Assembly (NCBI GenBank): GCA_030643545.1
Contig: DAOWLE010000032.1
Span: 1 to 40,006 of the forward strand
Direction of reading: 5' to 3'
Length of the DNA stretch: 40,006 nucleotides
DNA from: a bacterium
GTDB taxonomy: Bacteria; Patescibacteriota; Minisyncoccia; JAHIHE01; DAOWLE01
Below the pieces are notes generated by a model. That model was not told the DNA's origin. It did no database searches and saw only the letters and a program-made list of their open reading frames with translations. Of the stretch, positions 1 to 40,006 are shown piece after piece. The translations under genes were made by a program, and so were the position numbers. Each line of letters starts with the position of its first letter. Within the stretch, counting starts at the first letter, position 1.

Positions 1-921
1 GAAAGTTCTGACAATAGGCAGTTTCTCATCGCTAAATCCGATAATTTTTCCAAGAGTGCCGTTTACATAGCCGCGATCAAAATTATTTTTTATAAACATC
101 ACTTTAGCTCCTTTTTTAAGCTCTAATTTTTCAGGAGCCAAGCAAGTTTTTTTGAGAACTTCCGCAATATTTTCCTGCCCTCTTGTTTCCATATGATAAA
201 CAAATTTTTTTCCTTCTATTTTATTCAGATGAAAATCATTAATTGCGTCAACATCCATATTGTGAGTGTAAAGTTTAATTGGAGAAATAGCCGATGAATT
301 TTCCTGATATTTTTTGTTGAGCAATAATTCGCGGGATCTTTCAATTGCGTTTTCGCGAATGCAATTTAAAAGAGCGGTGAGCTCATCGTCTTTCTGGCGG
401 TGTTGTTCGTCAAGATAACATATTTTAATATCCAAATTTTGCCAAATGTCGGACTCATTAATAAATTTCGGCTTGCCTTGTTTTTGCACCGGAGGAAGCT
501 GAAAAAAATCGCCGGAGCAGACAACTTGCATTCCGCCGAAAGATCTAGCGCTGGCTTTGAACGCTTGGCAAATGCGGTTTATCATATCAAATTGAAAAGA
601 ATGAAGCATTGACACTTCATCAATTATAAGAACATTGGTATTTTTAAATCGTTTCCGAAGATAAGATCTTTTCAAAAGTTTTCTGATGTCCCGCTCGGTG
701 AGTTTGTCTTTTATTCCCATTCCCGACCAGGAATGAATGGTAACTCCGTCCATATGAGTAGCGGCGATTCCGGTGGAAGCGGTGATAGCGACTCCCCGGC
801 TGTTTTCTTTCAAGTAAGAAATATATTTATTCAATAAAAAAGTTTTTCCGCTTCCGGGCTGGCCAGTCAGATAAATATTATGCCCTAATTTTAATATATC
901 CAAAGCGTCTTGCTGTGTCAT
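1..921 (-). CDS. PIF1/RecD-like DNA helicase (3' part cut by window edge)
   Basis: The reading frame is open from the window edge to an ATG at 921, giving 307 visible residues; it is missing from the ORF track because it runs off the end. Near the N-terminus is a Walker A motif (TGQPGSGKT), followed by ASTGIAATHMDG, a DE-box (LIIDEVSML) and a GDFFQLPPV segment. This order is typical of PIF1-family superfamily 1B helicases, which unwind DNA 5'->3' using ATP. The stretch EKLELKKGAKVMFIKN near the edge fits the later RecD/PIF1 2B region. It has its own predicted promoter and lacks an obvious SD. The C-terminal domains lie outside the window. The family call is firm; the cellular role (replication fork restart or G-quadruplex unwinding) is family knowledge only. 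Confidence 0.9.
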   Translation of the reverse strand, partial: MTQQDALDILKLGHNIYLTGQPGSGKTFLLNKYISYLKENSRGVAITASTGIAATHMDGVTIHSWSGMGIKDKLTERDIRKLLKRSYLRKRFKNTNVLIIDEVSMLHSFQFDMINRICQAFKASARSFGGMQVVCSGDFFQLPPVQKQGKPKFINESDIWQNLDIKICYLDEQHRQKDDELTALLNCIRENAIERSRELLLNKKYQENSSAISPIKLYTHNMDVDAINDFHLNKIEGKKFVYHMETRGQENIAEVLKKTCLAPEKLELKKGAKVMFIKNNFDRGYVNGTLGKIIGFSDEKLPIVRTF

Positions 922-1000
922 AATTTTTATATTTTTTAAAACTTATCCGTTTGAGCATTTTTACTCGTAACTTATTTTTTCACTTGTTTTTTTCAATCAA

Positions 1001-1029
1001 ATTATAACATAAAATTTCGGTATTATCAA
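1001..1029 (-). promoter_or_regulatory. Promoter for the helicase gene
   Basis: On the minus strand TTGATA (1024-1029) and TATAAT (1001-1006) are separated by 17 bp, and TG precedes the -10 as an extended element. It starts transcription about 70 nt before the helicase ATG. It lies just after the terminator of the small unit upstream, so the helicase should be transcribed independently of ftsX. Confidence 0.65.
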
Positions 1030-1064
1030 TAAAAAAATGATACCTGTTTTTTAGATATCATCAT
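1026..1064 (-). CDS. 12-codon ORF with perfect SD, overlapping a terminator
   Basis: ATGATG opens a frame of 12 codons (MMISKKQVSFFY) ending in TGA. AGGAGGTG sits 6 nt before the first ATG, one of the best SD sequences in the window, and a second SD-like AAAGGAGGA lies about 20 nt further upstream. A consensus promoter precedes it and the ORF itself contains a terminator hairpin. It could be a leader peptide, a very small expressed peptide, or an incidental frame in a small RNA that carries free SD sequences. No homologue is recognised. Confidence 0.45.
   Translation of the reverse strand: MMISKKQVSFFY
1031..1061 (-). terminator. Intrinsic terminator of the short unit
   Basis: On the minus strand ATGATATC pairs with GGTATCAT (one G-U pair) around a 9-nt A-rich loop, followed by seven T residues. 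The hairpin lies inside the 12-codon ORF, so a ribosome translating the ORF would be expected to compete with hairpin formation. Confidence 0.65.
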
Positions 1065-1111
1065 TGTTTTCACCTCCTAATTTTTTTCTATTCCTCCTTT
1101 ATAGTATTTTA

Positions 1112-1141
1112 ATAATAGCAAAATCCCGCGTATTTTGTCAA
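1112..1141 (-). promoter_or_regulatory. Consensus promoter of the short unit
   Basis: The minus strand has TTGACA (1136-1141), an 18-bp spacer and TATTAT (1112-1117). The predicted start near 1105 gives a transcript of about 75-80 nt that ends at the terminator near 1031. It overlaps the region just downstream of the ftsX stop codon. Confidence 0.65.
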
Positions 1142-1160
1142 ATCAAAAAACAGCAATAAA

Positions 1161-2072
1161 TTAAATCTTCAAATACTTCCTGATGGCGATTAAACTGCTG
1201 ATTGTGCCGAGGAAAATTCCGGTGAGGATTTGAAGGGTGATGATTTTCAAAGCATTGCTTTTGAAAAAATCAACCAAATTTATTTCAGAAACAACATTTG
1301 AAATTTTCGGCGAAGCGAGAATAATCCCGGAATAAAAAAGCAAGAAGCAAATAATTCCGCCCACAATTCCAAAAAGCATTCCTTCAATAATAAACGGCCA
1401 GCGGATATACCAATTGTTTGCGCCGACAAGCCGCATAATTTCTATCTCGCGATGATGTGAATGCATTGTCAGACGGATCGCGTTAAAAGTAATAATAATC
1501 GCAATCAGGCAAAAAATCAGAGTCAGGAAAATTCCTCCTTGGCGAACCGTTCTTGAAATATCCGAAAGCCGATTTATCTGTTCTTTATTTTCCTTGTAAT
1601 TTATTTTGCTGATCAGCACCCGATAATTATCCTGCTCAAGAAAATTCACCACCCCCGGATAATCTTCCGGCTGGCGCGCCTTGATATTTAAAGTTGCGTA
1701 AAGCGGATTTGTTTCTATCTCAGCGATTGATTCCGAAATAGTCGGATTTTCTTTATGTTCAAGCTGAAATTCCTCCCACGCTTTTTCTTTGGAAACATAT
1801 TCAACAAATTTAACCTGGCTCAAATTTTCCAGCTCGCTTTTAATTCTTTGAATGTCAAATTCCACCACCTCTGATTTAAAGTAAACGCTGATGTCCATTT
1901 TTTCCTGGATGTCGGCCAAAATTTTATCGGTGAGCTGGTTAATCATAACGAGAATACTCATCATAAAAAGAGCTAAAATAATCACGCTGATCGTAGCGAT
2001 ATTAAGCCAGCCATTGCGCCAAAAATTTTTAAAACCGTATTTAATTATTCTGTTTAAATTTGTTAAAAGCAT
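1161..2072 (-). CDS. ftsX: Cell division ABC transporter permease FtsX
   Basis: A 303-residue membrane protein with a short cytoplasmic N-terminus, TM1 at about 22-44, an extracytoplasmic domain of about 130 residues, and three further TM segments (about 184-206, 234-256, 278-298). This is the FtsX layout. The segment HSHHREIEIMRLVGANNWYIRWPF before TM3 is the conserved FtsX signature region. With FtsE it forms the complex that transmits ATP hydrolysis across the membrane to activate peptidoglycan hydrolases at the septum. It follows ftsE with a 4-nt gap and is surely co-transcribed. Length is normal for the family. Confidence 0.95.
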   Translation of the reverse strand: MLLTNLNRIIKYGFKNFWRNGWLNIATISVIILALFMMSILVMINQLTDKILADIQEKMDISVYFKSEVVEFDIQRIKSELENLSQVKFVEYVSKEKAWEEFQLEHKENPTISESIAEIETNPLYATLNIKARQPEDYPGVVNFLEQDNYRVLISKINYKENKEQINRLSDISRTVRQGGIFLTLIFCLIAIIITFNAIRLTMHSHHREIEIMRLVGANNWYIRWPFIIEGMLFGIVGGIICFLLFYSGIILASPKISNVVSEINLVDFFKSNALKIITLQILTGIFLGTISSLIAIRKYLKI

Positions 2073-2076
2073 AAAA

Positions 2077-2757
2077 TTAAATTATGTATCTTCCTTTTTC
2101 CTGATCTCTAATAATTCTACCTTGATCAAGAGTAATTACTCTTTTGTTTAAAGAATTAATGACTTCGCGGTTATGTGTCGCCAAAATAACCGTTGTGCCG
2201 TACTGGTTAATTTTCAAAAGCAATTGGATAATATCCCAGCTGTTAATCATGTCCAAATTTCCAGTCGGTTCGTCAGCCAAAAGAATTTTCGGCTTATGAA
2301 CCAAAGCCCGGGCAATTGAAACCCTCTGCCTTTCCCCGCCGGAAAGTTCATTCGGATAATTATTTATTTTTTCCGAAAGCCCGACAATTTCCAAAAGCTG
2401 AGGAATAAGATTTTGGATTTCTTCATTTGTTTTTCCCGCCATTTCCAAAGCGAAAGAAACATTTTCAAAAACCGTTCTTTTATCCAAAAGTTTGAAGTCC
2501 TGAAAAATTACTCCAATTTTTTGCCTTAATCTCGGAAGATGAGACGGTTTGATAAAATTAATATCATAACTGTCCAAAACCACTTTTCCTTTTGTCGGCG
2601 ATTCTTCGGCGGTAAGCAATTTAAGAACAGTCGTTTTACCCGCGCCGCTTTGCCCGACAATTGAAACAAATTCCCCTGATTCAATATTCAGGTTTATATC
2701 TCTAAGCGCAAAAAAATCAGAAGGATAAATTTTAGAAACACTGTCAAAAAGAATCAT
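2077..2757 (-). CDS. ftsE: Cell division ATP-binding protein FtsE
   Basis: A 226-residue ABC ATPase. Walker A GQSGAGKT is at 35-42, a Q-loop lies in GVIFQDFKLL, the ABC signature is LSGGERQR, Walker B is ILLADEPTG and the H-loop is ATHNRE. The 226-aa length and pairing with ftsX identify FtsE rather than a LolD-type exporter ATPase. It lies downstream of prfB, an order (prfB-ftsE-ftsX) common in bacteria. The 226-bp gap to prfB holds AT-rich degenerate repeats but no clear promoter. No SD is visible before the ATG. Confidence 0.95.
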   Translation of the reverse strand: MILFDSVSKIYPSDFFALRDINLNIESGEFVSIVGQSGAGKTTVLKLLTAEESPTKGKVVLDSYDINFIKPSHLPRLRQKIGVIFQDFKLLDKRTVFENVSFALEMAGKTNEEIQNLIPQLLEIVGLSEKINNYPNELSGGERQRVSIARALVHKPKILLADEPTGNLDMINSWDIIQLLLKINQYGTTVILATHNREVINSLNKRVITLDQGRIIRDQEKGRYII

Positions 2758-2819
2758 AATATATTTTTATTTTTAATAAGTTTTTAGAATTTCGAAGATA
2801 AGAACTGTAAAAACAGCCT

Positions 2820-2952
2820 AAAAATTTCTAATTTTTAATTTCTAATTTTTATTGAATTTCTAATGACTTAATTTCTAAACAAATTAATTAAGTTTAAAAA
2901 TTGTTTCATTGAAAATTTAATCAAAATTCAAAATTAGAAATTGAAAATTAGC
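2820..2952. repeat. AT-rich inverted repeat between prfB and ftsE
   Basis: Runs of AATTTCTAATTTTTAATTTC on the left are mirrored by AAAATTAGAAATTGAAAATTAG on the right, so the segment can fold on itself. Similar TTAGAAATTAAAAATTAG motifs recur at 37440-37580 and before the tRNAs near 38960, so this looks like a dispersed low-complexity repeat rather than a gene. Confidence 0.4.
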
Positions 2953-2983
2953 CTTAATGTTTTCACTGAAATTCCTAATATAT

Positions 2984-4079
2984 TCAATCCTTTGTATCTT
3001 TCAAGTAACTCTCTATAAAATAGTCTATCTCTCCTTCCAAAACTTTTTCCACTTCATTTGTTTCTTTTCCGGTCCGATGGTCTTTGACAAGCTTGTAAGG
3101 ATGGAGCACATAAGAGCGAATCTGCCTTCCCCATTCCGCTGAAGTGTATTCGCCGCGGATTTTTTTCTTTTCTTTTGCTTTTTCCTCTTCTGTTCTTTGA
3201 AAAACTTTCGCCCGCAAAAGTTTCATTGCGTTTTCTTTATTTTGCATTTGGCTTCTTTCGGTCTGGCACGCAGCGACAATTCCAGTCGGCAAATGCGTAA
3301 TCCGAACCGCCGAATCAGTCGTGTTGACGCTTTGTCCGCCAGGCCCGGACGACCGAAAAGTGTCAATTTTCAAATCATCCTGATTTATTTTTATTTCCTC
3401 GTCTTTTCCGATCTCCGGCAGAACTTCTACTAAGGCGAAAGATGTATGACGAAGATGCTCGGTGTCAAAAGGAGAAATTCTCACCAATCGATGGACTCCT
3501 GATTCTGATTTTAAAAATCCATAAGCGTAATCGCCTTTGATATCTAAAACAACATTTTTAATTCCCGCTTCGCCTCCGAATGACTGGTCAATAATTTTCG
3601 CCTGAAAATTTTTGCTTTCTAAATATTTCAAATACATTCGCAAAAGCATTTCTGTCCAATCCTGGGCGTCAACTCCGCCGGCTCCGGAATGAATCGCCAG
3701 AATCGCGTCAGCCCGATCATATTTCCCCGAAAGAAAAGTTTTTAATTCGTATTTTTTAAAATCTTTTTCAAATTTTTTCAAGCGAACTTCCAATTCTTTT
3801 TCTAATGCTTTATCTTTTTCCAATTCTAACATTTCCAAGCCGGTTTTGATATTTTCCAATTCATTTTCCATTTCTTGCCAAGTTTTTAACTCGTTTTGAA
3901 AATCATCTAATTTTTTCATCACTTTGCCGGCTTTTTTTGCATCTTTCCAAAAATCTTTTTCGCTTGATTGTTTTTCCAATCCTTTAATTTCCGCTTTTAT
4001 TTTGGCAAAGTCAAAGACACCCCCGTGTTTGAGAAATTCTCTTGGTTAAATTTTTTAATTTATCTTTTAATTCTTGCAT
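2984..4079 (-). CDS. prfB: Peptide chain release factor 2, with programmed +1 frameshift
   Basis: The track shows only the second frame (331 aa from 3979). The real start is ATG at 4079: 22 codons (MQELKDKLKN...TRGCL) reach TGA at 4013-4011, and a +1 slip continues as DFAKIKAEIKG into the long frame. The slip site CGGGGGTGTCTTTGAC has the internal SD-like GGGGG, the CTT codon and the TGA-C context of bacterial prfB. The protein has the SPF motif that reads UGA/UAA (RISPFDTEHLRHTSFA) and the catalytic GGQ loop (GPGGQSVNTT). RF2 releases peptides at UAA and UGA and controls its own level through this slip. It sits 13 nt after tRNA-Thr and upstream of ftsEX. Confidence 0.97.
4010..4024 (-). promoter_or_regulatory. 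prfB +1 frameshift signal
   Basis: On the minus strand an SD-like GGGGG (4024-4020) is followed by TGT, then CTT-TGA-C (4016-4010). The spacing between the SD-like run and the slip codon equals that of the E. coli site. Low RF2 should slow termination at TGA and favour slippage. Confidence 0.95.
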
Positions 4080-4092
4080 ATTTTTTATTCAG

Positions 4093-4165
4093 AGCCGAGA
4101 GCGGGATTTGAACCCACGACCTACGCGTTACGAATGCGTTGCTCTACCGACTGAGCTATCTCGGC
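4093..4165 (-). tRNA. tRNA-Thr (anticodon CGT)
   Basis: A complete cloverleaf of 73 nt: acceptor GCCGAGA/TCTCGGC, D-arm GCTC...GAGC, anticodon loop TTCGTAA (CGT, reads ACG), and T-arm GTGGG-TTCAAAT-CCCGC. Discriminator base is T and CCA is not encoded. The base of the anticodon stem next to the loop is an A-C mismatch (A31-C39). Its 3' end is 13 nt from the prfB ATG, so processing of this tRNA probably creates the prfB mRNA 5' end. Confidence 0.95.
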
Positions 4166-4255
4166 ATTTCCAAAAATTTTTAAAAAAGTTATAATAGAAT
4201 TAAGTCCTAATAATATTTTACACTATTTTTAATTTTCAAGCAAACACAAATATTT

Positions 4256-4669
4256 ATGTCAAAATTAGAAATCACCAAAACAATTTTATTCATTCTGGGA
4301 ATTTATTTAATCGGTCTCGGGTTGGGACATTTATTTTTTCCAGAACAAGGGCATCAATTAATCAAACAGGAAATTTTTGATTCAAGTAATCCATGGATAG
4401 CAATTGCCGTTGCGGAAATGGGAATAATGTTTTTTGTTTTTGGAATAGCCGCGCTGATTGCCGCAAAAAATCCAGTCAAAGAAAAAAATTTGGTCTTTGT
4501 CGTTATCTTGTCAAGCATTTTAACTGACTTAATCCGCGTCTGGGCAATTTTTTTCAAACAAAGTTGTCCCGGTTTATGGATATTTTTTATTGCTTCTGTT
4601 TTGCTCTGGATAGCAGTAATCATTTTTTATCCGCGAAATAAAGAATTAAAAAATAAATGGAAAATTTAG
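4256..4669 (+). CDS. Small four-helix membrane protein, unknown function
   Basis: 137 residues with four predicted TM helices (about 8-28, 47-70, 78-97, 105-125) and a lysine-rich C-terminus (RNKELKNKWKI), so the tail is probably cytoplasmic. I recognise no family; the general look is of small CPR integral membrane proteins. The last 13 nt overlap the start of the next gene, which suggests translational coupling. Divergent from tRNA-Thr/prfB; no SD is visible. Confidence 0.7.
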   Translation: MSKLEITKTILFILGIYLIGLGLGHLFFPEQGHQLIKQEIFDSSNPWIAIAVAEMGIMFFVFGIAALIAAKNPVKEKNLVFVVILSSILTDLIRVWAIFFKQSCPGLWIFFIASVLLWIAVIIFYPRNKELKNKWKI

Positions 4670-5685
4670 AAAAATCAATCATCGCCACTATTTGCTATTA
4701 TGATACTTTGGATTATCCGCTAACTGGATTTGAAATTTACAAGTATCTCGTAACCCCCTCTTTTTCTCCCCCTTATCAAGAGGGAGTTAGAGGGGGTGGT
4801 GTGAATGTTTCTTTTAATAATATTTTGAACGCATTAGAAAATAATTCGGAATTGAAAAAAATTATTCAGGAAAAAAACGGCTTTTATTTTTTGCAGGGTA
4901 AAGAAAAAATTCTTCCGCAAAGAATTAAACGACAAAAATTAGCCGACCAAAAATGGAAAAAAGCAAGAAAAATTATCTGGCTTTTGCAAATTATCCCTTA
5001 TTTAAGAATGATTGCCGTGAGCGGCTCTTTGGCTTTAGAAAATACGCGCAAAAATTCTGACATTGATCTTTTAATTGTTACAAAAGCTGGAAGAATCTGG
5101 ACTTGCCGAACTTTAATTACAATTTTAATCACGCTTTTGGGGAAAAAACACTACAAAGGAAAAACTCGCGACAGAATTTGCCTGAACCATTATATTACCG
5201 ACAAATCTTTAAGAATTCCGTTTGAAAGTTTATATAACGCCCAAACTTACGCGCGCTTGGTCAATGTTTATGAATTTTTTCTCCCCCTTGCAAAGGGGGA
5301 AATTAAGAGGGGGTATTTTCAGCAATTCCAAAAAGAAAATTTATGGGTTAAGAATTATTTAGTTTTTTGGCTTAATATTAAAGCGGGGAATTTAAGAATG
5401 ATTAAGAAAAATAAAACTCTTATTTCTTTCGCTAAATTTTCAGAAACTGTTTTGGATAACCTCATTGGAAACCAAATAGAAAATACTCTGGGCAAATGGC
5501 AGGAGAAAAGGATTAAAGCTGATCCGCTTTTTAAAAAACCGGGCGGGCGGATTACTGCTGACAAAAATCAGCTTGAATTTCATCCGGAATCCCACGAAGT
5601 CAGAATAGTTAAAAATTTTAATCAAAAAATGAGAGATTTGGAACTTTCAGAATTAGCAAATCAAAAAGATTCAGGATTGAATTGA
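4657..5685 (+). CDS. Nucleotidyltransferase-like protein with two palindromic insertions
   Basis: 342 residues. The middle carries a polymerase-beta-type nucleotidyltransferase motif, AVSGSLALENTRKNSDIDLLIV (residues about 122-143), with the G-S and D-x-D metal ligands in place. The N-terminal part resembles a winged helix (DTLDYPLTGFEIYKYL). Such proteins transfer NMP groups to RNA, protein or small molecules; the substrate here is unknown. Two GC-rich palindromic repeats are translated in frame: TPSFSPPYQEGVRGGGV near residue 32-48 and LPLAKGEIKRGYF near 207-219. They lie outside the catalytic motif, and the frame stays open through both. Coupled to the upstream membrane protein by a 13-nt overlap. 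Confidence 0.75.
   Translation: MENLEKSIIATICYYDTLDYPLTGFEIYKYLVTPSFSPPYQEGVRGGGVNVSFNNILNALENNSELKKIIQEKNGFYFLQGKEKILPQRIKRQKLADQKWKKARKIIWLLQIIPYLRMIAVSGSLALENTRKNSDIDLLIVTKAGRIWTCRTLITILITLLGKKHYKGKTRDRICLNHYITDKSLRIPFESLYNAQTYARLVNVYEFFLPLAKGEIKRGYFQQFQKENLWVKNYLVFWLNIKAGNLRMIKKNKTLISFAKFSETVLDNLIGNQIENTLGKWQEKRIKADPLFKKPGGRITADKNQLEFHPESHEVRIVKNFNQKMRDLELSELANQKDSGLN
4753..4797. repeat. CCCCCTT palindromic repeat inside a CDS
   Basis: ACCCCCTCT pairs with AGAGGGGGT, and inner TCTCCCCCTT pairs with AAGAGGGAG. It adds about 15 codons in frame to the nucleotidyltransferase-like gene. Related copies lie at 5280, 36370 and 38152. Confidence 0.75.
5280..5315. repeat. Second CCCCCTT palindromic repeat in the same CDS
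   Basis: TCTCCCCCTTGCAAAGGGGG followed by AGAGGGGG has the same arm order as the copy at 36370. It is translated as PLAKGEIKRG without disturbing the frame. Confidence 0.75.
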
Positions 5686-5689
5686 TTTC

Positions 5690-5717
5690 TTGCTTATTTT
5701 AAAGGATTTGTTATAAT
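5690..5717 (+). promoter_or_regulatory. Promoter of the HU gene
   Basis: TTGCTT (5690-5695) and TATAAT (5712-5717) are 16 bp apart. The start near 5724 would give a 5' UTR of about 205 nt. A perfect DnaA-box sequence in reverse (TGTGGATAA, 5727-5735) lies right at the start of transcription. Confidence 0.6.
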
Positions 5718-5780
5718 TAGAATAACTGTGGATAACTTAATAAATGAAAAATTGATTAATTTGATATTTCGATATTAATT

Positions 5781-5816
5781 TTTTCCGCCTATGGCGGATC
5801 CGCCATAGGCGGAAAT
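5781..5816. repeat. Palindrome TCCGCC...GGCGGA in the HU leader
   Basis: TTCCGCCTATGGCGGATC is followed by its mirror, making a near-perfect long hairpin. Related TCCGCC/GGCGGA elements occur at 38927-38950 and 39415-39450, so it is a dispersed repeat in this genome. Confidence 0.7.
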
Positions 5817-5833
5817 ATTTAATTTTGTCGCCC

Positions 5834-5920
5834 CGTCCAGCCTTTTTATAAAAGGGTTAGGCGGGACGCTGTAATTTATAGCTAAATCAAAGATTTAGAC
5901 AAATTACGCGAGAGGAGGTG
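5834..5920 (+). ncRNA. Structured leader RNA of HU (candidate cis-element)
   Basis: Hairpin A pairs CGTCC (5834-5838) with GGACG (5864-5868), then GCC with GGC. Hairpin B pairs GTAATTT (5871-5877) with AAATTAC (5901-5907) and CTAAATC (5882-5888) with GATTTAG (5892-5898) around an AAA loop. It ends with GCGAGAGGAGGTG, whose SD is 8 nt from the HU start. The same order recurs at 39585-39667, with a C-G pair of the inner stem replaced by T-A. Confidence 0.65.
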
Positions 5921-5928
5921 AATAAAAA

Positions 5929-6201
5929 ATGAACAAAGATGAACTTATTGATGCCGTAGCATCTAAAACAGGCGTTTCTAAAAAAGAAACAGAAGATCTT
6001 ATCAACTCTACCTTGGATGTTATTGAAAAAACTATGGTGCAAGGCGATAAAGTAGCTTTGACCGGTTTTGGCGTTTTTAGCGTTAATCAGCGAGCTGCTC
6101 GAGTTGGAATTAATCCGCAAACAAAAGAAAAACTTCAAATTCCAGCAATGAAAGTTCCTAAATTTAAAGCTGGAAAAAGCTTAAAAGATGCAGTTAAATA
6201 A
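5929..6201 (+). CDS. HU family DNA-binding protein
   Basis: 90 residues, the normal HU length. MNKDELIDAVASKTGVSKKETEDLINSTLDVI forms the helical dimer core, GDKVALTGFGVFSV the beta region, and RAARVGINPQTKEKLQIPAMKVPKFKAGKSLKDAV the DNA-binding arm, including the conserved R-x-G-x-NP tip (RVGINPQT). HU is an abundant nucleoid protein that bends DNA. The very strong SD (AGGAGGTG) and structured leader fit high expression. Single-gene transcript: own promoter upstream and a large hairpin downstream. Confidence 0.96.
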   Translation: MNKDELIDAVASKTGVSKKETEDLINSTLDVIEKTMVQGDKVALTGFGVFSVNQRAARVGINPQTKEKLQIPAMKVPKFKAGKSLKDAVK

Positions 6202-6218
6202 AACTTTTTAACAATATA

Positions 6219-6265
6219 GACAAAATCCCTTTTGTATCTTTTTAAAAGCCAAAAGGGATTTTGTC
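6219..6265 (+). terminator. Long hairpin after HU
   Basis: A 16-bp perfect stem (GACAAAATCCCTTTTG and its complement) with a loop of about 15 nt follows the HU stop by 17 nt. There is no clean T-run after it, so it may act as a terminator, an mRNA stabiliser, or a processing barrier before tRNA-Pro. Confidence 0.5.
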
Positions 6266-6272
6266 GTGTCAT

Positions 6273-6349
6273 CGGAGCGTGGCCTAGTGGCTTAAGGCGC
6301 CTGCTTTGGGAGCAGGAGATCGCGAGTTCAAATCCCGCCGCTCCGACCA
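6273..6349 (+). tRNA. tRNA-Pro (anticodon TGG)
   Basis: Acceptor CGGAGCG/CGCTCCG, anticodon stem CCTGC/GCAGG with loop TTTGGGA (TGG), T-arm with TTCAAAT, discriminator A. Unlike the other tRNAs here, CCA is encoded (6347-6349). It lies 28 nt before the metK start and may share its transcript. Confidence 0.95.
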
Positions 6350-6376
6350 AAAAACTTTAAATTAAAAAGGGATCAA

Positions 6377-7534
6377 ATGCGTAATGGAAATTTTTTATTT
6401 ACTTCGGAATCAATGACCGAAGGCCATCCAGACAAGATCTGCGATCAAATTTCAGACGCTGTTTTGGATGAAATTTTAATTCAGGATCCGTTTGCCCGCG
6501 TTGCCTGTGAGACAATGGCTGGAGCGGGCTTTATTATTGTCGGCGGGGAAATTACTACTTCGGCGAAAGTTAACATTGATAAAATTGTCAGAAATGTTTT
6601 GAAAGACATCGGCTACACTAAACCAGAATATGGTTTTGATTATAAAAGCGTCGGGGTTTTAACTTCTGTTCATGAACAGTCAGCTGATATTGCCAAAGGA
6701 GTGAATAAAAAAAAGAAAAAATCTGTCGGCGCCGGTGACCAAGGAATGATGTCTGGTTTTGCCACAAATGAAACACCAGAATTTATGCCGCTTTCCATTA
6801 TTCTTGCTCATCGATTAGCTAAGCAATTAACAGAAGTTAGAAAAAAAGGAATTCTTCCTTATCTTCGTCCAGATGGCAAAAGCCAAGTTACTGTTGCTTA
6901 TAAAAACGGAAAACCAAAACAAATCAAAGCAGTCGTTATTGCGGCACAGCATAATCCTGATGTAAAATTAAGCAGGATTAGAAAAGATATTTTGAAAAAA
7001 GTCATTAAGCCGGTTTGCGGAAAATATTTGACCAAACAAACGAAATATTTTATTAACAATACTGGACGATTTGTTATTGGCGGACCAGTTGCTGATACCG
7101 GCTGCACTGGCAGAAAAATTATTGCTGATACTTATGGCGGAGTAGGCGGGCATGGCGGCGGCGCCTTTAGCGGCAAAGACGCAACCAAAGTTGATAGAAC
7201 TGCTGCTTATATGGCTCGTCATATTGCCAAAAATATTGTTGCTGCCGGGCTTGCTGAAAAATGCGAAATTCAACTTGCTTATGTTATTGGCGGCACTGAA
7301 CCGCTTTCAGTAATGATTGATACTTTTGATACAGGCAAATCAGAAGCAGATAAACTTTACCAATTAGTTAAGAAAAATTTTCCTTTGATGCCTTCTGAAA
7401 TGATTGATTATTTAAATTTAAGAAAACCGATTTTCAAAAAAACAGCAAATTACGGCCACTTTGGCCGCAATATTTCTGGGTTTACCTGGGAAAAGACAGA
7501 TAAAGCGAATGAATTAAAAAAAGCGTTGAAATAA
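6377..7534 (+). CDS. metK: S-adenosylmethionine synthetase
   Basis: 385 residues, normal for bacterial MetK. Characteristic segments: [23 protein letters not shown] (methionine/ATP site), [12 protein letters not shown] (signature 1), and [26 protein letters not shown] (signature 2, phosphate loop). It makes SAM from methionine and ATP for the methylases of the cell, including RsmH in this window. An SD-like GGGATC precedes the ATG. It is followed by an epimerase-like gene at 34 nt. No SAM riboswitch-like leader is visible between tRNA-Pro and the start. Confidence 0.97.
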
Positions 7535-7568
7535 AAACAATCACTTAAAAAATTAAATTTAAAAAAAT

Positions 7569-8402
7569 ATGGAAAAATATGAAAATGAATCGTCATTTTT
7601 AAAAATTGAAAAAATTAACGGGCCAAATGACAGCGAGATGTCGTTTTGTCCTGAAAGAGGTGGAATTATTAAGTCAATGAAAATTAAAGGCGTTGAAATA
7701 TTATATATGGATGATGAAAGTTTTGTTAATTGCGCAAAAAATGTTAGAGGAGGGATTCCAATTCTTTTTCCAATGGCTGGTCCAAAAACAAATGAAGGAC
7801 CGTTTTCTAATCCAAATTTTAAGCAGCATGGTCTTGCAAGAAATTCAAGCGATTGGGAAAATGAAGAAATAAAGAAAAATGAGTTTACTGAAATATTAGA
7901 ATCAAACGATGAAACAAAAAAAGTATTTCCGTATGACTTTATTTTAAAAATGAAAGCAAAAATAGAAGACGATGGATCAATAACAATATCTCAAGAAGTC
8001 GAAAATAAAGGAGATAATGAAATGCCTATATCAATGGGGCTGCATCCATATTTTAATGTTCCGGAAGGGGAAAAAGAAAAAATTAAATTTGATTTTGATG
8101 GTGGAAAAAATATAGAGAAAGAAATTAAAGAATGGATAGAGAAGGGAGACGGCGATTTTTTAAAAAGAATTGATAATCCAAAAGAAGAAATTAAAATAAC
8201 CATTCCTGGAATTGGAACAATAAAAATGAACATATCAGAAGAATATGAAAAAATATGGATTTGGATGCTTCCTGATCAAAATTTTATTTGTATTGAGCCG
8301 GTAATGCGTGATAATCAAAATGGCGAAATAGTTAATGGTCCGAAAATGATAAAATCTGGTAAAGTATTTTCAGCTGAGGTTAAATATTCTCTTGAGAATT
8401 AA
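7569..8402 (+). CDS. Aldose 1-epimerase-like (mutarotase fold) protein
   Basis: 277 residues with the galactose-mutarotase signature regions: NVRGGIPILFPMAGP (residues about 58-72), KQHGLARNSSDWE with the conserved His, MGLHPYFNVPEG (second His), and a terminal FICIEPVM containing the likely catalytic Glu. Enzymes of this type interconvert alpha and beta anomers of hexoses or hexose 6-phosphates. The RGG-IP-LFP pattern is closest to the YeaD/LacX side of the family. The protein is lysine- and glutamate-rich with unusually AT-rich codons compared with metK. The substrate cannot be read from sequence. Confidence 0.85.
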   Translation: MEKYENESSFLKIEKINGPNDSEMSFCPERGGIIKSMKIKGVEILYMDDESFVNCAKNVRGGIPILFPMAGPKTNEGPFSNPNFKQHGLARNSSDWENEEIKKNEFTEILESNDETKKVFPYDFILKMKAKIEDDGSITISQEVENKGDNEMPISMGLHPYFNVPEGEKEKIKFDFDGGKNIEKEIKEWIEKGDGDFLKRIDNPKEEIKITIPGIGTIKMNISEEYEKIWIWMLPDQNFICIEPVMRDNQNGEIVNGPKMIKSGKVFSAEVKYSLEN

Positions 8403-8441
8403 GAAGATTGATATTATAAAACATTATGATATTTTTTAAAT

Positions 8442-9176
8442 ATGTCATCTTTGTCCCAACTCAAAAAAGAATTGAAGAAATTGTCTAATCCGAAGCAGGC
8501 GGAAATTTTGCAGAGATTTTTTAAAACTGGCAAAGGCGAATATGGAGAAGGAGATATTTTTCTGGGAATAAAAGTTCCAGTTCAAAGAAAAGTTGCGGCA
8601 AAATTTCAAAATCTTTCCTTAAAAGATATAGAAAAATTGCTTGAAAGTAAAATTCATGAGCATCGGATGATTGCTCTTTTTATTTTAATTAAAAAACATG
8701 AAAAAGCGGATGAGTGCGAAAAGAAAACGATTCTCAATTTTTATTTGAAAAATATAAAGAATATAAACAACTGGGATTTGGTTGATCTTTCCGCGCCGAA
8801 AATAGTCGGAGATTATTTAATGAAAAAATTAAAAGAAGGCGACCCAGCACATAATTATGTGCTGGGTCGCCTTCTCTGCAAACTTGCCAAGTCAAATAAT
8901 TTATGGAAAAAAAGAGTTGCGATTATTTCAACATGGACTTTTATAAAAAATAATGAATTCAGCGAAACATTAAAAATTTCAAAAATTCTTATCGCGGATA
9001 AACATGATTTAATCCATAAAGCTGTCGGCTGGATGTTAAGAGAAATCGGAAAAAGAGACCAAAAAACCGAAGAAAAGTTTTTAAAAAAATATTATCTGAA
9101 AATGCCAAGAACAATGCTTCGCTATGCCATTGAAAGATTTGATGAAAATAAAAGAAAATTTTATTTAAAAAAATAA
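8442..9176 (+). CDS. DNA alkylation repair protein, AlkD-like
   Basis: 244 residues of helical HEAT-like repeats. The N-terminal motif FFKTGKGEYGEGDIFLGIKVPVQRKVAAKF is typical of AlkD-family glycosylases, and NNWDLVDLSAPKIVGDYL and HKAVGWMLREIGKRD carry the conserved Trp/Asp surface. AlkD removes alkylated bases such as N7-alkylguanine without base flipping. A 42-bp perfect palindrome is embedded in frame at 8834-8875 and encodes the loop KEGDPAHNYVLGRLL; the reading frame continues normally. The gene ends 5 bp from the convergent PBP gene. Confidence 0.88.
   Translation: MSSLSQLKKELKKLSNPKQAEILQRFFKTGKGEYGEGDIFLGIKVPVQRKVAAKFQNLSLKDIEKLLESKIHEHRMIALFILIKKHEKADECEKKTILNFYLKNIKNINNWDLVDLSAPKIVGDYLMKKLKEGDPAHNYVLGRLLCKLAKSNNLWKKRVAIISTWTFIKNNEFSETLKISKILIADKHDLIHKAVGWMLREIGKRDQKTEEKFLKKYYLKMPRTMLRYAIERFDENKRKFYLKK
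8834..8875. repeat. 42-bp perfect palindrome inside the AlkD-like CDS
   Basis: AGAAGGCGACCCAGCACATA is followed by its exact mirror complement with no loop. The outer AGAAGGCGAC matches palindromes at 13223, 19909 and 26301, so it is a member of a dispersed family. Confidence 0.85.
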
Positions 9177-9181
9177 TCGCA

Positions 9182-10936
9182 TTATTCTTCCGGCAAAATT
9201 TGATAATAATTCAATAAAAATTTAGACAGTTCGCTGAAAGTTGAAGTTGTTGAATCAGCGGCAAAGCGAATTCCCTGAGGATTGTCTAATTTAATTAAAA
9301 TAATAAATTTCGGATCAGGCACCGGGCCAAAACCAATAAAAGAATGAATAGTTTCATCAGAATATCCGCGTTTGTCTTTGCTTGGAACTTGAGCCGTTCC
9401 GGTTTTTCCGGCAATATGATAACCTTTAACGCCAGCTCTGTTGCCATAACCGTTTTTTATCACGCTAATCATCATCGCTGAAAGCCGATTGGCTGTTTGC
9501 GGCGAAATAACATGGCGGATAATTTTCGGCTCTATTATTGTTTCGTTTTTATCAAAATGAATAAATTTTTCAACAATATGCGGCTGCATTAATTTTCCGT
9601 TGTTGGCAATAGCAGAAACCGCAGTAATAAGCTGAAGAGGCGTTACTGCTACTCCCTGCCCAAAAGAAGCGGTGGCAAAATTAACATCGCTTTTTTTATT
9701 TTTTAAATTAGATAAATTTCCTCCCCGCTCTCCGGTAAGCCCGATTCCCGTCGGAACTTCAAATCCGAAATCCCGGACATATTTTTCAAATGCTTCCTTG
9801 CCTGTTTCTTCTTGGGCAAAAATAGCTCCGGTATTTAACGACTTTTCCAAAACCTGAGTCATTGTTTTTTTGCCGTGAGCTTTCAAATCCGAATTCCTGA
9901 TATTATATCCGTTAACGCGGACAACTCCTTTGTCTTCATAGTAAGTTGACGGTGTTATCGCGCCGCTGTCCAAAGCCGCCGCCATTGTTATTAATTTAAA
10001 AATAGAGCCCGGTTCAAATTGATCCTGAATAATTGAATTCAAAAAAACATTCAAATCTTCTTCTTCAAAATATTTATTAGGATTAAAACTCGGCTGGCAG
10101 GCAACCGCGCGCAAAGCTCCGGTAACGGGATCCATAATAATAATTGACCCGCTTTCAGCTTCCCATTTTTCAATTAATTTTTTCAAAATTTCTTCGGTTT
10201 TAAACTGAATCGTCCGATCAATTGTCAGAACCAAATCGTCCCCGTCTTCAGCTGGCTCCGTATTTCTGTCGCTGATAGAAATCCATCGGCCGATTGTATC
10301 CCGCTCCGCTTCCAAAAATCCTGATTTCCCCTGAAGAATTTCATTGTGATATCCTTCAAGCCCGTACTGGCCTTTTTTCTTGTCATCGGAAAAACCGACA
10401 AAACCCAGAATATGCGACAATAAATTTTCCTCAGGATAATAACGCCAGCTTTCCGGAACCAAATACAAACCTTTGATATTCAAATCTTTAATTTTATTAA
10501 CTGTATCTTCCTCAAGCTTGCGCTTGATAACTTCATACGGATCATCTGGCTTATCTAGTTTTGTTAATAATTCCTCCTCTGGAATTTCCAAAATGGAAGA
10601 AATTTTTTCAGCTGTTTCTTTCGGCTGTTCAATCTGGCGCGGAACAGCGTAAAGCATTTCCAAGTTTTTATTAACCGCCAAAGGATAAAGCTGGTTTGAA
10701 TGCAAATCAGAAACAAAAATTTCCCCCCTTTCCGGAAAAAGCTCGCTATAAAATTCGCGCTGGTCTAATGCTAATTTAGCGTAAATATTATGTTGGAAAA
10801 TCTGAAGATTTGCCATTCGCCAAACAATAATTACAGTAATAAAAAAAACAACGCCTATCAAAAAATAAACGCGCCAATTATCAGATCCTTCTCCGTTAGA
10901 ACGGCAAAAAATAAATCTCTTTTTTTTAGAAATCAT
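9182..10936 (-). CDS. ftsI: Penicillin-binding transpeptidase (FtsI/PBP2 type)
   Basis: 584 residues: short cytoplasmic N-terminus, one TM anchor (about 23-40), a dimerisation domain, and a transpeptidase domain with all three active-site motifs: S311-IF-K314, S366-L-N368 and K511-T-G513. It cross-links peptidoglycan at the division site. Position at the end of mraZ-rsmH-ftsL supports FtsI (PBP3) over elongation PBP2. The start follows the ftsL-like stop by 11 nt. Its 3' end converges on the AlkD-like gene, so the two transcripts are likely to overlap. Confidence 0.93.
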   Translation of the reverse strand: MISKKKRFIFCRSNGEGSDNWRVYFLIGVVFFITVIIVWRMANLQIFQHNIYAKLALDQREFYSELFPERGEIFVSDLHSNQLYPLAVNKNLEMLYAVPRQIEQPKETAEKISSILEIPEEELLTKLDKPDDPYEVIKRKLEEDTVNKIKDLNIKGLYLVPESWRYYPEENLLSHILGFVGFSDDKKKGQYGLEGYHNEILQGKSGFLEAERDTIGRWISISDRNTEPAEDGDDLVLTIDRTIQFKTEEILKKLIEKWEAESGSIIIMDPVTGALRAVACQPSFNPNKYFEEEDLNVFLNSIIQDQFEPGSIFKLITMAAALDSGAITPSTYYEDKGVVRVNGYNIRNSDLKAHGKKTMTQVLEKSLNTGAIFAQEETGKEAFEKYVRDFGFEVPTGIGLTGERGGNLSNLKNKKSDVNFATASFGQGVAVTPLQLITAVSAIANNGKLMQPHIVEKFIHFDKNETIIEPKIIRHVISPQTANRLSAMMISVIKNGYGNRAGVKGYHIAGKTGTAQVPSKDKRGYSDETIHSFIGFGPVPDPKFIILIKLDNPQGIRFAADSTTSTFSELSKFLLNYYQILPEE

Positions 10937-10947
10937 AGTTCAATTTT

Positions 10948-11304
10948 TTATCTTTTCGCAAATTCCCTGTCTCCTCCCCTCATATAGCTCACTTTTGATG
11001 TTTCCACTAAATTAAATTTTTCTTTCGCTCCCTGAAGATGATTGACTGACTGCAGTTCCGCCGCTTCTACTTTTAATTTTTGGTTTATCGCGCGAAGCTC
11101 TTCAATTTTTTCTTCGCAATTGCGGATCTGATATCCTTTTGCCGCTGTTTGATTTGCTTGCGCCAGATAAAAAAGACCCATAAGGCAAACAAGGCAAACA
11201 GTAACAAAGCCCAAAGTAACTTTACCGATAAAAATTTTGTTTTTGATTTTCTTTTTACATCTTCCAAGGCCTTTTTTGCTGGCTGGAATAGTGAATGAAA
11301 TCAT
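10948..11304 (-). CDS. ftsL: FtsL-like septum protein
   Basis: 118 residues: basic N-terminus (KKGLGRCKKKIKNK), one TM helix (about 27-48), then a coiled coil with heptad leucines and glutamates (CEEKIEELRAINQKLKVEAAEL). Sequence alone would only say bitopic coiled-coil protein; the place between rsmH and ftsI is the usual ftsL position. FtsL joins FtsB and FtsQ to activate the septal synthase. Gene name rests mostly on context. Confidence 0.75.
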   Translation of the reverse strand: MISFTIPASKKGLGRCKKKIKNKIFIGKVTLGFVTVCLVCLMGLFYLAQANQTAAKGYQIRNCEEKIEELRAINQKLKVEAAELQSVNHLQGAKEKFNLVETSKVSYMRGGDREFAKR

Positions 11305-11444
11305 GTAAATACAATTTTAATAAAAAATAACTTATTTTTTGTGAATAAAAATCATATCTTTATCAAAGAATGATTTAAGATTTACGAATTATGATTTAAG
11401 AATTTTTTGTGGAACTTTGCTCCATTTTATTCATAAATCTTAAA

Positions 11445-12359
11445 TCATGAATCATAAATCGCTTTTTCAGCTACCCGCAGTTTCGCGCTGCGGCTTCGCG
11501 GATTTTTTTCAACTTCTTCGGAAGTCGGAACGATTGGTTTTTTGGTGATAATTTTTAATCTGCCGATTTTGGATTGCTCTTTGAAAAATTGTTTGACGAT
11601 TCTGTCTTCTAAAGAATGAAAAGAAATGATTGCGATTTTTCCGCTTGGTTCTAAAATTTCAATCGCTTGCGGCAAAACTTTTTTAATATTGTTTAATTCA
11701 TCGTTAACGGCAATTCTCAGCGCTTGGAAAACTCTCGTCGCAAAATGAATTCGCTGGTGCCGAAACTGCGCCGGAATTGCTTGTCTGATAGCTTCAACTA
11801 ATTGAAAAGTGGTTTTAATCGCCTTAATTTTTCTCTGTTCGCAAATCTTTTTAGCAATCCTCCGCGAAAATCTTTCTTCTCCATATTCCTGAAAAATCTT
11901 CACTAATTCTTTTTCCGGCAAAATATTAATAATATATTCGGCAGTTAAAAAAAATTTATTAAAGGAACAATATTGCATAATCAGCGGCTCATCTTTCTTA
12001 AACGAAAATCCCCTTCCACTCTCATCCATCTGCCAAGATGAAAAACCCAAATCCAGCAAAATTCCGTTTACCGGTTTAAAATTATTTTCCTCAACAATTT
12101 TTTTTAAATTTACAAAAGAATCATTAATTAAAATCACTCTATTTTTGATATTTGATTTTTGATTTTTGATTTTAGCCGCTTGTATTTTATATAATTCAAC
12201 ATCTATCTCAATTCCCAAAATTTTTCCATCAGGTTGAATTTTCTTTAAAATAGCGGCGCTGTGTCCTCCGCTCCCAAAAGTGCAATCAACAAAATTTTCA
12301 TTTGCTTTTGGATCTAAATATTCTAAAACTTCTTTTAAAAGAACGGGAATATGAGACAT
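11445..12359 (-). CDS. rsmH: 16S rRNA (cytosine-1402-N4)-methyltransferase
   Basis: 304 residues. SAM-binding motif FVDCTFGSGGHSAAIL (about 22-37), GILLDLGFSSWQMDESGRGFSF, and the C-terminal IAIISFHSLEDRIVKQFF with NPRSRSAKLRVAEK are all RsmH/MraW hallmarks. It methylates C1402 in the decoding site of 16S rRNA. Second gene of the dcw cluster; a 7-bp tandem repeat separates it from mraZ. Confidence 0.96.
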   Translation of the reverse strand: MSHIPVLLKEVLEYLDPKANENFVDCTFGSGGHSAAILKKIQPDGKILGIEIDVELYKIQAAKIKNQKSNIKNRVILINDSFVNLKKIVEENNFKPVNGILLDLGFSSWQMDESGRGFSFKKDEPLIMQYCSFNKFFLTAEYIINILPEKELVKIFQEYGEERFSRRIAKKICEQRKIKAIKTTFQLVEAIRQAIPAQFRHQRIHFATRVFQALRIAVNDELNNIKKVLPQAIEILEPSGKIAIISFHSLEDRIVKQFFKEQSKIGRLKIITKKPIVPTSEEVEKNPRSRSAKLRVAEKAIYDS

Positions 12360-12362
12360 AAT

Positions 12363-12451
<89 letters not shown>

Positions 12452-12527
12452 TTGCCCACAACTAAATCTGTTGAAAATAAAAAATATGAAACTTTCAAGT
12501 TATGAATTATAAGTTACAGGCTACAAG

Positions 12528-12959
12528 TTATATTCCCAAATCTGAAAGTTCTTCCGCCATATCCCCTATCGTTGATTCTGATTTTTGTTTGTAAATATCC
12601 CAGCGTGATTTGTCCCAAACTTCCAAGCGATTATAAACGCCAGTGACGATCGTCTGTTTTTTTAAAAAAGCGTATTTTTTCAAATAATCCGGAACTAAAA
12701 TTCTGCCGGCGCTGTCCAATTCCACTTCCATTGCTCCGGCAAGCATCAGCCGCATAAAACCGCGGGCGTTTGATTGGCCAACCGGCAAATTCCCTAATTT
12801 CTCGGCTAATTTTTTCCATTCATTCATTGGATAAACAAAAAGACAGTTATCTAATCCGCGAGTGATAACCGCTTTCTTGCCCAAACCAGACCGGAACCGC
12901 GAAGGTATTGCCAGTCTTTTTTTACTATCAAGACTATGAATGTATTCGCCAATAAACAT
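12528..12959 (-). CDS. mraZ: Division/cell wall cluster regulator MraZ
   Basis: 143 residues with two AbrB-like halves: MFIGEYIHSLDSKKRLAIPSRFR (first) and LDSAGRILVPDYLKKYA (second), each with the D-x-x-x-R core. MraZ binds direct repeats upstream of its own operon and represses it. A strong SD (AGAGGAGG) precedes the ATG, in contrast to most genes here. A consensus promoter and 10-bp-spaced AAAGTGG repeats lie upstream and fit autoregulation. Confidence 0.96.
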   Translation of the reverse strand: MFIGEYIHSLDSKKRLAIPSRFRSGLGKKAVITRGLDNCLFVYPMNEWKKLAEKLGNLPVGQSNARGFMRLMLAGAMEVELDSAGRILVPDYLKKYAFLKKQTIVTGVYNRLEVWDKSRWDIYKQKSESTIGDMAEELSDLGI

Positions 12960-12975
12960 AATTTTTCCTCCTCTG

Positions 12976-13000
12976 TTATTCCCGCAGAGGCGAGAATCTA
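12976..13000. repeat. ATTCCCGC...GCGAGAAT short repeat
   Basis: Single half copy of the family whose other members lie at 16718, 19775, 22381, 27359 and 35973. It sits in the mraZ 5' UTR between promoter and SD. Confidence 0.6.
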
Positions 13001-13027
13001 ATTATCCACAAATTTAATAGCTTATCC

Positions 13028-13044
13028 CCACTTTTATCCACTTT
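13028..13044 (-). promoter_or_regulatory. MraZ box (operator)
   Basis: Two direct AAAGTGG repeats on the minus strand, exactly 10 bp apart, lie downstream of the -10. A third degenerate copy (TAAGTGG, 13069-13075) overlaps the promoter spacer. Spacing agrees with the repeats bound by MraZ in mollicutes and E. coli. Confidence 0.7.
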
Positions 13045-13060
13045 TTGACACTATACTTTT

Positions 13061-13088
13061 ATTATACTCCACTTAGATAAAATGTCAA
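13061..13088 (-). promoter_or_regulatory. mraZ operon promoter
   Basis: Consensus TTGACA (13083-13088) and TATAAT (13061-13066) on the minus strand with a 16-bp spacer; the best match to the housekeeping consensus in the window. Confidence 0.8.
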
Positions 13089-13117
13089 GACACTAATATA
13101 CACTTGTCAAAATTAAA

Positions 13118-13142
13118 CAAATGCTTTATTTTAAAGCATTTG
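13118..13142. repeat. Hairpin CAAATGCTTT/AAAGCATTTG
   Basis: A 10-bp perfect stem (extendable by AA/TT outside) with a 5-nt ATTTT loop, between the mraZ promoter and the paired DnaA boxes. It has no T-run adequate for a terminator. Confidence 0.5.
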
Positions 13143-13222
13143 TTAAATAATCATTAATTTTATTATTTTTATCCAAATTTTTTATCCACAATTTATTCAC
13201 ATTTTTTAAAGTTTAAAATACC

Positions 13223-13252
13223 AGAAGGCGACATACGCGAATGTTGCCTTCA
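13223..13252. repeat. AGAAGGCGAC palindrome, copy 2
   Basis: GAAGGCGACAT pairs with ATGTTGCCTTC around ACGCGA (one mismatch/wobble). Same outer arms as the palindrome inside the AlkD-like gene. Confidence 0.75.
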
Positions 13253-13270
13253 ATAAATTTACAAATCGGG

Positions 13271-13383
13271 GTTGACCCAGCTCTAGATTTTAAGTAAATA
13301 TAACGAAAAAGGAAAGCCAAAATTAAATTAGGATGATCAAACTATAAATAGATAATTTTTCTAAAATCTGGGGCTGGGTTGAC
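13271..13383 (+). mobile_element. MITE-like element, copy 1 (ends GTTGAC)
   Basis: 113 bp bounded by terminal inverted repeats of about 22 bp (GTTGACCCAGCTCTAGATTTTA and its near complement). A full-length relative in the same orientation lies at 32750-32861, with a shared interior (AAATATAAC, AAATTAAATTAGGA). It encodes nothing. Its right end supplies TTGACA for a promoter reading into secE. Confidence 0.75.
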
Positions 13384-13407
13384 ACCTTTCCATAAAAGTA
13401 TTATTAT
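13379..13407 (+). promoter_or_regulatory. secE promoter using the MITE end
   Basis: TTGACA (13379-13384), formed by the last bases of the repeat element, is 17 bp from TATTAT (13402-13407). The leader to the secE ATG would be about 65 nt. Confidence 0.6.
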
Positions 13408-13476
13408 AAAAATAGCCATTAGGGCTGTTTTTAAAAACTGTTGATAACTATTATAAAATCAATTTAAAGAAAAAAT

Positions 13477-13668
13477 ATGAACATCATCAAAAAAATAATT
13501 ACTTTCTTAAAAGATGTCAGATTAGAACTGAAAAAAGTTACCTGGCCGACAAAACAAGAAGCGACAAAACATACAATCACCGTAATTGCCGTCAGCATCA
13601 TCGCCGCCGCTTTCCTCGGAGGAATAGATTTTTTATTTAATTATTTAATTGATAAATTTATTATCTAA
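13477..13668 (+). CDS. secE: Preprotein translocase subunit SecE
   Basis: 63 residues: an amphipathic N-terminal helix with the conserved LELKKVTWPTKQEA motif, then one TM helix (about 36-58). This is the short single-TM form found in most bacteria. It clamps SecY in the Sec translocon. In most genomes nusG follows directly; here about 1.3 kb of accessory sequence separates them. Confidence 0.95.
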   Translation: MNIIKKIITFLKDVRLELKKVTWPTKQEATKHTITVIAVSIIAAAFLGGIDFLFNYLIDKFII

Positions 13669-13732
13669 AAATTTTAAAATTCTTTAATCGAATTGATTTA
13701 AAATTAGAAAATAATTAAAAAATAATAATTAC

Positions 13733-14134
13733 ATGCAGCAAAAATTAAAAACGCAAATAGATTATTGGAAAAAATCAGCTCAAAGGGATTTAGACACAGC
13801 CCAAGTTTTATTTAAAAACAAACGTTATGATTCCTGTCTTTTCTTTTGTCATTTATCGTTAGAAAAATTGTTAAAAGGATTAGTGGTAAAACAAACTAAA
13901 AAAGCGGTTCCGTATATTCATCATTTAGAAAAATTAACAATTTTAGCAGAATTAACATTAACAGAAGAACAAATAAAAAATTTAAGAGTTATTACTGATT
14001 TTAATATTGCTGGACGTTATGATAAATTTAAATTTGCTTTTTATGAAAAATGCACAAAAGAATATACAGAAAAATATTTTGATATTACTAAAAAATTATT
14101 TCCATGGTTAGAAAAAAAATACCAAAAAAATTAG
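13733..14134 (+). CDS. HEPN domain protein (probable toxin of HEPN/MNT pair)
   Basis: 133 residues, all helical. ARDLDTAQ-like start (SAQRDLDTAQVLFKNKRYDSCLFFCHLSLEKLLKGLVV) is the typical HEPN helix pair, followed by IHHLEKL. HEPN proteins are often RNases held in check or AMPylated by a partner nucleotidyltransferase. The ribonuclease R-x4-6-H motif is not obvious, so catalytic activity is uncertain. The stop overlaps the next ORF by 31 nt, the standard layout of HEPN/MNT pairs. Confidence 0.85.
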   Translation: MQQKLKTQIDYWKKSAQRDLDTAQVLFKNKRYDSCLFFCHLSLEKLLKGLVVKQTKKAVPYIHHLEKLTILAELTLTEEQIKNLRVITDFNIAGRYDKFKFAFYEKCTKEYTEKYFDITKKLFPWLEKKYQKN

Positions 14135-14433
14135 AAGAAAAAATTCAAGAATATATTGAAGTTTTAGAAAAAGATAAATTACCTATTAAAAAAGTGATAC
14201 TTTTTGGCTCTTACGCCAAAGGCACTCAACACAAATGGAGCGATGTTGATTTGTGTATTATCTCGCCAAAATTTAAAAATGCTTTTGACGCACTGCATTA
14301 TTTGTCATTAAAAACAATTTTCGATATGAAATATACCATTGAACCGATTGGATTTAGTCCGAGGGATTTTCAAGATAAATACAGTTCGCTTATTCAGGAA
14401 ATAAAAACAACCGGAATTGAAATAGATGTTTGA
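14104..14433 (+). CDS. MNT minimal nucleotidyltransferase (antitoxin partner)
   Basis: 109 residues. The core motif ILFGSYAKGTQHKWSDVDLCII has the GS-x-A-x-G and D-x-D residues of minimal nucleotidyltransferases, so it is probably active. In characterised HEPN/MNT systems the enzyme modifies the HEPN protein with AMP near its active site and neutralises it. It starts 31 nt inside the HEPN gene, so the two are translationally coupled. The codons are more AT-rich than those of the flanking secE and nusG, which fits later acquisition. Confidence 0.88.
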   Translation: MVRKKIPKKLEEKIQEYIEVLEKDKLPIKKVILFGSYAKGTQHKWSDVDLCIISPKFKNAFDALHYLSLKTIFDMKYTIEPIGFSPRDFQDKYSSLIQEIKTTGIEIDV

Positions 14434-14483
14434 AGTTATGCGAAATAATTTTTAAAATTTCTTTTAAAGGTCGCGCATAACTT
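14433..14483. repeat. Inverted repeat after the HEPN/MNT pair
   Basis: AAGTTATGCG (14433-14442) and CGCATAACTT (14474-14483) are perfect 10-bp inverted arms about 31 nt apart, starting at the MNT stop codon. It could be a boundary of the inserted module or an operator. Confidence 0.5.
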
Positions 14484-14519
14484 TCGCTATACGATATATT
14501 ATAATTAAGGAATAAAAAT

Positions 14520-14816
14520 ATATTAGAGTCAGAAAAATTTGAAAGTGGCGCGTCATCCCAAGATAACGAAATATCTGTTCTTTTAAAAAAGCTTAAATTT
14601 ACTGGCGAAATCTGGGATTTTGAAATGAGAGAGCAAGAAATCAAAGAAAGAGGAGCTGAATTACCAGAAAATATTGAAGGATTAAGAAAACAATGCTTGC
14701 AACGAAACAAAGAAAGATTGGAAAATCTAATTTCTTCAGCAAGAACTGATAGGTATAAAAAAGAAAAACAAATAGAATTAGATGAAATAAAAAAGCGTCT
14801 TGAAGAAATTGAATAA
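14520..14816 (+). pseudogene. Frame without a normal start codon (coiled-coil fragment)
   Basis: The frame is open from 14505 to TAA at 14816. The track starts it at ATG 14625 (63 aa), yet the upstream in-frame part (EKFESGASSQDNEISVLLKKLKFTGEIWDF) has normal protein-like composition. An AAGGA sits 8 nt before ATA-TTA-GAG at 14520 with no ATG, GTG or TTG there. It may be a gene whose start was lost, one using a rare start, or a fragment. The visible protein is charged and helical (QIELDEIKKRLEEIE). No family recognised. Confidence 0.4.
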
Positions 14817-14883
14817 TAAATTTCGTTGGTCTTACGCAGAAACAAATTTATAAATCCGTCTTTGATGGTTAAAAAAATACGCA

Positions 14884-14911
14884 GTAGGGGCGTATCGCAA
14901 TACGCCTCTAC
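14884..14911. repeat. GTAGGGGCGTAT palindrome
   Basis: GTAGGGGCGTAT (14884-14895) pairs with ATACGCCTCTAC (14900-14911) around CGCA, with one mismatch. Similar GTAGGGGCGTA palindromes are common interspersed repeats in many bacteria. Confidence 0.75.
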
Positions 14912-14993
14912 GCAATACACATTTTTATGTCCCAAAATTTTTAAAACAATTAGACAAAACTTTTTCAATTTTATAAGTTTTTAATTTACTATT

Positions 14994-15539
14994 ATGCCAA
15001 AGCAAATAGGCGACCTTGAAAAAAAATGGTATGTCCTTCATACTTATTCCGGATATGAAGATAATGTTTCTAGAAATTTGAAACAGCGTATTGAGTCAAT
15101 GGGAATGGAGGATAAAATTTTTAGTGTCTTGGTCCCAAAAGAGAAAAAAATAAAAATTAAGAATGGCAAACGCAAAACCGTTGAAGAAAGAATTTTTCCC
15201 GGTTATGTTTTGGTGCAAATGATTGTTACTGACGACTCGTGGTATGTAGTCAGAAATACTCCGAATGTCACCGGATTTATCGGTTCAGGAACAATTCCTA
15301 CTCCAATTTCCGAAGAAGAAATTAAAACTTTACAGAAAAGAATGGGTGTTTCCGAACCAAAATATAAAATTGATGTTGTTGTCGGCGAAGCAATTAAAAT
15401 TATTGACGGACCCTTTAAGGACTTTGACGGAAAAGTGAACGACATTGATCCGGACAGAGGAAAAATTAAAGTTCTAGTTTCAGTTTTCGGGCGGGAAACG
15501 CCGGTTGAATTGGACTTTTTACAGATTAAGAAAATATAA
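14994..15539 (+). CDS. nusG: Transcription termination/antitermination protein NusG
   Basis: 181 residues. NGN domain ([37 protein letters not shown]) and KOW domain ([45 protein letters not shown]). It binds RNA polymerase and couples it to Rho or ribosomes. It heads a nusG-rplK-rplA run with a 2-nt gap to rplK. Confidence 0.97.
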
Positions 15540-15541
15540 TT

Positions 15542-15964
15542 ATGAAGAAAATTAAAACTATAATTAAATTACAGATTCCGGCTGGAAGCGCAAATCCAGC
15601 GCCGCCAATCGGACCGGCTTTAGGACAGCATGGATTAAATATTCAAGAATTCTGTGTCCGTTTTAATGATGCTACAAAAAGCCAAAAAGGAGATATTGTT
15701 CCGGTTGAAATTTCTGTTTTTGAAGACAGAACTTTTGATTTTGTTTTAAAAACTCCGCCGGCTGCCGAGCTTCTTAAAAAAGCGGCGAATATCAAAAAGG
15801 GGTCTAAAGTCCCCCATCGGGATAAAGTTGGCAAAATAACTAAAAATCAAGTTCGCGAAATCGCCGAGAAAAAAATGCCCGACTTAAACGCCAATGACAT
15901 TGAACAAGCAATGAAAATAGTTGAAGGAACGGCAAGGAGCATGGGAATTACTGTTGAAAAATAA
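15542..15964 (+). CDS. rplK: 50S ribosomal protein uL11
   Basis: 140 residues, normal length. Conserved [22 protein letters not shown] and the C-terminal RNA-binding part ([25 protein letters not shown]). It forms the GTPase-associated centre with 23S rRNA. Sits between nusG and rplA. Confidence 0.97.
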
Positions 15965-15993
15965 TTTCATTGAAAATTCTTAAACTTTATAAA

Positions 15994-16668
15994 ATGAATA
16001 AATCTGATAAAAAAACACAACTTGAATTTGATAAATCAAAAATCTATGAAATAGATGAGGTTTTGGATTTAGTAAAGAAAAATTCCAAGGCAAAATTTGA
16101 CGAATCAGTGGAAGTTCATATCCGTTTGGGAATTGATCCGAAAAAATCAGACCAGCAAATCAGAACCTCGGTCGCTTTGCCGCACGGAACCGGCAAGAAA
16201 AAAAGAGTTGCCGCTTTTATTACTCCGGAAAAAATAGAAGACGCGAAAAAAGCCGGAGCTGATTTAATTGGCGGAGAAGATTTAATTAATGAAATTAAAG
16301 AAAAAGGCCAGTGTAATTTTGACGCGGCGGTGGCAATGCCTGATATGATGAGACAGTTAGCTTCAATCGCCAAAATTTTAGGTCCGCGTGGATTAATGCC
16401 TTCTCCAAAAAGCGGAACAGTGACTATGGAAATCGGCAAAGTGATTAAAGAATTGAAAAAAGGAAAGGTGGATTTTCGCAACGATGAATCAGGAAATATT
16501 CATTTGAGCATCGGCAAAGTTTCTTTTGACTTGGAAAAATTAAAAGAAAATTTCAACGCTTTTATGGAAGTTTTAAAAGACGCCCGCCCAAAAGGAATAA
16601 AAGGAGAATTTATTAAAAATGTGAGTGTTTCCTCAACAATGGGAAAAGGAATTAGGGTGAAAGTTTAA
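15994..16668 (+). CDS. rplA: 50S ribosomal protein uL1
   Basis: 224 residues from the ATG at 15994; the track begins at a TTG (15970) that would add eight residues, and the ATG is preferred. Signature segments: ALPHGTGKKKRVAAF, GPRGLMPSPKSGTV and KKGKVDFRNDESGNIHLSIGKVSF. L1 forms the stalk that moves E-site tRNA and often represses its own operon through an mRNA site. rplJ and rplL do not follow here. Confidence 0.95.
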   Translation: MNKSDKKTQLEFDKSKIYEIDEVLDLVKKNSKAKFDESVEVHIRLGIDPKKSDQQIRTSVALPHGTGKKKRVAAFITPEKIEDAKKAGADLIGGEDLINEIKEKGQCNFDAAVAMPDMMRQLASIAKILGPRGLMPSPKSGTVTMEIGKVIKELKKGKVDFRNDESGNIHLSIGKVSFDLEKLKENFNAFMEVLKDARPKGIKGEFIKNVSVSSTMGKGIRVKV

Positions 16669-16717
16669 AAACTTATATTTTCTATTATTCTTATTTTTTT
16701 GTCATTCCTTTTTTTTG

Positions 16718-16778
16718 TTATTCCTGCGAAAGCAGGAATCTACTATAAAAGTAGATTCCCGTTTTCACGGGAATGACA
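16718..16778. repeat. ATTCC palindromic repeat pair
   Basis: TTATTCCTGCGAAAGCAGGAAT and the inverted ATTCCCGTTTTCACGGGAATGACAG flank CTACTATAAAAGTAG, making nested hairpins. A stray GTCATTCC lies just upstream at 16701. Located after rplA, where it could also serve as a transcript end. Confidence 0.8.
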
Positions 16779-16829
16779 GAAGATAAATTTCTGTTATTTT
16801 AAAATAAAATAAAATAAGAAGGAAGAAAA

Positions 16830-16976
16830 ATGAAAAGGATGAAAAAAATGAATGAAGGAATAGAAAAAACAAAATGGTGGAAAGCTACGAAAATTGAAGG
16901 ACTACCGATAACTTGGGGGGCTATCGCAATAGTAATATTATTTGTTGTTGCAATAACACTATTAATTGTAGAGTAA
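16830..16976 (+). CDS. 48-residue single-TM small protein (possibly frameshifted)
   Basis: Too short for the ORF track. MKRMKKMNEGIEKTKWWKA is basic, then GLPITWGAIAIVILFVVAITLLIVE is one TM helix, N-in by the positive-inside rule. A GAAGGAAG SD-like sequence precedes the ATG. After the TAA, a second frame continues for 41 codons and ends just before a terminator. No homologue recognised. Confidence 0.55.
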   Translation: MKRMKKMNEGIEKTKWWKATKIEGLPITWGAIAIVILFVVAITLLIVE

Positions 16977-17097
16977 AGAAAAAAGAACGGAATTTGTAGA
17001 AAAAGAACCTGATTTTGAATTAGAAAGAATAAACAACGAAACAATTAATATACTAAGACCAGGCGACAGAGAAATTTTAAGAATATTCTTTGGTTAA
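16972..17097 (+). pseudogene. Start-less continuation frame of the small protein
   Basis: In the +1 frame relative to the 48-aa ORF, 41 codons run EKRTEFVEKEPDFELERINN...REILRIFFG and stop at TAA 17095-17097, but no start codon is present. A +1 shift at the TAA would join both parts into an 88-90-residue protein with a cytoplasmic-like acidic tail. It may be a recent frameshift, an assembly error or real recoding. Confidence 0.4.
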
Positions 17098-17126
17098 TCA
17101 AAGAATAACAAAAAAAACAAACAAAC

Positions 17127-17155
17127 AGCTTCTAAATAGAAGCTTCTTTTTTTTA
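17127..17155 (+). terminator. Intrinsic terminator
   Basis: AGCTTCT-AAAT-AGAAGCT followed by a run of T. It ends the nusG-rplK-rplA/small ORF stretch before the next promoter. Confidence 0.85.
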
Positions 17156-17198
17156 TTTGAAAATGTGGTATAATTAAGATGATATTGGATATTTTCCT

Positions 17199-17226
17199 TG
17201 TTCGAAAAAACAATCTATTGTATAAT
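17199..17226 (+). promoter_or_regulatory. Promoter with almost leaderless start
   Basis: TTGTTC (17199-17204), 16-bp spacer, TATAAT (17221-17226). The predicted start is only about 4 nt before ATG 17237, so the mRNA should be nearly leaderless. A further TATAAT at 17170 lacks a good -35. Confidence 0.6.
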
Positions 17227-17236
17227 AAAAACGATT

Positions 17237-19705
17237 ATGGAAAAAAGAAACATAAAAATTCAAACAGAAAATTTACGGGTTGAAGCAAAAGAATTAGTTG
17301 CCGCGCCAAAAGAAACAAAAGGCGCTTTTTGTGATACTTTTGTTTACGAACCGGAAAATATACAGGAGCAGGCGCTGGGAAATCTTTATATCGTCGGCGG
17401 AATTTCAAATAAGCTCGCCAACAATTCTTCTTATTTAGTAAATCTTTTAGCTTCAATCGTTAAAAAGGATTATTACGCCAATCCAAAAAGAAATCCTTTT
17501 GAGGCCTTAGAATCCGCGCTTCATAAAGCCAATATGACTTTGGCTGATTTTACCGAGTCCGGAAATACATCATGGATCGGCAATCTTGATATGGTTGTCG
17601 CTGTCTGGCAGGATAAAATACTTCATTTTTCTTTGGCTGGAAAAATTAAAGTTTATCTTCTTCGCAATAATGAAATTACCGACATCGGACAAAATTTATT
17701 AAAAAGCGAAACAAAGCCGCATCCTTTTAAAACATTCGCCAATATTGCCAGCGGCTCTTTGGAAGAAGGAGACAAAATAATTTTTGCCACTCCGGCGATT
17801 GCCCATGAATTTTCATCCGGAACATTAAAAAATATTTTCTCTATTGAAACAAGCGAAGGCGCTCTGAAAAAAATTGAGGACTTTTTCCGAAAAGAAAAAA
17901 ACAAAGAAAATCTGGGAATGCTGACTTTAGAAATAAAAAAGGAAGTTTTGCCCAAAGAAGAAATTACTCTTCCTAAAATTAAGATTGAGCAGGAACAAGA
18001 GATTGAAAAATATAAAAAAGAAATTATTGAAAAACCAAAATCAGTTGGCGACCAAATTCAAGAAAACGGAAAAAAATTAACATTGGAAAATATTCTTGGC
18101 GAACGCTTTGAAGAAAAATCAGAAAAAGCTCCTGAAGAAGAAAATCCAGAAGAAGAAACTTTTGAAAAAGAATTTGATCAAGAAAATGAAGAACTTGAAA
18201 TTAAGCAAAGTAAGCCAACGGTTTTTGAAAAAGTAATAGACAAAAAAGAGATAGCTTCCGCTAAAATTTCTTCGCTTTCTTTATCTTTTAAAAATGTTTT
18301 GATAAAATTAAAAGAATTGATTTTAACTTTAGTAAAATCAATAAAAGCAAAATTAGTTCCGGCAATAAGTTCAATTTTTAAAAAAATTTCCTTTATATTG
18401 AAACCCGAAGGCGATATTCCGGAATATCGCCCGCGAGAAACCCACGACGAATCTATAGAAGAAAGCGACATTACGGAATATCGCCCGCAAAAATCAAGAT
18501 TGTTCGCAACAACGATAAAAAATAAAATTTTCAAATCGCGGTATCTCCAAAAAATAAAACAAAAATGGAATTCCTTTCCAGCTTCTAGCCGTCTCCTTTT
18601 AAGCACTTCACTTATTTTAATAATCCTTTTTGCCGGAAGTGTGATGCTTTTGTCTCAGAAAAAAACTCACGAAATAAATTTAAACCGCTATAGCGAAATC
18701 TTGTCTGAAGCAAATCAAAAAGAAGACCAAGCTGAAGCAGCTATGATTTATCAAGATGAAATAAAGGCGAGAAAAATACTGAAAGAATCGCAAGAACTGC
18801 TCGGACAAATTACCGGTTCGGATTATCTTCAGGAAGAAGTCAAAGAGTTAGAAGCGAAAATTCAAGAGCAATTGAAAAAATTAGATCATCTTGTTGAAAT
18901 TTCCGAACCGAAAATAGTTTATGATTTTAAAAAATTAAAACCTGAAATTGAAACCAAAGAGCTTCTTAATCTAAACAATATTTTATTTTCTTACAATCCT
19001 GCTAATAATAAAATTTACAAATACGATTTATCGGAAAATGTCGGTCTAACAGTTGAAGCGGATTCCAACGGCTTGGGACGATTGCAAAAAGGAACCGCCT
19101 TGACTGATAACCGCCTCGCCTTTTACACTGACGCGCCTGGCATAGCCGTGTTTAATTCAGATCGCGATGAATTGAAAAAAGTAGATACGGTTTTGGCTCA
19201 GGAAATTTCTTTGGAAAACCTTAAAGATATTTCAAGCTATGGAGCAAATATTTATTTTTTGGATGCCAGAAATAATCAAATTTGGAAACACTCGCCGATT
19301 CTAAGCGGATTTTCAAAAGCAAAACCTTGGATAAAGCCGAATGAAGAATCTGATTTCAGCAACGCGGTTTCTTTGGCAATTGACGGAGCGATTTACATTT
19401 TAAAACAAGACGGAACAGTTTTAAAATATTTGTCCGGATATAAAAAAGAAGGATTTATTTTAAGCGAGTTGACTCAGTCAATCAGCCAGCCGACAAAAAT
19501 TTACACTCTTCCCGGATACGCTAATCTTTACATCCTTGAACCGGAAAACAAAAGAGTTTTAATTTTTGACAAGCAAGGTAAAATCATTGCTCAATATTTC
19601 AGCGAAAAATTTAATGATCTGAAAGATTTGGTTGTTTTGGAAAAAGAAAAGAAAATTTATTTACTAAACGGAACAGAAATTGTTGAGATTGGAATAGAAA
19701 ATTAA
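17237..19705 (+). CDS. Membrane protein with PP2C-like N-domain and beta-propeller-like C-domain
   Basis: 822 residues from ATG 17237; the track's 13 extra N-terminal residues lie over the promoter. Residues about 20-250 resemble a PP2C/SpoIIE-type phosphatase fold (ALGNLYIVGGISN, WIGNLDMVVAVW, GDKIIFATPAIAHEF), but the metal-binding DG pairs are missing, so it is probably not an active phosphatase. A long acidic/lysine linker follows, then one TM helix (about 452-473) and a C-terminal region with repeated strands of the NHL/YWTD propeller kind (AIDGAIYILKQDGTVLKYL, NLYILEPENKRVLIFDKQGKI). A cytoplasmic sensor linked to an exterior propeller is a plausible layout; the function is unknown. Single-gene unit with terminator. 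Confidence 0.7.
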   Translation: MEKRNIKIQTENLRVEAKELVAAPKETKGAFCDTFVYEPENIQEQALGNLYIVGGISNKLANNSSYLVNLLASIVKKDYYANPKRNPFEALESALHKANMTLADFTESGNTSWIGNLDMVVAVWQDKILHFSLAGKIKVYLLRNNEITDIGQNLLKSETKPHPFKTFANIASGSLEEGDKIIFATPAIAHEFSSGTLKNIFSIETSEGALKKIEDFFRKEKNKENLGMLTLEIKKEVLPKEEITLPKIKIEQEQEIEKYKKEIIEKPKSVGDQIQENGKKLTLENILGERFEEKSEKAPEEENPEEETFEKEFDQENEELEIKQSKPTVFEKVIDKKEIASAKISSLSLSFKNVLIKLKELILTLVKSIKAKLVPAISSIFKKISFILKPEGDIPEYRPRETHDESIEESDITEYRPQKSRLFATTIKNKIFKSRYLQKIKQKWNSFPASSRLLLSTSLILIILFAGSVMLLSQKKTHEINLNRYSEILSEANQKEDQAEAAMIYQDEIKARKILKESQELLGQITGSDYLQEEVKELEAKIQEQLKKLDHLVEISEPKIVYDFKKLKPEIETKELLNLNNILFSYNPANNKIYKYDLSENVGLTVEADSNGLGRLQKGTALTDNRLAFYTDAPGIAVFNSDRDELKKVDTVLAQEISLENLKDISSYGANIYFLDARNNQIWKHSPILSGFSKAKPWIKPNEESDFSNAVSLAIDGAIYILKQDGTVLKYLSGYKKEGFILSELTQSISQPTKIYTLPGYANLYILEPENKRVLIFDKQGKIIAQYFSEKFNDLKDLVVLEKEKKIYLLNGTEIVEIGIEN
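18410..18489. repeat. Palindrome plus direct repeat in the linker
   Basis: GGCGATATTCC is followed by its exact mirror (18410-18431), and CGGAATATCGCCCGC recurs at 18474-18488. In protein this gives DIPEYRPRE and DITEYRPQK. A local duplication of a palindromic insert is likely. Confidence 0.6.
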
Positions 19706-19728
19706 AATTAATCTTCTATAGTCATTAC

Positions 19729-19759
19729 GAAAGGATAATTTTTATCCTTTCTTTTTTTT
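19729..19759 (+). terminator. Intrinsic terminator
   Basis: GAAAGGATAA pairs with TTATCCTTTC, followed by eight T. Ends the PP2C-like gene. Confidence 0.9.
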
Positions 19760-19774
19760 ATCTTATGGCGCAAT

Positions 19775-19802
19775 AGTAGATTCCCGCCTACGCGGGAATG
19801 AC
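19775..19802. repeat. ATTCCCGC...GCGGGAATGAC repeat
   Basis: AGTAGATTCCCGCCTACGCGGGAATGACA, the half-element form of the family at 16718, 27359 and 35973. Confidence 0.8.
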
Positions 19803-19878
19803 AAAAAAGTGTATAAATTGTGGATTTGCTGTGAATTTCAAGAGGATAACAAGAGGATAAAAGAAATAATTATGGCGA

Positions 19879-19907
19879 TTGTTTAAAATTTTAATTTATA
19901 GTATAAT
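19879..19907 (+). promoter_or_regulatory. dnaB promoter
   Basis: TTGTTT (19879-19884), 17-bp spacer, TATAAT (19902-19907). The start near 19914 falls inside a 30-bp palindrome, so the dnaB mRNA begins with part of that palindrome. Confidence 0.65.
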
Positions 19908-19908
19908 A

Positions 19909-19938
19909 AGAAGGCAACAATATATATTGTTGCCTTCT
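19909..19938. repeat. 30-bp perfect palindrome between dnaB promoter and start
   Basis: AGAAGGCAACAATAT followed by its mirror. It is the same family as the palindromes at 8834, 13223 and 26301 and could act as operator or 5' hairpin. Confidence 0.8.
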
Positions 19939-19956
19939 GGACTGGACAAAAATACT

Positions 19957-21345
19957 ATGGCAGAAAATAAAAAAGAAAATTTTTCAAACAGCGGCATAAA
20001 AAACAGCGCCAATCGTTTGCCGCCGCAAAATATTGAAGCCGAACAATCAATTCTCGGCTCTTTAATGTTGTCCAAAGAAGCGATTATCAAAATTGCTGAT
20101 TTGATCAAGCCAAAAGATTTTTATCACCCGGCTCATGAAACTATTTATGAAACAATTATTGATCTTTACGAAAATCGCGAACCGATTGATCTTTTAAGTT
20201 TGTCCAACCGACTCAAAGAAAAAGGTAAACTTGAAGAAATCGGCGGACAAAGCTACCTAACCACTTTAGTAAATTCGGTTCCCACCGCCGCTCACATTGA
20301 TCATTATGGAAAAATCGTCCAAAAAAAATCCACCCTTCGGCGGCTGATTGACGCGGCTTCGCAAATTGTTAATCTTGGTTATGATGAAGAAAAAGAAGCT
20401 GATGTTTTGCTTGACCAAGCTGAACAAAAAATTTTTAATGTTTCCCAGAATTATCTTCATCAGGATTTTTCGCCGATCAAGCCGATTCTTGAAGAAGCGT
20501 TTGACCGTATTGATGAACTTCATAAAAATAAAGGAAAGCTGCGCGGACTGCCGACCGGCTTTTATGAATTAGATAATATTCTGGCTGGCCTGCAAAATTC
20601 AAATTTAATTATTCTGGCCGCCCGTCCGTCTTTGGGGAAAACATCTTTAGCAATGGACATTGCCCGGAATGTCGCCACCCGGGAAAAAATTCCGGTTGGA
20701 ATTTTTTCTTTGGAAATGTCCCAGGAAGAATTGATTGACCGTCTTCTCTGCTCACAGGCGAATATTGATCTTTGGAAATTACGAACCGGCCGCCTTTCAA
20801 GTGAAGGAGAAAATGACGATTTTTCCCGAATCGGACAGGCAATGGGCGTACTTTCCGAAGCGCCGATTTTTATTGACGACGCAGCTTCATCTTCAGTAAT
20901 GGAAATGAGAACAATGGCGCGGCGTTTGCAAGCCGAACACGGATTAGGATTAATTATTGTTGATTATATTCAAATGATGAAATCCCAGTCAAGTATTGAA
21001 AACCGCGTTCAGGAAATCAGCGAAATTTCCCGTTCTTTAAAATCTTTGGCGCGCGAATTAAAAATTCCGGTTCTGGCGCTTTCCCAGCTTTCAAGGGCAA
21101 TTGAATCGCGCGAAGGCCAGTTTCCCCGCCTTTCTGATTTAAGGGAAAGTGGATCTATTGAACAGGATGCCGATGTTGTTTTATTTATTTACCGCGAAGA
21201 CAAAGTTAAAAAAGATACAGAGCAAAAAAATGTCGCTGACATTGTTATCGCCAAGCATCGTAACGGACCAGTCGGCCAAGTCAAATTATATTTTAATGAA
21301 AACTACGCAAGTTTTAGAAATTTAGAGAAAAGAAGAACAGAGTAA
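19957..21345 (+). CDS. dnaB: Replicative DNA helicase DnaB
   Basis: 462 residues from ATG 19957; the 26 extra residues in the track overlap the promoter palindrome. N-terminal domain starts with the typical RLPPQNIEAEQSILGSLML. RecA-like domain: Walker A LAARPSLGKTSLAMDIARN, GIFSLEMSQEELIDRLL, Walker B LIIVDYIQMM, and the DnaB-type SRSLKSLARELKIPVLALSQLSR and RLSDLRESGSIEQDADVVLFIYR. Hexameric ring helicase that unwinds DNA at the fork. Followed by recR 6 nt downstream; the pair probably forms one operon. Confidence 0.96.
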   Translation: MAENKKENFSNSGIKNSANRLPPQNIEAEQSILGSLMLSKEAIIKIADLIKPKDFYHPAHETIYETIIDLYENREPIDLLSLSNRLKEKGKLEEIGGQSYLTTLVNSVPTAAHIDHYGKIVQKKSTLRRLIDAASQIVNLGYDEEKEADVLLDQAEQKIFNVSQNYLHQDFSPIKPILEEAFDRIDELHKNKGKLRGLPTGFYELDNILAGLQNSNLIILAARPSLGKTSLAMDIARNVATREKIPVGIFSLEMSQEELIDRLLCSQANIDLWKLRTGRLSSEGENDDFSRIGQAMGVLSEAPIFIDDAASSSVMEMRTMARRLQAEHGLGLIIVDYIQMMKSQSSIENRVQEISEISRSLKSLARELKIPVLALSQLSRAIESREGQFPRLSDLRESGSIEQDADVVLFIYREDKVKKDTEQKNVADIVIAKHRNGPVGQVKLYFNENYASFRNLEKRRTE

Positions 21346-21351
21346 AATTTT

Positions 21352-21945
21352 ATGTTTCCAAATTGCATCCAAAATCTAATCAATGAATTTTCCAAACTGC
21401 CCGGCATTGGTCCAAAAGCCGCTGAGCGGATAGTTTTTTATTTGCTTGAAAAACCCAAAAAAGAAGTTAAAACATTTATCCAAGCAATGATTGAAGTAAA
21501 AACAAAAACAAAAATCTGCAGGCAGTGTTTTAATGTTTCAGAAAACGAACTTTGCCGGATTTGTTCGGATTCAAAAAGGGATAAAACAATAATTTGCGTT
21601 GTTGAAAACGCCTTGGATATTATTCCTTTGGAAAAAACCGGGCAATTCAAAGGCCTTTACCATATTTTAGACGGCAAAATTGAGCCGAGCAAAGGAATTA
21701 CTCCTGAAAAACTGCGTATTAAAGAATTAATGTCCCGAGTTGAAAAAGAAAAAATTAAAGAAGTTATTATTGCCACTAATCCGACAACCGAAGGCGAAAC
21801 AACCGCTTTGTATTTAGTCCGCTTGTTAAAACCTTTAGATATAAAAATAACCCGGATTGGCCGGGGTTTGCCTACTGGAGCAAGTTTAGAATATGCTGAC
21901 GAGACAACTTTAAGCAGCGCGCTAATTGGGAGGAGAGAATACTAA
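21352..21945 (+). CDS. recR: Recombination protein RecR
   Basis: 197 residues. Helix-hairpin-helix (LPGIGPKAAERIVFYLL), C4 zinc finger (CRQCFNVSENELCRIC), Toprim domain (CVVENALDIIPLEKTGQFKGLYHIL) and the C-terminal TRIGRGLPTGASLEYADETTLSSAL. RecR acts with RecF/RecO to load RecA on gapped DNA. Length normal. Converges with rplU. Confidence 0.96.
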   Translation: MFPNCIQNLINEFSKLPGIGPKAAERIVFYLLEKPKKEVKTFIQAMIEVKTKTKICRQCFNVSENELCRICSDSKRDKTIICVVENALDIIPLEKTGQFKGLYHILDGKIEPSKGITPEKLRIKELMSRVEKEKIKEVIIATNPTTEGETTALYLVRLLKPLDIKITRIGRGLPTGASLEYADETTLSSALIGRREY

Positions 21946-21954
21946 CCTTTCAAA

Positions 21955-22066
21955 TTGAAAACTGAAAACTAAAAATGAAAAACGACAAAGAAAAATTTAA
22001 AAAGTAATTTAAATAATTTTAGATTTTAGATTGTCGTTTTTAGTTTTTCATTTTAAGTTTTTCATT
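21955..22066. repeat. AT-rich inverted repeat between recR and rplU
   Basis: AAACTAAAAATGAAAAACGACA on the left mirrors TGTCGTTTTTAGTTTTTCATTTT on the right. A relative in style of the elements at 31738 and 39165. May serve as a two-way transcript end. Confidence 0.6.
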
Positions 22067-22374
22067 TCCTTAATCTCCACAATTTCCACCTCCGTATAAT
22101 ACTGCCTGTGTCCTTTTTTTAAATTATATCTTTTTTTCGCTTTGTGTTTAACAATTTCAACTTTTTTTGCTCGCGCTTGCTTTAAAAGTTTTCCCTTAAC
22201 TTGCGCGTTTTTAACCAGAGGTTTTCCAATCTCTGTTTTTTTATTTTTTTCAACTAATAAAACATTATCAAAAATAACCTCATCGCCTTCTTTGGCGTTA
22301 AGTTTTTCAACTTTAATTTTATCGCCTTTGGAAATTTTATACTGCTTCCCGCCAGTTTTAATAATTGCTAACAT
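22048..22374 (-). CDS. rplU: 50S ribosomal protein bL21
   Basis: 108 residues from ATG 22374 (MLAIIKTGGKQYKISKGDKIKVEKL), which matches the family start; the extra MTKF in the track comes from the repeat upstream. C-terminal KKRYNLKKGHRQYYTEVEIVEI is the conserved 23S rRNA-binding part. rpmA (bL27), its usual neighbour, does not follow; the next gene is recR in the opposite direction. Confidence 0.94.
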   Translation of the reverse strand: MLAIIKTGGKQYKISKGDKIKVEKLNAKEGDEVIFDNVLLVEKNKKTEIGKPLVKNAQVKGKLLKQARAKKVEIVKHKAKKRYNLKKGHRQYYTEVEIVEIKEMKNLK

Positions 22375-22380
22375 AAATTT

Positions 22381-22411
22381 TGTCATTCCCGCGTAGGCAG
22401 GAATCTACTAT
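22381..22411. repeat. GTCATTCCCGCG...GGAATCTACTA repeat
   Basis: Half-element of the ATTCC family, in the rplU 5' leader. Confidence 0.8.
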
Positions 22412-22490
22412 TAAAATAAGTAATAATTTTTATCGAATGTAAAATTATAAACGAAAAATTCAAAATATTCTTCTGCTAAATTATATTTAT

Positions 22491-22519
22491 ATTATATCAA
22501 ACTTTCAAAAAAATAGCAA
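22491..22519 (-). promoter_or_regulatory. rplU promoter
   Basis: Minus strand TTGCTA (22514-22519), 17-bp spacer, TATAAT (22491-22496). Gives a leader of about 110 nt containing the ATTCC repeat. Confidence 0.65.
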
Positions 22520-22564
22520 GAGCTGATCTTAAAACCCAAAACTTACAACTTAAAACTTCAGATT

Positions 22565-24127
22565 TTAGATTTGAAGCCTTTTATCAAGATTATTTTGCTG
22601 CATTTTATCTATCGCGAAAAGCAGTCCTAATTCTACCATAAAAAACATCAAAACTTTGTCGTTAAAAAGTGTTACATCAAAAAAACTATAGCCCAAAATC
22701 CAGATCAAGAAAACACCGAAGCAAAGAGCGTAAAACTTATATAAATTATCCGGCGATTTTCTGAAAATCATCCAGGATTTTTTCAAAATAAAATATAAAA
22801 TTGCCAGAAACGCCAGAATTCCCAGAATTCCGGTTTCGGTGGCAATATCAAGATATAAATTATGAGCTGAAGATCCGCGTTTTGCCGCAGAAATATTTTG
22901 GTCTAAAGCCAATGGATAATTTCCGATTCCGATTCCCAAAATCGGATGGCGCACAATAGAAAAAATCGTCTGCCGCCAAATTTCAATCCTTCCTTTATTT
23001 GAAACTTCATCTATATCAGAAATTGAACGGGCGCGCTTGAAAAAAATTAAAGAGTCGCTGGAAATATCCTGTCCCGACTGCCATGATTGAAATTTATAAA
23101 AAACAGGCGGATAAAAAACAGAAATCGCGAATAACAGAAAAAATAAGATTAACGGAACAAAAACGCGGCGAGACAAAAACGGTTCTATTTGTTTAAAAAA
23201 TAAATAAAATAGGATCATTAAAGGAAAAATAATACTTAACCAGGCGCCTCTTGAACCGGATAAAATTATTCCAAGAATTGATAAAATAAAAAAAGTTTTT
23301 AGAATTTTTCTTTTCTGAATGTCTTTTTGAAAAAATTTCAGGAGAATTAAAAACAAAGGCACGGAAAAAATACAAATCATCGCAAATGAATGAGAATCAG
23401 GCATAATTGAAAAAAGCCGCAAGGTCGGCGGCGCCGAATCATAATAAGAAAACCAGGTATTTGAATAAGTCATAAGTTCGCCTAAATTTTTTCCGTAAAA
23501 AACAGTGGAAACATTTTCCGCCCAGAATTGCCAAAAAGCGTAAAGCGGATATTTTAAAACAGACAAAAGCTGAAAAAAACCGATAATAATTGTTAATCCT
23601 CCGGCAACAGCCAGCGCTTTTATTGCGCGCAGAAAACTTTTTTTCGTTTTGATAATGTTAACGATTAAAATATAAAATACAAAAATGTTAGCCAAAAAAA
23701 GAATTTTTTTAACGCCGGCAACAATATCTTCAGCAATAATTAAAGATAAAATACTAATTAATAAAAAGGCAAAAAGAAATAAATAAAATTTTGAAGAGCA
23801 GATACTGACAAAAAATTTTTTAAAATACTTCAGCCAATTTATCGGACTGCGCCCAGCGGTTTTGAAAAACCAAACAAAAAATAAAACTGCCAAAAGTATC
23901 CGCCAAGAAGCCATTGAATCAAAATTTTCTTTAATCGGCAAAGCGATAAAAAGCGGAATAGAAGCGATAAGCAATATCAGTGAATTTTCCAAAGGATGCA
24001 AAAGAATATAAAAAAATAAAAGAGCGGTTAAAAACAAAGCTGCCTCGCGCGGAATAAATCCAAAAGAAATAAGAGCGACAATGATAATTTCAAAAAGAAA
24101 TATTAATTTTAGAGAAGTAATTTTCAT
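22565..24127 (-). CDS. O-antigen ligase-like polytopic membrane protein
   Basis: 520 residues with about 12 hydrophobic segments. The large loop carrying ILGIGIGNYPLAL and SSAHNLYLDIATETGILGILAFLAIL is the Wzy/WaaL O-antigen ligase signature, with the conserved His in AHN. Such proteins join lipid-linked glycans to an acceptor or polymerise them. It overlaps the upstream glycosyltransferase by 4 nt (ATGA), so the two are co-translated. Exact acceptor unknown; CPR cells lack LPS, so a surface polysaccharide or protein glycan is more likely. Confidence 0.87.
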   Translation of the reverse strand: MKITSLKLIFLFEIIIVALISFGFIPREAALFLTALLFFYILLHPLENSLILLIASIPLFIALPIKENFDSMASWRILLAVLFFVWFFKTAGRSPINWLKYFKKFFVSICSSKFYLFLFAFLLISILSLIIAEDIVAGVKKILFLANIFVFYILIVNIIKTKKSFLRAIKALAVAGGLTIIIGFFQLLSVLKYPLYAFWQFWAENVSTVFYGKNLGELMTYSNTWFSYYDSAPPTLRLFSIMPDSHSFAMICIFSVPLFLILLKFFQKDIQKRKILKTFFILSILGIILSGSRGAWLSIIFPLMILFYLFFKQIEPFLSRRVFVPLILFFLLFAISVFYPPVFYKFQSWQSGQDISSDSLIFFKRARSISDIDEVSNKGRIEIWRQTIFSIVRHPILGIGIGNYPLALDQNISAAKRGSSAHNLYLDIATETGILGILAFLAILYFILKKSWMIFRKSPDNLYKFYALCFGVFLIWILGYSFFDVTLFNDKVLMFFMVELGLLFAIDKMQQNNLDKRLQI

Positions 24128-25308
24128 ATTCTTAAATACTTTATGCTATCCAATGTTTCTCTGGCGCATTTTTCCCAAGAGAATTTTTTAACTTGCTGAA
24201 ATCCTTTTTCAATTAAATCTTTTCTTAAATTTTCATCAGTCAATCCTTTATAAATTGCCTGGCTTATTTCTTCAGTATCAGTCGTGTTTTTTACAAAAAT
24301 AGCCGCGTCTCCAGCCACTTCTGGAATTGAACCAGTTTTATTTGTAATTACTGGCGTGGCGCTCGCCATTGATTCCAAAATCGGCAAGCCAAAACCTTCA
24401 TAATCAGAAAGCCAAATAAACAAAGAAGCGAAATTATAAATCAAAATCAAATCTTCATCAAAAAGATAATCTTTTTTAATAATCGCATTTCTTTTTAAAA
24501 AATTATTTGTTTTCTGAATTTGTTTTTCTATATCAACAAAAGGATAAGTGTGATTTTTGCCGATAATTAAAAACTGATAATCCGGCAAATTCAATTTTTC
24601 AAACGCTTTAATAATTTTGGAAAGATGCCTGCGATTGAAAATTGAACCGATATAAAAAACAAATTTATTTTTTATACCGTATTTTTCTTTTATTTTTTTA
24701 ATCTTTTCTGAATCGTCAAATTTATAATTATCTTGAACAGCAGCAGAATTATTCTGCGGCAAAAATTGCACAGATTTTTTTTTGAAACTCTCCCCCACTC
24801 CCAAAGGAGTAACTTTAATTTTTTCTGGATTTACTTTGTAATATTTAATAATTTCATTTTTTGAAAAATTTGAAGGAGTAAAAATAATTTCTGCTTTTTT
24901 CGCCGCGCAGAAAGACATTTTTCTCAAAAGAATTCTATTAGACAATGAAAACCATTCGGGACGCGCTTCGTAAGAAATATCATGAATCGTCACCGCTGAT
25001 TTTATCGAACAAAAAAAAGGTAAAAGATAAGAAGGCGAAAAGAAAAAAATCGGATGGTCTTTTTTTAAAGCCGCCAGCAAAGTAAAATGCTGCCAAAAAG
25101 CATTGCTTTTTAAATTAATTGGATTTTTAATAATTTTTTTAATGAAGTTTCGGCTCTTTAAAATTTTATCTTCTGGAATTGAATTTTGAAAATACAAAAT
25201 AAAACGAAGGTCTTTTTCGCCTTTCCAGTATTTTAGTAAATTTATTAAATACCGGCCCACCCCGGTTTTTTGCCCTTCCAAGCTACGGGCATCAATAGCA
25301 ATTGTCAT
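24124..25308 (-). CDS. Glycosyltransferase family 4 (GT-B fold)
   Basis: 394 residues. N-terminal IDARSLEGQKTGVGRYLINLLKYW and C-terminal YEGFGLPILESMASATPVITNKTGSIPEVAGDAAIFV with the E-x7-E pattern of retaining GT4 enzymes. VFYIGSIFNRRHLSKIIKAFEKL is the linker strand region. Sugar donor unknown. Part of a three-gene glycan operon on the minus strand. Confidence 0.93.
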   Translation of the reverse strand: MTIAIDARSLEGQKTGVGRYLINLLKYWKGEKDLRFILYFQNSIPEDKILKSRNFIKKIIKNPINLKSNAFWQHFTLLAALKKDHPIFFFSPSYLLPFFCSIKSAVTIHDISYEARPEWFSLSNRILLRKMSFCAAKKAEIIFTPSNFSKNEIIKYYKVNPEKIKVTPLGVGESFKKKSVQFLPQNNSAAVQDNYKFDDSEKIKKIKEKYGIKNKFVFYIGSIFNRRHLSKIIKAFEKLNLPDYQFLIIGKNHTYPFVDIEKQIQKTNNFLKRNAIIKKDYLFDEDLILIYNFASLFIWLSDYEGFGLPILESMASATPVITNKTGSIPEVAGDAAIFVKNTTDTEEISQAIYKGLTDENLRKDLIEKGFQQVKKFSWEKCARETLDSIKYLRI

Positions 25309-25326
25309 AAAATTATGATTTAAAAT

Positions 25327-26241
25327 TTATAATTTTCCTGTTCGTCCCAGATAAAAATCCTCCATTCCTTTCATCACTGCTTTCGCCCATATTCTTTTTT
25401 CGGGAATGAAAATAAATTTAATTATTTGTTTGATTAGAATCCAAAAACTATTAAGATAAACGCAAAAACGAATTAAAAAAGAGCCGTTTCTTTTGGCTAA
25501 ATAAAGCCCGTTACGAGTGTGATAATAAACATAGCTGGAAGATCCGGACTTGGTGCTTCGCGATACTTTGTGGTAAATTTTTGCTTTTGGCGCAACAATT
25601 ATTTTCCAACCGTTTTTTTTGGCTTTTAAATTCCAGTCAGCATCTTCATAATACAAAAAATATCCGTTCCACATCAAGCCGATTTTCTCAATAACTTCTC
25701 TTTTAATCAAAAGAGCGCAACCAGTAAAATAATCAACTTCAAAAGATTCATTTGGCAAATTTTCAACAGAGTCAATCTGATTATAATAAAGATGAGTTCC
25801 TTTATTCAAGAGACGATTTATTTTTCCGCCCAGAAACCAAATTCTGTCTTTGTGATCATAAAAATTTATTTTTGGGCCAAGCATTCCAATCTTTTTATCG
25901 GACTTGGCGGCTTTTATTAATTGCGTTAAAAAATCCTGCTTAACTGTCGTATCGTTATTCAAAAGCAAAATATAATCTGCCTGATTTTCCAAAGCGTATT
26001 TTATCCCGACATTATTTCCTCCGGCAAATCCCAAATTATTTTGATTTTCCAAAAAAATTAAATCCTCGTTATGCCCTGAACAAAAAATTTTCAATCGCAA
26101 AACCGATTCGTCTGTTGAACCATTGTCAACCAAAACAATCTGATAATTCAGATAATCAATCTTTTTCAAGCTTTCAAGGCACTCAATCGTGTCTTTCCAG
26201 CCGTTCCAGTTTAAAATAATAATAAAAACTTTTGGTTCCAT
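25327..26241 (-). CDS. Glycosyltransferase family 2 (rhamnosyltransferase-like)
   Basis: 304 residues. IIILNWNGWKDTIECLESL, LVDNGSTDESV, NLGFAGGNNVGIKYAL and the D-x-D-like LLNNDT, then FLYYEDADWNLKAKKNGW, identify a GT-A family 2 enzyme of the dTDP-rhamnosyltransferase style. Inverting transfer to a growing lipid-linked glycan is the family role. First gene of the glycan operon (promoter not clear). Confidence 0.93.
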   Translation of the reverse strand: MEPKVFIIILNWNGWKDTIECLESLKKIDYLNYQIVLVDNGSTDESVLRLKIFCSGHNEDLIFLENQNNLGFAGGNNVGIKYALENQADYILLLNNDTTVKQDFLTQLIKAAKSDKKIGMLGPKINFYDHKDRIWFLGGKINRLLNKGTHLYYNQIDSVENLPNESFEVDYFTGCALLIKREVIEKIGLMWNGYFLYYEDADWNLKAKKNGWKIIVAPKAKIYHKVSRSTKSGSSSYVYYHTRNGLYLAKRNGSFLIRFCVYLNSFWILIKQIIKFIFIPEKRIWAKAVMKGMEDFYLGRTGKL

Positions 26242-26300
26242 ACAATCATTTTATCACAAGAAAAATACTTGGGCAAATTTTAAAAATATTTATCATTAAA

Positions 26301-26331
26301 AGAAGGCGACATTAGCCAATGTCGCCTTTCT
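26301..26331. repeat. AGAAGGCGAC palindrome, copy 4
   Basis: AGAAGGCGACATT pairs with AATGTCGCCTTTCT around AGCC (one bulge). An extra half-site, TATCGCCTTC, follows at 26341. Between the GT2 start and the end of rpsI. Confidence 0.75.
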
Positions 26332-26361
26332 AAGATAGAATATCGCCTTCAAATATTTATT

Positions 26362-26898
26362 TTATCTCTTCTTCCATTGCGGAGCTCTTCTTGCTTTTTT
26401 TAATCCTGGTTTTTTTCGCTCAACTTTTCTTGGATCGCGTTTTAAAAATCCAGCTCGTTTTAATTTTTTCTTTAATTCAGAATCACAAACAAGCAGCGCT
26501 CTGGCAATTCCGTGACGAACCGCTTCTGCTTGGGCTTTTGAGCCGCTTCCTTTTACTTTTATTGAAATACTAAACTTGTCTAAATTTTTTGTAAGTTTTA
26601 GCGGTTGTTGAACAATAATTTGCTGTTCAAGCGTTGGAAAATATTTTTCAAAAGGCATTTCATTGACGACAAAATCAACCTTCTCTTTTTTTGAAGAATA
26701 AAGGCGAACTTGCGCAACGGCTGTTTTTCTTCGGCCAATTCCAGCAAAATATTTTTCTTTTTTCTCTTCTTTTTTCTCTTCTTTCTTTTTTTCTTCCCTA
26801 ACCTTCTCTTCTTCCTTCACAACTTTTTTCACAACTGATTTCTTCGCTGGTTTTGCTTTAACTTTTTTAATTTTTTTAGATTTTTTTTCTGTTATCAT
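26362..26898 (-). CDS. rpsI: 30S ribosomal protein uS9 with long charged N-terminal extension
   Basis: 178 residues where about 130 is usual. Residues about 49-178 are normal uS9 (YFAGIGRRKTAVAQVRLY, VKGSGSKAQAEAVRHGIARALL, and the terminal KKARRAPQWKKR whose tail contacts P-site tRNA). Residues 1-48 consist almost only of Lys, Glu and Val in blocks (KKEEKKEEKKEK). rplM precedes it by 16 nt, the standard rplM-rpsI pair. Confidence 0.95.
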   Translation of the reverse strand: MITEKKSKKIKKVKAKPAKKSVVKKVVKEEEKVREEKKKEEKKEEKKEKYFAGIGRRKTAVAQVRLYSSKKEKVDFVVNEMPFEKYFPTLEQQIIVQQPLKLTKNLDKFSISIKVKGSGSKAQAEAVRHGIARALLVCDSELKKKLKRAGFLKRDPRKVERKKPGLKKARRAPQWKKR

Positions 26899-26914
26899 AA
26901 TTTATTCTTATCTA

Positions 26915-27337
26915 TTATTTAAATCTCCCTTCATAAGGATTCTCTTTTCCTTTAAAAGATTTTAATCGTTTTATCATATGAGCTCTTAATTTATTTTTAG
27001 GCAGCATTCCCCAGACAGCTTTTCTCAAAACCGCCGATGGATTTTTCTCAAATAATTTTCCGTAAGAAATTTCTTTAATGCCGCCCGGATAGCCGGTATG
27101 ATGATAATAAATCTTTTTCTCTTCCTTGTTTCCGCTAACTTTAATTTTATCAATATTCACCACAACAACAAAATCTCCTCCGTCAATATGCGGAGCAAAA
27201 TCAACTTTCCCCTTTCCTCTTAAAAGCAAAGCAACCTCTGTCGCTAATCTGCCCAAAATTTTTCCCTCAGCGTCAACCAAATGCCACTGCCTTTCAGGCG
27301 TTATTTTTTTATTAGTTTTTTTATTATTTGTTGCCAT
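26915..27337 (-). CDS. rplM: 50S ribosomal protein uL13
   Basis: 140 residues. RQWHLVDAEGKILGRLATEVALLLRGK, GGDFVVVVN, HTGYPGGIKEISY and AVWGMLPKNKLRAHMIKRLK are family hallmarks. An early assembly protein of the 50S subunit. Upstream, 22 bp away, is a full palindromic repeat separating it from rplQ. Confidence 0.96.
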   Translation of the reverse strand: MATNNKKTNKKITPERQWHLVDAEGKILGRLATEVALLLRGKGKVDFAPHIDGGDFVVVVNIDKIKVSGNKEEKKIYYHHTGYPGGIKEISYGKLFEKNPSAVLRKAVWGMLPKNKLRAHMIKRLKSFKGKENPYEGRFK

Positions 27338-27358
27338 ATTTTTAAAGAATTAAACAAT

Positions 27359-27442
27359 CTGTCATTCCCGCGAAAGCGGGAATCCAGTATTGAAATTGTT
27401 TTTTTACATAAACTGGATTCCCAATCAAGTTGGGAATGACAG
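27359..27442. repeat. Complete ATTCC element with inverted ends
   Basis: CTGTCATTCCCGCGAAAGCGGGAATCCAGT and, inverted, ACTGGATTCCCAATCAAGTTGGGAATGACAG face each other across about 24 bp. Each end is itself a hairpin. This is the full form of which 19775 and 22381 are halves. Confidence 0.85.
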
Positions 27443-27469
27443 TTTTTATACGATTTAAAATTTTTATTC

Positions 27470-27832
27470 CTACACCAATTCAATCCTCGCTATTTTTGCC
27501 GCGTCGTTTTTTCTGAAGCCAAGTTTAATAATTCTAAGATAACCTCCTTTGCGGTTGGCGTATTTCGGAGCAATTTTATTGATTATTTTTTTAGCCGACT
27601 GATCGGAAAAAATACTGTGAATTTTTTTCTTGGAAGCTAAATCATTTTTTTTCGCTGCGGTAATTAATTTTTCCAAAAACGGTTTAATTTCTTTCGCCTT
27701 CGCTTCAGTGGTAATAATCTTTTCTTTCAACACAATAGCCGTAGCCAAGCTTTTAAATAAAGCTTTTCGTGATGCCTGATTTCTCTTTAATTTTCGTCCT
27801 TTTTTTAATTTTTTCATAAAAAAATCATTCAA
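27470..27832 (-). CDS. rplQ: 50S ribosomal protein bL17
   Basis: 120 residues with LKRNQASRKALFKSLATAIVLKEKIITTEAKAKEIKPFLEKLI and GGYLRIIKLGFRKNDAAKIARIELV. The short MNDFF at the start could be trimmed to MKKLKKGRKLK (27817). Last gene of the infA-to-rplQ cluster, separated from rpoA by a MITE-like element. Confidence 0.94.
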   Translation of the reverse strand: MNDFFMKKLKKGRKLKRNQASRKALFKSLATAIVLKEKIITTEAKAKEIKPFLEKLITAAKKNDLASKKKIHSIFSDQSAKKIINKIAPKYANRKGGYLRIIKLGFRKNDAAKIARIELV

Positions 27833-27843
27833 TATCTATTTAA

Positions 27844-28001
27844 ATCCAAGAAGATAAGTATTTTTTCACGAAGATTTAAGCCCAGCACCTAATTTTACTT
27901 TTAATACCATTAAACAAAATAAAATTTACTTTTTCGAAAAAACACTATTATAGTGGAACTGAGGCGAGCAACTGAGTGAAAAAATATTTGTCTTCTTGGA
28001 T
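27844..28001. mobile_element. MITE-like element between rpoA and rplQ
   Basis: 158 bp bounded by 26-bp inverted ends (ATCCAAGAAGATAAGTATTT... with 24 of 26 matching). The interior has no ORF. rplQ is usually transcribed with rpoA, so this element lies within that transcript and would fold into a long hairpin there. Confidence 0.75.
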
Positions 28002-28017
28002 TATTAAAATTAAAATT

Positions 28018-29028
28018 TTATTCCTTTAATGTTAATCCCAAATTTCCCAGCGCTCTTTTAATTTCCTTCACTCCTTTATCGCCCATTCCCTCAAGATTTT
28101 TTATTTTCTCTTCATTCTTCTTGACAATTTGCCCTACATTTTTAATCTTATTCTCTTTTAAAATATTAATTGTTCTTGTGGATAATTTTAATTCATCTAT
28201 TCCCTTTTTCAAAAAATCTTCGTCTGTTTTTTTGTCCGTCTTCTCTTTAATTTTTTCTTCTTTTTCTTTTTTTTCTTTTTTAATCTCTTTGCTCTTCGCT
28301 TCTTTCGCTTCTTTCTCTTCTTTCTCGCGGTCTTTTATTTCTTCTATTTCAGCAAAAACATTAAATTGTTCAACCAAAATCGCCGACGCTTTTTTTAACG
28401 CCTCTTTCGGAGTGATAGAGCCGTCTGTTTCAATGTCTAAAATTAATTTATTATAATTAGTCATCTGTCCGACACGCATATTTTCAACCTTGTAGCTTAT
28501 TTTCCGAATCGGGCTGAAAATAGCGTCAACAGCAATATTTCCAATGCCAAGCTTATTTTTCTCCCGCTGTTCAATTGAAGCATACCCCAAACCTTTTTCA
28601 ATTTGCATTTCCATTTCTAAAACCGCGTTTTTATCAGTGAGAGTGGCAATATGTAAATTTTTATTGGCGATTTCCACTTCAGAAGAAGTTTTAATGTCTG
28701 CCGCTGTTACTTTTCCTTCACCTTTTGCCTTGAGAGTAATTTTTGCCGGTTCGTCAGTAAACATTTTAAATTTAATTTGCTTAAGATTTAAAATAATTTC
28801 CACGACATCTTCAAAAACTCCGGAAAGAGTGGAAAATTCATGTTCAGCTCCGTTGATTTTTACCGAAGTAATCGCCGCACCCGGCAAGCTGGAAAGAAGA
28901 ATTCTTCTGAAAGCGTTTCCCAAAGTCATTCCATAGCCGGGAAAACAAGATTTTATTTCAAAAGACGCCAGATTACCCTCTTCTTTAATAATTTTTGGTT
29001 TCTCCGGCAAATTAATTGTTGTTTGCAT
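28018..29028 (-). CDS. rpoA: RNA polymerase alpha subunit with expanded charged linker
   Basis: 336 residues. NTD (about 1-225) has GYGMTLGNAFRRILLSSLPGAAI and the dimer interface. CTD (about 270-330) has LKLSTRTINILKENKIKNVGQIV and a helix-hairpin-helix GMGDKGVKEIKRAL; an Arg and an Asn fall where E. coli R265/N268 contact UP-element DNA. Between them is a K/E-rich linker of about 40 residues (EKEAKEAKSKEIKKEKKEK), longer than the usual 15-20. Assembles the RNAP core. Confidence 0.96.
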   Translation of the reverse strand: MQTTINLPEKPKIIKEEGNLASFEIKSCFPGYGMTLGNAFRRILLSSLPGAAITSVKINGAEHEFSTLSGVFEDVVEIILNLKQIKFKMFTDEPAKITLKAKGEGKVTAADIKTSSEVEIANKNLHIATLTDKNAVLEMEMQIEKGLGYASIEQREKNKLGIGNIAVDAIFSPIRKISYKVENMRVGQMTNYNKLILDIETDGSITPKEALKKASAILVEQFNVFAEIEEIKDREKEEKEAKEAKSKEIKKEKKEKEEKIKEKTDKKTDEDFLKKGIDELKLSTRTINILKENKIKNVGQIVKKNEEKIKNLEGMGDKGVKEIKRALGNLGLTLKE

Positions 29029-29093
29029 AATTTTGATTCCTTTTAACGAATGCTATTTTGATTAAAAAACATCCGAGTATTAAATATTTATTT

Positions 29094-29723
29094 TTATCTA
29101 GAATAATGTTCCACCACCATTTTAATATCAGCGCCTAAATCCACTTCTTTGGCGAGAGGAAGTCCTGTTATTTTAGCTTCTAATTTTTCTTTGTTTAACA
29201 AAATCCACGCCGGCGCGTCATATCCTTTTAAAGTTTTTTCAATTTCTTTAAAAACAATTTTATTTTTGCTCTGTTCTTTCGCTGCTATCAAATCCCCTTC
29301 TTTGACCTGATAAGACGGAATATTAACCAATCTCCCGTTTACCGTAAAATGCCCGTGCGTAACCAATTGCCGCGCTTTTGTTCTGGAAGAAGCAAATCCG
29401 CTTCGGTAGACAGCATTGTCAAGCCGCGTTTCTAAAATAGTTAAAAACGCCTGATTGATATTTTCTTTCTTGGCGCTAGCCGCTTGAAAATATTTTCTAA
29501 ATTGTTTTTCAAGAAGCCCGTAAATTCTTTTTATTTTCTGTTTTTCCCGAAGCTGGGCGCCATATTCGGAAATCGCCCGCCGTCTTTTCGCCCCATGCGC
29601 TCCAGGCGCGTAAGGCCGCCTGACCATTGAACATTTCGGCGAATAACAACGTTCCCCTTTTAAAAAGAGTTTCTTTCCTTCTCGTCTGCATTGTTTACAT
29701 TTTGGATTAAGATTTCTAGCCAT
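29094..29723 (-). CDS. rpsD: 30S ribosomal protein uS4
   Basis: 209 residues. Zinc-binding form: C9-x2-C12 and C26-x4-C31 (KCKQCRREGKKLFLKGERCYSPKC), then the RNA-binding S4 domain RLDNAVYRSGFASSRTKARQLVTHGHFTVNGR. Primary 16S rRNA binder that starts 30S assembly. Lies before rpoA, after an inserted membrane-protein gene. Confidence 0.96.
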   Translation of the reverse strand: MARNLNPKCKQCRREGKKLFLKGERCYSPKCSMVRRPYAPGAHGAKRRRAISEYGAQLREKQKIKRIYGLLEKQFRKYFQAASAKKENINQAFLTILETRLDNAVYRSGFASSRTKARQLVTHGHFTVNGRLVNIPSYQVKEGDLIAAKEQSKNKIVFKEIEKTLKGYDAPAWILLNKEKLEAKITGLPLAKEVDLGADIKMVVEHYSR

Positions 29724-29810
29724 AATTAAAATGATTTATAAATTACGATTTAATATTTTTTTTTGATTAATTTCTTTTTGGTAGTTTTTTGGCATAATGA
29801 AAATTTAAAA

Positions 29811-31109
29811 TTACTCGGTGAATTTGAAAGTGGAAACTATTTGATCAATTATTTTTGGTTTGGTAATTTCATTATCTAATATGCATTTATCATACGCTTT
29901 CTGAATTTCTTGATTGTTAATTGGCAAATAATTTGAGCAATTAGGATATGGCACGGCGAAAGATACAACAAAACATTCTTTATTTCTTATTGCAGTATAA
30001 TTATAGGTTGTATAAGCTGTTCCTGCTGCTGCGCTACCTGTTTCTTGCAAACAAAAAGGTATGTCATTTACGGTTATTATTTCCGTGGGACAATTATTAA
30101 CAAAATTAGCATAATCGCATTGTATTACTTCTGTCTTTGGCTGCAGAACTTGCTCTGTAAAAAAATCTTCCGGATATTTCATTTCAAATCCATATTCTTT
30201 ATTCTTATAAGTTTTCCAATCAGAAATTTCGTTAGATTCGGTAAATTTAAAAGTAGAAATAATTTGATTAAAGATTAATTCTGATTGTGCAAGAGCATTC
30301 TCAGTATCCTCAAAAATATTATAGGTCATTAAAAACAAATGATTTTTACCTACCAAATAAATACTCGGACTAGAACCACCTTTTGTTTCATTAATCCAAT
30401 AAAATCCTCTTCCGTTAGTAATAGATATTTCTTTCATTTTATTAAATTCGGTTTTTAATCTTTTCTTAAGATAATCAAGATTACCTTCTATGAATCCACG
30501 AGAAACAAAACCATAAACTTCTACCATTTGGATATTGTCTTTATTCAAACCATCTCCTTCCCAAATAGTCATATTAAAAGGATCTTTGTTAATTTCTGCT
30601 AAATTCCAATTAGAAGGATATTTAATTTCGTATCCATACTTTTCATTTTCATAAATTTTCCAATCCGCCATTTCATCTTTTCCATCATTTTCCTCAAAAT
30701 ATTCCAAGCAAGATTTATGTAGTGAACCGCTGATTATTTTTTCGCAGACTAAAGAATCATCTTTGATAATTGCTAATTCAGTATAACAGTCCCCTCTCGC
30801 TTCCGGAAAATCAGCAGAGATTTTTTTGCAATAATTTTCGTCTTTTTCCTCTTTTGCCAAATCTGTCCAGCATTGATTTTTTTCGCTGATGTTTTGAATA
30901 GACGCGCATTTTCCTGTTTCCTTTTCGGCAATTTTACTCGCATCTGGTCCTGATTCATAAACTTTTGCAGTTTCTTTTGAAATATCGTTATAATATTTTC
31001 CAAGAATAAAACCGCCCGCGCCAACAGCAATAATGCCAATAATAATGGCTATAATTAGAAAATTTTTGTTTGGATTAGTTGAATTAGTTTGATTAATTTG
31101 ATCGTTCAT
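29811..31109 (-). CDS. Membrane-anchored exported protein with Cys-rich part and two PsbP-like repeats
   Basis: 432 residues. N-terminal TM (NFLIIAIIIGIIAVGAGGFILG, about 16-37) then an exterior region. Residues about 65-140 hold six Cys (KCASIQ, NQCWTD, NYCKKI, GDCYTE, LVCEKI, KSCLEYF). Two copies of a W-K-x-Y-x-N-x-x-Y-G-(Y/F)-E-(I/M)-K-Y-P motif begin PsbP-like domains at about 150 and 300. Function unknown; such modules occur in CPR surface proteins. It is inserted between rpsK and rpsD, which are normally neighbours. Confidence 0.75.
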   Translation of the reverse strand: MNDQINQTNSTNPNKNFLIIAIIIGIIAVGAGGFILGKYYNDISKETAKVYESGPDASKIAEKETGKCASIQNISEKNQCWTDLAKEEKDENYCKKISADFPEARGDCYTELAIIKDDSLVCEKIISGSLHKSCLEYFEENDGKDEMADWKIYENEKYGYEIKYPSNWNLAEINKDPFNMTIWEGDGLNKDNIQMVEVYGFVSRGFIEGNLDYLKKRLKTEFNKMKEISITNGRGFYWINETKGGSSPSIYLVGKNHLFLMTYNIFEDTENALAQSELIFNQIISTFKFTESNEISDWKTYKNKEYGFEMKYPEDFFTEQVLQPKTEVIQCDYANFVNNCPTEIITVNDIPFCLQETGSAAAGTAYTTYNYTAIRNKECFVVSFAVPYPNCSNYLPINNQEIQKAYDKCILDNEITKPKIIDQIVSTFKFTE

Positions 31110-31175
31110 ACTTTTTTGTTTTAAATAAATAAAATATTTAAAAAGAAAATTTTTGATATTTGAAATTTGCCTACC

Positions 31176-31190
31176 TGCCGCAGGCAGGGA
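31176..31190. repeat. CCTGCCGCAGGCAGG palindrome
   Basis: Short GC-rich palindrome in an otherwise AT-rich gap upstream of the inserted membrane-protein gene. Confidence 0.5.
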
Positions 31191-31200
31191 TTTGATTTGG

Positions 31201-31262
31201 AATTTACCCTGTTAAATAATTTTTGTAAAGCAAAAATTGCTTTGCATTTAACAGGGTAAATT
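31201..31262. repeat. 17-bp perfect inverted repeat after rpsK
   Basis: AATTTACCCTGTTAAAT and ATTTAACAGGGTAAATT enclose a smaller hairpin (AAAGCAA/TTGCTTT). It marks the boundary between rpsK and the inserted gene, and could act as a partial terminator or processing site. Confidence 0.75.
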
Positions 31263-31289
31263 TGAAATAGTTTGGATTTTGAAATATTT

Positions 31290-31724
31290 TTAAACTCTTC
31301 TTACTTTTGGCGGACGGCAACCATTATGGGGAACAGGAGTTACATCAGTGATTGATTTTACTTCCAATCCGTTTGCTGATAATGATCTAATCGCCGAATC
31401 ACGGCCGGATCCGATTCCTTTAACAAAAACATCTACACTTCTTAAATTCATTCTTTTGCTTTTTTCAACTACATCTTTCACCACCAAAGTCGCCGCGTAC
31501 GGAGTGGCTTTTTTGGCGCCTTTAAAGCCGATTGATCCCGAAGACGACCAAGTCAAAACCTGTCCGATAGGATCGGTTAAAGTGACGATTACATTATTGT
31601 AAGTCGCCTGAATATATGCCTGCCCGAAAGAAACATTTTTCTTTACTTTCTTTTTGGACTTTTTGCCTGTTTTTTTTGCTTCAGAAACTTCTGAAGTAAC
31701 TTTTTTAATTCGTTTTTTACCCAC
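31290..31724 (-). CDS. rpsK: 30S ribosomal protein uS11
   Basis: 144 residues. Lys-rich N-terminus ([14 protein letters not shown]) then [43 protein letters not shown] and C-terminal [19 protein letters not shown], which lines the platform near the Shine-Dalgarno cleft. Slightly longer than usual because of its basic N-terminus. Confidence 0.96.
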
Positions 31725-31737
31725 AATATTAAAATTA

Positions 31738-31866
31738 AAATGTAAATATCAAAATGAAAAATGACAGAGCAAAATGTTAAAATGAAATGAATTAAAAACT
31801 ATTTTAACATTAGCTAATTTTTAATTTTACACTGTCATTTTGATTTTTGATTTTTCAATTTTGAAT
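31738..31866. repeat. AAATATCAAAATG element, copy 1
   Basis: Inverted AT-rich element between rpsM and rpsK, homologous along its length to 39165-39297 (shared blocks AAATATCAAAATG, GCAAAATGTTAAAATG, TTTTAACATTAGCTAATTTT, TTTTGATTTTTCAATTTT). Non-coding. Confidence 0.75.
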
Positions 31867-31868
31867 TT

Positions 31869-32258
31869 CTATGTCTTTTCTGATGATTTCCTTCGTCCGC
31901 TGCCCATTGTTCTACGGACATTTCCGCGGACTGTTCTGGTATTTGTTTTTGTCCGCTGTCCTCGGGCCGGCAAACCTTTTATATGTCGAGTCCCTCGATA
32001 ACAATTAATTTCTTTCAGCCGTTTGATATTAAAAACAAAAATTCTTCTTAATTCTCCTTCAACTTTATAACTTTTTTCTATTTCAGTTCTCAATTTGTTT
32101 ACTTCTTCATTGGTAAGATCTGACGCGCGTTTATTAAAATCAATGTCAGCATTTTTTAAAATTTTTCCGCTCAAAACACGGCCTATTCCATAAATATAGG
32201 TTAAAGCAATTTCTATTCTTTTTTCCGAAGGGATATTAACCCCGGCAATTCGCGCCAT
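31869..32258 (-). CDS. rpsM: 30S ribosomal protein uS13
   Basis: 129 residues from ATG 32258 ([27 protein letters not shown]). The track's extra 25 residues are the rpmJ region in another frame. C-terminus [22 protein letters not shown] contacts P-site tRNA. It starts 7 nt after the rpmJ stop. Confidence 0.95.
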
Positions 32259-32265
32259 AATATTT

Positions 32266-32379
32266 TTATCCTTGCCTCTGTTTGTGTTTTGGATTTTCGC
32301 AGATAACATAAAGTCGCCCTTTTCTTCGGACAATTTTACATTTATCGCAAATTTTTTTAACAGAAGCTCTGACTTTCAT
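32266..32379 (-). CDS. rpmJ: 50S ribosomal protein bL36
   Basis: 37 residues, too short for the track. [20 protein letters not shown] then [17 protein letters not shown], with the C-x2-C...C-x4-H zinc site complete. It starts 2 nt after infA stops and is followed by rpsM, the canonical order. Confidence 0.97.
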
Positions 32380-32381
32380 AA

Positions 32382-32594
32382 TTATTTAAATCTCCTCACA
32401 ATTCTTCCTTTTGTTAAATCATAAGGACTGATTTCAACTAAAACTTTATCACCAGGTAAAATACGGATGTAATTCATCCGCATTCGTCCGGAAATATGGG
32501 CTAAAATTTCTTGCCCGGTTTCCAAAGAAACTTTAAAAGTCGTGTTAGGCAAAGTTTCTAAAACTGTTCCATTAAGCTGAACTAATTCTTTCAT
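32382..32594 (-). CDS. infA: Translation initiation factor IF-1
   Basis: 70 residues, one S1/OB domain: [66 protein letters not shown]. Binds the A-site during initiation. First gene of the cluster; its promoter appears to use the end of a MITE-like element. Confidence 0.97.
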
Positions 32595-32725
32595 TTTTTA
32601 ATTTTTTAAAAAAATTAATTTTCTCTAACGTGAGAAAATTCGTTTTCGCTAATTTAAAATAATCCGCCATAAAATTAGCGATTGATTAGAGATTAAGCAA
32701 TTGATTAAAGATAACACATATTTTT

Positions 32726-32754
32726 ATCTTACCAAAGTTAATATTATTTGTCAA
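32726..32754 (-). promoter_or_regulatory. infA operon promoter using the MITE end
   Basis: Minus strand TTGACA (32749-32754) straddles the element end; 17-bp spacer; TAAGAT (32726-32731) preceded by TGG, an extended -10. Leader of about 125 nt to infA. Confidence 0.55.
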
Positions 32755-32861
32755 CCCAGCCCCAAATTTCAAGCAAATATAACAAAAAAGGGAAGCTGAA
32801 ATTAAATTAGGACAGCCAAATTATAATAGATAGTTTTTTTAAAATCTGGAGCTGGATCAAC
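32750..32861 (+). mobile_element. MITE-like element, copy 2
   Basis: 112 bp, full-length relative of 13271-13383 in the same orientation. Inverted ends GTCAACCCAGCCCC / GGAGCTGGATCAAC; shared interior. The right end is more degenerate than in copy 1. Confidence 0.75.
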
Positions 32862-32863
32862 TC

Positions 32864-34570
32864 TTAATTTTTAATATTAATATCAACTCTGTTCACTGTT
32901 AATGGAACTCTCTTAACCCAAAACGGCCAAAAGCTCACTTTCGCTTTTTCAATTTCTTTTAAATCAGATAAATATGTTTTAAGTTCTTCTTCATTCTTGC
33001 CAAGCAAATCTTCTTTAATTAATAGCGGATCAATTTTCCAACGAACGATTCCTTCCAGATGCACCGGCAAAATCATTTGCCCTTGCGCAATATCTAAATT
33101 TGGACCGCCGTAATCAAAAATTTCATCTTCAGAAACAATTTCTTTTTGATTTGATAATTTTGAAAAAAGATTTTCTAAAGCAATTTTCTTAATTTCTTCT
33201 TCGGAAAAAATCATCGCTTGAGCAAAACTTTTTGCTTTCATAATAAATTTTTCCGTTATTGCGCTAACTTCCGTATCAGAAATATATTCTATTTCCGGTT
33301 CCTGAATCGCTGCGTCTAAAAGTTTATAACCTTCAGGCGCTTCATCTTCAAGAGCGCCGATTATTTCCTCTTTGATTCCCTGCGATAAAAATTCTTTCGC
33401 TTTTTCCAAATCATCTTTGCTGACTACCGTTGCCTCGCCCACTTTTCCGCCTTTCGTCGCTTCCGCTGAACGGCCGTAAATTCCCGCGTATTTTGACGAG
33501 CCCTCAAATCCTGGAATAGTAAAAGATGTCGGTTTAATATTATATTCTTCTCCGGCTTCGGCAGCAATAACTTCAACATCAATCGTTCCGGGAATGTCTC
33601 TTCCTTCCACTCTTTTAAACCCGGGCACGCTGATTGTTTTTGCCGTTCGGAAAAGTTTTCCGTCTTTAGATAAAAACCGAGTGCTGGCAACAAGCGTTTG
33701 CAAAGAAGATCCCCATTCATTATAAACAGTAATTATGCCTCGCGCTTTTTCGTAAATTTTCTTTTTGCCGGTAGCGTCAAATTCTTTTTCTTTTTCTTTT
33801 TGAACGCTGATTATTTGTCCGGGGATTTTATTTGTCTGTATATCTGAACCTTGGATATTTTTATCAATAGTCATTTCCAAATTAAGAACAATTGGCTCCG
33901 TTTTTGGCGTAAGAACAATTTCTGCTTTAGGAAGAAGAACTAATGCGATTAAAGCAATAATAATAAAACAAGCCGTTAAAAATCCCAGAAAGAATTTAAC
34001 GCTCAAACTTGGAAGAAGAAAAACTGTTTTTTTCTTAGGCGGCTCATCTATTTTCTGCGGCGGTTGAACTTTTTGTAAAATTGGTTCCTGTTTTCTCTTA
34101 TCTTCTTTATTTACTTCATCTCCCTTGCTTGTCCTTTGAAGCCCGAAGGGCGAAGGAGGATTCCCCTTATTTCTCTTACTCTCCTTCTTCATCACAATAT
34201 CCCTTATTTTAATCGGCGCTCTCTCCTGTTTGGAATTTTCCTCTTTTATTTCCTGCGAGAAAAATCCGTTTTCCGCTGATAAATTATCGTCTTGAGTTCC
34301 AAGAGAATTTTCAATTTTTTTATGAACGACAAAACCGGCCTTTGTTGATAAATTTTTTCCAATCTTGTCAGTTGTGTTAATGACAATTTTTTTATCAAGG
34401 CGGTTGGCTTCTTTTTTTAAAATTTTCAAATTAACAATGCTTTGCAAAAGAACCGCTTTTCTGGGAACAACCAAGGTAATTTCCTCAGCCGCGCTTTTTT
34501 TCAAACGTTTGATAATAGAAGTTAATTCTTCGTCAATGTCCAAATAAATTGTTTTTTTTAATGAAACCAT
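32864..34570 (-). CDS. Single-TM protein with baseplate-J-like domain
   Basis: 568 residues. N-terminal domain of about 90 residues (IDEELTSIIKRLKKSAAEEITLVVP), a charged linker, TM at about 193-214, and a long exterior part with KARGIITVYNEWGSSLQTLVASTRFLSKDGKLFRT and EVIAAEAGEEYNIKPTSFTIPGF, typical of the baseplate-J-like domain seen in many CPR membrane proteins. Not evidence of a phage. A palindrome is translated in the linker (PPSPFGLQRTSKGDE, about 138-152). It lies downstream of the FtsA/PilM-like gene with a 111-bp gap, so the pair may act in one envelope complex. Confidence 0.7.
   Translation of the reverse strand: MVSLKKTIYLDIDEELTSIIKRLKKSAAEEITLVVPRKAVLLQSIVNLKILKKEANRLDKKIVINTTDKIGKNLSTKAGFVVHKKIENSLGTQDDNLSAENGFFSQEIKEENSKQERAPIKIRDIVMKKESKRNKGNPPSPFGLQRTSKGDEVNKEDKRKQEPILQKVQPPQKIDEPPKKKTVFLLPSLSVKFFLGFLTACFIIIALIALVLLPKAEIVLTPKTEPIVLNLEMTIDKNIQGSDIQTNKIPGQIISVQKEKEKEFDATGKKKIYEKARGIITVYNEWGSSLQTLVASTRFLSKDGKLFRTAKTISVPGFKRVEGRDIPGTIDVEVIAAEAGEEYNIKPTSFTIPGFEGSSKYAGIYGRSAEATKGGKVGEATVVSKDDLEKAKEFLSQGIKEEIIGALEDEAPEGYKLLDAAIQEPEIEYISDTEVSAITEKFIMKAKSFAQAMIFSEEEIKKIALENLFSKLSNQKEIVSEDEIFDYGGPNLDIAQGQMILPVHLEGIVRWKIDPLLIKEDLLGKNEEELKTYLSDLKEIEKAKVSFWPFWVKRVPLTVNRVDINIKN
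34118..34168. repeat. GCCCGAAGGGC palindrome translated in frame
   Basis: TCCTT...GCCC-GAA-GGGC...AAGGA hairpin within the linker of the baseplate-J-like protein. A different sequence family from the CCCCCTT repeats but the same mode of in-frame insertion. Confidence 0.6.
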
Positions 34571-34614
34571 AATCTTATGACTTAAAACTTGGAACCTGGA
34601 ACTTATAACTTGGA

Positions 34615-34642
34615 ACTTTTTCGCCTTCGGCGAATTTTTTAA
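34615..34642. repeat. TTCGCCTTCGGCGAA hairpin
   Basis: TTCGCC-TTC-GGCGAA with A and T runs on either side, between the FtsA-like and baseplate-J-like genes, next to irregular AACTTGGAAC repeats (34575-34615). Confidence 0.55.
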
Positions 34643-34681
34643 AATTTTATGTTGCGAGTTGCAAGTTACGAGTTCTAAGAT

Positions 34682-35944
34682 CTATGTCTGCATCATTTTA
34701 ATTGTTTTTCTTAAAATTTTTGAAATAGCGTTTTCTTCGCCGGCTAAATCCAAAGTTAAATTCGCCAAAGCCATTGGCGTTATGTCAGCCGGTTCTGTGA
34801 GCATTTCGGTTTTGTCAATAATGCTTTCTATTTCTTTCGGTTTAATAAAATCAACCGTTGGTTTTTTGGCAAAAGCAAGCTCCTCTGACCAAGATGTTCC
34901 TTTTAAAACTTTTTCAATATCAGGCAGTCCGCTTCCCCCGCCGCATAGCAAAATTCTTGACGGCAGAAGATCCGCGTCAGAAAACTCCTTCAATGATAAT
35001 TCTACCCCAGAAAGCCAGACTTGGCAATCTTCTTCCAATATTTTTTCAATTTTCTGGCTGATTTTTTCTTCTAAGCGATTCTTGGCATATTTAATTTTTA
35101 CTTCTTCGGCTTGGTTAAAATTTAATCCCAAATCCTGAGCAATTCTTTTGGTAAAAGCCCGTCCGCCCAAAGCAAACATTTTTGTCCCTTCCACTCCGCC
35201 GTTTCTGACAACAGCGATATCAGTTGTTCCTCCGCCAATATCAATAAAAATCGCGCTAAAATCTAAAGATCTTTCTTCTCCCAAAGAACGCGCCATCGCA
35301 TACGGCTCATCAGCAATGCTCAAAAGATTTAATCCCAGATCTGAAGCGATTGTCTGGAGCGCGCCTAAATGGATAAGCGGCGCGTAAGCGTTAAAAATTC
35401 CAATGGAAACATCTTTTCCCTGAAATCCTAAAGGATTGGTAATCCGATAGCCGTCAATTTTTACATCAACAATCGCCGCGTTAATTAACTTGACATCAAT
35501 TTCCGACTGGCCGGTTTCCCAGGCGATCTGTTGGCGGATTTTATCAAACGCTTTGTATTGGACTTTCTCAATAATATTTTTAAGCTCGGACATATTTATT
35601 TTCATTTCCGGATTTAACCGCTCGTAATGAACAACCGTCGTAATTCCCTTGACTAATTCTCCGGCAATGCCAATAACGGTTTGTAAAGCTTCAACTCCGG
35701 CCATTTTTTGAGCTTTTTCAATCGCTTCTTGGCAAGTTGAAACAACTCCGGCAATATCAGTGACCGCGCCGCTTTGCATATCTCCCGGCTTTTGCCGAAC
35801 CCTGCCGACTCCTTTGACAATCCCCTTCCGTCTTTCAAAATCAATTTCAAAAATCAAAACTTTGACAACTTCTGTGCCAATATCCAAAGCCATAGCATAA
35901 TCGCCGTCATTTTTGTTTTTGAAAATTTTAGAAAAGAAAGCCAT
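34682..35944 (-). CDS. FtsA/PilM-like actin-fold ATPase
   Basis: 420 residues. Phosphate-1 (MALDIGTEVVKVLIFEID), an SHS2/1C-like insert, phosphate-2 (AIFIDIGGGTTDIAVV) and adenosine loop (ILLCGGGSGLPDIEKVL) of actin-fold ATPases. The ending TLDLAGEENAISKILRKTIKMMQT could be an amphipathic helix. FtsA would link FtsZ to the membrane; PilM would act in type IV pili. No pil or ftsZ gene is nearby, so both remain possible, with FtsA slightly favoured by the SHS2-like region. Confidence 0.8.
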   Translation of the reverse strand: MAFFSKIFKNKNDGDYAMALDIGTEVVKVLIFEIDFERRKGIVKGVGRVRQKPGDMQSGAVTDIAGVVSTCQEAIEKAQKMAGVEALQTVIGIAGELVKGITTVVHYERLNPEMKINMSELKNIIEKVQYKAFDKIRQQIAWETGQSEIDVKLINAAIVDVKIDGYRITNPLGFQGKDVSIGIFNAYAPLIHLGALQTIASDLGLNLLSIADEPYAMARSLGEERSLDFSAIFIDIGGGTTDIAVVRNGGVEGTKMFALGGRAFTKRIAQDLGLNFNQAEEVKIKYAKNRLEEKISQKIEKILEEDCQVWLSGVELSLKEFSDADLLPSRILLCGGGSGLPDIEKVLKGTSWSEELAFAKKPTVDFIKPKEIESIIDKTEMLTEPADITPMALANLTLDLAGEENAISKILRKTIKMMQT

Positions 35945-35972
35945 ATATTTCTTTTGTTATTTCCATTTCCTT

Positions 35973-36042
35973 CTGTCATTCTCGCGCAGGCGAGAATCCA
36001 CTATTACAACAAACGAGATTCCTGCCTTCGCAGGAATGACAG
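35973..36042. repeat. Complete ATTCC element with inverted ends
   Basis: CTGTCATTCTCGCGCAGGCGAGAATCCA faces GAGATTCCTGCCTTCGCAGGAATGACAG. Upstream of the FtsA-like start; part of a 559-bp gap without genes. Confidence 0.85.
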
Positions 36043-36089
36043 GTAAAAAAATATTTCTGTTAAAACGCAAAACTTTTAAATCTTTTTTT

Positions 36090-36098
36090 ATTATAACA
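36090..36098 (-). promoter_or_regulatory. Possible extended -10 for the FtsA-like gene
   Basis: Minus strand TGTTATAAT; no convincing -35 at the right distance. Leader of about 140 nt would include the ATTCC element. Confidence 0.35.
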
Positions 36099-36160
36099 CA
36101 CTTTTTAAAAATTAAAAAATCAAACTGTGGATACTTTTTAAATTTAAAATTGGCTATTGC

Positions 36161-36264
36161 CCCCGTTCCTAATTTCATAAGACAGTTATGATACAAAAGA
36201 ATAACCCTGAACAGCTTCGGGTAGTTAAATTGTAACAGACAGTATTGCGAAATTAGGAACGGGG
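36161..36264 (+). mobile_element. MITE-like element with CCCCGTTCC ends
   Basis: 104 bp bounded by a 16-bp perfect inverted repeat (CCCCGTTCCTAATTTC). The interior has no ORF and includes the hairpin-like GAACAGCTTCGGGTAG. Its right end is followed by TTGACA, as at the element 13271-13383, but the two share little other sequence. Confidence 0.7.
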
Positions 36265-36339
36265 TTGACAAATTGCTTTTATTATAGTAAAGTAAAATAT
36301 AATAGAAATAAAAATTGCTCTTTTAAAAAAACTTTTAGA

Positions 36340-36472
36340 TGGCGTAATTTGTTTGGTAAATTCAAAATTTCTCCCCCTTTTTAAAGGGGGATTAAGGGGG
36401 ATTTATTTAATCCCTAAAATCTATTATTCGGTTTAGCAAATAGTTTACGCCATTTTAAGAGTAAGGAGGTGG
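36340..36472 (+). ncRNA. Third, rearranged copy of the HU-type leader RNA
   Basis: TGGCGTAA (36340-36347) pairs with TTACGCCA (36445-36452); GTTTG and CAAAT, then TAAA and TTTA, continue the stem. Sequence GTAATTTGTT-x-G-x-TAAATT matches the 39619 leader. The loop is enlarged by a CCCCCTT palindrome (36370-36404). AAGGAGGTGG follows at 36464. Confidence 0.45.
36370..36404. repeat. CCCCCTT palindromic repeat in the leader
   Basis: TCTCCCCCTTTTTAAAGGGGG followed by ATTAAGGGGGATTT; the cleanest copy of the family also found at 4753, 5280 and 38152. Confidence 0.85.
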
Positions 36473-36503
36473 ATAAAAAAAATAGGAGAAGTGATGTAGA
36501 AAA

Positions 36504-37265
36504 ATGAAAAGAATTTTAGAAGAATTAAGGGAAAAAGAAAAAGAAGCGAAAGAAGAAACAAAACAAGGGCGATTTAAAAAAGCTGCTGATATCTATATTG
36601 AAGCCATTAAAAAAAGTTTTGAATTCGTTGGACCCAATGATTGTTTCTGGTCGTATGCTCCTACTTCTTTTGATTCAGACCAAAGAAAAATTCATCCGAG
36701 AGTAGAAGGATTCAAGACAAAAGAACGGAAAGAAGAAATGAAAGACGGTTGGGATCTGAGAAAAAATATGCTCATGGGTTTAAACATAGCAATCGGACAT
36801 CTTAAAGAAGAAGAAAAAGAAAAGTATATTAATTTTCTTCACAAATTGCTAAAGATTCCAATGGATGAAAATACTGTTGAGTGGATTCTGCATGGACTAA
36901 AAAAATTCTGGAACCAAGAAACAGTAAAATTAATCCCGCGAGTTAAATTTTTTGATCCTATGCTTAGTACTATCATTGCTGACAGTTTACCCAGTATTCC
37001 ATTATCGCAAGTAATACAACGATTAGAGGAAAAAGAAATTGCAGAAATATACATTCCATATGGTGATAATGAACAGCGATTGTGGATGTTAATTTCTGAA
37101 ATATTCCAGTCAACACAAGATTCAAACATAAAAGAATATTTAACTTCAGTGGGTGAAAACGAAGAACCAGAATGGAAAAAAACGGCAGCGCGAGGAATAC
37201 TTGAAGGAAAAAAGCTAAGAACATCTTCAGTCCCCTATGGAAGTGTTTTGCAAATAGAAAAATAA
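36504..37265 (+). CDS. Helical protein of unknown function
   Basis: 253 residues, no TM or signal. N-terminal part is a Lys/Glu-rich helix leading to a TPR-like unit (KQGRFKKAADIYIEAIKKSF); the middle and C-terminus (LHKLLKIPMDENTVEWILHGLKKFW) suggest HEAT/TPR-like repeats. No family recognised. Two SD-like sequences lie upstream: AAGGAGGTGG at 36463 and AGGAG at 36484; the second precedes GTG-ATG-TAG, an immediate start-stop. The ATG at 36504 has no SD at standard spacing, so translation may depend on reinitiation. Ends at a terminator. Confidence 0.65.
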   Translation: MKRILEELREKEKEAKEETKQGRFKKAADIYIEAIKKSFEFVGPNDCFWSYAPTSFDSDQRKIHPRVEGFKTKERKEEMKDGWDLRKNMLMGLNIAIGHLKEEEKEKYINFLHKLLKIPMDENTVEWILHGLKKFWNQETVKLIPRVKFFDPMLSTIIADSLPSIPLSQVIQRLEEKEIAEIYIPYGDNEQRLWMLISEIFQSTQDSNIKEYLTSVGENEEPEWKKTAARGILEGKKLRTSSVPYGSVLQIEK

Positions 37266-37268
37266 AAT

Positions 37269-37308
37269 ACCGAGGTTTACAATTTTCAAAATCTCGGTTC
37301 TTTTTTTT
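37269..37308 (+). terminator. Intrinsic terminator
   Basis: ACCGAGGTTT pairs with AAATCTCGGT (loose inner part), followed by TTCTTTTTTTT. Confidence 0.8.
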
Positions 37309-37334
37309 GGAAAATAAATCTCACATTCTCATAA

Positions 37335-37362
37335 CACTATGATAATACCTATTATCATAGTG
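37335..37362. repeat. CACTATGATAAT inverted repeat
   Basis: 12-bp perfect arms with a 4-nt ACCT loop, about 45 bp before the MFS promoter. Shape suits an operator, but no regulator gene lies nearby. The rest of 37309-37582 holds the promoter and AT-rich TTTTGAATTTTGAA repeats. Confidence 0.55.
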
Positions 37363-37404
37363 AAAAGAAAAGACAGTACTTGCATAAATTGCTAAAATTT
37401 TTAT

Positions 37405-37433
37405 TTGCTTTCAAGACTTTAAAAAGGTAGAAT
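37405..37433 (+). promoter_or_regulatory. Promoter of the MFS gene
   Basis: TTGCTT (37405-37410), 17-bp spacer, TAGAAT (37428-37433). Leader about 145 nt. Confidence 0.55.
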
Positions 37434-37582
37434 ATGTAGAGATATAAAATTTTGAATTCTGAATTTTGAATCAAATTCCAATTTTGAATTTTGAAACTTT
37501 TATATTGTTTTAATTCGTTTAAAAATTAAGCCATTAAAAATTGATTAAAAATTAGAAATTAAAAATTAGAAATTAATAAGTT

Positions 37583-38815
37583 ATGTTCGTTTTTCCTAAA
37601 ATTGAAAAAATAACTTTAGATGTGAGTATATCCCACTTTCTTTTAATGTTCGGATACAAACTTTTTTCTTTGTACTTTCCTTTATTTTTAATCGCCCGCG
37701 GATTGTCTCTGCCTCAAGGCGGTTATACTTATCTTTTAATTTATCTGCCGATTGCGATTTTCGCGCCGGTAGTCGGTTTTTTAAGCGGCAAAATAAATCC
37801 GGCGATTTTAGCCGCCTTCGGAACTTTCGGCTATGGATTTTATTGTCTGGAAATGATTTTAATAAATCCGGCACAAAATCCGATTTTATTTTTTCAGGCG
37901 CAAATTTTTTTGGGAATTTCCGCGGCTCTGTTTTTTGTAAGCGCCAGAAAAATTTTAATTTCGTCAAAATTGGAAAATCACAATCGAGCGTTCGCCTGGT
38001 TTTATTCATCTCCTTATTACGCCAGCGCAATCGCTCCGGCAGTCGGCGCTTTAGTAATTTGGCAATTTGATTTTTACGGCGTTTTTATTTTAGGTTTAAT
38101 TCTGCAATTTTTAAACGCGGTTTTTTGCTTGAGTAGGTTAGGAGCGCAAAAAATCCCCCTAACCCCCTTTAAAAATGGGGAAGAAAAAGCGGGAATCCAC
38201 TTCTTAAATATTTTCAAAAATTACCAAAAAGCATTCAAGAAATTAAAAGAAAGAAATATTTTTATTTTGCTTTCTGTTTCTTTTTCTGTTTTGATTTTAG
38301 CCGGATTTTACCGCGCGTTTTTTGTTTTATTTTTAAAAGATCTAAATTGGTCTCAAAATTTCATTCTGCTTTTTATTTCTTTGCTTTCCCTAATTTTTAT
38401 TCCAATTTCATTTTTTATTATAAAAAGAATCGGAAAAACAGGAAGTGGAAAAAATATTTTTCAGGGAGTGATAATTACCGGAATTTTTTCAATCGCTCTG
38501 GGCGGATTGAGCACTTTGGCAAGTTTTTCTACAATTTTTATGGCAAAATTCGGACAATCAATCGGCGGAATAATTGCCGGTTCTGGAAGAAGCGGATTTT
38601 TATCAAAAAAATTAAAAAAATGTCCGGAACAAGCCAGCGCCATAGACACAATTTTCTCGCCGCTGGGAATCGCCATCGGCTCTTTGATTTCCGGCTTGAT
38701 TATCGGATTTTTGGGATTTAATAATTTATTCATCCTCGGCGGAATTTTTGTTATTATCACAGCGATTATTGGAAAGATTTTATGGCGGCGGAATAATACA
38801 GATACAAAAAATTGA
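37583..38815 (+). CDS. MFS-type transporter
   Basis: 410 residues with about 12 TM helices in two bundles. The first bundle has LPIAIFAPVVGFLSGKI between TM2 and TM3, and a long basic loop after TM6. The second has GGIIAGSGRSGFLSKKL and SAIDTIFSPLGIAIGSLISGLIIGFLG. Substrate unknown. A CCCCCTT palindrome is translated in the central cytoplasmic loop (KIPLTPFKNGEEKAG), where it should be tolerated. Its stop codon overlaps the -35 box of the following tRNA promoter. Confidence 0.83.
   Translation: MFVFPKIEKITLDVSISHFLLMFGYKLFSLYFPLFLIARGLSLPQGGYTYLLIYLPIAIFAPVVGFLSGKINPAILAAFGTFGYGFYCLEMILINPAQNPILFFQAQIFLGISAALFFVSARKILISSKLENHNRAFAWFYSSPYYASAIAPAVGALVIWQFDFYGVFILGLILQFLNAVFCLSRLGAQKIPLTPFKNGEEKAGIHFLNIFKNYQKAFKKLKERNIFILLSVSFSVLILAGFYRAFFVLFLKDLNWSQNFILLFISLLSLIFIPISFFIIKRIGKTGSGKNIFQGVIITGIFSIALGGLSTLASFSTIFMAKFGQSIGGIIAGSGRSGFLSKKLKKCPEQASAIDTIFSPLGIAIGSLISGLIIGFLGFNNLFILGGIFVIITAIIGKILWRRNNTDTKN
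38152..38182. repeat. CCCCCTT palindromic repeat in the MFS gene (inverted)
   Basis: AATCCCCCTAACCCCCTTTAAAAATGGGG is the reverse orientation of the copy at 36370. Confidence 0.8.
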
Positions 38816-38840
38816 CTTCTTTTATTTTTTTTGTTATATT
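38812..38840 (+). promoter_or_regulatory. tRNA operon promoter
   Basis: TTGACT (38812-38817), 17-bp spacer, TATATT (38835-38840), overlapping the MFS stop codon. Reads to tRNA-fMet 155 nt downstream. Confidence 0.65.
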
Positions 38841-38926
38841 TAAGTTAGAGTAAAAATGATGTTTTAATTTTTATATTTGTTTTTGTTATTTTAAAATTTG
38901 TTTAGAAATTAAGTCATTGTCCGCTT

Positions 38927-38950
38927 TCTGCGGATCCGCCGTAGGCGGAA
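38927..38950. repeat. TCCGC...GCGGA palindrome
   Basis: TCCGCTTTCTGCGGATCCGCCGTAGGCGGA, related to 5781-5816 and 39415-39450. Confidence 0.65.
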
Positions 38951-38995
38951 AAATTTAATAAAAATTAAAAATTAAAAATTAAAAATTTTAAACAT

Positions 38996-39067
38996 AGCGG
39001 GGTAGAGCAGTGGCAGCTCGTGAGGCCCATAACCTCGAGGTCGCAGGTTCGAATCCTGCCCCCGCAA
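38996..39067 (+). tRNA. Initiator tRNA-Met (anticodon CAT)
   Basis: Acceptor AGCGGGG/CCCCGCA leaves A1 and A72 unpaired, the initiator hallmark. D-stem GAGC/GCTC has the A11-T24 pair of initiators. Anticodon loop CCCATAA. The anticodon stem has G30-C40 and G31-C39 but A29-T41 in place of the third G-C pair. No encoded CCA. Confidence 0.9.
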
Positions 39068-39078
39068 CAAATTTTTTT

Positions 39079-39150
39079 GCCGGCGTAGCTCAGGGGTAGA
39101 GCAAAGGATTCATAAGCCTTGGGTCGGCCGTTCGAATCGGCCCGCCGGTA
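39079..39150 (+). tRNA. tRNA with CAT anticodon (elongator Met or Ile2)
   Basis: Acceptor GCCGGCG/CGCCGGT (G1-T72 wobble), D-arm GCTC/GAGC, loop TTCATAA, T-arm GGCCG/CGGCC, discriminator A. A31-G39 is a mismatch at the top of the anticodon stem. Sequence alone does not tell elongator Met from lysidine-modified Ile2. 11 nt after tRNA-fMet. Confidence 0.9.
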
Positions 39151-39164
39151 CTTTGAAAATTTAA

Positions 39165-39297
39165 ATATCAAAATGCAAAAATCAAAATGACAAAGCAAAA
39201 TGTTAAAATGGAATAAATTTAAAAACCATTTTAACATTAGCTAATTTTCAATTCTACATTGTTATTTTGATATTTGATTTTTCAATTTTCAATTTGC
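39165..39297. repeat. AAATATCAAAATG element, copy 2
   Basis: Homologue of 31738-31866, lying between tRNA-Met and tRNA-Asp. Ends mirror each other (AAATATCAAAATG ... TTTTGATATTTGA), and the centre has AAAATGG/CCATTTT arms. Confidence 0.75.
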
Positions 39298-39300
39298 TAT

Positions 39301-39375
39301 GGGCTGGTGGTGTAGCCCGGTTAACACGTCTCCCTGTCACGGAGAAGATCGAGGGTTCAAATCCCTTCCAGCCCG
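39301..39375 (+). tRNA. tRNA-Asp (anticodon GTC)
   Basis: Acceptor GGGCTGG/CCAGCCC, anticodon stem TCTCC/GGAGA, loop CTGTCAC, T-arm with TTCAAAT, discriminator G as required for Asp. CCA not encoded. Confidence 0.95.
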
Positions 39376-39414
39376 CATTGGATATGTGAGGTTAAGAGAG
39401 AAGATCGTGGATTC

Positions 39415-39450
39415 TCCGCCTTCGGCGGATCAGCCGTAGGCTGAAAATCC
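39415..39450. repeat. CTCCGCCTTCGGCGGATCAGCC repeat
   Basis: GC-rich palindromic repeat, same family as 5781 and 38927, between two fragments that resemble tRNA-Asp. Confidence 0.65.
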
Positions 39451-39476
39451 CATCGGCTGCGCCAATTTGGTGCGGG

Positions 39477-39500
39477 GTCACGGAGAAGATTGAGAGTTTT
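39477..39500 (+). repeat. Partial repeat of tRNA-Asp 3' half
   Basis: GTCACGGAGAAGATTGAGAG matches tRNA-Asp positions 39336-39355 with two differences. A shorter piece, GAGAAGATCGTGGATTC, lies at 39400. May be an att-like duplication or decayed tRNA copy. Confidence 0.6.
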
Positions 39501-39518
39501 AATAAAGTTTATTTTTCT

Positions 39519-39553
39519 AATAAACGGGGGAGGGGCTCCGTTTTATTATTTAT
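39519..39553 (+). terminator. Probable terminator of the tRNA cluster
   Basis: AATAAACGG...GGAG pairs loosely with CTCCGTTTTATT, followed by a T-rich ATTATTTAT tail. Confidence 0.5.
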
Positions 39554-39584
39554 AAAAGTCGATTCAAAAATTATAAAAAAAATG

Positions 39585-39667
39585 GCGCCCAGCCCTTTTT
39601 GAAAAAGAGCTGGACGCTGTAATTTGTTGCTAAATTAAAATTTAGACAAATTACGCGAAAGGAGGTG
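39585..39667 (+). ncRNA. Structured leader RNA, second full copy
   Basis: Hairpin A: GCG/CGC (39585-39587 and 39615-39617), CCAGC/GCTGG and CTTTTT/AAAAAG. Hairpin B: GTAATTTGT (39619-39627) with ACAAATTAC (39646-39654) and CTAAATT with AATTTAG. It ends GCGAAAGGAGGTG, 7 nt from the ATG. Order, spacing and ending equal the HU leader. Confidence 0.65.
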
Positions 39668-39674
39668 AGAATTT

Positions 39675-40006
39675 ATGGACACAAATAATTCTGGAATGAT
39701 TGAAGGGGAATCTGAACAAAAAGGGAAAATAAAGAACTGGTTTCAAACAAACTGGAGAATGGTTTTGGCAACAATTGTAATTATCTGTATCGGTATTGGA
39801 GCTTATGCCTATTATGAAAATTATTATCAGCCAAAAGAATCTGAAATTGAAGAAGAAGAATTAGTTTTAGAAGAAGAATTTGAAGAAGGAGAATTAGGAG
39901 AAAAAGAGTATGAAGAAGGAGAAATAGTTGAAGGAGATGTGGAAGATGAAGAGATCAAAGAGAATAATGAAGGAGAAGAAAATGCCGAAAGTATTTCTTT
40001 TGAAGA
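39675..40006 (+). CDS. Single-TM protein with acidic tail (5' part only)
   Basis: 110 visible residues, running off the window. Cytoplasmic N-terminus of about 30 residues (MDTNNSGMIEGESEQKGKIKNWFQTNWR), TM at about 32-53 (MVLATIVIICIGIGAYAYY), then an exterior run of mostly Glu (EIEEEELVLEEEFEEGELGEKE). Function unknown; acidic linkers like this often precede an extracellular domain. Strong SD and a leader shared with HU suggest high expression. Confidence 0.7.
   Translation, partial: MDTNNSGMIEGESEQKGKIKNWFQTNWRMVLATIVIICIGIGAYAYYENYYQPKESEIEEEELVLEEEFEEGELGEKEYEEGEIVEGDVEDEEIKENNEGEENAESISFE

Follow-up and report, generated by a model that had tools for sequence, protein, structure and literature searches.

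The literature describes REPs with a GTAG or CGTC tag, REPs inside genes, and REPtrons (PMC3733652), as well as the mechanics of REP/RAYT systems (PMC6006769). Two of the Rickettsia palindromic elements (RPE), RPE-4 and RPE-6, have been assigned to the CGTC REPs (PMC3733652). Our literature search found no description of such elements in Patescibacteria. The palindromes analysed here come from a 40,006-nucleotide stretch, hereafter the window, of a Patescibacteria genome that is probably Moranbacteria-like. They resemble REP/RAYT systems (REPtrons) in that short hairpin repeats are dispersed in one genome and related RAYT genes are flanked by matching palindromes; some copies are intragenic, as are some GTAG and CGTC REPs. 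Unlike REPs, the family is a perfect palindrome that starts with GAAG and has no unpaired GTAG or CGTC tag, the RAYT reading frame itself contains a palindrome, at least one third of the copies lie in open reading frames (ORFs), and copies have locus-specific inverted flanks. With RPE the family shares palindromic elements placed in frame in conserved protein genes, but judged by their description RPE differ in sequence, in the CGTC tag and in the core, which is far shorter here than in RPE-1, and for the present family a candidate transposase is found in relatives. Quasipalindrome mutations, which are made by fold-back template switching, duplicate flanking DNA in inverted orientation, with microhomology at the point of return. 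Inverted flank copies of this kind are also found here, but they come with the insertion of a core that is shared and dispersed.

A preliminary description of the window had noted four palindromes, at 8834, 13223, 19909 and 26301, with conserved arms and differing centres. All four were recovered, two perfect and two near-perfect, and two decayed copies absent from that list were found at about 18408 and 18460 within the ORF 17198-19705 (Table 1). The family unit has a fixed length of 28 bp, GAAGGCGAC-N10-GTCGCCTTC, and about 27 copies are dispersed in the genome that contains the window (G000; 845,155 bases in 45 contigs, about 95% complete), a small number beside REP-rich genomes. In the window, AGAAGGCRAC with at most one mismatch occurs 13 times against 3.2 expected, a count that no shuffle reached. 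Genome-wide, AAGGC-N16-GCCTT was found 22 times versus 3 for the reversed control, and AAGGCGAC-N10-GTCGCCTT with at most two mismatches 23 times versus once for the control; among the matches listed in a pattern scan of other contigs, most were chance or terminator-like. The catalogue used below was compiled with a looser cut-off in fetched stretches and holds 27 copies from this genome and 43 from six relatives. No conserved base or unpaired GTAG/CGTC tag was found outside the 28 bp, and the initial GAAG is itself paired. Rfam families matched only tRNAs and none at the palindrome sites, and no exact match to the palindrome was found in viral contigs. Direct repeats around the copies were inconsistent, so target-site duplication, as expected of MITEs, was rejected as a rule of the family.

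Table 1. Palindrome copies and neighbouring features, with positions given in the window
Feature	Position	Strand	Remarks
dnaB-leader copy	19909..19938	.	perfect 30-bp palindrome; 28-bp core 19910-19937; centre AATATATATT
alkD copy	8834..8875	.	perfect 42-bp palindrome; family outer arms, longer and different centre
alkD host gene (DNA alkylation repair)	8442-9176	+	contains the 8834..8875 palindrome in frame
Intergenic copy	13223..13252	.	near-perfect; mraZ 265 bp away, next ORF 482 bp
Intergenic copy	26301..26330	.	near-perfect; rpsI on one side, glycosyltransferase gene on the other
Decayed copy	18408..18433	.	in frame in ORF 17198-19705; peptide EGDIPEYRP
Second decayed copy	18460..18488	.	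adjoins the 18408 copy; AGAAAGCGAC...; peptide ESDITEYRP; read from the sequence
TATAAT, possible -10 of dnaB	19902..19907	+	from the sequence; one base before the palindrome
Weak -35, TTGTTT	19879-19884	+	17-bp spacing to TATAAT
dnaB, replicative helicase	19957..21345	+	from probable ATG; named by reading the protein
Variant hairpin of the G013 RAYT			GTAAGCGAC

Other repeats were seen in the same DNA. The window holds an unrelated 34-bp perfect palindrome, TTTCCGCCTATGGCGGATCCGCCATAGGCGGAAA, at 5782-5815, and a second repeat, roughly 105 bp in length and bounded by long inverted ends (CCCAGC...GCTGGG), at about 13276-13378, copies of which, 77-82% alike, also lie at L190:2508-2608 and L196:509-614. 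Two family copies of the same genome (L187:2985-3053 and L194:2977-3045) have about 40 bp of left flank in common, including a TATAAT, so what moved to these two places may have been a longer unit.

The distribution of the family among genomes is patchy. Five genomes of the same order, G010, G014 and G015 (one genus, g11), G009 and G007, have 5-12 copies each, G003 has a single weak copy, and eleven other genomes that were searched have none. In a sample of 380 genomes of the phylum, palindromic copies outside the genome of the window were found only in G056, which belongs to another class, and three further matches had non-palindromic centres. In two of the relatives the palindrome is associated with a RAYT gene. 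A 201-aa ORF of G010 (L203:2351-2956) and a 189-aa ORF of G007 (L199:2775-3344) match Y1_Tnp above the Pfam cut-off, and both match the NCBIfam model for REP-associated tyrosine transposases (E about 1e-19 and 1e-20, respectively), slightly below its curated score. Both ORFs contain the palindrome in the same linker, and a second copy lies 90 bp upstream in G010. The RAYT of G013 is 61% identical, has an intact HuH motif (NHIH) and carries a variant palindrome, GTAAGCGACAATATATATTGTCGCTTAC, at the same two positions. In G010 and G007 the RAYT has H-L-N at the HuH position and is possibly inactive. Some RAYT-like gene was found in 7/7 carriers versus 5/11 other genomes, in small numbers, with weak matches counted and with G013 carrying a variant palindrome. 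In the genome of the window, a search with PF01797 (Y1_Tnp) found nothing and a protein query with the family-A RAYT found no close homologue, the best match being a distant RAYT of 25% identity. The RAYT of this genome at G000:C43:1066 (L325) has GTAGGGAACAAAAATTTTTGTTCCCTAC nearby, and further RAYT genes in the order have GTAG palindromes of their own around them, usually in two or three copies (L325, L338-L344). According to the preliminary description, random placement with no cognate transposase would speak against a REP-like family; within this genome half of that applies, in that no close RAYT homologue was found there.

Many of the copies in ORFs lie in frame within conserved genes. 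Gene names come from family scans where cited and otherwise from reading the sequences. In-frame insertions were found in alkD, prmC, tsaD, dusB, ksgA and xerC, as in the conserved genes colonised by RPE, and they are missing from relatives or solved homologues. XerC has a fixed length in 14 relatives and 14 extra residues in G010; the DusB, TsaD and KsgA sites are empty in several genera; solved homologues of AlkD from the window show an 8-residue gap at the palindrome, and a gap of about 12 residues marks the palindrome in PrmC of the same genome. Insertion into a pre-existing hairpin was rejected for XerC, where 14/14 aligned relatives have no insert, and is possible at DusB or KsgA. At TsaD, DusB, KsgA, TsaE and one intergenic site, unrelated palindromes occupy the same sites in sister species. 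These hot sites could be explained by the small number of tolerated sites in small genomes or by replacement of one hairpin by another; a similar case is recB of two Xanthomonas species (PMC3733652). A different palindrome family, GAAGCTNAGCTTCCTATAGGAAGCTNAGCTTC, lies in frame in DusB (L240) and KsgA (L292) of G010, at the sites that hold the AAGGC-type family in G014.

We consider it likely that the palindromes are a REP-like mobile family of 28-bp hairpins, putatively moved by a RAYT, that lands where it is tolerated, the dnaB copy being one such landing. The almost fully self-complementary unit would fold as a hairpin when single-stranded, and a RAYT, a HuH/tyrosine single-strand transposase, would most likely copy or move such hairpins, which could land between genes, in 5' leaders as at dnaB, at gene ends, or in frame in essential proteins. 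Against the REP-like reading we count that no close family-A RAYT was found in the genome of the window, even with about 95% of it assembled, that the G010 and G007 proteins have H-L-N and that the tag is missing; the movement itself is one that we infer from comparing sequences.

The flanks of the copies bear on how the hairpins might be inserted. In genus g11, 19/31 copies have a perfect, locus-specific inverted repeat of at least 8 bp outside the core, ranging from 8 to 24 bp among those 19. The mean arm length over all 31 copies is 9.8 bp versus 1.6 bp when the flanks were re-dealt among copies (self-pairings included). Nearly all genomes studied are metagenome-assembled and in many contigs, and an assembly artefact is conceivable for inverted arms, but orthologous arms recur across assemblies and reading frames are kept. 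The 42-bp insertion in G010 xerC consists of the 28-bp core plus 14 bp that repeat the native left flank in inverted orientation; by direct reading, the inverted copy and the native sequence both have CTG at the return point. Because the inverted flank ends at this 3-bp microhomology, fold-back synthesis during insertion is suggested. In TsaD of the same genome the native flank is on the opposite side. At an orthologous site (L206/L233) the arms are kept with a two-sided change and the centres differ (CCGG and AGCT). A misfit is the G014 copy L225, whose arms are not native and whose hairpin is flanked by a 6-bp direct repeat, TGAATA.

Replication template switching with no dedicated enzyme, in which fold-back copying makes or extends palindromes and cores spread by switching between copies, would account for the long arms of genus g11, for the core-plus-flank structure of the XerC insertion with its CTG end, and for the finding that sister species carry unrelated hairpins at identical sites. 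Template switching alone, however, does not readily explain how one 28-bp core comes to lie at many unrelated loci, the exact core also occurs within and next to RAYT genes, and the long arms are missing from the copies in the genome of the window (mean 1.7 bp). We regard it as an unlikely explanation of the family. For the RAYT-moved hairpins that we favor, the inverted flanks led us to hypothesize that a hairpin attached by one of its ends undergoes snap-back synthesis. A single-stranded hairpin would be joined one-ended to a 3' end, its own 3' end would prime snap-back copying of the flank to give X-core-rc(X), and the product would rejoin the chromosome where it finds a microhomology. By such one-ended joining and self-primed flank copying, each insertion would build its own long inverted repeat and add in-frame protein sequence to essential genes; we propose this pathway tentatively, and it is rather more apt to prove wrong than right. 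We found no description of a one-ended hairpin-primed transposition pathway for REP elements in the papers accessible to us.

The preliminary description had offered protein-binding sites as the other reading and had pointed to two copies at control regions, mraZ/secE and dnaB. Of the 27 copies of this genome, ORFs hold 10; tandem genes flank another 10, convergent genes 4 and divergent genes 3. ORFs were called with a simple rule that takes the longest one, and the dnaB copy, though read as a leader, is counted as in an ORF. REPs are mostly extragenic; here 17/27 copies are intergenic. No enrichment at promoters was seen across the 27 copies, and the family is not promoter-linked, given that 10 copies lie within ORFs and 4 are flanked by convergent genes, so that the two control-region copies do not reflect a general rule. 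The differing centres, moreover, covary. In 49 distinct cores the outer pairs are nearly invariant, and the central pairs 8-13 are highly variable yet complementary; pair 10 is complementary in 47/49 cores (A-T, T-A and C-G types) versus 20 in shuffles, and for pairs 8-13 over the full set the observed complementarity was reached by 0/5000 shuffles. The innermost four bases are mostly self-complementary (CGCG, CCGG, ATAT, GGCC, AGCT, TCGA). Since these four are unable to pair within one hairpin, selection for a hairpin alone does not explain them, and a palindrome-making process might. If the palindromes were operators for a DNA-binding regulator acting as a dimer or tetramer, and the dnaB and mraZ copies worked as control sites, this would fit the dyad symmetry, the conserved arms and the TATAAT adjoining the dnaB copy. 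Independent operator contacts, however, do not predict that variable central bases change in pairs, and the copies in ORFs and between convergent genes, as well as the insertions in coding genes that are missing from orthologues, make operators very improbable. The REP-like half of the earlier alternative is supported by the dispersed family and the palindrome-bearing RAYT genes of G010 and G007, whereas placement and paired centre changes speak against the binding half.

The dnaB copy had been proposed to begin at the transcript start. The palindrome indeed lies between a perfect TATAAT and the probable ATG of dnaB, one base behind the former, but the -35 is weak, the promoter scan did not call this promoter, and a canonical +1 would be placed some 5 bases into the palindrome. 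If the TATAAT promoter is used, the dnaB mRNA would start only a few bases into the hairpin. A longer dnaB ORF from TTG at 19879 runs through the palindrome; because this start overlaps the -35-like hexamer, the palindrome at 19909-19938 was taken as leader. A repeat of the type ATTCCCGCCTACGCGGGAATGAC, a different palindrome, lies further upstream at about 19785-19804. Selected RNA hairpins, either intrinsic terminators or mRNA-stabilising leaders such as a 5' hairpin on dnaB mRNA, would suit a copy at the very start of the message and some copies between convergent genes with A/T tracts, but the dnaB copy has no terminator-like site, the T-run that follows an intrinsic terminator is missing there and at most copies of this genome, many copies lie within conserved genes, and the self-complementary innermost bases cannot pair in a hairpin loop, which leaves this explanation hardly credible. 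On the favored REP-like reading, the dnaB copy is most likely a landed hairpin in a 5' leader and not a dedicated control switch; an effect of the leader hairpin on dnaB expression is possible, though speculative.

The family is REP-like in its working but has no unpaired tag, and many copies lie in frame as in RPE; we do not class it with the GTAG or CGTC REPs. With it, REP/RAYT biology reaches into the streamlined Patescibacteria, together with in-frame colonising of essential genes as in Rickettsia, and here a candidate transposase can be connected with the palindromes in essential genes. Through the footprint of inverted flanks, the way in which REP-like hairpins insert becomes directly testable, and such insertions would allow selfish DNA to make proteins longer in very small genomes.
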